Below are positions 1-42,709 of a DNA stretch of 42,709 nucleotides, piece after piece. The stretch spans positions 1-42,709 of the forward strand of contig NZ_SBIV01000013.1 of the NCBI RefSeq assembly GCF_004765795.1, written 5' to 3'. The first letter of the stretch is position 1, and each line of letters begins with the position of its first letter. Made by a program: the position numbers and the translations under genes. This DNA comes from Halorussus marinus (GTDB lineage: Archaea > Halobacteriota > Halobacteria > Halobacteriales > Haladaptataceae). Below the pieces are notes generated by a model, which was not told where the DNA came from, did no database searches, and saw nothing but the letters and a program-made list of their open reading frames with translations.

Positions 1-18
1 ACGAACGTTACTGAGTGA
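1..18 (+). CDS. 3' end of an upstream gene (partial)
   Basis: The first 18 bases read as five codons (TNVTE) and a TGA stop in the same direction as the tail fibre gene that starts five bases later. The short spacing suggests the tail of the preceding tail-module gene. Nothing more can be said from this fragment. Confidence 0.35.
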   Translation, partial: TNVTE

Positions 19-22
19 TACC

Positions 23-1906
23 ATGGCAGACCGAGTTATCTTCCAGAACGACGACGCACTGAGTGAACAGAATCTCTCCCAGCAGCGAGCTCGGGAGAAC
101 AGCACCGACTACGTCGAGCGCGGCCTCGACGTCACTGCGGACTGGGCGGCGGGCGAGGTCGACGTCGCCGCCGGCCACGCCGTCGTGAAGGACGGGGTGA
201 ACGCCTACGACGTCTTCCCCGACGCCCGCGCCAACGTGGCGCTCGCGGACGGGTCGGGCGTGAACTACGTCTGGCTGGTGGTCGATCCGAGCCAGCAGGA
301 CGACGTCTCGATCACGGTCAACACGACTGGGTCGGCGCCGTCGTCGGCGTCGGTGCTGGTCGCGGAGGTCGACGCCGGCGCGGAGGCGGTGGTGGCGAAG
401 AATCAGGCACCGGATGCGACGTTCCGGTCTGCCGAGGCTCAGTCGTTTAGTACAGACGAACTATCTGACGTTGCACGGTTCATCGAAGCTGGCACATCCC
501 TCAGCGACATCAACGACGAACTCACCCAACCCGGAACTGTCGTTTTCGAGGCGGGTAATCACTTCGTCCCTGACTGGATCGAGATCGGAACCAGCGACAT
601 TACCATCATCGTCGAAGAAGGCGCTCACATCAAGTTCGAAGACTCCGCATCCCCAACGCTCTACTCCGACACCCAGAACACGGACCATACGTTCCTGCTC
701 TACTCGGACGGCTACGATAACGTCACCATCATCAACCGAGGGATTATCGAAGGAAATTCGACAAACCATCCGTCGCCTCAAGCAGTGACGTTCTTCGGCG
801 GCGGCCACCCGACCTATCTCCAAGAAGGCGGCGACCTCCGAGACGCAAATGCTGGCGTGCTGTTCGTGGATAACGAGAGTCCGTTCTCTCTCGGAGCATC
901 CTCGACAACACTCGATGACAACGGCGCGACTATCATCGCGGAGGGACTTCGAGGCGGCCGACTCATCGGCACGCACGGCGCGAACGGCCAAGAAGCAGTG
1001 GACCTCAACGCGAGATGCACTGACGTATATCTCGCGGGCACAACCGGCCGCAACCTCAACGACTCGCTCATCGACCTGAACGAAGCCCCGCGGACAGAAA
1101 TCGAGGGCGTGATTGCGCTCGGGGACGCAACCGTCGCAAAACACCTCAACGTCTCAGGTGGGAGTGGAAATCGGTATACCTCGCGCTCGGCAATCGGCAA
1201 CAGCAACGACATCACAGCAACAGGACTCGCCGGGAAAGTGAGCGGCCGTGGAATAGACAAATCGGGGAGCGACCCAATCCAGAATCTCACCGTCGAAGGT
1301 CGCATTACAAGCACAGGCGGGAACGCCGTCGGTCTGTTCGGAGCAGAAAACCAGTTTGATGGGTTAACGCTCCGCGGAACGTTCGAGACAGAAGCAGAAA
1401 ACCCGGCTGTGAACCTCGGCTTCGACGCTCAACAGGTTGGCCTCACACTCGACGCAGAGGCGATTTCAGCAGGCGACGGCTTCCACATCACGGACTGGGC
1501 GATTATCAGAGGGTCTGTCCGTGCTGATAACTGCGGCGGCGACGGCGTGGTTATCGAGGAGAACGCGGCGAACGCCGACAACAACACGCTGTTCGTGTCC
1601 ACGGTTGGGAACGACGGCGACGGCGTGGTCGTGACCGGTTCCGTCAACCAGACCAGTCTCTTCGGGGTCGCTCACGCCAATACGAACGACCTGAATATCG
1701 GCGCGAGCGCAACCGATATCGAATGGTGGGGGTGGCATGATTCGCTCAACTACGGCGGCACAAGAACGCTCATTAACGGTATCGGGCGGAACGATGGCGA
1801 CCCATCGAGTTCCGGCGAGTGGAACGGGTCGGGCCGGGAGGGCGTCAAAGTGTTCGACACGACCGGAAGCTCGAAATACTGGTATGTGAATGGGAACTGG
1901 GTCTGA
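23..1906 (+). CDS. Tail fibre / receptor-binding protein, probable beta-helix
   Basis: 627 aa. The first ~135 residues form a compact GC-rich domain of the kind that anchors haloviral fibres (alternating hydrophobic strands, many VD/VT steps). From about residue 140 the protein turns into a long stretch rich in N, G, T and I with short strand-like repeats and phrases such as GNxNxI and GDGVVV, typical of right-handed parallel beta-helix tailspikes. The end (KVFDTTGSSKYWYVNGNWV) is a compact aromatic cap. Role by inference: host-surface adhesion at the tail tip. The DNA becomes visibly less GC-rich where the putative helix begins, suggesting exchange of the receptor-binding part. It is convergent with the integrase gene. 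Exact family not recognised. Confidence 0.6.
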   Translation: MADRVIFQNDDALSEQNLSQQRARENSTDYVERGLDVTADWAAGEVDVAAGHAVVKDGVNAYDVFPDARANVALADGSGVNYVWLVVDPSQQDDVSITVNTTGSAPSSASVLVAEVDAGAEAVVAKNQAPDATFRSAEAQSFSTDELSDVARFIEAGTSLSDINDELTQPGTVVFEAGNHFVPDWIEIGTSDITIIVEEGAHIKFEDSASPTLYSDTQNTDHTFLLYSDGYDNVTIINRGIIEGNSTNHPSPQAVTFFGGGHPTYLQEGGDLRDANAGVLFVDNESPFSLGASSTTLDDNGATIIAEGLRGGRLIGTHGANGQEAVDLNARCTDVYLAGTTGRNLNDSLIDLNEAPRTEIEGVIALGDATVAKHLNVSGGSGNRYTSRSAIGNSNDITATGLAGKVSGRGIDKSGSDPIQNLTVEGRITSTGGNAVGLFGAENQFDGLTLRGTFETEAENPAVNLGFDAQQVGLTLDAEAISAGDGFHITDWAIIRGSVRADNCGGDGVVIEENAANADNNTLFVSTVGNDGDGVVVTGSVNQTSLFGVAHANTNDLNIGASATDIEWWGWHDSLNYGGTRTLINGIGRNDGDPSSSGEWNGSGREGVKVFDTTGSSKYWYVNGNWV

Positions 1907-1978
1907 TAGACCCGGCGCTCTACGTACCGCGGCGTTCAGACGGCACGTCCACGAAAGAAAATCCGGACCGGGGCGCGT

Positions 1979-2893
1979 TCAGCGCGTGTTCGCTTGCTGC
2001 AATTGCCGCTGGGTATTCTCCGGGGATGCCGCGACATAGTTCCGAGCGGTCGACAAATCAGCCCACCCGAACATCGACTGCAAAGCGAGCGACTCGATCC
2101 CGCGCGCCGCCAGGTGCGTGGCGGCGGTCGCCCTGAGACCGTGCGGGTGAGTGGTGTCGGTGTCGAGTTCGCGGGCCTCTGCGAGTGCCTCAGTCACCCG
2201 ACGGTTGACAGCTTGCCGGGATCGCTGCCAGCCGTTGAGCCGGTCGAAGAACCGTTCGACGTAGATTTCAGCGCGCGGGTTGTGGTCGAACGGCACTTGG
2301 CGTTCGGCGGTCTCGGTTTTCGCAGTCCACATCTCGCGTTCGGCCTCGGCCTGCGAGACGGAGTGCTCCTCGCGATAGTCGCGGGCCGCCGCGTTGAGCG
2401 AATCCAAGATGCTGCTGGCGTCGTCGGCGGTGGCGGCCGTTTCGAGCAGCTGGCGTAGCTGTCGTTCCAGCACGTCGCTGTCGAGCGTGCCGTTGACGTG
2501 CGCGACGTGTGTGGCCTGCATCTGGCTGCGGACGGTGCCGGAGAGCTGGTGGCCGTGTTCGCCCCGTAATACTTCAAGCCGGGCTTCGGCGAGCGATAGC
2601 GTGTTGTATTCGGCGCGCTGCTCGCTCTGGCTGCGACAGTAGCCACAGATACCCCCGTCTCGGCCTTTCTCGCAGGGCTCGTGATATGGGATGCAAATCC
2701 GGCGGCGTCGCCAATCCACCCACTCGCTTGTCATGTGCGCGATTTCGCCCGGCCGAAGTCCGAGCCGGCCGCCGACGAACGCAACGAAGAGGGCTTCGAG
2801 TGACCGGAGATCGTCGTCGATACGGCGCGCGCCCTCGACGAGGAGTTCGTACTCGCGATCGTTGAGCGCACGCTTACGACTGTGTTCGGTCAT
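1979..2893 (-). CDS. int: Tyrosine recombinase / integrase
   Basis: 304 aa. Catalytic residues of the tyrosine recombinase family are visible: R47 in GLRPGE, H251 and R254 in HPHGLR, W277 in FGWAD and nucleophile Y286 in ARNYVA. A cysteine cluster near residues 74-86 (HEPCEKGRDGGICGYC) looks like the zinc-bearing insertion seen in haloarchaeal viral integrases, and a helical charged insert (about 100-210) separates the two catalytic halves. There is no obvious N-terminal core-binding domain; the protein opens almost directly in the catalytic fold. The start is supported by GGGAGGT placed just upstream of ATG 2893. Expected role: site-specific integration or excision, or inversion of nearby DNA. 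The upstream gap holds two perfect stem-loops that could be its target. Confidence 0.9.
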   Translation of the reverse strand: MTEHSRKRALNDREYELLVEGARRIDDDLRSLEALFVAFVGGRLGLRPGEIAHMTSEWVDWRRRRICIPYHEPCEKGRDGGICGYCRSQSEQRAEYNTLSLAEARLEVLRGEHGHQLSGTVRSQMQATHVAHVNGTLDSDVLERQLRQLLETAATADDASSILDSLNAAARDYREEHSVSQAEAEREMWTAKTETAERQVPFDHNPRAEIYVERFFDRLNGWQRSRQAVNRRVTEALAEARELDTDTTHPHGLRATAATHLAARGIESLALQSMFGWADLSTARNYVAASPENTQRQLQQANTR

Positions 2894-2978
2894 CGGCGAC
2901 CTCCCGCGTGGGTGGAGGGCTGGTGGAGAGCGATACGGCTGGCGTTACGCCTTTGTAGGCGCGGGGCGAATTCGAGCA

Positions 2979-3002
2979 TGCTTCTTGGGCTCTCAAGAAG
3001 CA
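2979..3002. repeat. Perfect 9-bp inverted repeat, candidate recombinase core site
   Basis: TGCTTCTTG (2979-2987) and CAAGAAGCA (2994-3002) are exact inverted copies separated by 6 bp. Two arms of this size around a 6-8 bp spacer is the usual geometry of a tyrosine recombinase core site, and it lies about 85 bp upstream of the integrase start. It could equally be an operator or a terminator stem. No tRNA 3' end is recognisable here. Confidence 0.4.
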
Positions 3003-3008
3003 CGGGAT

Positions 3009-3026
3009 CCGGTGCTGCTACACCGG
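3009..3026. repeat. Second perfect stem-loop upstream of int
   Basis: CCGGTG (3009-3014) and CACCGG (3021-3026) flank a 6-nt loop, 6 bp away from the preceding inverted repeat. It may be an accessory recombinase site or part of the integrase leader. The rest of the 2894-3303 gap shows no convincing gene; an AT-rich patch lies around 3083-3107. Confidence 0.35.
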
Positions 3027-3139
3027 GTCTTTCTGCGAAGACATTCCCGTACTCCTTACTGATTAGACATGATTCCGAATAGTTAATTCTTTGCCAATAT
3101 ATACTGGTTCGAACACCCCGGGATTCGGTGGATCTCGGG

Positions 3140-3183
3140 CTTAACCAACACTGGGGCCGGTCGGCGTCCGAGTGTTGGTTAAG
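3140..3183. repeat. Palindromic element, copy A
   Basis: The exact 13-bp arms CTTAACCAACACT (3140-3152) and AGTGTTGGTTAAG (3171-3183) are separated by 18 bp. Measured from TTAACC to GGTTAA the element is 42 bp. A second element with the same outer arms and the same 42-bp length lies at 11952-11993. This copy lies 3' of the leftward parA-HNH operon. It is not followed by a T-run, so an archaeal terminator is not the obvious reading. Confidence 0.75.
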
Positions 3184-3303
3184 ACTCGGAATAGTCAAGA
3201 TGTCGGCCCGTGTAGGCGAATAATCTTTCCTATCTCTCCAAATAGAACCTCATCAAGACCGCCAGACAGCGACGCATCGGAACTGTAATCTCTCTCGACA
3301 GGA

Positions 3304-3777
3304 CTATTCGTCGGTCTCGAATTCTTCGACGAGGTCCTGGATCTCCTCGCGGTCCATCTCCTCGACCGCTTCGAGCCCGCTCTGAACGACCAGCGGATAC
3401 CAGTGCATCAGCTTCTCCAGCGGATCCGCGCCGTCGCGGCGCAGCTGGACGTTCGTCTCATCGAGCACAATCTCCAGTTCATCCTCGAGCCGCTCGGGCA
3501 GATGGATCTGTTTCGGACTCCAGTTCTCCCGCTGCTTGACGTTGTTCGCAGAGTGAATTTGTGCGGACTTGGGGAGCTTCTGGTGCCACTCTTCAAACCC
3601 AGGCGCGCCGGCGTGAATCTTCCCATGGCAAGACGGACAGACCGGCACCAAGTTCTCAAGCATGTTATTCGTCCGGTCGCCATCAATGTGGTGGGCGAGG
3701 ACATCCTCGCCACCGCCACAGATGATACATTTCTCTCCCTTTGCATCGAGGCATGCCTGACGATAGTTTTCAACCAT
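3304..3777 (-). CDS. HNH endonuclease with C-terminal helical domain
   Basis: 157 aa. The N-terminal 55 residues carry a classic HNH/zinc site: CIICGGG, then AHHIDGD with the catalytic histidine, ENLVPVCPSCHGKIH. The C-terminal half (from ~90) begins with LPERLEDELE and continues as an acidic helical region. This region resembles, loosely, the C-terminus of the upstream gene product (YLPDELVDPMNDE...LGMERM), suggesting a shared domain. Its ATG overlaps the upstream stop by 8 bp, so it is co-translated with the ParA-partner gene. Role by inference: a DNA nicking or cutting enzyme tied to partition, or a homing nuclease that acquired the partner domain. Confidence 0.8.
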   Translation of the reverse strand: MVENYRQACLDAKGEKCIICGGGEDVLAHHIDGDRTNNMLENLVPVCPSCHGKIHAGAPGFEEWHQKLPKSAQIHSANNVKQRENWSPKQIHLPERLEDELEIVLDETNVQLRRDGADPLEKLMHWYPLVVQSGLEAVEEMDREEIQDLVEEFETDE

Positions 3778-4225
3778 CGTCCAGTAACTCCATGCGCGTC
3801 ATGCGCTCAATGCGTTCATCGAGTTCCTCGCCCTCCATGTCCACCATGCGCTCCATGCCCAACAAGACAACGAGAGTCTTGAAGTGTCGGTCTTTCTTGT
3901 AATCGCCATCCGCGACGTAGTTGAGCCGCGACCACTCATCGTTCATGGGGTCTACGAGCTCGTCGGGGAGATAGAACGAGACGCCATTCCATTCCTGCTT
4001 GACGTTCTCAACGTTCCATGCGCTCCCCGCGGGCAAGCCGTTCTCCTCGTTCTCCTCGCTCCCGTCGCGGTTTTCGTTCTGGTCGTTCATGTCGCGCATG
4101 TCGCGGTCTGAACGCATGTCGGTCTCTTCCCGCTGGTCGTTCCTCTCGGACTGTTCGTCGACGCCGTCGTCCTCGTCCTCGAAGCGCTTCGCTAGCCGAT
4201 CCTGGACGTCGTCTCCATTAGGCAT
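3770..4225 (-). CDS. Acidic ParA-partner candidate
   Basis: 151 aa from ATG 4225, which overlaps the parA stop by 8 bp (an earlier start would run further into parA). Residues 1-70 are extremely acidic and low in complexity (repeated D, E, R, N). The remainder contains FYLPDELVDPMNDEW and a helical segment ending in ERMTRMELLDDG. It sits directly downstream of parA, where the centromere-binding partner is normally encoded, but shows no ParB nuclease motif or clear RHH fold. Role by inference only. Its C-terminus appears shared with the HNH protein that follows. Confidence 0.6.
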   Translation of the reverse strand: MPNGDDVQDRLAKRFEDEDDGVDEQSERNDQREETDMRSDRDMRDMNDQNENRDGSEENEENGLPAGSAWNVENVKQEWNGVSFYLPDELVDPMNDEWSRLNYVADGDYKKDRHFKTLVVLLGMERMVDMEGEELDERIERMTRMELLDDG

Positions 4226-5003
4226 GGCTGGCCACCTCCTCGGCAACCGCGAGGTAGACGTCCGTCATGTCGGTGTCCTCGGCGTCCTCTCCGAAGATAG
4301 ACCCGCCCTGTTTGATCGAGCGCGCGATCGCGACGCGGTGAGCGATCTCGAATACGGGGCATCGGCCGCCGAACGTGTCTTCGAACCAGTCGAGCATCCG
4401 CTGTTGCTCGTTGTCAAGCGGGTAGTTGACGTCGGAGACGAGGATGCCGCGCTCCTTGATCTGGGTGTCGTAGCGTTGTTCGAGGGTTTCGATCTGGTTG
4501 AGGAGATGCTCGAGTGCGAGCTGCATCATCTCGTCTGTCTCGACTGGGACGAGAATGCCCTCGCAGGCCAGGAGGACGTTGTCGTTGATCGGGCCGAGCG
4601 ATGGGGGCGCGTCGACGACTGCGATGTCCCAGTCGTCGATACCGCCGTGGTCGAAGAGGAGGCTGAGGCGTTCGCGGGGCTTCCAGCCGGCAGCGATGAG
4701 CTCCTGCTCGGCGCGAAACATGTCGACGTGTGCTGGGAGGATGTCGAATTCGGGGTGGCTGACGGCGAGGTCGCGGCCGATGTCGTAGTCGCGGGGTTCT
4801 TTGAGTGCTTCGAAGAGGCTGTCGGCGTTGGTGGTGTAGGCGTTGTTGTGTCCGAGGCGGTTCGTGAGGTAGCCTTGGGGGTCGGCGTCGACGGCGATCA
4901 CGTCGTGGCCGAGTTCGGCGAGTGCGCCGGCGACGTTGATGGTGTTTGTGGTCTTTGCGACTCCGCCTTTCTGGTTGGTGATTCCGATACGCATGTCGTT
5001 CAT
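4218..5003 (-). CDS. parA: ParA-family partition ATPase
   Basis: 261 aa. Residues 12-18 form the deviant Walker A box KGGVAKT, followed by VDADPQG (38-44) and a DIAVVDAPPSLG stretch at the Walker B region, all diagnostic of ParA/Soj/MinD-type ATPases. Length is normal for the stand-alone, non-HTH ParA type. A TATA-like CTTTATC (minus strand, 5033-5027) lies about 27 nt upstream of ATG 5003, fitting leaderless transcription from this first ATG rather than the internal ATG nine bases in. Role: ATP-dependent DNA segregation on the nucleoid. Its presence beside an integrase suggests an episomal as well as an integrated state. Confidence 0.92.
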   Translation of the reverse strand: MNDMRIGITNQKGGVAKTTNTINVAGALAELGHDVIAVDADPQGYLTNRLGHNNAYTTNADSLFEALKEPRDYDIGRDLAVSHPEFDILPAHVDMFRAEQELIAAGWKPRERLSLLFDHGGIDDWDIAVVDAPPSLGPINDNVLLACEGILVPVETDEMMQLALEHLLNQIETLEQRYDTQIKERGILVSDVNYPLDNEQQRMLDWFEDTFGGRCPVFEIAHRVAIARSIKQGGSIFGEDAEDTDMTDVYLAVAEEVASHA

Positions 5004-5026
5004 GTCGCTCTATGCGCGGGATGCGT

Positions 5027-5033
5027 GATAAAG
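5027..5033 (-). promoter_or_regulatory. TATA-like box for parA
   Basis: CTTTATC on the minus strand, centred about 27 nt before the parA ATG, the spacing expected for a leaderless archaeal transcript. It is flanked by two copies of ATGCGT (from 5021 and from 5034) that could bind a regulator. Confidence 0.5.
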
Positions 5034-5062
5034 ATGCGTCAGACGTTCGAGGGGTAGACGCA

Positions 5063-5111
5063 GCACTATCGAAGTGTTCGCGACAGTTCCGTATAGCGTA
5101 TAGTGCGATAG
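5063..5111. repeat. Iteron-like repeats upstream of parA
   Basis: Direct repeats CGTATAG (5090-5096) and CGTATAG (5097-5103) are followed by the variant CGATAG (5106-5111). GCACTAT (5063-5069) and ATAGTGC (5100-5106) form an exact inverted pair. The position fits a partition centromere or ParA-partner operator. Confidence 0.5.
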
Positions 5112-5139
5112 AAACTGGCGATCATCGCCCCCCGGCTAG

Positions 5140-5156
5140 GTAGCACGGCGTGCTAC
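5140..5156. terminator. Palindrome at the end of the leftward operon
   Basis: GTAGCAC (5140-5146) and GTGCTAC (5150-5156) are exact inverted copies with a 3-bp centre. The element overlaps the stop codon (5153-5155) of the last gene of the long leftward operon, so it may end or stabilise that transcript. An operator for parA is the alternative. Confidence 0.35.
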
Positions 5157-5374
5157 TCATCCGACAGCCAAACATGCTCGGCGTCGCGCTCCAGCCGACC
5201 CGCCTCGACCGCGTCATCAAGCGCCCGCCGGACCTGGTGCTCGTCCTCGCTGCCGTTGCCGGCGAGGATCATCACGACCTTGTGCGCGGGGATCCGGTCG
5301 GGCTGGGTGGGGCTGATCTGGTAGTAGACAGTACGGACGACACGGTCGACGATGTCGTAGTCTTCGCGAGGCAT
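5153..5374 (-). CDS. Small wHTH-like hypothetical protein
   Basis: 73 aa. The pattern IPAHKVVMILAGNGSEDEHQ then VRRALDDAVEAGRLER resembles the two helices and recognition helix of a small winged helix, ending in a wing-like AEHVWLSDE. No family is recognised. It is the last gene of the leftward operon headed by the wHTH gene at 9801, separated from the preceding zinc gene by 44 bp. A role in binding DNA is inference only. Confidence 0.6.
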   Translation of the reverse strand: MPREDYDIVDRVVRTVYYQISPTQPDRIPAHKVVMILAGNGSEDEHQVRRALDDAVEAGRLERDAEHVWLSDE

Positions 5375-5418
5375 AGCTCGGGGTTGGGACTACAGTGTCT
5401 TAGTCGGTCGCGTCCGAG

Positions 5419-5778
5419 TCACGCATGACCGACCACCACCTGGCGCTCCTCGTCGCCAACATACTCATCAAACCCGTACAGCCGATGGGAATGACAGCGA
5501 ATGCACTTGTCCAGATCCCCGCCGAGATCAGCATAACAACAGCTCTCATCACGCCAGTACCGCCATTCCGAGGCGTTCTGGACCGCGGGACAGCGCGGGG
5601 TCTCGTGGTACGTCCGCGACGGCGTCACCACTCGGAGCGGGCCGCCGCCCTGCCAGCGTTCCCGCCGCCCCCAACACTCCCGGCAGAGGCCATCATGGTC
5701 GGAGACCTCGCCCGCTAGTCCACAGCCGAGACAAAGCGGGACGTCCCCCACTGACTCGGCCTCAACTCGGTCAGTCAC
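5419..5778 (-). CDS. Zinc-binding protein with HxxxxC...CxxC module
   Basis: 119 aa from GTG 5778 (8-bp overlap GTGACTGA with the preceding stop; an AGGAGGTG site lies upstream). Residues 16-36 hold a treble-clef-like CLGCG...CRECW site. The second half (TYHETPRCPAV then CIRCH) has the spacing His-x4-Cys-x(n)-Cys-x2-Cys. That second module is shared with the proteins at 20167-20472 and 20705-20950. Function unknown; the pattern is like small metal-binding modules found at DNA-associated proteins. Confidence 0.75.
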   Translation of the reverse strand: MTDRVEAESVGDVPLCLGCGLAGEVSDHDGLCRECWGRRERWQGGGPLRVVTPSRTYHETPRCPAVQNASEWRYWRDESCCYADLGGDLDKCIRCHSHRLYGFDEYVGDEERQVVVGHA

Positions 5779-5953
5779 CGGACACCACCTCCTCGTCGCT
5801 CATGTCCTCAAGGGCGGCCGCGAACGCGTCGTACCGATACGCCTTTGAGCCACAAGTCTGGCAATTGATGACTTCCGTATAGCTGGGGCCGCGCCACTCG
5901 TAGCGGACGCCGGCGAACCGACCGCAGTTCCCGCACCGCGGTCGGTCAGTCAT
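5771..5953 (-). CDS. Small zinc-ribbon protein
   Basis: 60 aa with two knuckles, CGNCG and CQTCG, about 23 residues apart, the normal layout of a zinc ribbon. ATG 5953 overlaps the upstream stop by 8 bp (ATGACTGA) and an AGGAGG site precedes it. Function not recognised; a structural or DNA/RNA-contacting role is inference. Confidence 0.75.
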   Translation of the reverse strand: MTDRPRCGNCGRFAGVRYEWRGPSYTEVINCQTCGSKAYRYDAFAAALEDMSDEEVVSGD

Positions 5954-6077
5954 CGCGCGTCCTCCTGGTCTGCTTAGACACTGCGAGAACGTCCCCGCAG
6001 CGGGAACAGTATTTGTCTAACCCACGGTGCCGGAGGTCGTGCGACTCGTGGCCGAGCAGTCTACATTTCCAACTCAT
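5946..6077 (-). CDS. 43-aa zinc-binding micro-protein
   Basis: 43 aa, starting at ATG 6077, which overlaps the upstream stop as ATGA, and ending in an 8-bp overlap with the next gene. The sequence MSWKCRLLGHESHDLRHRG followed by DKYCSRCGD gives a Cys/His set (C5, H10, H13 or H17, C24, C27) consistent with one zinc site. Tight coupling on both sides argues that this tiny frame is real. Confidence 0.65.
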   Translation of the reverse strand: MSWKCRLLGHESHDLRHRGLDKYCSRCGDVLAVSKQTRRTRDD

Positions 6078-6253
6078 TGTTCGGTCTTCTCGGACACGTC
6101 TTTCCGAGCGCAGTCGTGACTACAGTAGTACTCGCCGGTCTTATTCGCTCGAATATCGTCGCCATTGAGTTCTTTGCCGCACCGTCCACAGATTTGCTCA
6201 CCGTCTCGGTAGCGACGCGTCCAAGGGCCATCGTCTTCGACTCGATCAGTCAC
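6074..6253 (-). CDS. Zinc-finger micro-protein
   Basis: 59 aa from GTG 6253, which overlaps the previous stop by 8 bp (GTGACTGA) and follows an AGGAGGTGG site. An earlier start would lie inside the upstream gene and add a basic, non-haloarchaeal stretch. The core CGRCGKELNGDDIRANKTG then YYCSHDC is a treble-clef style CxxC...CxxxC site. Function unknown. Confidence 0.7.
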   Translation of the reverse strand: MTDRVEDDGPWTRRYRDGEQICGRCGKELNGDDIRANKTGEYYCSHDCARKDVSEKTEQ

Positions 6254-6683
6254 CGGACGCCACCTCCTGCGTGTCCTCGAGGCGGTCGTCGTCCACGCCA
6301 TAGATGCGCACGTCTACGTCGTCCAGCGCAATTCGGCGGGTGTCTATGTAGTCCTCGTAGGGCTGCATTGGGTCGACCTCTCGAACGAACGCGCCGCGCT
6401 CGGTATTCTCGGCAGGGACGACGATCTCGTAGTTCCAGTTATCCGAGCGGCCGCCTGCCCGCAGCTCCATGCTGCCGCTGACGTGCTCGTCTATGGTGTG
6501 TGGCCTGCCGAGGACTTCGACAACGCCGCGGTCGTCGCCTGCGTGGAGTTCGATGCCGCCCTGGATATCGGCCATCACCGGCAGCCGTTCGCGGAGTGGA
6601 GCGTCGATGTCGTAGTCCTCGTGGATGTCTGTACTAGCTTCGTCTTCCGTATCCTGCTCCGTAGCGTCTGTTGGCTCAGGCAT
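6246..6683 (-). CDS. Acidic hypothetical protein
   Basis: 145 aa from ATG 6683, which overlaps the HerA-like gene's stop by 8 bp. The first 45 residues are acidic and probably disordered; the rest alternates short strands (GGIELHAGDD, SMELRAGG, YEIVVPAEN, DVDVRIYGVDDD), suggesting a small beta-rich domain. No family recognised. Co-translated with the ATPase, so it may be a partner or substrate adaptor. Confidence 0.65.
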   Translation of the reverse strand: MPEPTDATEQDTEDEASTDIHEDYDIDAPLRERLPVMADIQGGIELHAGDDRGVVEVLGRPHTIDEHVSGSMELRAGGRSDNWNYEIVVPAENTERGAFVREVDPMQPYEDYIDTRRIALDDVDVRIYGVDDDRLEDTQEVASGD

Positions 6684-8391
6684 CGGCGCCCTCCAAGACG
6701 CTCTCAATTTCAAGGACGATCGCCTCCACGTCGTCCTCAGCCACGGCGTCGTTCCCGTCGAACCAGTCCCGAACCGCCTCCGGGAGCGCGTAGCGGTACT
6801 CGCCGCGCTGCACCTGTTCGACGAGGTCCTTCTGCTGGAGCGTCTTCATCTTCTTGCGTTTTTGACTACTCTTTCGAGACCCTCCGGCTGCCCAGTACGC
6901 GTCTTCGACGCTTCCAGGGCCGTTGTACTTGAACCACTGGAGCATGTCGGCTTCGTACTCGTCGAGGTCGGCGAGCTCGTTCTGCATCCGTGAGATGTAT
7001 CGGTCCACCGACGGATGTTCCAGGACGTCTGGGTCTGGTGCGGACTGCTCGCTTTCGAGTTCCTCAATGCGCTCGCGAGCGGTCTCTAACTTCCGCTTGA
7101 GCGCATCGTTGTCGCTCGTTCCGACGCCGAATTCGTCGGCAAGCACGTCCACCGCCTCCACTGCGCGCTCGCTAATCTCCGGCCGGCTTTCCAGCTCGTC
7201 GCGCAACGCCTCCACCTGTTCGCGGTATTCCTCGTTCTCGTCTCGGACGTCCTCCAGTTCGCTCTCGAGCTCTCGAATCCGCTCGTTCTTCTCCTGCTTG
7301 ATCTCCGCAACCTCAGCCTGAATCGTCTCGGTGCTCTCGCTGCTCCCGCCGGTGGACGTCATGGCCTCGGTGAACTGCTCGGCCATCTGCTGCATGTCGC
7401 GCGCCTGGTCGAGTTCCTCCTCTAACTCAGCCTTCTCGGCTTGCAGCTCGTCGACGCGGTCTTCGAGCTGGCTGATCCGGTCCTGGCGGCGGTCTTCGCG
7501 CTGGCTGATCTCTTCGAGTTCATCGACGAGATCGCCGGACACGCTCTTCAGTTCCGGGCGCTCGAAGTCGTCGAGGCCGGGTGTCGCGCCGGCATCGAAC
7601 GTCTGCTTGCGCTGCCACTGCACGCGCTCGATGTCAGTCTCCCAGTCCGCCATCACGAACGCCTCGCCGTCCGCGAGGTCGGGGACGTCGTCAGCGATGT
7701 CGTTGCCGAGGACTCGTCGGACGGTCTTGAGGTCGTTCTCCCAGGTGAGGCGATGCCAGACGAGCCAGTCGGCCTGCGTGATGAAGTCCTTCTTGACGTC
7801 CGCGGGGCGCTGGCTGATCCCGACCATGCCGAGGCCGTGTTTCCGGCCGCGCTTCCCAATCTTCACGAGCATCTGGCCCGTCTCGTCCAGCCCACCGCTC
7901 TGTGGGATGTACTCGTGGACTTCCTCCACGAGCATCAGGAACGGCTTCTTGAGCTTCTTCTCCTTGGCGAACAGCTGGTGTGCGGTGTCCCGGATCAGGT
8001 CGCTCGCGTCGCTCTCGTTGAGGTACCCGGAGACGTCGAGGATGATCGGGACGTTCTCTTCGAGGGCGAGCGAGGCGAGTTTCTCGGCGTGCTCGGGTCC
8101 GACCTGGAGGTCGCACTCTTCGTCGGCGCCGACATGCAGCATTTCGTACTCCTCCTTGAGGCCGTAGTACTCGCCGTCGGTGTCGACGACGAGCAGCGGA
8201 TAGCCGTCATCGAGGAGTTGTTCCGCAACGACGCTCGCACTGTTGGATTTTCCGCTGCCGCTCTTGCCGGTGATGAACCCGCGGCCGGTGAGGACGTCGA
8301 CGACGGGAAGCGTGAAGCCATCCTCGCCGACGGTGATAGTTTCAGTGCTGTTCATCTCAGTATCCGGGTTGTTTGTGGCTGTTTCACTCAT
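6676..8391 (-). CDS. HerA/DUF87-type ATPase with coiled coil and C-terminal wHTH
   Basis: 571 aa from ATG 8391 (ATGAGTGA overlap with the preceding stop; upstream starts would lengthen that overlap). Walker A GKSGSGKS at 42-49, DTDGEYYG just after strand 2, Walker B FLMLVEE at 151-157 and the SQRP sensor at 193-196 match the HerA-FtsK clade of hexameric DNA pumps. Residues ~280-460 are a long coiled coil of heptad-like E/L/R repeats. The last ~100 residues (YNGPGSVEDAYWAAGG ... LQQKDLVEQV) look like a winged helix. No NurA or SIR2 partner is nearby; instead an HNH-HTH protein and a zinc-finger protein precede it. Role could be DNA translocation in replication, recombination or exclusion; TerL is separately present, so packaging is unlikely. 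Confidence 0.85.
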   Translation of the reverse strand: MSETATNNPDTEMNSTETITVGEDGFTLPVVDVLTGRGFITGKSGSGKSNSASVVAEQLLDDGYPLLVVDTDGEYYGLKEEYEMLHVGADEECDLQVGPEHAEKLASLALEENVPIILDVSGYLNESDASDLIRDTAHQLFAKEKKLKKPFLMLVEEVHEYIPQSGGLDETGQMLVKIGKRGRKHGLGMVGISQRPADVKKDFITQADWLVWHRLTWENDLKTVRRVLGNDIADDVPDLADGEAFVMADWETDIERVQWQRKQTFDAGATPGLDDFERPELKSVSGDLVDELEEISQREDRRQDRISQLEDRVDELQAEKAELEEELDQARDMQQMAEQFTEAMTSTGGSSESTETIQAEVAEIKQEKNERIRELESELEDVRDENEEYREQVEALRDELESRPEISERAVEAVDVLADEFGVGTSDNDALKRKLETARERIEELESEQSAPDPDVLEHPSVDRYISRMQNELADLDEYEADMLQWFKYNGPGSVEDAYWAAGGSRKSSQKRKKMKTLQQKDLVEQVQRGEYRYALPEAVRDWFDGNDAVAEDDVEAIVLEIESVLEGADA

Positions 8392-8929
8392 CGCTTCCTC
8401 CGTACTTCTGATAGAGGTGGTCGCCATGCTGCTTCCCGACATGACGACGTGCTTTCTCCAGCCGGCTGAACGGCGACGTGCTACAATACTGGCAGTACCA
8501 CTCAGTACGCTGGCCGATCAGGCGATCGTGCAGCTCCGTGTACTCCTCGCTCGACCACGTATCTGGCGGGCCGTCGGGAGCGTCGTAGTTGAACGACTCG
8601 TTGTGTTCCTCCCATTCTTCTTGAGGTGCCTGCTCTCCCGAGCCGTCGTCGTCGTTCAGTCCCTCCTGGAGAGCGGTGATCGCGTCGTCGAGCTCCGCGG
8701 CGTTCTCCCGAGAGGCGTCTTTGTCGAAGCCGTACTGGCGGCCGTTCATGATGTCTTCAGCGAGCGAGACGGCGGCGTCTTCGAGGGCTTCGGCGTGACT
8801 GCGGTCGAGCTCGTCGACGAGGTCGTCGATGGACTGGCGGAGGCCGGTGTCGAACCGGTTGTTCCGCTCGCGCTCGCCCGGCGGTGTGCGGTCCCAGCCC
8901 GACGGCCAATCGATATCGGTCTCAGGCAT
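8384..8929 (-). CDS. C2H2 zinc-finger protein
   Basis: 181 aa from ATG 8929 (ATGCCTGA overlap with the preceding HNH gene). The C-terminal 40 residues contain WYCQYCSTSPFSRLEKARRH then GKQHGDH, a C2H2-like finger. The middle is helical and acidic (SIDDLVDELDRSHAEALEDA), possibly a dimerising region. Tightly coupled to the HerA-like ATPase that follows, so a DNA-recognition subunit for it is a reasonable inference. Confidence 0.65.
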   Translation of the reverse strand: MPETDIDWPSGWDRTPPGERERNNRFDTGLRQSIDDLVDELDRSHAEALEDAAVSLAEDIMNGRQYGFDKDASRENAAELDDAITALQEGLNDDDGSGEQAPQEEWEEHNESFNYDAPDGPPDTWSSEEYTELHDRLIGQRTEWYCQYCSTSPFSRLEKARRHVGKQHGDHLYQKYGGSDE

Positions 8930-9572
8930 CAGTATCCGCTCCTTTGTGTGCGTCCCGTGGCGAACGATGCCCCCACCGAACCTCAACTGGCCGATGAACC
9001 TTGGCGTGTTCCTCGTTGGACATTATCTCTAAGTTCTCGGGGCGGTTGTCCCAGGGGATTCCGTTCCTGTGATGCACGATCTTCCCGTTGAGGGCTTCGA
9101 ATCCTTGTTCAGCGACAACAACGAGCCGGTGGATTCGCACCTCCCGGGTTGATCCAGAAATAGTTGTCTCAACTACTTCGTACCCGCTTTTTGTAATTCG
9201 GTGACCGGGTGGATTCCTCCTGCGGACCCGCCGAGACTCTTCGTACTTGCCCCGCGTCTCAATCTCATGCTTATGAATCCACTCGTGGGCAGTCGCATAC
9301 CCACATTCTAACTCGTCTGCGAGTTCGGGGATTGTGAGCTGCTGGTTGTGATACAGCTCTCGGACCAGTTCCTCGTCACGCCACGGCCGATCTTTGTTGA
9401 TTGTTTCTTTCTTTTTAATACCGTGTTCGTCTAGCCATTTCTGAACAGTTGTATCCGATGCTCCAAGCTCCTCCGCGATCTCCGCTGTGTTTAGCCCTTG
9501 CTCTACGAACAGGTTGCGTAGAATCTGTGGGTTGCGCCACGGAGTGTCGGCGTCTGCGTAGGGGTCAGCCAT
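8922..9572 (-). CDS. Double-HTH HNH endonuclease
   Basis: 216 aa from ATG 9572, overlapping the wHTH gene's stop by 8 bp. Two successive helix-turn-helix repeats are visible: LFVEQGLNTAEIAEELGASD... and LYHNQQLTIPELADELECGY..., each preceded by PWR(D/N). The C-terminal third has VRIHRLVVVAEQGF, then IVHHRNGIPWDNRPENLEIM and EEHAKVHRP, the HNH_3 style found in phage homing nucleases. The gene is embedded by 8-bp overlaps on both sides, so it behaves as an operon member rather than a recent insertion. Confidence 0.8.
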   Translation of the reverse strand: MADPYADADTPWRNPQILRNLFVEQGLNTAEIAEELGASDTTVQKWLDEHGIKKKETINKDRPWRDEELVRELYHNQQLTIPELADELECGYATAHEWIHKHEIETRGKYEESRRVRRRNPPGHRITKSGYEVVETTISGSTREVRIHRLVVVAEQGFEALNGKIVHHRNGIPWDNRPENLEIMSNEEHAKVHRPVEVRWGHRSPRDAHKGADTDA

Positions 9573-9801
9573 CGTTGTTGGGCACTTCCTCCTCGTTGAG
9601 GGCGTACATGCCATGGCCAAGCGGTTCGACGATGTTGTCCTGTTTGAGCCGTCCGAGTCGTTCGCGAATGTACTGCGCGGAGTAGCCTGCCTGTTCTGCG
9701 ATGAGCGGGGCGTTTGCGCGCCCGTCGCGTAGTACTTCGACGATTGCCCAGTCGGCGTCGCGGAAATCATCAACGTCCATCTGTGGTAGTACTGTACTCA
9801 T
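9565..9801 (-). CDS. Winged-helix regulator, repressor candidate
   Basis: 78 aa from ATG 9801 (a GTG two codons earlier is possible). It reads ADWAIVEVLRDGRANAPLIAEQAGYSAQYIRERLGRL then DNIVEPLGHGMYALNEEE: helices, recognition helix and wing of the small haloarchaeal viral wHTH group that includes the phiH1-type repressor. It is the first gene of a ten-gene leftward operon and faces the rightward operon at 9980 across palindromic DNA, the position expected of a master repressor. An AT-rich GGTTTTTG on the minus strand about 30 nt upstream would fit a leaderless promoter. Confidence 0.75.
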   Translation of the reverse strand: MSTVLPQMDVDDFRDADWAIVEVLRDGRANAPLIAEQAGYSAQYIRERLGRLKQDNIVEPLGHGMYALNEEEVPNNDG

Positions 9802-9814
9802 CTCCACCTAATAA

Positions 9815-9871
9815 GTTATCAGCAATGGACAAAAACCTATTGGTGATAACCTACAACCAGTAGGTTTATGG
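9815..9871. promoter_or_regulatory. Divergent control region with two inverted repeats
   Basis: Inverted pair 1: GTTATCA (9815-9821) with TGATAAC (9844-9850). Inverted pair 2: AACCTAC (9848-9854) with GTAGGTT (9860-9866); a further half site AACCTAT lies at 9834-9840. The pairs overlap the likely TATA elements of both directions (AAAAACC read leftward near 9831-9837, TTTATGG rightward at 9865-9871). This is what an operator for the adjacent wHTH protein would look like. Confidence 0.6.
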
Positions 9872-9909
9872 TGTTAGCTCTATTACTATGAATTAGGAAG
9901 CGCGGGACA

Positions 9910-9949
9910 CCGGCCGCAGAAACTGGCCGGGGCGTGTTGCACCACGCCC
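9910..9949 (+). promoter_or_regulatory. Leader hairpins before the rightward operon
   Basis: CCGGCC (9910-9915) pairs with GGCCGG (9925-9930), and GGGCGTG (9930-9936) pairs with CACGCCC (9943-9949). They share base 9930, so the two stems are adjacent or nearly exclusive. They lie in the presumed ~85-nt leader before ATG 9980 and could affect translation or stability. Confidence 0.4.
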
Positions 9950-9979
9950 GACCGTGCTCCACGCCAAGGTGAAGCAACA

Positions 9980-10552
9980 ATGAGTTCGAAACCCATCGAC
10001 AAGAACGCATCGACTCCCGCGGGCACACACCAGGACCTGCCCGCGTCCCGAGACGTCTCGGACATGGACAGCGCTGGCGCGATCGTCAACGCGATCGCCG
10101 AGCAGTTCGACGCCGGCGCGACCGCCGTCGCCATCCACGACTACGACGGCCACACGGCACGCATCACCGACGCCGGCGACATCGAGGCGGCCGGCGACGC
10201 GGTCGTGATCTCGGGCGACGACGGCCAGACCGCGACCATCCCCGCGGCGGCGATCGCGACGATCGCGGGCACCGACAACTCGCTCGCCGCGATCCCGCTC
10301 GACGCCGAGCTGACCGTCACCTACCACGCCCAACAGAGCCAGCACGGTACCCAGACGCGGACCGGTCGGGTCTCGGACTGGGTGGCGAAGCGCTCGGGCG
10401 CGGTGTACAAGTTGTCGATCGAGACCGAGGGCGGCGTGACCTATCACGTCTGGACAACGACGGGCTGTGTTGACAAGGGCTCGCGCTGGAGTGAGCGGAA
10501 GGTCGGCCACGATGCCGAGGTCGACATCCACGACTCGGAGGTGACCGCGTGA
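9980..10552 (+). CDS. Hypothetical protein, first gene of rightward operon
   Basis: 190 aa. Residues 30-110 are rich in alternating A/I/V and D/G (AVAIHDYDGHTARI, DAVVISGDDGQTATIP), suggesting a small beta barrel or ligand-binding sheet. The C-terminal part (YKLSIETEGGVTYHVWTTTGCV) is also strand-rich. No family is recognised. It is the first gene after the operator region and overlaps the next start by one base (TGATG). Early function inferred from position only. Confidence 0.65.
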   Translation: MSSKPIDKNASTPAGTHQDLPASRDVSDMDSAGAIVNAIAEQFDAGATAVAIHDYDGHTARITDAGDIEAAGDAVVISGDDGQTATIPAAAIATIAGTDNSLAAIPLDAELTVTYHAQQSQHGTQTRTGRVSDWVAKRSGAVYKLSIETEGGVTYHVWTTTGCVDKGSRWSERKVGHDAEVDIHDSEVTA

Positions 10553-10878
10553 TGGCGGCCGTTGAGACCGAGACCACGGCCGACAGCGTCGACGATCGCG
10601 ACCGCCGCGCCGCCGAAGAAGCCATGGCAGTCATGCCGATCGACGAGGACCGCTACCGCGTCTACAGTGGCGCCGACGCAGACTACCTGGTCGACCTGCG
10701 CGATCCCGCGTGCGAGTGCGCCGACTGGCGATATAGAGAGCCGGAGGAGGGGTGCAAGCATGCGCGCCGCGTACTGCAAACGCTCGGCCGGCGGCCGATC
10801 CCGGACGGTGTCCGAGTCGATCCGGCGCTCCGGTACCAGCGCGAGAAACTCGCCGACACCAACGGAGGCAGAGCCTGA
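10552..10878 (+). CDS. SWIM-type zinc-finger protein
   Basis: 108 aa. Residues ~40-75 read YLVDLRDPACECADW ... GCKHARRVL, matching the SWIM pattern C-x-C-x(n)-C-x-H. SWIM domains bind DNA or proteins and occur in haloarchaeal viral and mobile-element operons. ATG overlaps the upstream TGA by one base, and a GGAGG site inside this gene serves the next one. Specific role unknown. Confidence 0.8.
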   Translation: MAAVETETTADSVDDRDRRAAEEAMAVMPIDEDRYRVYSGADADYLVDLRDPACECADWRYREPEEGCKHARRVLQTLGRRPIPDGVRVDPALRYQREKLADTNGGRA

Positions 10879-11165
10879 TGTCCGTCTACCTCCGCATCGA
10901 CGGCCTCGACGTCGACGACCTCGACCAGGCAGACCCGTCGTTGCTCGAAGATCTCGCCGCACACGTCTTCAACGACATCCGCCGCGATCATCCCAGCCTC
11001 TACGACGACCTCGAGGGCGTGATCCCGGTTCGGAACCCCGAGCACGACCCGCGGCTCGCAAGCTCGCTCGCGGAGTGTCCGGGCTGTGGTCGGGCTGGCC
11101 TGGTCGAGCAGCTTGCCGCCCACGACTGTCCCGGGCTGTCGGCCGGCGGTGATCACGATGACTAG
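10878..11165 (+). CDS. Small zinc-binding hypothetical protein
   Basis: 95 aa, start overlapping the SWIM gene stop by one base. The N-terminal 60 residues are helical and acidic. The C-terminal third has CPGCGRAGLVEQLAAHDC, a CxxC...HxxC zinc site. Function not recognised. Confidence 0.65.
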   Translation: MSVYLRIDGLDVDDLDQADPSLLEDLAAHVFNDIRRDHPSLYDDLEGVIPVRNPEHDPRLASSLAECPGCGRAGLVEQLAAHDCPGLSAGGDHDD

Positions 11166-11475
11166 CGAGGTCGATCGGCGGCGCGCGCTCGTCGACTTCC
11201 TCGACCGCCACCCGCTCGTCGACAGCGTCGACTTTTCCCGGGATGGCTACCAGCAGGTGCTGCTCGAGCTCGGTGAGCCCGCCAGCGACGAGAGCGGGCA
11301 GCCAGCGTTCACGGTGACGGTCGACGGCCGCCGGCTAGCGTATTTCGAGTCTGGGAGCGGGCAATGGTATCGCCAGGAGTTCGAGGCAACGCCCGACCGT
11401 GCATGTGGGGATTGGCGGCCGGTCGGTGTCGAACAGATCAGCGAGCCCGACCTGGAGGTGTACGATGCAGTCTGA
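11158..11475 (+). CDS. Hypothetical protein
   Basis: 105 aa, ATG 11158 overlapping the previous stop by 8 bp. It has a mixed alpha/beta pattern (RALVDFLDRHPLVDSVDFSRD, FTVTVDGRRLAYFE) with no motif recognised. It is a member of the rightward operon. Confidence 0.6.
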   Translation: MTSEVDRRRALVDFLDRHPLVDSVDFSRDGYQQVLLELGEPASDESGQPAFTVTVDGRRLAYFESGSGQWYRQEFEATPDRACGDWRPVGVEQISEPDLEVYDAV

Positions 11476-11695
11476 GACGGTCGGCCAGCTGCGCGAGCTC
11501 GCCGCCGGCGACTCGCGGGCCGCGTTCAAGTCTGCGGCCATGGCGTGTGGCCTGTCGGAGTCAGAGGCCGAGCTCGTCTGGCGCCACGACGGCCAGCCTG
11601 GCGAGGTCGTGGCGGACGTCCGCGACGCGGGGATGGAGATCCGCAGCGAGGATGGGTGGCTGACGTCGAGCGTGTCAGTGGAGGTCGAGCGATGA
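11465..11695 (+). CDS. Hypothetical protein, possible HTH
   Basis: 76 aa, ATG 11465 overlapping the previous gene by 11 bp. AAFKSAAMACGLSESEAELVWRHDG could form a helix-turn-helix, followed by a short sheet. No family recognised. Confidence 0.6.
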   Translation: MQSETVGQLRELAAGDSRAAFKSAAMACGLSESEAELVWRHDGQPGEVVADVRDAGMEIRSEDGWLTSSVSVEVER

Positions 11696-11928
11696 GGTCA
11701 TTCTCGGATCCCGATACGCATTTCGCGATTGTGCGGAGTGAGACGCCAGTCACGGAGGACGGCTACAAGGTCGGGGAACCCAAGCGCTTAGAGTGCGAGG
11801 AATGTGGTGCAGGCGTGCTGTTAACTGAAGAGCCAACTCCCGGTATCGACGAACTCCAACACCAGCCGACGTGCAGCCAGCGGTTCGTGAAATCGCGCTG
11901 GTGGCAGACGACTGCGGACGGCGAGTAG
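11692..11928 (+). CDS. Small zinc-binding protein, last gene of rightward operon
   Basis: 78 aa, ATGA overlap with the preceding gene. LECEECGAGVLLTEE ... LQHQPTC supplies Cys-x2-Cys and a distal His/Cys pair. The pattern is like small viral zinc ribbons. The matched 42-bp palindrome begins 24 bp after its stop. Confidence 0.65.
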   Translation: MRSFSDPDTHFAIVRSETPVTEDGYKVGEPKRLECEECGAGVLLTEEPTPGIDELQHQPTCSQRFVKSRWWQTTADGE

Positions 11929-11951
11929 TCGAGCCGAGATTTTCCCACGAG

Positions 11952-11993
11952 TTAACCAACAACACTGGTTGACATCGTGCAGGTGTTGGTTAA
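11952..11993. repeat. Palindromic element, copy B
   Basis: TTAACCAACA (11952-11961) and TGTTGGTTAA (11984-11993) are exact inverted arms of a 42-bp element, the same length and outer sequence as the element at 3141-3182. It lies between two convergent genes. The inner parts differ between the copies, so the arms, not the spacer, are conserved. Confidence 0.75.
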
Positions 11994-12024
11994 GAGAGAT
12001 AGAGCCTCGTGAAGCAGGACGACA

Positions 12025-12216
12025 TCATTCAGCTGTCGCTGTCGCTGTGTCGATCGAGATATTCCTGTTTCCCTCGATGTACTCCTCGACAAGGTCCCGA
12101 AGGACTTGGCTCCGTGATGCATCCATCGGAATATCACCCTCGAGTTTTTTATGCGTGATAATAGTGTCAAGTTCTTCTAATTTCTCGTCTGCGATACTGA
12201 AACTTGGGTTTGCCAT
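12025..12216 (-). CDS. Ribbon-helix-helix regulator (leftward)
   Basis: 63 aa. FSIADEKLEELDTI (strand and helix 1) and DASRSQVLRDLVEEYIEG (helix 2) give the CopG/Arc-type RHH pattern. Its N-terminus (MANPSFSIADE) matches that of the divergent neighbour (MGNPSIEMPDE), so the two are paralogues. A TTTATAG box on the minus strand (12246-12240) is centred about 27 nt before the ATG, fitting leaderless transcription, and a paired TAGCA repeat lies between box and start. Confidence 0.8.
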   Translation of the reverse strand: MANPSFSIADEKLEELDTIITHKKLEGDIPMDASRSQVLRDLVEEYIEGNRNISIDTATATAE

Positions 12217-12226
12217 ACTATTAGTT

Positions 12227-12307
12227 TAGCAGGTTAGCACTATAAAGGGTGCCCCATAGAGTCCCTGAGTAGAGAAAGGACTAAGTTACTGCCTTAGCAA
12301 GATAGCA
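12227..12307. promoter_or_regulatory. RHH operators: two TAGCA-N3-TAGCA sites
   Basis: TAGCAGGTTAGCA (12227-12239) and TAGCAAGATAGCA (12295-12307) are two copies of a direct repeat with 3-bp spacing. Each lies just upstream of one of the two divergent start codons (12216 and 12312). The central TATAAAG (12241-12247) reads as a TATA box rightward and TTTATAG leftward. Tandem half sites at short spacing are normal for RHH dimers. Confidence 0.7.
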
Positions 12308-12311
12308 GTAG

Positions 12312-12497
12312 ATGGGAAATCCAAGCATCGAGATGCCGGATGAAATGGAGGCCGAAGTCGACAACCGTCGGCACAGTAACACGTCCCGAAGCCAGTGGGT
12401 TCGCGAAGCAATCCAGGCACGGCTTGATGCCGAAGACGCTGGCGAGTGGACAACGCCGGATGTCGACTACGGTACAGCTGACGCCGCAGACGCGTGA
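12312..12497 (+). CDS. Ribbon-helix-helix regulator (rightward)
   Basis: 61 aa. PSIEMPDEMEAEVDNRR followed by TSRSQWVREAIQARLDAED is a CopG-like RHH fold of about 45 residues, followed by an acidic tail. It is a paralogue of the divergent gene, with conserved NPS, PDE/ADE and SRSQ segments. A TATAAAG lies ~70 bp upstream and a paired TAGCA repeat lies directly before ATG. A mutual-repression switch is the simplest reading. Confidence 0.75.
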   Translation: MGNPSIEMPDEMEAEVDNRRHSNTSRSQWVREAIQARLDAEDAGEWTTPDVDYGTADAADA

Positions 12498-12533
12498 TGA
12501 GGGCTAGGGCATAGGCTCACGAACAAGACAGGT

Positions 12534-12555
12534 CCGGCCTGCCCCCACAGGCCGG
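12534..12555 (+). terminator. Strong GC hairpin after the RHH gene
   Basis: CCGGCCTG (12534-12541) pairs exactly with CAGGCCGG (12548-12555) around a 6-nt loop, 36 bp after the RHH stop. No T-run follows, so it may be a 3' stability element rather than a true terminator. Confidence 0.4.
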
Positions 12556-12583
12556 GATCGACAACACACCGATGGTACGCACG

Positions 12584-12720
12584 TTCACTTTCACCCCCAC
12601 GGCTTATTGTTCCGGTGTCGTTACCCGGCAGTACGCGCGGGTTACACCCGAGAAACCAGCAGTTTCCAGTCACCACAGGAATACTTTCACTTTCACGGTG
12701 GCATCAGGTGACCGTTTATA
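12584..12720 (+). promoter_or_regulatory. Direct repeats and promoter upstream of the zinc-protein frame
   Basis: The 11-bp sequence TTCACTTTCAC occurs at 12584-12594 and again at 12686-12696. Downstream of the second copy is GTTTATA (12714-12720), a good TATA box, which would place the transcript start near 12742-12747. The repeats look like activator or repressor sites. No convincing gene lies between 12498 and 12735. Confidence 0.45.
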
Positions 12721-12744
12721 CCACACCCATTGTAGGCGGAACAG

Positions 12745-13002
12745 ATTCCAGGCGACGACCCCTACAGGATCACGACCAAAACCAAGAAATGGCGGTACGC
12801 ATGCCCAACCCCGCGCGAACACACCAACTGGTTCCCGATCAACGGCCACTTCCGATGCCGTGGCTGCGCCGAACTCCGCGCCGCCGGCAAATCATCCGTC
12901 GAACCCGAATACGACGTGCTCCGCGATAAGAAGACTGGCGAGCTCGTCGAGCGCGACGCGTTCACGATCGAAGTCGGCAGCCAGAATCCCGCGCGCGCAT
13001 AA
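12745..13002 (+). CDS. Zinc-ribbon protein frame without a canonical start
   Basis: The frame after a TAG at 12733-12735 encodes a typical haloarchaeal small zinc protein: KKWRYACPTPREHTNWFPIN then GHFRCRGCAEL, DVLRDKKTGELVERDAF and a TAA at 13000. No in-frame ATG, GTG or TTG precedes the conserved part. The predicted leaderless transcript start falls on an ATT codon at 12745, given here as the tentative start (85 aa). Alternatives are a lost start (pseudogene), a frameshift, or a sequencing indel. The coding quality over ~80 codons argues against chance. Confidence 0.5.
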   Translation: MPGDDPYRITTKTKKWRYACPTPREHTNWFPINGHFRCRGCAELRAAGKSSVEPEYDVLRDKKTGELVERDAFTIEVGSQNPARA

Positions 13003-13141
13003 CCAGGTGGCCGCGACCAGTGCCGGACACGCCCGCCCCATCCAAAGTCTGGGCGCGTCCGGCCCATGCCATGTCGCGGTCCCGAGACGCACCGGACCCG
13101 GCCGCAGTGGCCGCGAACCAACCCAGCACGCCACGAGACAC
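13003..13141. other. GC-rich structured stretch upstream of PCNA
   Basis: There is no convincing gene. It holds a 13-bp inverted repeat with one mismatch (13022-13034 with 13051-13063, 16-nt loop) and a direct repeat GTGGCCGCGA at 13008-13017 and 13108-13117, exactly 100 bp apart. It could be a structured leader for the PCNA operon. Confidence 0.4.
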
Positions 13142-13219
13142 ATGAGCCAACACACCCACCCCACTAAAACGAACCGCCACACCACCACCCCAGCCACCGA
13201 GGACGGTGGTTCAGCATGA
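13142..13219 (+). CDS. Possible 25-aa leader peptide before PCNA
   Basis: A short frame, rich in T, H and P (starting MSQHTHPTKTNRH), ends in TGA overlapping the PCNA ATG as ATGA. The 4-bp coupling is the same as between real genes here. Composition is unusual and the evidence is only positional, so it may be a translational coupling leader or chance. Confidence 0.3.
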   Translation: MSQHTHPTKTNRHTTTPATEDGGSA

Positions 13220-13965
13220 CGACCGCGATCGTCTCGGTCGACACCATCCAGGAGTTTATCGATCCCGTCAGCGCGCTCGTCGACGAGTGCAAACTCCACT
13301 GGACGCCGGACGGGTTCGAGATTCGTGCGGTCGACCCTGCGAACGTCGCGATGACCCACACCCGGCTCAGCCGGGACGCGTTCGAGTCCTACACTGACGC
13401 CGACGCCACGCTCGGAATCCCCATCGACGACCTTGAGGACGTCCTCAAGTTCGCCGGCTCGAACGAACTGCTCCACATCGACTACGTCGAACGCCAGCAG
13501 ACGCTCGACCTCCAGGCGGGCGGGCTCAACTACGACCTCGGCCTGATCGACCCCGGCGCGATCCGCCAGGAGCCCGAGATCCCCGAACTCGACCTGCCCG
13601 GCGAGTTCGTTCTCGAAGGCGAACAGCTCTCGAAGTACGCTGACGCCGCCGACATGGTCGACGACAAAATCACGCTCGGATTCGACCTCGACAGCGAGAC
13701 GCTGTACGCGGACGGTATCGGCGACACCAACAGCGCGCGATACGCAATCCCGGGCGACGACCTTATCATGGGATCGTGTCCCGAAGAGGTCGCGTCGATG
13801 TACAGTCTCGACTACCTGTCGGACATGGTCGGCGTGATCGACGACGACGCCGAAGTCCGCCTCGAGCTCGGCTCCGACTATCCGTGCCTGTTCGCATTCG
13901 ACATCGTCGAAGGCCACGGGAACGTGCGCTACCAGCTGGCGCCTCGGATCGCAACGGAGGACTAG
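13216..13965 (+). CDS. pcn: DNA polymerase sliding clamp (PCNA)
   Basis: 249 aa, the normal length of archaeal/eukaryal PCNA. Two similar halves are seen, including the N-terminal sequence VDTIQEFIDPVSALVDECKL, the GFEIRAVDPANVAMTHTRL segment, the interdomain region around PEIPELDLPGEFVLEGEQL, and the C-terminal strand YPCLFAFDIVEGHGNVRYQLAPRI. Role: homotrimeric processivity clamp for the host B/D polymerases. Viral copies of PCNA are known in haloarchaeal tailed viruses. It is the first long gene of the 13.2-16.6 kb operon. Confidence 0.93.
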   Translation: MTTAIVSVDTIQEFIDPVSALVDECKLHWTPDGFEIRAVDPANVAMTHTRLSRDAFESYTDADATLGIPIDDLEDVLKFAGSNELLHIDYVERQQTLDLQAGGLNYDLGLIDPGAIRQEPEIPELDLPGEFVLEGEQLSKYADAADMVDDKITLGFDLDSETLYADGIGDTNSARYAIPGDDLIMGSCPEEVASMYSLDYLSDMVGVIDDDAEVRLELGSDYPCLFAFDIVEGHGNVRYQLAPRIATED

Positions 13966-13967
13966 CG

Positions 13968-14273
13968 ATGCAAGGCACTACCGATCCCGACGAGAAGCCT
14001 GCAGACCTCCTCGACGGCGTGCAGATCGCGGAAACCGAGACCGGCGATCGATACCGCATCCACGTCGGTGACGACGGTCTGCTCTCGCTCAGCCACATCA
14101 CGCTCGACGGAGCGGACCCAGAGCAGGTGACGCCGGCTGAACTTGACCACGACCTCAAGTACGGCACCTACTACGTGCCTGAGTACTCGCCGGCGGGCGA
14201 CGTCCACGAGGCCGTCGAGATGCTCGCCGGCCAGGACAACAGCGTCACGCCGGGAGGTGTCGTCGATGACTGA
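13968..14273 (+). CDS. Hypothetical protein downstream of PCNA
   Basis: 101 aa, start two bases after the PCNA stop. It has a beta-rich N-terminal half (GVQIAETETGDRYRIHVGDDG) and then PEQVTPAELDHDLKYGTYYV. No family recognised. A GGGAGGTG ribosome-binding site for the next gene is encoded inside its C-terminus (PGGVVDD). Confidence 0.6.
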   Translation: MQGTTDPDEKPADLLDGVQIAETETGDRYRIHVGDDGLLSLSHITLDGADPEQVTPAELDHDLKYGTYYVPEYSPAGDVHEAVEMLAGQDNSVTPGGVVDD

Positions 14274-14409
14274 GAGCACCGAGGAGTTCCGCGAGGAGCT
14301 CCAACGGGTCATCCGCCGGCACGACCCGGATCCCGAGCAGCTCCGCGATGCGGCCGGCGACTTCGAGGAGATCGCCGATCGCTTCGAAGAAATCGGGGAG
14401 GTGCTCTAG
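14266..14409 (+). CDS. 47-aa helical micro-protein
   Basis: 47 aa, ATGACTGA overlap with the preceding stop and a good GGGAGGTG site. The whole sequence is two amphipathic acidic helices (EEFREELQRVIRRH, RDAAGDFEEIADRFEEIGEVL), probably a coiled-coil or adaptor peptide. No family recognised. Confidence 0.55.
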   Translation: MTESTEEFREELQRVIRRHDPDPEQLRDAAGDFEEIADRFEEIGEVL

Positions 14410-14411
14410 CG

Positions 14412-15842
14412 ATGACTCAGCCGATCGACGACATCCTCGAAGAGCTCGCTGACCAGTCCAGTCCCTGCCAGCGCGTCCGCCGCCACCACCTGGGCCGGAC
14501 GGTCGCCGTACTCCCGAGCGACTTCCACCGCGCGCTCCGCGCCGACGACCGCGTGGTCGTCCGCCTCGTCACCGACGGCGACGTGATCGACTGCCGGACC
14601 CACCCGAGCGGCGACGGCGTGCTGTTCGCCGCCGACACGATCGACGCCGCGACCGCAACCCGAACTCGGTTCCTCACCGACCTCTCGGACGCAGACCAAG
14701 TCAAGCTCGTCCACGTCGACGACAGCCAGTTCGAGACCGAGCCCGACGAGACGGACGATCGCGAGATCCGGACCGACGGCGGGCAGCCCGCGGACAGTGC
14801 TGACCGCTGCGGGTACTGTGACACCGACGGATTGGTGTACGAACTCCAGAGCGACCGGGGGCAGGTGACGCGATGTATCGAGTGCCTCGCAATCGAACAG
14901 ATCCAACAACAACTGTCGTTGCCGTTCGACGTGTGGGTTGACCGCGACGACATCGAACCGCCCGAGAACCCGGACGCGCCCGACTTCGAGCCGTTTGACC
15001 CGACCGAACACGACTACAAGACCGCTCGTGCGTGGGCGAGAATCCTCGCGCGGCTGAAAGATGACGACCCGATCATAAAACGCGACCCCGAGGCGGTCGG
15101 GACGGTCTTCGAGGACACGCGGGAGTTCCTCACCAACGTCATGGGGTCGGACGCGCACAAGCGACCGTCAGAACTCCGGTCTCAAAGCGGGGATACTGAC
15201 CGCGAGGTACGCACCGACGGCGGTCAGGTCGAACGCCCCGAGCAGTGTCCGGACTGCGGCGCCGACATGCGCTGCACCCACGACCACCAGACCGACATCT
15301 CCGGTGGCGAAACCTGGACGTGTCCCGAGTGTGGCGCCGAGGAGATCGTCACGTTCGACGGCGGCACTACCTCCACGGGCCCGGACGGCGCCGCCCGGCT
15401 GCCGCGGTCGCTCACCCAGGCCGGCACGATCCGGTTCGAGACGAAGCGCGACTGGAACGCGATCCAGCCGCCGATCAAGCGCTCCAGCCTCGGCTACAAA
15501 GAGCCCGACGTGCTCGCGATCGAGCCCGTCGTCAACGCCGACCAGGATGATCCGATCGAGTGCGAGCACCACTGGCAGGACGACGACTTCCAGTACCACA
15601 CCTGCAGCCGGCCCGCCGACGTCCGTGTTGTCCGCAACCGCGGTGTCCAGTACGACGAGAATCTCGATCCAGCCGGGCCGACCGGGATCTACAGCGACAC
15701 CTACTGCCTGCAGTGTGTCCGGCAGGCGCTCCACGCGTGGGTCGACGACCAGGTCGACCGGATCGCGGAAGGCGTCACCGAGAAACGCGCTGCGAGCAGC
15801 GCCCGTGACGACGTCGACGGCAACGGAGGTGACTCTCAGTGA
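14412..15842 (+). CDS. Multi-zinc-ribbon protein with repeated linkers
   Basis: 476 aa. The N-terminal ~110 residues are a non-zinc alpha/beta domain (GRTVAVLPSDFHRAL, RVVVRLVTDGDV). Then come a ribbon CGYC...CIEC (~134-156), a helical middle, a ribbon CPDC...CPEC (~278-305), and a terminal Cys/His set (CEHHW...HTC...CLQC, ~378-435). The linkers before the first two ribbons carry nearly the same decapeptide (DREIRTDGGQ and DREVRTDGGQ), implying internal duplication. Several zinc modules suggest nucleic acid binding, perhaps in replication, as it sits between PCNA and the origin region. Confidence 0.65.
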   Translation: MTQPIDDILEELADQSSPCQRVRRHHLGRTVAVLPSDFHRALRADDRVVVRLVTDGDVIDCRTHPSGDGVLFAADTIDAATATRTRFLTDLSDADQVKLVHVDDSQFETEPDETDDREIRTDGGQPADSADRCGYCDTDGLVYELQSDRGQVTRCIECLAIEQIQQQLSLPFDVWVDRDDIEPPENPDAPDFEPFDPTEHDYKTARAWARILARLKDDDPIIKRDPEAVGTVFEDTREFLTNVMGSDAHKRPSELRSQSGDTDREVRTDGGQVERPEQCPDCGADMRCTHDHQTDISGGETWTCPECGAEEIVTFDGGTTSTGPDGAARLPRSLTQAGTIRFETKRDWNAIQPPIKRSSLGYKEPDVLAIEPVVNADQDDPIECEHHWQDDDFQYHTCSRPADVRVVRNRGVQYDENLDPAGPTGIYSDTYCLQCVRQALHAWVDDQVDRIAEGVTEKRAASSARDDVDGNGGDSQ

Positions 15843-16249
15843 GCATCGCCCGAGCCGTTCGCGGCCTCTACCAGCGCCTCGCTAGCGACGACTCGCCGGA
15901 CAGCACCATTCCCGCCTCGACCGAGCAAGTTCTGTTCCTGCTCAAAAACAAACGCCGACGACTCGTCGTCCAGGAGCTCGCCGAAACCGAGAGCCCGATC
16001 AGGCTCCGCAACCTCACCGCGCGCGTCACCGCCCGCCAGCACGACGGCGACTACTCGACCGACCAGCGGAAGGCCGTTTACTGCGCGCTCTACCAATCCC
16101 ATCTCCCCAAGCTCGACGACGCCGGACTCGTCGACTTCAACTCGGAGCGCGGCACCGTCAGCTACACCCACGACGTGATCGCTGACATCGCCACCCTCCT
16201 CGCCCGGATCGAGAACGCCACCGCCGACCGCACGGGAGGTGACGACTGA
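15839..16249 (+). CDS. wHTH transcription regulator-like protein
   Basis: 136 aa from GTG 15839, overlapping the upstream stop as GTGA, with GGAGGTGA eight bases before. TEQVLFLLKNKRRRLVVQELAETESPIRLRNLTARV ... LYQSHLPKLDDAGLVDFN matches the haloarchaeal winged-helix domain often called DUF7344, with its conserved KxxRR and YQxHLPKLxxAGLV segments. Likely a viral transcription regulator. Confidence 0.8.
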   Translation: MSIARAVRGLYQRLASDDSPDSTIPASTEQVLFLLKNKRRRLVVQELAETESPIRLRNLTARVTARQHDGDYSTDQRKAVYCALYQSHLPKLDDAGLVDFNSERGTVSYTHDVIADIATLLARIENATADRTGGDD

Positions 16250-16638
16250 TGGGCGAGACGAAGTACGGCCACCTCCTCGAAGACCACGACTGGGACGACG
16301 ACGAAGAGGACGACGTCGACGAAGAGCCCGAACCGCGTGCCCAGCTCCAGCACCAGACGGTCAAAGTCCTCTGGCGGACCGACCCCCGCGATCTCGAGTA
16401 TCGCGCGCTCATCAGCCACGGCAGCCACGACTGGGAGCCGATCTGCACCCACGTCGACCGCGCCCACCGGATCGAGGGCTCGAACCAGTTCGACCCAATG
16501 GGCTCGCGCAGCTGGACTGAGATCCCGCGCCGGGTCCAGGAGCGCATCGTCGACGTCGTCGCTGGCGTTGACGCGGTCGAGGAGCTCGACCCCGAGCACG
16601 AGATCGGGTTCAGCCGCGACGGAGGTGACGGCGCTTGA
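16249..16638 (+). CDS. Hypothetical protein before the origin region
   Basis: 129 aa, start overlapping the previous stop (TGATG) behind GGGAGGTGA. It has an acidic N-terminus (DWDDDEEDDVDEEPE), then a conserved-looking core (TVKVLWRTDPRDLEYRALISHG) and helices. No family is recognised. Its C-terminal codons encode another perfect GGAGGTGA, which points at an ATG (16638) with no convincing gene behind it. Confidence 0.6.
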   Translation: MGETKYGHLLEDHDWDDDEEDDVDEEPEPRAQLQHQTVKVLWRTDPRDLEYRALISHGSHDWEPICTHVDRAHRIEGSNQFDPMGSRSWTEIPRRVQERIVDVVAGVDAVEELDPEHEIGFSRDGGDGA

Positions 16639-17008
16639 TGGCAGACGTGCGTCAGACGCTGCCGGAAACTAGGTGCGGTTTTAAGTGTAGTGACTACGAC
16701 AGTCACAGCAAGAACGCACACAGCACGGTAAGTCCACTACACCAGTGGCTCACCATCTGTAGGAGCGGTAGTGGAACACCTTCTCCTACATTTCGAGTCG
16801 GCATAAGTTTACCGCCTAGAGATAGCTGCGGCGCTCTCCAGCGCTCTCACTCTCACAGGCGGGAACTCGGCCATCACGCCACCACCACTAAGACAGCCAT
16901 GAGTCCGTACACCCTCTCGGCGCGGTTGCTCGCCCAGCTGGCGAGCCACTGCTCTCCCCTTAAAAAGCAATCTCTCATTTCTCGGAGAGATACAGACGCA
17001 CAACCGGG
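16639..17008. other. Candidate replication origin with inverted repeats
   Basis: Non-coding, AT-richer than its surroundings, directly upstream of the RepH-like gene. Repeats: GTAGTGACTAC (16687-16697, palindromic); TCCACTAC (16733-16740) with GTAGTGGA (16768-16775); TGTAGGAG (16758-16765) with CTCCTACA (16783-16790); ATCTCTC (16970-16976) with GAGAGAT (16985-16991). The hexamer GTAGTG or its complement recurs at 16687, 16735 and 16768. TTAAAAAG (16960-16967) is a TATA candidate for the downstream gene. Haloarchaeal repH-type origins lie in AT-rich DNA next to the initiator, which this resembles. Confidence 0.55.
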
Positions 17009-17017
17009 GTGGATAGC

Positions 17018-20000
17018 GTGACGTACCAGATCGTCGGCTGTTCGAACTGCACGGGCTACTGGATCACGGAGAACCTCCGCGAGCAGGCCACCACCGAATG
17101 CCCTCTCTGTTTCCAGCAGCACGACACCGCGAAACTCAACGTCCGCTTCCAGCACGACAACTTCGAAACCGCGGCCGAAATCCGGTCGAAAATCGTCGCC
17201 CAACACGCCGGCGAACTCGACGCGCACGAGAACTGCGACGACTACGGCATCCAAGCCGACCGCGTCGACGAACTCCATCGCGACCGCGAGCGGCGGTTCG
17301 CGGACGAAGCCGAGCAGGCATTCAGCGAGTACGACGAGCTGCTCGCCGACGAGGTTGAGACGTCCTTCGAACGCTGGCGGGCCCAGCACGACTATCTCGA
17401 AGCCGAAGCCTGGGATGCGCTCTCCGACCAGCACACCCGGTTCGCGGACGAAGCCAAGGAGGCGTTCCGCGACCAGGATACTCGGCTCGGTGACCGTGTC
17501 GATCTCGACCGCGACTACAGTACGGTCGACCATGACGACCCGGAGACGCTCGGCACCACCGGCGGCCTCTCGTTCACCGAACAGGGACGGTTCGCCGACG
17601 CAACCACCACGCTCGAAGTACCCGTCTCGGAACTAGCGGCCACCATCGTCGACCAGCTCCGCGACACCCTCGTCGACGCGATCCGCGAGCTCGCCGACGG
17701 CCGGAGCGCGCTTGAACTGCAGGCGCTCCTCGACGACGCAGGCGTCACAGCCAGCCAGCACGATGCTGATCTGCTCGGACTTGCTGATCGCATCGCCCGC
17801 GGCAGCAAACAAGCCGCCCTCGACTTCTACGGGCAACTTGCCCAGACTGCTGGTCGAGCGACAACCGAGGACACTACCCTTGCACCACAGCTGCTCGCGC
17901 TCGTCGACACGACGCCGACCATCAAAGTTGATCTCACCAGCGCGTTCTGGGATCGGCGCCGCAGCCAGCGCGAAGACATCTGCGAGTACCTGGCTGCGCT
18001 CGCCCGCGGATGCGACGTCCGGATTATCGGCTCGCCGCTTGACCAGCACGACCTCTACGACGACCATCGTTCGGACCTCCCCGTTAGTCGCGACGACATC
18101 ACACCCTCGCGGGAGAGCCGCGACGACCGCGTCGAAGCAGCGAAAGCCAGCCTCGACCGGGACGGTCGCGAGATCGCCATCCTGCGTGCGCTCGCCGGTG
18201 AGGATAGCCAGACGCTCCCCTACGGGACGCTGTACGCGCAGTACGCCGTCCAAAACTCGCGCGTCCGTCAGTGCATCAGTACACTCGCCGACCTCGGAGT
18301 CGTCGACACGTTCGGGCCGAACACCGACCGCCACGTCGAGCTCCTGCCCGCCGGCGAGGACTATCTCAACTGGCTCGACACCGAAACCGCACGACAGCGG
18401 ACGCTTCAGGAGTCCGTTAGCGACCAGTTGCAATCGTCCGACGATAGCCGTGTAACCACGCGCACACACGAGGCCCCCTCCCCGGAGAGCCAACGGCGGC
18501 GGCTGCCCCACCTCCACACCCTGCAGCCGCTGGCCCGCTGGGACGCCACCGCAACTGCTGCCAGCACCCCCGAGAACGGCCTTGCAGTGGTTGACTACCC
18601 GCTCCAAGCACAGGCCGATCGCGGCAGTCCGCGGTGGCACTACGACTACCGCGACGATCGCCTGGTCGTGGGTGCTGAGTTCGACGGCCCGATGCAGTAC
18701 TGGGTGTGTGTCGCCAGAGCGTTAGCCAGCTCGAAGACGTTCACGAACATCCTCAAAGACGGCGACCGGCTCGACGACACCGACGAGTTCGCGCACTTCC
18801 TCACCGAGAACAAGTACGTCCTCCGTGACTCGCGGTGCCTCGGCCACCTCCCCGACAAGGTGGAGGACGGCGGCGACTACGTCGACGAACTCGAGTCGGC
18901 CGAAGAGCACCTCTGTGAGCTGACCAAGCGGCTCCACGAGGGCGACTTCGACGGCAGCGAGGCTGAGTACCGGGGCGTGATCACCCGGGAAGCGCTCGGC
19001 CTCGCCGGGACGATGGTCCACCTTCTAGATCTCGTCGACGTGGAGGTCGTCCGGCAGGTCCGCCTCCCGAGTTCGAACGGCGGCCGGAACGACATTCTCA
19101 CCGACGATCGCCGGGAGACGCTCGTGAAATCGCTCGCGACCGGCGTTGCGATCCAGTCGACGTACAACAACTCGTCGGTGTACCGCCAGCTGTTCGAGAC
19201 ACGGGAGGAGAAGCGGGACGCCGCGATCGTCCCGACGGTCGACTACGACGACCCCTTCGGCGAGTTGATCGGGTCAGTGTGCGTTGTCGGCGATCTCGGC
19301 AGCATGGAGGACGCGCTCGTCGAGGATCTCCGCCAGCGGCTCGGCAGTCCCGGCGAGATCCACGAGGATGCACCGGACATCCGAGTCCGTGTCCCAGTTC
19401 AGTCGACCGAGCAGCTCGGACGGATGGCGTTCGCGACCGCCGTCGAACGGCTGTGTACAGCGAAGAATCTCAAGCCGACCCGAGAGGCAGTGTCGGTCCT
19501 CAGGTTGTTCTCCGCGACGCCGTTCGACGCGGCCGCCGCAGTCTGCGGACTCTCAACTGAGGACCGCCGGCGCGACATCCGGCTCGACGAGGTCCGGACT
19601 GGGCTGGCTCGGGTCTCGGAGGCTCGCGTCATGCCGTGGCTGTCATCGGGGGTCCGCGATCTGGTCGCGGTGCTGCTCGAAGCCCGCGAACCGGTGTCGG
19701 TTGCGGAGCTCTGCGAGCGCGCCGATATCGCGACGTCGACGTGGCACCGGAACAAGGACGTCCTCGAGGTGCTGGACATCATCCGCGACACTACCGGGGG
19801 CGTTCGGCTAGCACTCCCGTTCAAGAACGCCGACGAGTACGACATCCGGCCGTGGTACACCCGCCGCGACGAGGATCGCGACGACTACCGGGAGGCCAGC
19901 CTCTCCGGTGTCATCCTCGACCTCCTAGATGAGCTTGCACCGCCTCGGGAGGTGATCGAACGCGTTAGTGAGGCGGTGCGAGACGACAGCGTGGAGCGGC

Positions 20001-20170
20001 TTCGAGACGAGTGGGCGGTGCTCGAGGGCTGGCTGGCTGTCCTCCAGGGCGTGACGGCCGACCACCGTCACACCGAGACAGGGGAAACAGAGGAACTGGT
20101 GGTGTTCGGTCGGCGGCCCGAGCAGGCGAGTCTCCAGGAGGCCTCGGCCCAGAGGGGTGTTGGTGCGTGA
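17018..20170 (+). CDS. Large RepH-like replication protein candidate
   Basis: 1050 aa from GTG 17018 (GTG 17009 also possible). The N-terminus VTYQIVGCSNC ... CPLC is a four-cysteine ribbon of the DUF5817 kind, followed by a long acidic helical region (60-170). Two winged-helix segments are visible, near 385-450 (ILRALAGEDSQTLPYGTLY... ISTLADLGVVDTF) and near 885-930 (LLEAREPVSVAELCERADIA ... LEVLDIIRDT). The central region carries DPFGELIGSVCVVGD and ADIxxR-like phrases I associate with haloarchaeal RepH-type proteins, from memory only. Size, zinc ribbon, wHTHs and an adjacent repeat-rich AT region fit a replication initiator; a transcription or recombination role is not excluded. Confidence 0.55.
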   Translation: MTYQIVGCSNCTGYWITENLREQATTECPLCFQQHDTAKLNVRFQHDNFETAAEIRSKIVAQHAGELDAHENCDDYGIQADRVDELHRDRERRFADEAEQAFSEYDELLADEVETSFERWRAQHDYLEAEAWDALSDQHTRFADEAKEAFRDQDTRLGDRVDLDRDYSTVDHDDPETLGTTGGLSFTEQGRFADATTTLEVPVSELAATIVDQLRDTLVDAIRELADGRSALELQALLDDAGVTASQHDADLLGLADRIARGSKQAALDFYGQLAQTAGRATTEDTTLAPQLLALVDTTPTIKVDLTSAFWDRRRSQREDICEYLAALARGCDVRIIGSPLDQHDLYDDHRSDLPVSRDDITPSRESRDDRVEAAKASLDRDGREIAILRALAGEDSQTLPYGTLYAQYAVQNSRVRQCISTLADLGVVDTFGPNTDRHVELLPAGEDYLNWLDTETARQRTLQESVSDQLQSSDDSRVTTRTHEAPSPESQRRRLPHLHTLQPLARWDATATAASTPENGLAVVDYPLQAQADRGSPRWHYDYRDDRLVVGAEFDGPMQYWVCVARALASSKTFTNILKDGDRLDDTDEFAHFLTENKYVLRDSRCLGHLPDKVEDGGDYVDELESAEEHLCELTKRLHEGDFDGSEAEYRGVITREALGLAGTMVHLLDLVDVEVVRQVRLPSSNGGRNDILTDDRRETLVKSLATGVAIQSTYNNSSVYRQLFETREEKRDAAIVPTVDYDDPFGELIGSVCVVGDLGSMEDALVEDLRQRLGSPGEIHEDAPDIRVRVPVQSTEQLGRMAFATAVERLCTAKNLKPTREAVSVLRLFSATPFDAAAAVCGLSTEDRRRDIRLDEVRTGLARVSEARVMPWLSSGVRDLVAVLLEAREPVSVAELCERADIATSTWHRNKDVLEVLDIIRDTTGGVRLALPFKNADEYDIRPWYTRRDEDRDDYREASLSGVILDLLDELAPPREVIERVSEAVRDDSVERLRDEWAVLEGWLAVLQGVTADHRHTETGETEELVVFGRRPEQASLQEASAQRGVGA

Positions 20171-20472
20171 CCGACTCCGACGAGGAGACGGTGTACGTGG
20201 TGTCTCGGAGTGGAAACGGCGGCCGGAACCACGTCCATACGGATCCGGACTGCCAGTACCTCGAGCGCGCGAAGAACGTGTTCGAGAAACCCCGGAGCGT
20301 GGTCGACATCGACCGGCTCTGTCAAGTCTGCTCGGGCGAGCACTCACCGGAGAACGAGGGCCCGAGCGGAGACCCGAACGAGACGCGGAAGCTGTTGTCG
20401 TCGACGGCGCCGGAGGAGATCGGGCTGTCGGCGATCGGCGAGCGAGACGGCCTGGGCGGTGATCAGGTGTGA
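20167..20472 (+). CDS. Small metal-binding protein, HxDxxC...CxxC module
   Basis: 101 aa from GTG 20167 (GTGA overlap). ETVYVVSRSGN... then HVHTDPDCQYLERAKNV ... IDRLCQVCSGE is a Cys/His module shared with 20705-20950 and with the C-terminal half of the protein at 5419-5778. The module is short (about 50 residues) and followed by a disordered tail. Function unknown. Confidence 0.7.
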   Translation: MTDSDEETVYVVSRSGNGGRNHVHTDPDCQYLERAKNVFEKPRSVVDIDRLCQVCSGEHSPENEGPSGDPNETRKLLSSTAPEEIGLSAIGERDGLGGDQV

Positions 20473-20705
20473 CGTCGTGCGACGAGTGTGGCGTTGGTTC
20501 GATGGGCGCGTATATCCGCGAGTACGAGGACGGCCGCGATCTCTGTGCGGGCTGCTGGCCGGCTGGCGAGTGCGAGCGCTGCGGGACCGAAACAACCGAG
20601 ACCACGCTTTCAGGCGAGTACCGCTGTCGGCGGTGTCAGGAAACGATCCGTGGTCGGGATTCGACACGCCCTGCTGACCAGGCGGGCCTCGGGGAGTGGT
20701 CGTGA
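20469..20705 (+). CDS. Double zinc-ribbon protein
   Basis: 78 aa from GTG 20469 (GTGA overlap). Three CxxC knuckles plus a further pair (CDECG, CAGCW, CERCG, CRRC) form two small zinc sites. No family recognised. It is part of the zinc-rich operon after the RepH-like gene. Confidence 0.7.
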   Translation: MTSCDECGVGSMGAYIREYEDGRDLCAGCWPAGECERCGTETTETTLSGEYRCRRCQETIRGRDSTRPADQAGLGEWS

Positions 20706-20950
20706 TGACTGACGAGACTGTGTACGTGTCGCGGCGACGCTACACGAACCGAAGCGTCTACCACACCGACAAAGACTGTCCGCAGCTCCAGTGTTCGGAG
20801 AGCGTTCGCGCGGTCTCCCGGCGCGTCCTCCATATGGATATGCGCGAATGCCAGTACTGCGCGGACGTTCAACCGACACCTGGCGGGAGTGGGAGCGGGC
20901 ACTACCAGAGTCTCATTCAGGCGGCCGACGAGGACGGTGGTCAGGCGTGA
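20705..20950 (+). CDS. Small metal-binding protein, paralogue of 20167 gene
   Basis: 81 aa; ATG overlaps the upstream TGA by one base. ETVYVSRRRYTNRSVYHTD then DCPQLQC ... MRECQYC repeats the HxDxDC...CxxC module of the gene two places upstream. The pair is separated by an unrelated zinc gene, so duplication was followed by insertion or shuffling. Confidence 0.7.
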   Translation: MTDETVYVSRRRYTNRSVYHTDKDCPQLQCSESVRAVSRRVLHMDMRECQYCADVQPTPGGSGSGHYQSLIQAADEDGGQA

Positions 20951-21102
20951 CCCAGCACCTACGCGGCCGGACTCGGACGTGCCCGCACTGCGGCCGGGAG
21001 ATCTCCCGCTACCCACTGACGAACTACCCGATGCACGTCTCGATGCAGTGTCCGGAGCGTCCCGACCGCGAGCAGGCCGGCCTCGAGAGGTGGTCCGCAT
21101 GA
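20947..21102 (+). CDS. 51-aa zinc-finger micro-protein
   Basis: 51 aa from GTG 20947 (GTGA overlap) to a TGA overlapping the next ATG. RTCPHCGREISRYP ... MHVSMQCPERP gives Cys-x2-Cys with a distal His and Cys. Tight coupling on both sides supports it. Confidence 0.65.
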   Translation: MTQHLRGRTRTCPHCGREISRYPLTNYPMHVSMQCPERPDREQAGLERWSA

Positions 21103-21596
21103 ACTATCGATCCCCGGAGGAAGACGAGGAGATTCCGCACATCGACCGAGCAGTTGACCAGCTCGGGTTCGACCCGCGGCGGTTCTTCGACGAGCCGCTG
21201 CTCGCCGGCGACGACACGGCGATGGATCCGGTTGAGCGGATGCGTGGCATCATCCGCGGCCTCGACGACAAGCAGTCCGTCGCCAGCCTGCTGTCGGTCG
21301 AGAAGACCCTCGAGCGTGGGCCCCGTGACGAGGTCATCGAGATGCTGCAGGACCGGATGGCGTTCCTCCGCGAGCACGGAGAGCGCCCCGACAACCTGCG
21401 GACCGAGTGGCCCCACGAACTCCCCGAGCGCTACCAGCCCCACGATCGCGACCGCCGGCAGGCCGACGTCTACTGGGTTGACGAAGACGAGGGCGAGCGG
21501 CGGCCGTGGTCACAGCGCCCGACGAGTCCGACGGTCGGCCGGTCGTTCGACGATGTCCAAACCGAGGTTGCGACCGACGGAGGTGACTCGCGGTGA
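21099..21596 (+). CDS. Hypothetical helical protein
   Basis: 165 aa (ATGA overlap). The middle (RMRGIIRGLDDKQSVASLLSVEKTLERGPRDEVIEMLQDRM) is helical with alternating hydrophobics. The C-terminus is acidic and ends in DGGDSR, whose codons carry the GGAGGTGA site for the next gene. No family recognised. Confidence 0.6.
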   Translation: MNYRSPEEDEEIPHIDRAVDQLGFDPRRFFDEPLLAGDDTAMDPVERMRGIIRGLDDKQSVASLLSVEKTLERGPRDEVIEMLQDRMAFLREHGERPDNLRTEWPHELPERYQPHDRDRRQADVYWVDEDEGERRPWSQRPTSPTVGRSFDDVQTEVATDGGDSR

Positions 21597-21880
21597 ACAT
21601 CCTGGCTCAGGATCACGAGCTCCTCGAGGCGGTCCGCATGCTCTACGCGGCGGGCGAGACCGATCTCGCAGCTGGCGGCGTACACCCTGAGTCGATCGGC
21701 GAAGAGCTCGGCATTGACATGAAGACGGCGACCCATCGTTGCCGGGAGCTAGCCGACGAAGGCCGACTCGTTCGCCAGGATGGGTTGAATCCGGAGACGC
21801 TGCAGTCTCGGATCAGCTACGCGCCCGTCGACAAAGACGAGTCGAACACTGAACGGCCCCAGCGGAGTGGAGCTACATGA
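21593..21880 (+). CDS. wHTH protein, tandem paralogue 1
   Basis: 95 aa from GTG 21593 (GTGA overlap). ESIGEELGIDMKTATHRCRELADEGRLVRQDG is a winged-helix recognition segment. It aligns along its length with the next protein (GxTDL..GGV, E.LG.D/EFGMD, RLVR, SYxPxDE). Probable DNA-binding regulator. Confidence 0.7.
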   Translation: MNILAQDHELLEAVRMLYAAGETDLAAGGVHPESIGEELGIDMKTATHRCRELADEGRLVRQDGLNPETLQSRISYAPVDKDESNTERPQRSGAT

Positions 21881-22170
21881 CCGAGCAGAACGCGTGGGGT
21901 GGGCCGACCGACGAGGCGATCGTCGACGCAGTCCGTGACCGCTGCCGGGAGGGTCGGACAGACTTGCTCGAGGGCGGCGTGCCAAGCGAGGTGCTCGCGG
22001 ACGAGTTCGGGATGGACCAGCACGCGATGCAGGATCGTCTCCAGACGCTGGTCCAGACTGGCCGTCTGGTCCGCGTTCGTGGAGCGGCCCCCGATACGTA
22101 TCGTCCCCGGCCGAGCTATCGACCACCAGATGAGCCGGTTGATTCCGATGGGGGTTCCGAACGATTATGA
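21877..22170 (+). CDS. wHTH protein, tandem paralogue 2
   Basis: 97 aa (ATGA overlap). VLADEFGMDQHAMQDRLQTLVQTGRLVRVRG is the recognition region, matching the preceding protein. The tandem pair could form a heterodimer or be mid-divergence duplicates. It is followed by an AT-richer HNH gene. Confidence 0.7.
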   Translation: MTEQNAWGGPTDEAIVDAVRDRCREGRTDLLEGGVPSEVLADEFGMDQHAMQDRLQTLVQTGRLVRVRGAAPDTYRPRPSYRPPDEPVDSDGGSERL

Positions 22171-22859
22171 CGGTAGAACTACGAGAACAAACCGAGAACA
22201 CGCCCCGGTCCAATCTGCACACTATCCACGTCACTGCGGAGGGGTACAGCAGATTTGAATTTCCCGATAGAATCGGGAATCGCATGATTCTCACTATGAG
22301 ACACTCAAATTACCCATCCGATTGGCAGAAGCGACGAGCAAGGGTATTCAAACGAGACGGCTACGAGTGCCAGAACTGCGAGTATCAAGCACCCACAGAC
22401 TCTAATTCTCCATCGGGACTTCACGCCCACCACCAAACGAAGATCAGCGAGGGTGGAGGTCACGGGGTCGACAATCTAATCACGCTCTGTCAGGAGTGTC
22501 ATATCGAGGTTCATTCGAACAGAGGCGTCGATGAGGTCCCACCGCCTGAACTCCATGAGTGTACGTACGACGGCTGCGATGAAGTCCGCGGCAAATGGGC
22601 GCTTCAGAATGGAGGCTACTGCACTGCACAGTGTGAGTACCGAGATAAAGCAGAAGCTGTCCTTGACGCTCTCCAAACTGAGGAGACCTTCTGTTCAAGT
22701 TGTTTCGCAAACTGGCCACCTGACCACGAGGTCTGCCCCCAGTGCGGGAACTGGGCTCCAGACGAGGATGCAGCGTTCCAGGATGGTGATTTTGACATCC
22801 ACAATCTTGTTGCACACGTCATCTGGCAAGTCGACTTCCTCGACTTAGAGCGAGACTGA
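22167..22859 (+). CDS. HNH endonuclease fused to a zinc domain
   Basis: 230 aa. An N-terminal ~55 residues with low complexity are followed by a canonical HNH fold: RRARVFKRDGYECQNC, LHAHHQTKISEGGG, VDNLITLCQECHIEVH. The C-terminal ~95 residues (HECTYDGCDEVRGKW ... YCTAQCEYR ... CSSCF ... CPQCGN) align with the next gene's product, indicating fusion to a copy of its neighbour's zinc domain. The first 120 bp are AT-richer than neighbouring genes and an internal ATG near 22284 (start MILTMRHSNYPSDWQ) is possible; ATGA overlap favours 22167. Probable homing-type nuclease. Confidence 0.8.
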   Translation: MTVELREQTENTPRSNLHTIHVTAEGYSRFEFPDRIGNRMILTMRHSNYPSDWQKRRARVFKRDGYECQNCEYQAPTDSNSPSGLHAHHQTKISEGGGHGVDNLITLCQECHIEVHSNRGVDEVPPPELHECTYDGCDEVRGKWALQNGGYCTAQCEYRDKAEAVLDALQTEETFCSSCFANWPPDHEVCPQCGNWAPDEDAAFQDGDFDIHNLVAHVIWQVDFLDLERD

Positions 22860-22931
22860 CGAATACCCGAGTCCGCTCTCCGACAACTCTCCGCCAGTAC
22901 GAAAGACGCCCTACGGTCCAATACAGTGACA

Positions 22932-23513
22932 ATGTCAACCGAAACACAGAGCCCCACGACTGTCGAGTGTAAGCATCCAGAGTGCTCCGAGATTGGGAAC
23001 CATTGGGAGTTCCGACACGGTAGCTACTGTAGTACGGACTGCGAGCTCCGACACGAGGGCCGCCAAGTACTCCGGAAGCTCATGTACGACCACTGCCGGT
23101 GCTTCACCTGCTTCCGCGAGCTGAAGACCGTCAACCCGCCGAAGCCCGACTTCGAGTTCACCGAGGACGGTCACGGCTGGACGCTCGACGAGAACGGCGA
23201 CCCGACGCTCCAGTACTACAGTCAGGAGGTAACGCGGAGCGCAGCCACCGGCTTCCAGTTCCTCACCGAGAACGCCGGCAAAGGCGAGAAGCAACGTGGC
23301 GACACGGTGATCACGGGCACGATCTGCTCGAAGTGCGGGAACACCGACCACGCTCATCACGATCCCGTGCTCGCCGGCCGCCAAGCGATCGGCCGGCTCG
23401 CCGCCCTGCTCGACGGTGACGACGACGTCGTGTTCGACGCCGAAGTCCTGCACCGAGTCTACCAGCGTCGCGACGATCTCCTCCTCGCGGTCGGCCTCGC
23501 GCTCCACGACTAA
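22932..23513 (+). CDS. Zinc-binding protein, donor of the HNH fusion domain
   Basis: 193 aa from ATG 22932 (GTG 22926 also possible). The N-terminus VECKHPECSEIGNHWEF, YCSTDCELRHEG, CRCFTCF parallels the C-terminal domain of the preceding HNH protein. It has a longer middle and a second ribbon CSKCGN ... HAHHDP near 138-147, then helices. Function unknown; the zinc architecture suggests nucleic-acid binding. Confidence 0.65.
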   Translation: MSTETQSPTTVECKHPECSEIGNHWEFRHGSYCSTDCELRHEGRQVLRKLMYDHCRCFTCFRELKTVNPPKPDFEFTEDGHGWTLDENGDPTLQYYSQEVTRSAATGFQFLTENAGKGEKQRGDTVITGTICSKCGNTDHAHHDPVLAGRQAIGRLAALLDGDDDVVFDAEVLHRVYQRRDDLLLAVGLALHD

Positions 23514-23523
23514 CCCCACAGCC

Positions 23524-23919
23524 ATGTCCACCGACACGTCTGCTCCCAGCCAGATAGCGGAGACCGTGCCCCGAGACCCGAGCGCGTTCCGGCCGAGCAA
23601 ACACTTCGCATCAAAGGTCAAAGACCTCGGCACCGACCGGAACCGCCACCTCGACGGCGAGATCATCAACGGCTGCATCGAGCACGGCAGCCGCCGGAAA
23701 GTCGACTCGGGAGTCTACCACTTGCGGGAGACGTTCGGCGGGGCGACCTACCGGCTCGTCGTCGACGTCGACGACCGCGAGGTCGTCACGGGCTACCCGA
23801 TCTCGATCAACACTGACGCCGCAAAGCGGTCCGGCCGCTGGTCGACCGACCAGATCGAAGATATCCGGCACTTCATCAAGACGGATCCGCGACCCGACCG
23901 CGACTACTCGGACTCCTGA
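23524..23919 (+). CDS. RelE-fold/DUF4258-like small protein
   Basis: 131 aa. KHFASKVKDLGTDRNRHLDGEIINGCIEHGSRRKV ... YHLRETFGGATYRLVVDVDDREVVTGYPISI has the helix, then three-strand pattern of small RelE/BrnT-like proteins often grouped as DUF4258. No antitoxin partner is obvious, and catalytic residues cannot be assigned, so a toxin function is not claimed. Confidence 0.5.
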   Translation: MSTDTSAPSQIAETVPRDPSAFRPSKHFASKVKDLGTDRNRHLDGEIINGCIEHGSRRKVDSGVYHLRETFGGATYRLVVDVDDREVVTGYPISINTDAAKRSGRWSTDQIEDIRHFIKTDPRPDRDYSDS

Positions 23920-24014
23920 TGACGTGGAGGCCCGAACTCCAGATGCCTCTGGCCGCGGCGCGTCCCGCGTCTCGGTCTCCATCGAGGGCAACTGTACTTT
24001 CCATACCGAAGACC

Positions 24015-24143
24015 ATGCCCAGCCAGCGCCAGCCCCCGATCGAGCTTGCCGTCGGCGCACCACTCCAGGTCCGCCACCGGAACGGTGAGACGATCGTCGG
24101 CATCCGCACCCGTGACGGCTGGCGGGAATTGAAACGGTTCTGA
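24015..24143 (+). CDS. 42-aa hypothetical protein
   Basis: 42 aa from ATG 24015 ending GWRELKRF. It has a compact strand pattern (PIELAVGAPLQVRHRNGETIVGIRTRDG). The same frame extends upstream to an ATG at 23919, but that extension is basic and serine-rich, unlike the neighbours. A competing frame from GTG 23924 to 24088 is also open. The choice is uncertain. Confidence 0.45.
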   Translation: MPSQRQPPIELAVGAPLQVRHRNGETIVGIRTRDGWRELKRF

Positions 24144-24175
24144 TACACACTCGAGTCACCTGACAGCATCCACCT

Positions 24176-24481
24176 ATGAGCACGAAGAGTCCGGACACCC
24201 CCGTCTGGTTCTGCCCGCGGGAAGTCACCGAACACAACCAGCAACTCGCACGCATCGCACACATGGACATCCGCAAGCTCAAGGCCCTCAAGGCCCTCGT
24301 CGTCAGCCTCGCCATCCTCGTCACCGCTCTCGTCGGCATCGAATCCGGGGGTGATCCGACGACCATCTCCTGGCTGGGCTTGGCAGGCCTACTTCTCGTC
24401 AACGGCATCGAGGTCGGCGAACTGCTCGCCGTCCTCGCCGCCGCCCGCGAAGAAACCACCGACGGAGATTCCGAATCATGA
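24176..24481 (+). CDS. Two-helix membrane protein, holin-like candidate
   Basis: 101 aa. Two hydrophobic segments, about 38-57 (ALKALVVSLAILVTALVGIE) and 66-88 (LGLAGLLLVNGIEVGELLAVL), separated by a short GGDPTT loop, with charged ends (acidic tail TTDGDSES). Size and topology match small holin-like proteins, and it lies just before the packaging genes, but no endolysin is visible and archaeal virus lysis is poorly known. Function is therefore inferred only from shape and position. Confidence 0.6.
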   Translation: MSTKSPDTPVWFCPREVTEHNQQLARIAHMDIRKLKALKALVVSLAILVTALVGIESGGDPTTISWLGLAGLLLVNGIEVGELLAVLAAAREETTDGDSES

Positions 24482-25026
24482 CCATCGACCAACTCCTCAA
24501 GCTCGCCAACAGCCAGCTCGTCCAAGCGCTCGTCGCACTCATCATCGGCGGCGCCGGCACCGTCCATCGCTACCAGAAGACCGGCCGGATCCCGCTCTCG
24601 ACACTCCCCTGGCGAGCCCTCCGACGCACGCTCTACGCCGTCCGCCGGCGCTGGTTCACTGTCGAACGGCCCAGCGGCGACCCCACGATCGTCGACGAAA
24701 GCCTCGACGACGTCCGCGACGCGCTCGCCGCAGCCTCCTACAACCCCGGCTGGCCCCTCTCGTATCACTACTATGGAGAAGATCTAAACGCACGTCGTTA
24801 CTTCAGAGATCCGACACGGCCACATCCGCACCGCCAGATCCACATCCGCGGGTTCGAGACCGCCGACGGCGTCGAACTCATCGCCCACGAGGAGCCCGCG
24901 CCCGAGCACCACCCGCGCGCGCACCTGAAGGAGGTCGACATGCACGACTCAACCCAGTGGCTCGCCGACGTCTGGGACGCGAAGAACCTCGACCCCCGCG
25001 GCTTCGAGCGGATCACCCCGGAGTGA
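24478..25026 (+). CDS. Membrane-anchored hypothetical protein
   Basis: 182 aa (ATGA overlap with the preceding membrane gene). Residues ~13-30 (SQLVQALVALIIGGAGTV) form one membrane helix, followed by basic RYQKTGR and RALRRTLYAVRRRW that would face the cytoplasm. The remainder is a soluble domain with HPHRQIHIRGFETADGVELIAHEEP. Co-translation with a holin-like gene suggests an accessory membrane function. Family not recognised. Confidence 0.6.
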   Translation: MTIDQLLKLANSQLVQALVALIIGGAGTVHRYQKTGRIPLSTLPWRALRRTLYAVRRRWFTVERPSGDPTIVDESLDDVRDALAAASYNPGWPLSYHYYGEDLNARRYFRDPTRPHPHRQIHIRGFETADGVELIAHEEPAPEHHPRAHLKEVDMHDSTQWLADVWDAKNLDPRGFERITPE

Positions 25027-25029
25027 CCG

Positions 25030-25146
25030 ATGGGCTGGACCTGTACGGACTGCGGCCGCACGTTCGCGTTCGACCCCTGCGAACGTGAGCGAACTGCCGA
25101 AGACGGGCCTACGTGTCTCGACTGTCTGAACCCCGCCGGGAAGTAA
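25030..25146 (+). CDS. 38-aa zinc-ribbon micro-protein
   Basis: 38 aa, starting three bases after the previous stop. WTCTDCGRTFAFDPCERER and TCLDCLNPAG supply two CxxC knuckles. The fold matches the small CxxCG...CxxC proteins common in haloarchaeal genomes. It is the last gene before the structural operon promoter. Confidence 0.65.
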   Translation: MGWTCTDCGRTFAFDPCERERTAEDGPTCLDCLNPAGK

Positions 25147-25153
25147 CCAGCCC

Positions 25154-25168
25154 TATTTAAAGTATAAG
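25154..25168 (+). promoter_or_regulatory. Promoter of the structural operon
   Basis: TATTTAAAGTATAAG is the most AT-rich patch of this region, 36 to 50 bp before the TerS start at 25204. It offers two overlapping TATA options (TATTTAA, TATAAG) and implies a short leader of about 10-25 nt. All following genes are co-directional to the window end. Confidence 0.65.
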
Positions 25169-25203
25169 TCAACCCCTGAACGCTACAGAACGCTTTCCCC
25201 ATC

Positions 25204-25914
25204 ATGTCCACCCGAGAACGACGAGTCACACTCGCCCTGAAGTGGCACTACCTCGACAACCTCAGCGTCGAGGAGATCCAGGACCGCTTCGAGGACGAAG
25301 GCGTCGGCTCGTACGCCAAGTCGACCATCCGCGGCTACCTCAACGAAGAGCCGAAAGAGGAGGTCATCGAGCAGATCGAGCAGAAGCACGCGGACGTCCG
25401 CCTCCAGATAGCAGAACGCGAAGAGCGGCTCTACCAGCGAGCGCGGAACGCTGAATCTCAGGCGGTCGAGGACCAACCGATCGTTCGGGTGGTTCCGAAG
25501 ACGGAGACCGTCTCGAACGACCGAGAGACGCCGATGTCGTGGCCGGCCTGGGAGATCGTCGAGCCGGGCGACGATGACTGGCCGGAGTGGGCGACCGAGC
25601 GCGACGTCATCATCCGGTTCGTCGACAACGAGCAGACCCGAGTGCTACCGGGCGAGGAGTATCCGCTGCGGGCGATCGACGGCAGTCCGAAGTACACGAA
25701 GGAGCTCGCTGGCCTCGAGCGCGACCAGCCCGACCTGAAGGGGCAGGCGATGGCGCGCCAGGAACAGTCCTCGCATCTGGAGGCGAAGGGTGAGGCACTC
25801 GGCATCTACTCGACGGACATCAACATGCAAGTCGACGGCGACGTCGACCACTCGGTCGAGCTCGACGCTGAGACTGCTGCGGCGATCCGGGAGGCGACAC
25901 TCGACGATGAGTAG
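25204..25914 (+). CDS. terS: Terminase small subunit candidate
   Basis: 236 aa. The N-terminus VTLALKWHYLDNLSVEEIQDRFEDEGVG... STIRGYL is a helix-turn-helix typical of TerS DNA-recognition domains. It is followed by a helical stretch (EEVIEQIEQKHADVRLQIAEREERL) suited to oligomerisation, and an acidic C-terminus. It overlaps the TerL start by 8 bp (ATGAGTAG), the usual TerS-TerL order. Role: recognises viral DNA and feeds it to TerL. Confidence 0.75.
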   Translation: MSTRERRVTLALKWHYLDNLSVEEIQDRFEDEGVGSYAKSTIRGYLNEEPKEEVIEQIEQKHADVRLQIAEREERLYQRARNAESQAVEDQPIVRVVPKTETVSNDRETPMSWPAWEIVEPGDDDWPEWATERDVIIRFVDNEQTRVLPGEEYPLRAIDGSPKYTKELAGLERDQPDLKGQAMARQEQSSHLEAKGEALGIYSTDINMQVDGDVDHSVELDAETAAAIREATLDDE

Positions 25915-27487
25915 TACACAGACCCCGTCGACCGGCGAGACCGAGGAGGTCGAGCTATCCCGTACCCAGATCCGGGCAGCGTACAACCCATTCGAACACG
26001 GGTGCTGGCTCGACTTCGCGAATAAGCTCACCCAGGGCTACATGGCCGCCGAACACGACGACTGGAGCCCGCTCGGCGACCACCACGACCAGTGGCTCCG
26101 ACACCTCGCCGGCGAGGCGGACGTCGACAGCGACCTCGCACTGCTCTGCCACCGAGATGGCCTTAAGACGACCATCATCACGGCATTCGCGGTTGCCTGT
26201 CTCGAGTACCTAGACGGCTACCGCGTGATCTGGGCGATGAACACCCAGGACCAGGCCTACGAGAAGGCCGACCGCGAACTCAACAAGTTCATCGAGCGCA
26301 ACCCGTGGCTACTCAACCTCAACAAACCCCGGAAGACCGACTCGAAGAAGACCAAGGAGTTCGCGAACGGCTCCAGCCTGACGACCGGCTGGCTGAAGGG
26401 CGCGATCGAGGGCGCGCGTGCGCACCTGCTCATCCTCGACGACATTATCAAGGAACTCGGCGACGGCTCGACCGAGAGCGTCCTCAACTGGGTCGACGGC
26501 GTCGCCCAGCCGATGGTCAAAGACGACGGCCGGACGGTGCTCGTGGGGACGCGGAAGCGCCCCGACGATATCTACAACCACTACCGCGACTACGGGGGGT
26601 ACGCGCTCCGGGAGTTCCCCGCAATCCTCGACACCTGGGACCAAGAGTTCGGCGAGGATGACGACTGGCAGACCCGGCGCCCCGACCCCGAGTTCTACAC
26701 CGAGGTCGAGAACCCGTGGGGCGGGGGAACGCTCCAGTTGCTCTGGCCGGAGGCCCGCGGACCGGACTGGCTCGCAGACAAGCGCTCGAAGATGGCCGAC
26801 CATCTGTTCTGGCGCGAGTACACCCTGACTATCCGCGGCGCTTCGGGGAACCTCATCAGCGCCGACGACGTCAACCGGCGCGTCGAGGATGGCGGCTGCA
26901 GCATCCGTGGGGCCTCCCCACCCTCGAAGTATCGTGCTGGCGCGAACGAAGCGATCGTTGTCGCCCACGACCCCGCCCAGTCGCCTACCGGCGACGACGC
27001 GGCGTTCGTCGTGTTCCGCGCCAGAGCCGATGGGGCGCGCACCCTCCTTGACGCCCGCGCGGATCAGGGCCTGCAGCCCAGCCAGATCAAGGCTCAACTC
27101 GCGGAGTACGACCGGCGGTACGACCCGGCGCTGATCGTGATCGAGGACAACGGCATGCAGCAGTACGTGGTCAACGACGCGATCGAGTTCAGTCCCCAGC
27201 TGGCAGGGAAGGTCACGGGAATTTCGACGTCCGGCCAAAAGCACTCCTGGGAGAACGGCATCCCTCGGCTTCGGACGCTCGTTGAGAACGGCGCCATCCA
27301 GTTCTACCGCGGGCACCAGGCCAGCGAGGAGTTCGTTCAGGCTGCGATGAGCCTCGAACTGCAGGACGGCAAGCTGCAGGGGCACACACCAGACCTGATC
27401 GCAGCGTGGTACATGGCTGAGCAAGGGATGCGCCGGCTGGCCTTCGACGCCGGCGATGAAGAGGACTCTGGGGTGAACTACTTATGA
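25907..27487 (+). CDS. terL: Terminase large subunit
   Basis: 526 aa from ATG 25907. A degenerate Walker A (CHRDGLKTT, 81-89), Walker B LLILDD (174-179) and a VGTRKRPDD coupling motif (213-221) form the ATPase. The C-terminal nuclease shows the three acidic positions expected of the RNase-H-like fold: D355 in VVAHDPAQS, D414 in VIEDNG and D496 in TPDLIAAW. Role: ATP-driven packaging and cleavage of DNA at the portal. Length is normal. Confidence 0.93.
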   Translation: MSSTQTPSTGETEEVELSRTQIRAAYNPFEHGCWLDFANKLTQGYMAAEHDDWSPLGDHHDQWLRHLAGEADVDSDLALLCHRDGLKTTIITAFAVACLEYLDGYRVIWAMNTQDQAYEKADRELNKFIERNPWLLNLNKPRKTDSKKTKEFANGSSLTTGWLKGAIEGARAHLLILDDIIKELGDGSTESVLNWVDGVAQPMVKDDGRTVLVGTRKRPDDIYNHYRDYGGYALREFPAILDTWDQEFGEDDDWQTRRPDPEFYTEVENPWGGGTLQLLWPEARGPDWLADKRSKMADHLFWREYTLTIRGASGNLISADDVNRRVEDGGCSIRGASPPSKYRAGANEAIVVAHDPAQSPTGDDAAFVVFRARADGARTLLDARADQGLQPSQIKAQLAEYDRRYDPALIVIEDNGMQQYVVNDAIEFSPQLAGKVTGISTSGQKHSWENGIPRLRTLVENGAIQFYRGHQASEEFVQAAMSLELQDGKLQGHTPDLIAAWYMAEQGMRRLAFDAGDEEDSGVNYL

Positions 27488-29457
27488 GTGAGACAGACGC
27501 AGACGACGAGTCAGACGTAAAGATCCATGTCGACGGGATGGGCGGCGGCGCCGATCTCTCGAAGGCCGAGACGACTACGCAGCTGGCCGAGCGCCGCATT
27601 CGCTCGCTCGGCGTCGGCGTCAAGCCACCTTACAACCCCGACCGGCTCGCGAGCTTCCTCGAGCTCAACGAGACGCTGGCCACAGGCATCCGAAAGAAAG
27701 CCCGCTACGAAGTCGGGCTCGGATTCGACATTGTCCCCCATCCCTACATCGATGCCGAGGACGCCGACGAGGACGAACGCGAGGTCGTCCAGTGGTTCTG
27801 GCGGGGCCCCGACTCGCGATGGCAGACGTCCGCCGACCGGCCGGCCGAACCCGCAACGCCCGAGGAAGTGAAAGAGCTCGTCCGCCAGGACTACCACCTC
27901 GTCGGCTGGTGCTGCTTCGAAGTCCTCGTCAACGCCGAGGGCAAGCCGGTCGGCCTGGCGCACGTCCCCGCGAACACAGTCCGCGTCCGCCGTCCCCAGG
28001 AGTCGATCAGCCACACCCAGCCCCAGCACCCCGAAGAGGGCCGATTCGTTGACGGCGACGTCGCCGAGTTCGCGTCCCGAGGCTACGTCCAGATCAGGAA
28101 CGGCCGGCGGCGGTACTTCGGCGAATTCGGCGACCGCTACCGGGGACTGGAGCCCCAAATCCAGACCACCGGCGACGGCCCGCCGACAGTCACGTACACG
28201 GAGGCTGACGACGATGAGGAACCCATCTTCGTCGACCGCGAGACGGGCGACGTCGCCGTCGGGAGCGCGGAAGCGCTCGATAATGCGCCGGCGAACGAGC
28301 TGATCTTCATCAAGAACCCCAACCCGCTGGAGGACGACTACGGCGTTCCGGACTGGGTGTCGGCGATGCGGACGATCAGCGCGGACGAGGCGGCGAAAGA
28401 CTACAACCGCCAGTTCTTCCAGAACGACACGATCCCGCGGCTGGTCGTCAAGGTCACCGGCGGCGAGCTGAAAGAGGAATCGAAGCGCGACCTCCGCCAG
28501 ATGCTCAACGGGCTTCGCGAAGAGTCCCATCGCGCAGTCACGCTGGAGGTTGAGAAGTTCAAGACCCAGAACGATCTCGGCGACGAGGAGCTCGAGATCG
28601 AGATCGAGCCGCTCGGCCAGGGCATCAGCGAGGAGATGGATTTCCGGCAGTTCCGCGAGAAGAACGAGCACGAGATCGCGAAAGTGCTGGAGATGCCGCC
28701 CATCAAGATCGGCGTCACCGATTCCGCGAACCGGTCGAACTCCGACCAGCAGGACCGGGACTTCGCGCTCGAGGTGATCCAGCCCGAGCAGAACAAACTG
28801 GAGGCCCGCCTCTACAAGACACTCCATCAGACGGCGTTCGGAGTCTCGGACTGGACGATCGACTACGAGCTCCGCGGCGCCGACCAGCCCAAGGAGGATG
28901 CGCAGCTGGCCGAGCAGCGCGTCCGCGCCATGCGGCTGGCCGGCGTCGGTACCGTCGACGAGGCCCGCGAGGAACTCGGCCTCGACCCGCTCGGCGACCC
29001 CTACGGGAGCATGACGCTCCAGGAGTTCGAAGAGGAGTTCGGCGGCAACCCGGCCGGCGAGGGCGAGACGGAGGCCGTTCACGAGCCGCCGGCGGAGTAC
29101 AAGATCGGCGAGCGCGAGTGGGATGCGGTCAAGAGCAACCTCGTCGCCAAGGACGCGGTCGAGCAGACGCAGTTCAGTAGTTCGAATCTCGACGAGGGGC
29201 TCTACGACTACGACGCCCAGGAGCTCTACCTGTCGTTCCTCCGGGAGGATGGGCAGTCCTCGCTGTACGCCTACGTCGACGTCCCGCCCTCGGAGTGGGC
29301 GGCGCTGACCAGCGCTGGCTCGGCAGGCGGCTACCACTATGACTCGATCCGGCTAGAGTATCCCTACTTAGAGATCACGAACTTCCACGACCGGCTTCCC
29401 GAGGGCCCGACGCCGGACCCTGGGGAAGTCCCCGACGACGTCCCGAGCGACATCTGA
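27484..29457 (+). CDS. Portal protein with C-terminal KTSC domain
   Basis: 657 aa, ATGA overlap with TerL. The central part matches phage portal proteins: ASFLELNETLATGIRKKARY near 55-75, LVGWCCFEVLVNAEGKPVGLAHVPANTVRVRR, PDWVSAMRTISADEAAKDYNRQFFQND, then EMDFRQFREKNEHEIAKVLEMPP and the SNSDQQDRDF helix region. From about residue 564 a separate small domain begins (FSSSNLDEGLYDYDAQELYLSF ... LYAYVDVPPSEWAALTSAGSAGGY), which has the KTSC-domain signature (SSN/S, YD, L.V.F, Y.Y.VP, S.G). The portal forms the dodecameric DNA gate at one capsid vertex; the extra domain may be exposed or cleaved. Confidence 0.9.
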   Translation: MSETDADDESDVKIHVDGMGGGADLSKAETTTQLAERRIRSLGVGVKPPYNPDRLASFLELNETLATGIRKKARYEVGLGFDIVPHPYIDAEDADEDEREVVQWFWRGPDSRWQTSADRPAEPATPEEVKELVRQDYHLVGWCCFEVLVNAEGKPVGLAHVPANTVRVRRPQESISHTQPQHPEEGRFVDGDVAEFASRGYVQIRNGRRRYFGEFGDRYRGLEPQIQTTGDGPPTVTYTEADDDEEPIFVDRETGDVAVGSAEALDNAPANELIFIKNPNPLEDDYGVPDWVSAMRTISADEAAKDYNRQFFQNDTIPRLVVKVTGGELKEESKRDLRQMLNGLREESHRAVTLEVEKFKTQNDLGDEELEIEIEPLGQGISEEMDFRQFREKNEHEIAKVLEMPPIKIGVTDSANRSNSDQQDRDFALEVIQPEQNKLEARLYKTLHQTAFGVSDWTIDYELRGADQPKEDAQLAEQRVRAMRLAGVGTVDEAREELGLDPLGDPYGSMTLQEFEEEFGGNPAGEGETEAVHEPPAEYKIGEREWDAVKSNLVAKDAVEQTQFSSSNLDEGLYDYDAQELYLSFLREDGQSSLYAYVDVPPSEWAALTSAGSAGGYHYDSIRLEYPYLEITNFHDRLPEGPTPDPGEVPDDVPSDI

Positions 29458-29534
29458 CGACGACCGCCGATGACCCAGGGAGCGCCCGACTCCCCTGTGC
29501 GAGGCACGACCGGGGCACGGAGTTCTACGAGACC

Positions 29535-29657
29535 ATGAGCAACAACGACAGCAAGCGCGGCAAGAAGCGTGGCGTCCTCGGCACCGGTCGTGCCCAGAAG
29601 CTCGACAAGACCACGGACGCCGACGCCGACGCCGCCGACGATGATGACGAGGACTGA
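29535..29657 (+). CDS. 40-aa lysine/aspartate micro-protein
   Basis: 40 aa. It has a basic half (MSNNDSKRGKKRGVLGTGR) followed by an acidic half of DAD/DDD repeats. It lies in the 29458-29831 gap between portal and protease. No family is recognised. Positional and start-codon evidence only; translation is plausible but unproven. Confidence 0.45.
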   Translation: MSNNDSKRGKKRGVLGTGRAQKLDKTTDADADAADDDDED

Positions 29658-29660
29658 CAC

Positions 29661-29828
29661 ATGCCACTGTGCACCAAGTGCAAGGCCGAGGCCGAGGTAA
29701 CCCACCGGGGACCATCTACGCCAGGATGGATCCGGTGGCTTCTATCGGCATGGCCTGGGCCGCGGTCCAGAGGCGGACAAGCCGAGCAGTGCGACGAGTG
29801 TTCGCGCTGCCGGCCAGCGGAGGTCTGA
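29661..29828 (+). CDS. 55-aa zinc-binding micro-protein
   Basis: 55 aa. CTKCKAEAEVTH near the N-terminus and CDECSRC near the end bracket a hydrophobic/aromatic middle (GWIRWLLSAWPG). Similar single-zinc proteins often precede protease genes in haloviral head modules, but no family can be named. Confidence 0.45.
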   Translation: MPLCTKCKAEAEVTHRGPSTPGWIRWLLSAWPGPRSRGGQAEQCDECSRCRPAEV

Positions 29829-29831
29829 CAC

Positions 29832-31265
29832 ATGCCTCCGGTAACGAAAGCAGGCGGCGAGCAGTTCCGCAAGGACGTCGAGTTCGTCACGAAGGACGAC
29901 GACGATCAGATCGCGTCCGGCATCGTGATGGTGCCAGACAAAGCCGACCTCCAAAACGACTTCGCCCGCGAGGAAACGATCCGCGGGTTCGCCGACCAGT
30001 TCGAGACGTTCGAGGAAGCCGGCGAAGCCGGCGGCGGCATCATGCACGCCGTCTTCCCCGACGACTGGATGGACCTCGAGCGTAACGAGGTTCTCGACGA
30101 CGCCGAGGAGATTGGCGGCGAGGAAGTGCCTGCGGGAGCGTGGATCCAGGACTGGCAGATCAACAACGACCAGCTCTGGGACCTCGTCAAGGACGACATT
30201 CTCGCCGGGTACAGCATCGGCGCCCGAGACGTCTCCTGGAACGGCCCCTACGAACAGGACGAGGTCGACGATGTCGAGGTCCCCGAAGAACTCGGCGACG
30301 AACTCGTCTGGGAGCTCGCCGACGGCCTCATCCGCGAGGTGTCCACCGTCGACATCCCGGCCGTGCCGGACGCCCAGATTCTCGACACGAAGGCCGCTGC
30401 GGAGAAGCGACTCGGCGACTACCTCGGCGACCCGAACGGCTTCGTCGAGGAAGCGCTCGAGCGCGGCCACAGCGAGGAGGAAGCCGAACAGCTGTGGGAT
30501 GTCCTCTCCACGGCGGCCGAGGTGGAGGGCGCTGGTGCTCCGGGTGAGAAGTCCGTCTTCGAGCGCCTCGGAAAGGCCGTTTTCGAGGCGCTCCCCGGAC
30601 GCGGCGAGTCCACTGGGACGGCGTCCCGGGGCGCGGAGGCCCCCTACGAAGGCGCCGAAAGCGGGTGCTGGGAAATCGCAGTCGAGGACGGTACCGAAGG
30701 GTACCAGCACTCGGAGACTGGTGAGTTCGTCCCCGTCGACGAGGCGGACGCGGACATCATGGCTGACATCAACGAAGCCGAATCGGACGCGAAGGACGCT
30801 ACCGGCAGCGACACGCCGGGCGACGATGGCGGCAGTGACGGCGACGTCGACGCCGCCAGCGACACCGACAACATGAGCAACGACAACCCCGACGACGGCG
30901 GCTCCGATGCGAAGGAGCTCGCCGAGAAGAACGCAGAACAGATCAGCGAACTGACCGCGGCGGTCGAAGATCTCACCGAGTCCCTCACGGGCCCCGAGGC
31001 GAAGACCGCGGAGATCGAGATCGGCGGCGAGACCTACGAGGTCCAGGAGGACGCCGCGAAGGCAGCGCTCGGCGTCGACGAGGAGACGAGCGTCGCCGAC
31101 GCGATCGAGCAGCTGAATAGCCAGGTCGAGCGGGCGAATAACCGCATCGACGCGATCAACCGCCAGAGCGGCGCCAGTGGGCAGGTCGACCCCGCGGCCG
31201 CGAAGAACGAGAACGAAGGGGACGGCGAGGGCAGTCTCGACGGCCTCGGGAAGGCGCTGTCCTAA
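29832..31265 (+). CDS. Head maturation protease (XkdF/S78_2-type) with scaffold-like C-terminus
   Basis: 477 aa. The N-terminal ~170 residues match the XkdF-like phage serine protease group: ASGIVMVPDKADLQNDF (28-44), then GGIMHAVFPDDW with candidate catalytic His72, and DDILAGYSIGARDVSW with candidate Ser128. Residues 180-345 are linker-like and acidic. The last 130 residues, starting at an in-frame ATG (30873, MSNDNPDDGGSD), are a helical coiled-coil segment (AEKNAEQISELTAAVEDLTESL ... IEQLNSQVERANNRIDAI) typical of a scaffolding protein. Role: assembles the procapsid, then processes it. A nested scaffold product is possible. Confidence 0.8.
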   Translation: MPPVTKAGGEQFRKDVEFVTKDDDDQIASGIVMVPDKADLQNDFAREETIRGFADQFETFEEAGEAGGGIMHAVFPDDWMDLERNEVLDDAEEIGGEEVPAGAWIQDWQINNDQLWDLVKDDILAGYSIGARDVSWNGPYEQDEVDDVEVPEELGDELVWELADGLIREVSTVDIPAVPDAQILDTKAAAEKRLGDYLGDPNGFVEEALERGHSEEEAEQLWDVLSTAAEVEGAGAPGEKSVFERLGKAVFEALPGRGESTGTASRGAEAPYEGAESGCWEIAVEDGTEGYQHSETGEFVPVDEADADIMADINEAESDAKDATGSDTPGDDGGSDGDVDAASDTDNMSNDNPDDGGSDAKELAEKNAEQISELTAAVEDLTESLTGPEAKTAEIEIGGETYEVQEDAAKAALGVDEETSVADAIEQLNSQVERANNRIDAINRQSGASGQVDPAAAKNENEGDGEGSLDGLGKALS

Positions 31266-31277
31266 GAGGACTTCAAC

Positions 31278-32360
31278 ATGAGCACGAACACCATCAACAC
31301 GGTTAGGCGGCAGAACGAACTGGCAGGCACCGCGCAGAAGGACATCGGCCTCGCCGAGCTCGACGGCTTCCAGCTCCCGGTCGACGTCACCGAGGAGATG
31401 CTGGATCGGATGCAGAAGGGCGTCCAAGTCCTCGGCATGGCCGACACGATGACGCTTCCCCGGCTGGAGATGGACGTCCCGCAGTTCGGCGTCCCGCGAC
31501 TCTCCGGCCACACGCGCGACGAGGAAGGCAGCCGCACCCAGAACTCCGAGGCGGAGTCTGGCAAGGTGCAGTTCAACGCGACGGACAAGCAGTACTACAT
31601 CCTCGTCGAGCCCAAGCGCGACGCGCTCAAGAACACCCACTACGGGCCCGACCAGTTCGGCCAGTATATCATCGACCAGTTCATCGAACGCTACGGGAAC
31701 GACCTCGGGCTGATCGGGCTGCGCGCCGGCGCCTCCAGTGGGAACCTCCAGTCGCTCGGCGGCGCTGCGGAACTCGACAACACGTGGACGGGCTGGATCG
31801 CGCGCGCCGAAGGCGACACCCAGTCCGTCGACGACCAGGGCGACTCCACGCGCATCGGTCTCGAGGACACCAGCACTGCGGACGCAGGGTCGATGCCGAC
31901 GATCGCGAACACGGACGGCTCGGGCAACCCGCAGCCCATCGACACGAGTCTCTTCGACCAGACCATCACGACGCTCGACTCCCGGTACCGGGATGGCGAC
32001 GGCGTCGACCCGGTGCTGATGACGAGCCCGAATCAGGTGCAGCGGTACGCGATGGCGCTCACCGAACGCGAAGATCCGCTCGGCAGTGCGGTCATCATGG
32101 GCGACAGCGACATCACGCCGTTCTCCTACGACCTCATCGGCGTGAACGGCTGGCCGGACGAGTACATGATGTTCACCGACCCGAACAACTTCGCGTTCGG
32201 GCTGTACGAGGAGATGGAGCTCGACCAGACGCGCGACACGGACACCACGTACGAGCAGCGCCTTCACTCCCGCAACTGGCTGGAGGGACAGTTCGACTTC
32301 CAGATCAAGGAGATGCAGGCCGGCGTGCTCGTGACCGACCTGCAGTCCCCGACGGCCTAA
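31278..32360 (+). CDS. Major capsid protein, HK97 fold
   Basis: 360 aa, right after the protease/scaffold gene, the canonical position. Features include an N-arm (NELAGTAQKDIGLAELDGFQ), E-loop-like and spine-helix segments (GQYIIDQFIERYGNDLGLIGLRAG), DPVLMTSPNQVQRYAMALTER with the P-domain feel, and a C-terminal EQRLHSRNWLEGQFDFQIKEMQAGVLVTDL. Length fits haloviral HK97-like capsid proteins. A GAGGA site precedes the ATG. Role: forms the icosahedral shell. Confidence 0.85.
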   Translation: MSTNTINTVRRQNELAGTAQKDIGLAELDGFQLPVDVTEEMLDRMQKGVQVLGMADTMTLPRLEMDVPQFGVPRLSGHTRDEEGSRTQNSEAESGKVQFNATDKQYYILVEPKRDALKNTHYGPDQFGQYIIDQFIERYGNDLGLIGLRAGASSGNLQSLGGAAELDNTWTGWIARAEGDTQSVDDQGDSTRIGLEDTSTADAGSMPTIANTDGSGNPQPIDTSLFDQTITTLDSRYRDGDGVDPVLMTSPNQVQRYAMALTEREDPLGSAVIMGDSDITPFSYDLIGVNGWPDEYMMFTDPNNFAFGLYEEMELDQTRDTDTTYEQRLHSRNWLEGQFDFQIKEMQAGVLVTDLQSPTA

Positions 32361-32370
32361 GTGGTGACTC

Positions 32371-32745
32371 ATGAGTGAGACCACCAACGCGGCGATCCGC
32401 GACCGCTACGAGCGCGGGCTTGCGCTCACCGACGGCGCTCGCGGGAACGTCGCGACCGACAGCCCGGCGAACGGCGCCGACACAGTCGTCGCCGGGGATG
32501 CCGACGTCCACGTCGTCACCGCCGACGGCACGAACACGGTCGACCTCTCCGGTGCTGCTGAGGAAGGCCGCCAAGTCACTGTCGTCCACAACGGCGGCGC
32601 GTCGACGCCGACGCTGTCGTTCGCCGACGCGGACTTCGTCGGGACCGGCCCGGCGAACATGACCGCGGCGGGCGCGACGGCAACCGTCCTGAACATCGAT
32701 GGCTCGGCGTCCGGCTGGATCGTCGTTGCAACGGGGAGTGCCTGA
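32371..32745 (+). CDS. Capsid decoration-like protein
   Basis: 124 aa. After a helical lead it is almost entirely beta-strand and glycine/alanine rich (DTVVAGDADVHVVTADGTNTVDLSG ... WIVVATGSA), like small capsid stabilising or fibre domains. Position directly after the capsid gene suggests decoration; assignment is by position and composition. Confidence 0.5.
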   Translation: MSETTNAAIRDRYERGLALTDGARGNVATDSPANGADTVVAGDADVHVVTADGTNTVDLSGAAEEGRQVTVVHNGGASTPTLSFADADFVGTGPANMTAAGATATVLNIDGSASGWIVVATGSA

Positions 32746-32747
32746 TC

Positions 32748-33131
32748 ATGCCGGTCGCTGAGAAGACCACCGGCGGTGAGGTCTACCTCCGCGGGATCGA
32801 CCGACGCGTTTCAACCGGTGACCGCGTCGACGTCTCTGAGGAGTTCGCTACCTACCTGATCGAGGAGCGCAACGACTTCCGCATCGTCGACGTGCAGGAC
32901 GCCGAGTTCCGCGAGATCGACGACGCTGACACCGACACTGCCGAAGAGGACAGCGACGGCGAGGCGGGCTTCGACGCCGCGGCGTTCGTCGACCGCACGC
33001 CGATGGACGACGTCGTCGAGGAGATCGAGGCCGGCGAGGTCGACGAGCATCTTGACGCCGTCCAGGAGGCGGCCGAGCGTGTCGGCGTGGAGGACGCTGT
33101 TGGCCAGCGCCGCGCAGAACTGGAGGACTAA
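32748..33131 (+). CDS. Acidic head-module protein
   Basis: 127 aa. The N-terminal half looks like a small beta fold (GGEVYLRGIDRRVSTGDRVDVSEEFATYLIEERNDFRIV), the rest acidic helices (DVVEEIEAGEVDEHLDAVQEA). It may be a head fibre base or head completion accessory. No family recognised. Confidence 0.5.
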   Translation: MPVAEKTTGGEVYLRGIDRRVSTGDRVDVSEEFATYLIEERNDFRIVDVQDAEFREIDDADTDTAEEDSDGEAGFDAAAFVDRTPMDDVVEEIEAGEVDEHLDAVQEAAERVGVEDAVGQRRAELED

Positions 33132-33134
33132 CCC

Positions 33135-33443
33135 ATGCCTCCCTGGCATGACAGCACCGTCATCGCTGACTCGGCGACCTTCAACGCCGGCGAGACGAAG
33201 ACCGCGTCGGTCGAGCAGTACCACACGCCGGCCGTCTGCGTCGCCATCGAGAACCTCGAAGGGAACGCCGACGACACAGTCACCATCGAGATCGTCGGCG
33301 ACGCCGGCACCTACGAGGTCGACAGTCGGACGCTCTCAGAGACAGGCGGCTACGTCGTCGACGTCCCGCAGGCGGAGTCGGTCCAGGTGACCAGCGCGAA
33401 CGGGACGACGATCAGCGCGGAAGCACGGAACAACCCGAGGTAA
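33135..33443 (+). CDS. Small beta-sandwich head protein
   Basis: 102 aa with regular strands (TVIADSATFNAGETKTASV, VAIENLEGNADDTVTIEIVGD, SVQVTSANGTTISAEAR). It resembles decoration or spike domains. Function inferred from fold-like pattern and location only. Confidence 0.5.
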   Translation: MPPWHDSTVIADSATFNAGETKTASVEQYHTPAVCVAIENLEGNADDTVTIEIVGDAGTYEVDSRTLSETGGYVVDVPQAESVQVTSANGTTISAEARNNPR

Positions 33444-33446
33444 AGG

Positions 33447-34295
33447 ATGGCATCCGGCTACTGCACGCTTGAAGACCTCCGCAGGGCGCTCCAGAAAGCG
33501 GAGCTGCCGGGCGACATCAGCTCGGATAAACAGCTCGCCGTCGACGCGATCGCGGCCCAGACCGAGCCGCTCGAAAAGCGGCTGTCCCGCCACTGGTACG
33601 AGCCCGGCGGGATCAGCGAGGCCTCGGCGATCGACATCCCGACAGGGCCGAACACGCGCGACGACGAACACGACATCCCGACCCACGGCGGGATGGTCCA
33701 CGGCGCTGCCGAGCGCGAGCGACACCGGTACCACGCGAACAGCGATGCGCTGCTCGAGGCCGGGCCCAGGCATGAGCGTCGCCGCCGAGATAACGACGTT
33801 CCAAAACAGAAGATCAAGATCACGACTGGCCCGGAGCACGCGCTCGACCCGCCCATCGACGAGAGCGTGCCGGCGTACACTCGGCTCCGCCTCAACCGGA
33901 AGGACGTCGAGGCGGTGAACCAGCTCATGGTCGTGAACGCCGACGGCGGCTATGACGACTGGACCGCGGAGAAAGACGGCGGTGTCGGTAACCAGCATCG
34001 CGGCGACGATTACTGGGTCCGCGTGAACAACGGCGGTGTCAGCGAGCTCTACCTGGACGTCCACTCGATGGACGATGACTTGGCGTCGCTGTCGAACGCG
34101 GTGTACGTCGACATCGATTACGGCCATGAGGGCATCCCGCGGAACGTCCGGCGGGCGGTTGCGCTTCGTGCGGCGTCAGAGTTCGTGGAGGAGGCTGCGA
34201 TGCAGATCCCGGACAACGCGAAGGTGTACAACGTCGAGTCGCTGGCTGAGAAGTTCGAGCGGAAGGCCGACGAGCTCCTGGAGGTCTACCAGTGA
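33447..34295 (+). CDS. Head-tail connector protein
   Basis: 282 aa. The beginning SGYCTLEDLRRALQKAELPGDISSDKQLAVDAIAAQTEPLEKRLSRHWY is a typical helical start of gp6/gp15-like connectors, and the end (PRNVRRAVALRAASEFVEEAAMQIPDNAKV ... AEKFERKADELLEVYQ) matches their closing helices. It lies just after the capsid/decoration block. Role: ring between portal and tail. Confidence 0.7.
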   Translation: MASGYCTLEDLRRALQKAELPGDISSDKQLAVDAIAAQTEPLEKRLSRHWYEPGGISEASAIDIPTGPNTRDDEHDIPTHGGMVHGAAERERHRYHANSDALLEAGPRHERRRRDNDVPKQKIKITTGPEHALDPPIDESVPAYTRLRLNRKDVEAVNQLMVVNADGGYDDWTAEKDGGVGNQHRGDDYWVRVNNGGVSELYLDVHSMDDDLASLSNAVYVDIDYGHEGIPRNVRRAVALRAASEFVEEAAMQIPDNAKVYNVESLAEKFERKADELLEVYQ

Positions 34296-34486
34296 CTCTT
34301 CCTGACGACTACGCGGAGCGGTGCCGTGAGCTCGATGCATTCATTCGGTGCCCAGAATGTGGCTCGACGAACGCCACGTTGGAGGTTGACGAAGGCAACG
34401 ATATGGAGGACCGGACGGACTTGCGAGCAGTCTGCACCGAGTGTGACCATCACTCGCCGTGGGTCTATGGACGAGGTGGCCGATGA
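34292..34486 (+). CDS. Zinc-ribbon protein in the connector block
   Basis: 64 aa from GTG 34292 (GTGA overlap). IRCPECGSTNATLEV ... LRAVCTECDHHSPW is a clean CxxC...CxxC zinc ribbon. Being embedded by 4-bp overlaps on both sides within head-tail genes, it is co-expressed with virion assembly. Role unknown. Confidence 0.7.
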   Translation: MTLPDDYAERCRELDAFIRCPECGSTNATLEVDEGNDMEDRTDLRAVCTECDHHSPWVYGRGGR

Positions 34487-34905
34487 ACCTCGACAGCAGC
34501 TTCGAAGACGATCTCAGAGCCGCGATCCTCGACGACGTGGAGCAGCAGTTCCGCGACGAGATCGGGCCCGAACTGATCGACGTCGCCCGCAGCAACTGGG
34601 AGGCGTACGCCAGTCGGAACGACTACGACATCAGCCACATCTGGGAGGACGCTGATCTCGTGATCGAGCGCGACGACAGCAGTGTGTCGGTCCGAATCGA
34701 GTGGCCGGAGCTGACAGCACTGTTCGAGTTTGGTGTCAGCCCGCACACGATCGAGGGGAATCCACTCCTCCATTTTTATTGGGACGAGATCGACCAGTGG
34801 GTTACGACCGAGTCGGTCGAGTGGGGGAGTGAGACGGGTGGAATCCCCGAATCACGGGCGATCCGTGACGCCATGAACGAGCTTCGGCGGGTGCTACAAG
34901 CATAA
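34483..34905 (+). CDS. Head-tail joining / HK97 gp10-like protein
   Basis: 140 aa. ILDDVEQQFRDEIGPELIDVARSNWEAYASRNDYDISHIWEDADL has the charged helical start, and the C-terminal helix (PESRAIRDAMNELRRVLQA) fits HK97 gp10-like tail completion proteins. The central strand pair (SVSVRIEWPELTALFEFG) is also typical. Family assignment is moderate. Confidence 0.6.
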   Translation: MNLDSSFEDDLRAAILDDVEQQFRDEIGPELIDVARSNWEAYASRNDYDISHIWEDADLVIERDDSSVSVRIEWPELTALFEFGVSPHTIEGNPLLHFYWDEIDQWVTTESVEWGSETGGIPESRAIRDAMNELRRVLQA

Positions 34906-35009
34906 TGGTTGCCACCGAGATCACACTCTGCGAGGAGCACGAAACAGCCGGGTGTGGCTGTATCAACGCCGAACGATACGAACTCGTGTTCGGAGGCGGT
35001 TGGTCGTGA
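34905..35009 (+). CDS. 34-aa Cys-rich micro-protein
   Basis: 34 aa, start overlapping the upstream TAA by one base and end overlapping the next GTG as GTGA. CEEHETAGCGC provides Cys/His ligands. The overlaps on both sides support translation. Confidence 0.5.
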   Translation: MVATEITLCEEHETAGCGCINAERYELVFGGGWS

Positions 35010-35533
35010 CCGCCACCGTTGTCGAGTGGGTGCTCGACGAGCTCGGCGCAGTCGTCGACGCTCAGCCAGACGCCCATCCGCTCCGGCGTGTCGATCGCGA
35101 CAACTCGCTGCTCTACGACGGCGGCGGCACGTTCGACATGAGCGCGGCCATGGACAAGCGGTCGGACGGCTTCCAGAAGGCGAACTACGTCGGCGCATCA
35201 TTCGCCGACCGAGACCGAGAGTACATCGGATCTGAGCCGAACCTGGACGTCGAGTCGGTTGTCGGAGTCCGGATCGAAGGCTACAGTGGATCGTTCGGCC
35301 ACGTCGATCCGACCGGCCAAGACGGCGTCGTCTTCCACGGCACGGACGAAGCTCTTGTCGAGCAGATTCAGTCGACGCTCTACGATGCGCTCAAGTATCC
35401 CGATGCGGGGCGGACGAACGTTTCGTTCACGCACTTGTCGATCACGAACGAGTCGCCGGCATTGACCGGCTGGCAAGAGTATCACCGCTACGATTTCGAC
35501 GTCGTCTTCGACGGCTACGAGGACTTATCATGA
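35006..35533 (+). CDS. Tail terminator / completion protein
   Basis: 175 aa from GTG 35006. Pattern VVEWVLDELGAVVDAQPD ... LVEQIQSTLYDALKYPD ... THLSITNESPALTGWQEYHRYDFDVVFDGYEDL, including the final beta-hairpin, resembles tail terminator (gpU-like) proteins that come just before the tube gene. Role: caps the tail at the head-proximal end. Confidence 0.65.
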   Translation: MTATVVEWVLDELGAVVDAQPDAHPLRRVDRDNSLLYDGGGTFDMSAAMDKRSDGFQKANYVGASFADRDREYIGSEPNLDVESVVGVRIEGYSGSFGHVDPTGQDGVVFHGTDEALVEQIQSTLYDALKYPDAGRTNVSFTHLSITNESPALTGWQEYHRYDFDVVFDGYEDLS

Positions 35534-35649
35534 CAAACTGCACGCACTGCGGCGAGCCCGTCGCGGGCGGCGAGTGGCATCGGTCGTGCTATCTTGCCGC
35601 CCTCGGCGCACTGCTCGTCCAGACGACTAACGGAGGTATCGCACGATGA
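35530..35649 (+). CDS. 39-aa Cys/His micro-protein
   Basis: 39 aa, coupled by 4-bp overlaps on both sides. NCTHCGEPVAGGEWHRSCY forms a CxxC...HxxxC site, followed by a hydrophobic helix (LAALGALLVQ). Role unknown. Confidence 0.55.
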   Translation: MTNCTHCGEPVAGGEWHRSCYLAALGALLVQTTNGGIAR

Positions 35650-35855
35650 ACAAATACGACGAAACTGTCACGCGGCGCCGCTGGTTCCCAGAAGACGCCT
35701 CGTACACGGACGCGATCGCGTCTGTCGAAGACGAACTTCGCGACCGCCACGATATCGAGGAGATCGATTCGGTAGCGGCAGAAACGGTGCTGAGTGGGGA
35801 CTGGCGAGTCACTGTCGTTGGTGTTCTCGAGTCCTCAGAGGAGGATGACGAATGA
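35646..35855 (+). CDS. Hypothetical tail-module protein
   Basis: 69 aa (ATGA overlaps on both sides). It has a basic, aromatic start (MNKYDETVTRRRWFPEDASY), then a helix and a strand pair (GDWRVTVVGVLES), acidic end. No family recognised; it immediately precedes the tail tube gene. Confidence 0.55.
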   Translation: MNKYDETVTRRRWFPEDASYTDAIASVEDELRDRHDIEEIDSVAAETVLSGDWRVTVVGVLESSEEDDE

Positions 35856-36775
35856 CGGGTGCCGGATCAGCCAGCCTTGCGTTCGCGAAGGAGGAGACGT
35901 TCGCGGACACGCTCGTTGACAGCGACACCGATGGCAACCCCGAGTACTACAAGTTCGGGCGGAATCCGACTCTCACCGAGCTCGAACTCGCAAACACGCT
36001 CCAGCGGATGCGGGAAGGCGATAAAGTCGAGTCTGTCGACAGCGTCGCGCAGAATCTCGAAGGTGCGGTGTCGGTTGAAGCGACGGTGAGTGCGGACGTT
36101 CACGCTGACGTCCACGATCTCGTGTTCAACGACGGCGGCACCGGCTTCACGTCAGGACGCGCAGCATCAGGGCGGATCTATGCTGGTGTCGATTACCTTA
36201 CCGGGACGGCTGAGCGAGAGCTGATCGGGTGCATCCCGTTGGAGTACTCGGTATCCTACGAACAGGGTGGCATGGTCACGTACAGTCTCTCGATGGCGTA
36301 CGCTGACGAAAACCTCGCCACCTCGATAACACCCTCGAATATCACGGGCCCGAGCGATGGTGGTGATGTTCCGTTCCACGGGTTCACACTCACCGTCGAC
36401 GGTGCGACTGTCGCAAAGCTCCAGTCCGCGGAGCTATCCATCTCTGACATCGCACGCTACCAGTGGGGCGCCGACCGCAACCCAGTGGATGCAGTTATCG
36501 CAACACCAACGACATCACTTACCGTCGATGCCATCTTCACGGGCCCAGACAGGACAGAGATCGCGTACGGTGCTGCGGACGCAACGAGCCCTCAGGACTC
36601 ACTGACTTCTGTGTCGGGGTCCGCCGATCTTTCCGCCGCTGGTTCGTCCGTCACGACGTACAATCTTCCAAAGCTGAAGCCTGATACCCACTCGTGGAAT
36701 GACCTCATCACCGGTGATGCAGACGCGTCGGAAGACACAGAGTTCCACGTCAACGGTGGGGTCACTGTCGCCTGA
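35852..36775 (+). CDS. Major tail tube protein
   Basis: 307 aa. Strand-rich with repeated patterns (SVEATVSADVHADVHDLVFND, IPLEYSVSYEQGGMVTYSLSMAYADEN, GFTLTVDGATVAKLQSAELSI) and positioned directly upstream of the chaperone gene, the normal siphovirus order tube - chaperone - tape measure. No contractile sheath gene is seen, which supports a siphovirus-like tail. Role: hexamer rings stacking into the tube. Confidence 0.7.
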   Translation: MTGAGSASLAFAKEETFADTLVDSDTDGNPEYYKFGRNPTLTELELANTLQRMREGDKVESVDSVAQNLEGAVSVEATVSADVHADVHDLVFNDGGTGFTSGRAASGRIYAGVDYLTGTAERELIGCIPLEYSVSYEQGGMVTYSLSMAYADENLATSITPSNITGPSDGGDVPFHGFTLTVDGATVAKLQSAELSISDIARYQWGADRNPVDAVIATPTTSLTVDAIFTGPDRTEIAYGAADATSPQDSLTSVSGSADLSAAGSSVTTYNLPKLKPDTHSWNDLITGDADASEDTEFHVNGGVTVA

Positions 36776-36777
36776 TC

Positions 36778-37329
36778 ATGCCACTGAAAGAGGAGTACAT
36801 CGACTTCGACGAAGAGATACAGCGCCTCGAGCAGAAACGAGACGCGCTAGCAGAACAAGTCGCGGCCCTCGACGAGGATGTCCCGAAACGCGAGGGACTT
36901 GCTGAGCAAGGCCAAGACATCGACGTCTGCCTCCGTGGCCTCCGCTGGGCGCGAGACGACGCAGCCACCGACGATGGAGTCCCCGTTTGGAGCGACGATG
37001 TCGACGGAGTCACGCTCGCCGGCCTCACTGGTGGCGAGTTCGGGCACGTTGAGGACACTGTTGTCGCTGACGCACTTGATCGCGGAGACACTCGGGTTGG
37101 CGAAGGGCTTACTCGGATCTACTACGTCGCAAAAGCAACTCAGCAGGCTCCGTATGTCGATGGATCGATGAGCTTCACCGATAGCGTTCAGGCAGTTAGC
37201 CAGCTCCCCGTGCCGTTCCTGAAGTGGGCCGACGATCGTGTCGACGAGCTCACGACGATCGGGGGCGACGAGGGAAACTCCTTCGGCGATTTAGTCGCGG
37301 AGAAGCAAGCCAACCAGGACGAGACCTGA
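36778..37329 (+). CDS. Tail assembly chaperone, zero-frame product (gpG-like)
   Basis: 183 aa. N-terminal coiled coil (EEIQRLEQKRDALAEQVAALDED), then a globular acidic middle, ending VAEKQANQDET. It sits between the tail tube and the tape-measure position, as gpG/gpGT genes do. A slippery heptamer lies in frame at 37272-37278, after which the -1 frame stays open to 37463, giving a 228-aa fusion (167 + 61 aa). Both products normally coat the tape measure protein during tail growth. Confidence 0.7.
   Translation: MPLKEEYIDFDEEIQRLEQKRDALAEQVAALDEDVPKREGLAEQGQDIDVCLRGLRWARDDAATDDGVPVWSDDVDGVTLAGLTGGEFGHVEDTVVADALDRGDTRVGEGLTRIYYVAKATQQAPYVDGSMSFTDSVQAVSQLPVPFLKWADDRVDELTTIGGDEGNSFGDLVAEKQANQDET
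37272..37278 (+). promoter_or_regulatory. -1 programmed frameshift slippery heptamer
   Basis: GGGAAAC is arranged in frame as G-GGA-AAC, the X XXY YYZ form used by lambda G-T genes (GGGAAAG). The GCGA/TCGC pair (37286-37289, 37295-37298) starts 7 nt downstream; CTCC (37278-37281) and GGAG (37299-37302) can extend it through a bulge. The only other nearby candidate (C-GGG-GGC at 37260-37266) is poorer. Confidence 0.75.
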
Positions 37330-37463
37330 TCTGGCAGTATGCGCGGTCGGTTCTCATTCACCAGGGTCATGATCCTCGGGAAGTCGACGACTGGGCATGG
37401 CGCGATATCGAGGCATACCTCCGCATTAGAGACATCCTCCAGTTTGGTGTCCAAGGCGATTAG
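37278..37463 (+). CDS. Tail assembly chaperone, -1 frame extension (gpT-like)
   Basis: Reached by slipping back at 37272-37278, this frame adds LLRRFSRGEASQPGRD and then a well-folded 45 residues (IWQYARSVLIHQGHDPREVDD, RDIEAYLRIRDILQF) before its stop at 37463. These are the helical type seen in T-domains of chaperones. It has no start codon of its own close to a ribosome site, so translation only by frameshift is the natural explanation. Confidence 0.75.
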   Translation, partial: LLRRFSRGEASQPGRDLIWQYARSVLIHQGHDPREVDDWAWRDIEAYLRIRDILQFGVQGD

Positions 37464-37505
37464 TGCGGAAAGATTCAACACGCCACCGTCGAAACCTGCC
37501 GAGAT

Positions 37506-38081
37506 ATGAACCGGCGCGATGCCCTCACTGGTGCTGCGGCAACCATCTCCCTCGTACTTGCGGGATGTTCTGGTGAGAGCACACCAGGAACGACAACCGA
37601 AGACGATCGGGGATCTCCCGCGTCGACGGAGACTGAAAAGCCGCTTCCAGACGTTGACGTGACGGCGACAGATACCTCAGTCGGCGACGCAGACACACAT
37701 CTCCGGGTCCAGTGGCGAGGCCGCGTCCAACGCGTTCTCGAGCCCACAGGAGAAGCCGCGACAGTCGCTGAAGACGGACACAAGTGGCTGGTAATCCAAG
37801 TATCTGTCAGACACGTCGGCGGAACGGCCTGGGAGACGACACCGGTACCGTTCGTCGTTGACGTTGACGGCCAGCGGTATGAGGTATCGACGTCTCGTGC
37901 CGAGTCCTACTTTGGCTCGAGCACCCTTGAGGAGGAGGACGTGGAGTCGGGATGGCTGGCTTTCCAAATCCCGCGTGAGGCAACGTCCGCGACTATGAAC
38001 TTTGACTCCGAGCTGATCTCAGCGACGGTTTCTGCAGGATTCGAAGAGGATCAGTCGCTTTCATTCGACATCGACCAGTAG
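37506..38081 (+). CDS. Tat-type lipoprotein (moron-like)
   Basis: 191 aa. The N-terminus MNRRDALTGAAATISLVLAGC has a twin-arginine (R3, R4), a hydrophobic stretch and a lipobox LAGC (lipidated Cys21), as in haloarchaeal Tat-exported lipoproteins. A Ser/Thr/Glu/Asp linker (22-50) follows, then a ~130-aa beta-sandwich domain with strands WLVIQVSVRHVGG, FVVDVDGQRYEV and GWLAFQIPREATSATMNFD, like DUF4352-type folds. It interrupts the tail module between chaperone and tape-measure genes. A lysogen-surface role such as superinfection exclusion is inference. Confidence 0.8.
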   Translation: MNRRDALTGAAATISLVLAGCSGESTPGTTTEDDRGSPASTETEKPLPDVDVTATDTSVGDADTHLRVQWRGRVQRVLEPTGEAATVAEDGHKWLVIQVSVRHVGGTAWETTPVPFVVDVDGQRYEVSTSRAESYFGSSTLEEEDVESGWLAFQIPREATSATMNFDSELISATVSAGFEEDQSLSFDIDQ

Positions 38082-38147
38082 CACTGCCCGGCGCCCTGCC
38101 GTGGCTCTACGACCGGCGCCTGTTCTCGATTTCAGTACCATAAACCC

Positions 38148-39329
38148 ATGACAGAGTTCAGAACCAGCAGTCTCTTAGACGTGTCCGTATCGAACAGGTC
38201 CCTCAAGCAAGCCCGGTCAACTATCCAGAGCGAGCTGGGTGGCGTTTCAATCGACGTCAACGCCTCCTCTGCTCAGTCGTCGAATCGAGTTGGCCGGCTT
38301 TCTGGACGCGAGCGTGCAATGGGCCGCCAACTCCAGACCGAGACGAACACGCTACTGCGAGAGTCACTGGAGACCACCAAGGACATCCTGAAGGAGATCC
38401 GGAAAACCGGTGCGACTGACGGCGGCGGTGGGGGAGGGATGGGCGGCATCATCCCACTCTCGCTAGGATCCGGTGGGTCAGTTCTCTCCGGCGGTATCGC
38501 CGCCAGCAGTCTTGTCACGGGGACAGTCGCTGCATCCGGACTCATCAGTGGCGGTGTTGTCATCGACGAGCTCGTCACTGGAGAGCTCCAACTCTCCGAC
38601 TTCATCACAGGGTCCGTCAGAGCTGGCGATCTCCTCACCGGCGGCCTCTCGCCAAACGATTTTATCAGTGGAACAATCGGCGTTGGCACGCTTATCGCTG
38701 GATCGATCACACTTGCATCCTACGTCTCAGGCTCGATCAGCATCGGCGGGCTTGTAACCGGGACCATCGGTGCTGGCACGATTGTTACAGGAACGATCAC
38801 CGCTGGCGCGCTCATCACGGGAACTCTCGCTGCGGGCGCACTAGTCGCAGGAACCGTGATGATCAGCGACTACGTTGCTGGAAAGATCGCTGCGAGCGAC
38901 CTCGTCGAGGACAACATCAGCAAGGAGTCTTCCGAGGTCGTAAAAGGCGACCCCAACCCAGCATCGAATAAAACCGGTGCAAACGACCAACTCACAAGCC
39001 AACCCAGCCAGGTCAACCCAGCCAGCCCCTGGCACGACATGGCGCCGCCAGACTCCGCACAGGATATCGCGGAAGGCATCGTCAGCACGCCAGACAACCA
39101 GAGCGTTGCGCCCCCGCCGGGCTTCGATAGCTGGCAAGAGTTCAACAACACCGATTTCAACACGGCCTCGTCGAACAACGCGTCTGAGAACCGCGGGGAA
39201 ACAACACTCAACATCACGTCAGAGGCCACAGTCAACGGAACTACCGAACGAGAGGTAGAACGGATCGCTGAGCGAAAAGCCGAGGAGAAAGCAGAAGAAC
39301 TCCGAGACGAGCTGACCGGAGGCCTGTAG
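38148..39329 (+). CDS. Tape-measure-position protein with decapeptide repeats
   Basis: 393 aa. The N-terminal 85 residues are basic and helical (QARSTIQSELGG, RERAMGRQLQTETNTLLRESLETTKDILKEIRK); a Gly-rich hinge follows. Residues 111-250 are 14 exact-length decapeptides of consensus x-[LFI]-[VIL]-[TSA]-G-[TSG]-[ILV]-x-x-[GS]. The remainder is Asn/Ser/Pro-rich and closes with a charged coiled coil (EREVERIAERKAEEKAEEL). By position it is the tape measure, but the repeat resembles trimeric beta-helix arrays of tail tips. If helical throughout, 393 residues would span only about 60 nm. Confidence 0.6.
   Translation: MTEFRTSSLLDVSVSNRSLKQARSTIQSELGGVSIDVNASSAQSSNRVGRLSGRERAMGRQLQTETNTLLRESLETTKDILKEIRKTGATDGGGGGGMGGIIPLSLGSGGSVLSGGIAASSLVTGTVAASGLISGGVVIDELVTGELQLSDFITGSVRAGDLLTGGLSPNDFISGTIGVGTLIAGSITLASYVSGSISIGGLVTGTIGAGTIVTGTITAGALITGTLAAGALVAGTVMISDYVAGKIAASDLVEDNISKESSEVVKGDPNPASNKTGANDQLTSQPSQVNPASPWHDMAPPDSAQDIAEGIVSTPDNQSVAPPPGFDSWQEFNNTDFNTASSNNASENRGETTLNITSEATVNGTTEREVERIAERKAEEKAEELRDELTGGL
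38478..38897 (+). repeat. Fourteen 30-bp coding repeats (decapeptide array)
   Basis: The coding segment for residues 111-250 repeats every 30 bases with no indel. Repeat units such as SLVTGTVAAS, GLVTGTIGAG, TIVTGTITAG and ALITGTLAAG share G at position 5 and hydrophobics at 2, 3 and 7. A fifteenth, decayed unit follows (DLVEDNISKE). Variation is at synonymous and core-compatible positions, so selection on the protein keeps the period. Confidence 0.85.
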
Positions 39330-39332
39330 TCG

Positions 39333-39947
39333 ATGACTGTCACGTATGGCGAGGGTGTTCTGACGTTACCGCCCGCCGACGTCGACCAGGACGGCAACGA
39401 CGAGCAGGGCGTGTTCGTGTTCAAGACGAACATCACAATCGCGATGGAGACGCGAACCGGCCGGATCGGGAGTGGGAAGCTCAGTCAGGCGAACGCTGTG
39501 TTCTCGGACTGGGTTGAGGACCAGACCGGCGAAGAGTTCGCGGGGACCGGGAAGCGCCAACAGCTCATGCTCGACCTCGGCGCCGGCGAGCACGTCATCG
39601 AAATCGACTTCCAAGGCTTCGAAGGATCCACTCACCAATGGGGGGATTCTGGCGAGGGGGGCACCGCGTCGGACGCGACAGGCGAGAATGTCAACCGGCA
39701 GATGGAGCTCCTCGACCGCTACCTCCAGGTCTGTGAAATCGACAGCCGACCGGGACATGAAGCTCTGCTGGAGGTCGGGAACTACAGCACGGACGGCTAC
39801 TACGAGCCGCTTACGGTCGCTCCTGAGCAGCCTCGTGTTGAGTTCGACGCAGAAGAACAGTCCAGCACGTTCGACGGCTCGCTGACGTTCGTCGAGATCG
39901 CGTCGCTGTCGAACCCCTACGACGCCGCTTCGCGGAACGAACGATAA
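39333..39947 (+). CDS. Distal tail protein candidate
   Basis: 204 aa. Strand-rich with phrases VFVFKTNITIAMETRTGRI and HVIEIDFQGFEGSTHQW and a helix MELLDRYLQVCEID. It follows the tape-measure-position gene, where Dit-like or baseplate hub proteins are encoded. Family not confirmed. Confidence 0.5.
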   Translation: MTVTYGEGVLTLPPADVDQDGNDEQGVFVFKTNITIAMETRTGRIGSGKLSQANAVFSDWVEDQTGEEFAGTGKRQQLMLDLGAGEHVIEIDFQGFEGSTHQWGDSGEGGTASDATGENVNRQMELLDRYLQVCEIDSRPGHEALLEVGNYSTDGYYEPLTVAPEQPRVEFDAEEQSSTFDGSLTFVEIASLSNPYDAASRNER

Positions 39948-39950
39948 CCC

Positions 39951-41132
39951 ATGAACCGCACCCTCTACTCACTCGCCATCCCGTCGAACGCACAGACGCT
40001 CACTCAGTCGCAGATCGCCAGGAACGTCGCGACCCACGGTATTCTGAACGAATCAACTGCGGCGGTTGAGTCGCTCAGTCTGGAGCCCGGCCAGCAGCTC
40101 CTCGAAGGACAGTTCCGCGGGAAGTACGCACGACTGATGGCTGAGGAGGTCGAGGAGTTGTTCGACGCGGGGGCCATGGGCTCGGTCGCGTTCTACTCGC
40201 CAGATGGGCAGAGCGGCGAAGATGGGTACTACACGCTCGACAATATCGACCTCCAGCCGGTCGATCCGAACCTCGACGAACTCCGTGATTTTGATGGTGT
40301 GTTGACGAAGGAGGGGACGCGGGAGAACAGCCGTCGATCCGTCCAGACCGCGATCACGCAGGTCGAGAACGACTATGGGAACCGGCAGACGGCCTACGTC
40401 GGCATCCATGCTAACGCCCAAGATGTCTGGTGGCTCGACCAGGAGAGCGGCCAGACTGAAGACGCCACCGTGGTCGACACGCGGACCGCCGAGCACGGCG
40501 ACGTCGACGTGGTCGACGCGCTCGCATCGTCGTACGACAGTCCGACGCTCGTCTTTGATCTGCCCTACGCCCAGGAGGGGAAGGTGGACGTCGTCGTGTG
40601 GGACGATCACGGCCGACCGAAGCTCGACAGCGATGGGATCAACAGCTGGCAGTGGGTGTTCTCGACGAGCCACGAGTACGACGGCGAGGCGATCGCGGAC
40701 AACGGCCTCGTCCGGCTTCGGCTCGGCTCAAGTCTCGCGGTCGAGGAGTGGGACGACGCCGGCGGCGCGTGGTCGGCGGTCGCGCTCGGAACGAGCGACT
40801 GGGAGCTGGACGACTGGAGCCTCACTCGGATCGGGCCGGCCCGAGTCGTCGTCCGGGTTCGGTTCGCGGACGCGATCGCGCCCGCGATCGTCGGTCAAGC
40901 GATTGTCGGCGAATCAACAGTCGGCACCACCTCAACCAACAACTATCAGGACTTCGAACTTGATGCAGTGTTGCATCGCGGCTGGCGACGCCCCCACTGG
41001 GTCGTCCCTGAGAACGAGACACCGCCGACGCCGTCGGGGCTCCAAGACCTGCTCGCCCCGGTCGCGTCTGGGAGCGACTACACCGCAGCCGAAACGCAGG
41101 GGCTCGTCAGCCGCGAGGAGGTGTGGCGCTAA
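39951..41132 (+). CDS. Tail hub / baseplate-like protein
   Basis: 393 aa. The start NRTLYSLAIPSNAQTLTQSQIARNVATHG precedes an alternating strand region with aromatic-rich segments (VWWLDQESGQTEDATVVDTR, INSWQWVFSTSHEYDG, GWRRPHWVVPENE). It likely belongs to the tail-tip complex by position. No motif identifies an enzyme. Confidence 0.5.
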   Translation: MNRTLYSLAIPSNAQTLTQSQIARNVATHGILNESTAAVESLSLEPGQQLLEGQFRGKYARLMAEEVEELFDAGAMGSVAFYSPDGQSGEDGYYTLDNIDLQPVDPNLDELRDFDGVLTKEGTRENSRRSVQTAITQVENDYGNRQTAYVGIHANAQDVWWLDQESGQTEDATVVDTRTAEHGDVDVVDALASSYDSPTLVFDLPYAQEGKVDVVVWDDHGRPKLDSDGINSWQWVFSTSHEYDGEAIADNGLVRLRLGSSLAVEEWDDAGGAWSAVALGTSDWELDDWSLTRIGPARVVVRVRFADAIAPAIVGQAIVGESTVGTTSTNNYQDFELDAVLHRGWRRPHWVVPENETPPTPSGLQDLLAPVASGSDYTAAETQGLVSREEVWR

Positions 41133-42709
41133 TGGCGACGACGGTCGACGACTTCGACGACGGCGACATCGCCGAGTACAGCGGAGACACCAGCGCGTTC
41201 AGCGTCGTATCCAGCCCCGTCCACGCGGGGTCGAACGCGCTCGAAGTCACCGGAGGCGGCGGCTACACCATCCTCTCCACGAGCGGTCTGCCAGCGTATC
41301 CTGCTGCGGGAGACGCGTTCTCATTTCGACTGCGAGTCCAGGACTCAGACACTGGCACGTCGGGGATGTACTTCGGCGTCCAAGACACGAGCCGCTGGTA
41401 TCGGGTGCGGTGGAACGCGGGTGAGCTCCAACTGCAGCGAGACGGCGAGCAGATCGCCGTGCAGTCTGGATCAGTGCCGACCGGCGAGTGGCTCCGGGTG
41501 TTAGTCAGTTGGAGTGCTGACGGCACGATCACGGCCGCCATCGATGACGCGTCCGGTACCAGACACGCCGCGGTCTCGGCGACCGACTCGACCTACACTG
41601 ACGGCGGGATCGGCTGGAGCCATTTCAACGGTGCGAGCTCGGAGACCGTCCGTTTTGACAGCGCGCAGATCGAGCCGGCGCCCGCAGCGCCGTCCAACAT
41701 CTCGGCGAGCAACCCGACCCAGACGTCGGTTGACATCGAGTTCAGCGACAACGCGACGATGGAGACCGGCTTCCGGCTGCTGCGGGCGCGCGAGTATGAC
41801 TCTGGCTGGGGGCCCTATCAGGTAGCCGTGGAGCTCGACGCGGCCCCTGGCACGGGCACGGTCGCGGTCACGGACGACACCGTCTCGCCGGGGATCACGT
41901 ACAAGTACAAGGCTGCGGCGTACAACGCGTCCGGGGCGTCCGAGAGCGGGGAGAGTGGCGTGGTGTCGACACCGAGTTCAGGGCGGCCGCGGACGCGGAC
42001 GACGGCGTCGGGCTGGACTGTCGAGGTCGACCATCCAAGCGGGCGGACACTCCGCCCCAGGCTGCTCGACGATCCCGAAGCAAACCCTCGGGTGAACGAT
42101 CTGCCTCGGATCCGAGTGCCGGTCCCGAAAGACGAGACGTGGGCTTGTGAGGCGTTCGAGGAGGCCGACATGCGGGTGTGGGAGGACGGCCACAAACAGC
42201 CGATCGGGACACTCGTCGACGTCGAGCAGCAGCCCGACCGAACGATCTTGGTCGGCGAGGGCGGCCGCGAGCTCAAACAGCCGGTTGAGGCCGAGTACGA
42301 CATCGAGGACATTCACGTTGCGGTCGGGGACCTCATCGAGGGTAACACGAGCTACGCGGCGGATGTTGACGCGCCCGAGCAGACGTTCCGTCAGGACGTG
42401 CTGCAGAAGTCGATCGACACAGAGACCGACTGGTTGAACGACCTGAACACCGCGATCGCGAGCGACGAGCCGTGGCAGGTGACGAGTGATGGCCGGTTCC
42501 AGCGGAAGCAGACGAGCTGGACGATGGAGGGCGAGACGTTCAGCGGTACCTCGGGGACTGACAGTTTCGAGAACTACTCGCTGGGCGAAGCGCTGTCGCT
42601 CGCGGACCTCATCACGTACGGCCCCTGGTCGTTCACCACCAACCACGACATCCCGGCCGGCGACTGGCGGATCGCACTCCGCTACCGTGTTGAGGGCGAC
42701 ACGGACTTC
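41132..42709 (+). CDS. Tail-tip protein with LamG-like and FN3-like domains (3'-truncated)
   Basis: At least 526 aa; no stop before the window end. Residues ~1-185 look like a concanavalin/LamG sandwich (VDDFDDGDIAEYSGDTSAF, FSFRLRVQDSDTGTSGMYFG, WLRVLVSWSADGTITAAID). Residues ~187-285 have the FN3 layout (PAAPSNISASNPTQTSVDIEFSDN ... GFRLLRAREYD ... TYKYKAAAYNASG). The remainder contains strands and a helical segment. Such domain chains recognise host surface sugars. It likely continues beyond the cut. Confidence 0.65.
   Translation, partial: MATTVDDFDDGDIAEYSGDTSAFSVVSSPVHAGSNALEVTGGGGYTILSTSGLPAYPAAGDAFSFRLRVQDSDTGTSGMYFGVQDTSRWYRVRWNAGELQLQRDGEQIAVQSGSVPTGEWLRVLVSWSADGTITAAIDDASGTRHAAVSATDSTYTDGGIGWSHFNGASSETVRFDSAQIEPAPAAPSNISASNPTQTSVDIEFSDNATMETGFRLLRAREYDSGWGPYQVAVELDAAPGTGTVAVTDDTVSPGITYKYKAAAYNASGASESGESGVVSTPSSGRPRTRTTASGWTVEVDHPSGRTLRPRLLDDPEANPRVNDLPRIRVPVPKDETWACEAFEEADMRVWEDGHKQPIGTLVDVEQQPDRTILVGEGGRELKQPVEAEYDIEDIHVAVGDLIEGNTSYAADVDAPEQTFRQDVLQKSIDTETDWLNDLNTAIASDEPWQVTSDGRFQRKQTSWTMEGETFSGTSGTDSFENYSLGEALSLADLITYGPWSFTTNHDIPAGDWRIALRYRVEGDTDF

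Follow-up and report, generated by a model that had tools for sequence, protein, structure and literature searches.

A tail assembly chaperone gene with a predicted -1 programmed ribosomal frameshift in a BJ1-like haloarchaeal siphovirus or provirus

Tail module and nature of the element

The stretch of DNA analysed (the window) was a whole contig (G000:C13) of 42,709 bases from a haloarchaeal genome assembly of 3.76 Mb, and it carried a siphovirus gene set that included a tail tube gene. The tail tube type protein (307 aa; 35852–36775, plus strand, as are all tail module genes described here) matched phrog_18409, annotated as "minor tail protein" (E = 1e-76), and was 34% identical to ORF60 of virus BJ1. 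It was followed by the gene under study (36778–37329), the product of which matched phrog_19457, a family of unknown function (E = 8e-32). Homologues of this product were encoded by BJ1 and CGphi46 and in many genomes of haloarchaea. Farther downstream were a DUF4352 lipoprotein-like gene (37506–38081; Pfam PF11611, above cut-off), a gene for a repeat-rich protein of 393 aa (38148–39329), which is a tape measure candidate by its position, size and repeats, and a gene for a protein of 204 aa (39333–39947) that matched phrog_20675 (function unknown, E = 7e-10) and was weakly similar to BJ1 ORF64. Proteins resembling the 393-aa protein were also encoded downstream of the chaperone gene in relatives L003, L005, L019 and others, and no similarity to BJ1 ORF62 was detected for it. 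The gene under study therefore occupies the place between tube gene and tape-measure-like gene that is taken by G/GT in lambda, with one inserted gene intervening. Over the tail module compared, the tube and chaperone genes were homologous to those of BJ1 and CGphi46 and had the same order, a feature of the Graaviviridae; this homology supports the label of archaeal-virus tail chaperone given in an earlier, sequence-only reading of the locus.

The inserted DUF4352 protein had a lipobox-like N-terminus. L005, L008 and L009 had similar genes in the corresponding position, which gives the impression of a recurring cargo that may act in superinfection exclusion.

An ORF (41123–42709) was still open at the 3′ end of the contig; when the contig ends were joined, it reached a stop codon 15 nt past base 1 (region 1–22), directly before an ATG at position 23. 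This continuation suggests that the element is circular or circularly permuted; no terminal repeat was found in the contig, and a megablast search of phage records gave no match. It was also noticed that 1979–2893 and 4218–5003 (minus strand) encode proteins that were, as judged by eye, tyrosine-recombinase-like and ParA-like, and hence that the element could integrate or persist as a plasmid.

Zero-frame gene, slip site and -1 extension

The zero frame ran from an ATG at 36778 to a TGA at 37327–37329 (183 codons), and would give the short form, G, of the tail assembly chaperone. A heptamer G_GGA_AAC was located at 37272–37278 in the register GAG GGA AAC. Both the zero-frame end at 37329 and the position of this perfect in-frame heptamer, as given in the sequence-only reading, proved to be accurate. 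That reading had also stated that only the bases around the slip differ from those of lambda; this needs correction, since it is the heptamer that differs, its seventh base being C where lambda has G, and the A-site codon is consequently Asn AAC and not Lys AAG. The -1 frame continued from CTC at 37278 to GAT at 37460, i.e. 61 codons, and was closed by a TAG at 37461–37463; this extension (37278–37463) is referred to as the T part. The predicted fusion protein has 228 aa with its junction at N167-L168, the same junction as proposed earlier.

Neither part of the protein matched a named chaperone family in PHROG, Pfam and solved-structure searches. A PHROG search with the T part gave no match, a profile of 17 homologues compared with solved structures returned coiled-coil-like noise only, and the single-sequence structure prediction for the zero-frame protein was poor (mean pLDDT 47). 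Because no profile or solved structure matched, we infer the chaperone roles from gene position and by analogy.

Conservation of the heptamer among homologues

Relatives were gathered from genome searches, with BJ1 and CGphi46 added, to give a set of 42 non-identical homologues that formed 39, 35 and 18 clusters at 90%, 70% and 50% identity, respectively. Two sequences from the first genome search (L028 and L029) were not homologues and were left out, and pattern scans of IMG/VR and GTDB contigs confirmed no relative. A further copy of the chaperone gene was present on another contig of the same host genome (G000:C3:433511-433990; L002, L069). It was 34–38% identical, had GGGAAAC and a T-like -1 frame, and adjoined a tube gene of its own, and it is thus probably part of a second provirus.

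Alignment with relatives, which had been put forward as a check, revealed an in-register XXXAAAY heptamer, 37–109 nt upstream of the zero-frame stop, conserved together with the -1 extension in 41 of the 42 homologues, and this supports the lambda-style -1 frameshift that had been read from the window. The heptamers were GGGAAAC in 37 cases, GGGAAAT in 2, and AAAAAAC and AAAAAAT in 1 each, whereas by chance the final 60 codons of the 42 homologues would contain, in total, about 0.1 GGGAAAC. At the slip, Gly was encoded by GGA in 39 of 39 cases, each time preceded by G, against a share of 9% for GGA among the remaining Gly codons of these genes, and GGA was used in none of their seven other Gly-Asn pairs. 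The A-site codon was Asn (AAC or AAT) at all 41 XXXAAAY sites, the heptamer ending in C or T, although Lys was otherwise usually encoded by AAG in these genes.

These data bear on one alternative, namely that a chance heptamer met a chance open frame or that a sequencing indel split one gene. Although the bare GGGAAAC was no commoner in the window than expected (4 versus 3.65), it occurred in register only once among 37 chosen window ORFs, at the slip site, and the same split, register and heptamer recurred in the 41 homologues, the isolated viruses BJ1 and CGphi46 included. The comparative data thus refute this alternative, to which we give practically no weight. A fusion mRNA arising by slippage of the archaeal RNA polymerase at this site is also highly improbable. 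A run of six A, as found in L024 and L030, would suit such slippage, but 39 of the 41 sites were GGGAAAY with runs of only three A, which are too short for known polymerase slippage, and the heptamer keeps its codon register throughout, for which slippage of the polymerase would give no reason.

The exception was L066, the most divergent homologue, which lacks GGGAAAC. It has A_AAT_TTG 10 nt before its zero-frame stop, opening a T-like -1 frame. It also has an ATG preceded by GGAGG, a possible own start for T (GGAGGCGATG), so that either route may serve, and this lineage may have a different solution.

Coding capacity of the -1 frame

The -1 extensions of the 41 homologues with the heptamer were 46–72 codons long and shared a core of the form GHDPR...EY.WRDLE; in the window, the conserved core (LIWQYARSVLIHQGHDPREVDDWAWRDIEAYLRIRDILQFGVQGD; 37335–37460), delimited by alignments of 41 and of 12 extensions, lies beyond the zero-frame stop. 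Past that stop, substitutions between related pairs fell on -1-frame codon positions 1, 2 and 3 in the proportion 214:166:406, counts that are not independent as the pairs overlap. No T-like domain was found in the +1 frame. Judged from the concentration of substitutions at third positions and from the shared domain, the -1 frame is coding.

Alternatively, the T part might have its own start and be translated independently, by coupled or internal initiation. The -1 frame of the window does contain a GTG at 37224, its sole in-frame start candidate, situated 48 nt upstream of the slip; many relatives have an ATG, GTG or TTG at least 54 nt past the slip, and the ATG of L066 is preceded by GGAGG. 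However, the window has no ATG, GTG or TTG in this frame after the slip, in agreement with the earlier description of 61 sense codons without an obvious own start, and conservation of the -1 frame sets in at the heptamer. In addition, four relatives (L011, L017, L022 and L026) have a -1-frame stop 3–6 nt upstream of the heptamer and lack a start codon in the 53 nt that follow the slip, and no start was present in those first 53 nt in any of the 31 homologues checked for starts. A -1 frame closed before the heptamer and the lack of an early start mean that separate initiation fails to explain the conserved slip region, and it leaves the conserved GGGAAAC without a reason. We consider separate initiation very unlikely as the general route to the T part, while in some relatives internal starts may yield shorter T products. 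A second ORF standing apart, with no conserved heptamer, had been named as the case that would overturn the frameshift; it was sought among the homologues and was absent except for the ambiguous L066.

RNA structure downstream of the slip site

The GCGA/TCGC stem noted in the sequence-only reading was present 7 nt downstream of the slip, with arms at 37286–37289 and 37295–37298 around a 5-nt loop (37286–37298). A function of the stem was not supported: it is no longer than 4 bp, the 100 nt that follow the slip folded no better than shuffled sequences (z = -0.13), a second z value was -0.45, and the stem was not intact in L003, the closest relative. It is probably not functional, and it was dropped as a candidate frameshift stimulator. 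In G/GT-type chaperone genes, RNA structure past the slip site is a frequent though not a general stimulator. Across 37 homologues, this region had a mean z of -0.49, a value within the span given by control stretches (-0.52 to 0.13), and no stimulatory structure was conserved among the homologues.

Long stems were predicted a few nt past the slip in some clades, namely BJ1/CGphi46 (L032, L033), L013/L015/L018 and L055/L059. These clade-specific stems are possible lineage-specific stimulators.

Proposed synthesis of the two chaperone forms

Taking the sequence anatomy, the conservation of the heptamer and of the -1 domain, and the gene order together, we infer, with a probability of roughly 0.93, that the tail assembly chaperone gene is subject to -1 programmed ribosomal frameshifting and that the element is a BJ1-like haloarchaeal siphovirus or provirus. 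Under this proposal, the majority of ribosomes would read through to 37329 and make the 183-aa G form, whereas a minority would slip back by one base on G_GGA_AAC, with tRNA-Gly moving from GGA to GGG and tRNA-Asn from AAC to AAA, and would continue to 37460 to give the 228-aa GT form. By analogy with lambda, G would coat the tape measure protein and the T part of GT would recruit tail tube subunits, after which both chaperones would depart.

A bolder and rather doubtful idea is that the ribosomes of haloarchaea slip preferentially in a "eukaryote-like" way, the A site being occupied by tRNA-Asn (GGGAAAC/T, AAAAAAC/T), and are able to do so when no conserved structure lies downstream. If true, such an Asn preference would be a rule of archaeal frameshifting unlike the bacterial preference for AAG. 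The Asn codon at 41 of 41 sites may, however, reflect shared ancestry rather than a rule of the archaeal ribosome.

With 41 conserved sites, among them those of the isolated viruses BJ1 and CGphi46 and of two distinct gene copies from a single host genome, the family would make a convenient test bed for archaeal frameshifting, and a C-terminal part that had gone unannotated can now be added to the chaperones of BJ1, CGphi46 and dozens of proviruses.

Comparison with known systems

The sequence-only reading had pointed to tolerance of the same slip by haloarchaeal ribosomes at molar salt as an interesting test of conservation. Such a slip in haloarchaea is not a new idea: according to reviews (PMC5009743, PMC8211752), -1 slip sites in haloviruses were already predicted in work of 2013, with the same heptamer, G_GGA_AAC, in HCTV-1. 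A 2021 review of archaeal recoding regards the Saccharolobus fucosidase as the only established archaeal -1 case and the halovirus cases as predictions (PMC8211752). A chaperone frameshift in BJ1-like viruses is absent from the main text of the BJ1 genome paper, the 2021 taxonomy paper and the 2024 provirus paper; other literature may describe one. While -1 chaperone slip sites are thus already proposed for other haloarchaeal viruses, what is new here, as read from the aligned sequences, is the family-wide conservation of the heptamer in BJ1-like viruses and proviruses together with the Asn A-site codon in 41 of 41.

The closest systems are BJ1 ORF61 and CGphi46 HALG_00051 (Graaviviridae), true zero-frame homologues with the same heptamer and a homologous -1 extension; they are 24–28% identical to the window protein, and their records annotate the zero frame only. 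HCTV-1 (Druskaviridae), likewise a haloarchaeal siphovirus, has the identical G_GGA_AAC, with GGGAAAC at 83350–83356 within the annotated joined chaperone gene, the same -1 direction and extra genes between chaperone and tape measure, but its zero-frame protein is not detectably similar and it belongs to another virus order. Predicted -1 chaperone frameshifts are also known for the haloarchaeal siphoviruses HVTV-1 (G_GGA_AAG; GGGAAAG was located in its sequence) and Hardycor1 (G_GGA_AAT; PMC7911831), the heptamers of which differ from that of the window in the last base. The chaperones of HSTV-2 and the HF1 group resemble the present one in being haloarchaeal virus tail chaperones thought to be made in two forms, but the shift is in the +1 direction and, in the HF1 group, occurs without a conventional slippery sequence. 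Lambda gpG/gpGT shares with the window the short and extended products and the place of the gene, whereas its heptamer is GGGAAAG with Lys AAG in the A site, the window heptamer ends in C with Asn AAC, no common sequence family is detectable, and in the window the host is archaeal and the slip is predicted.
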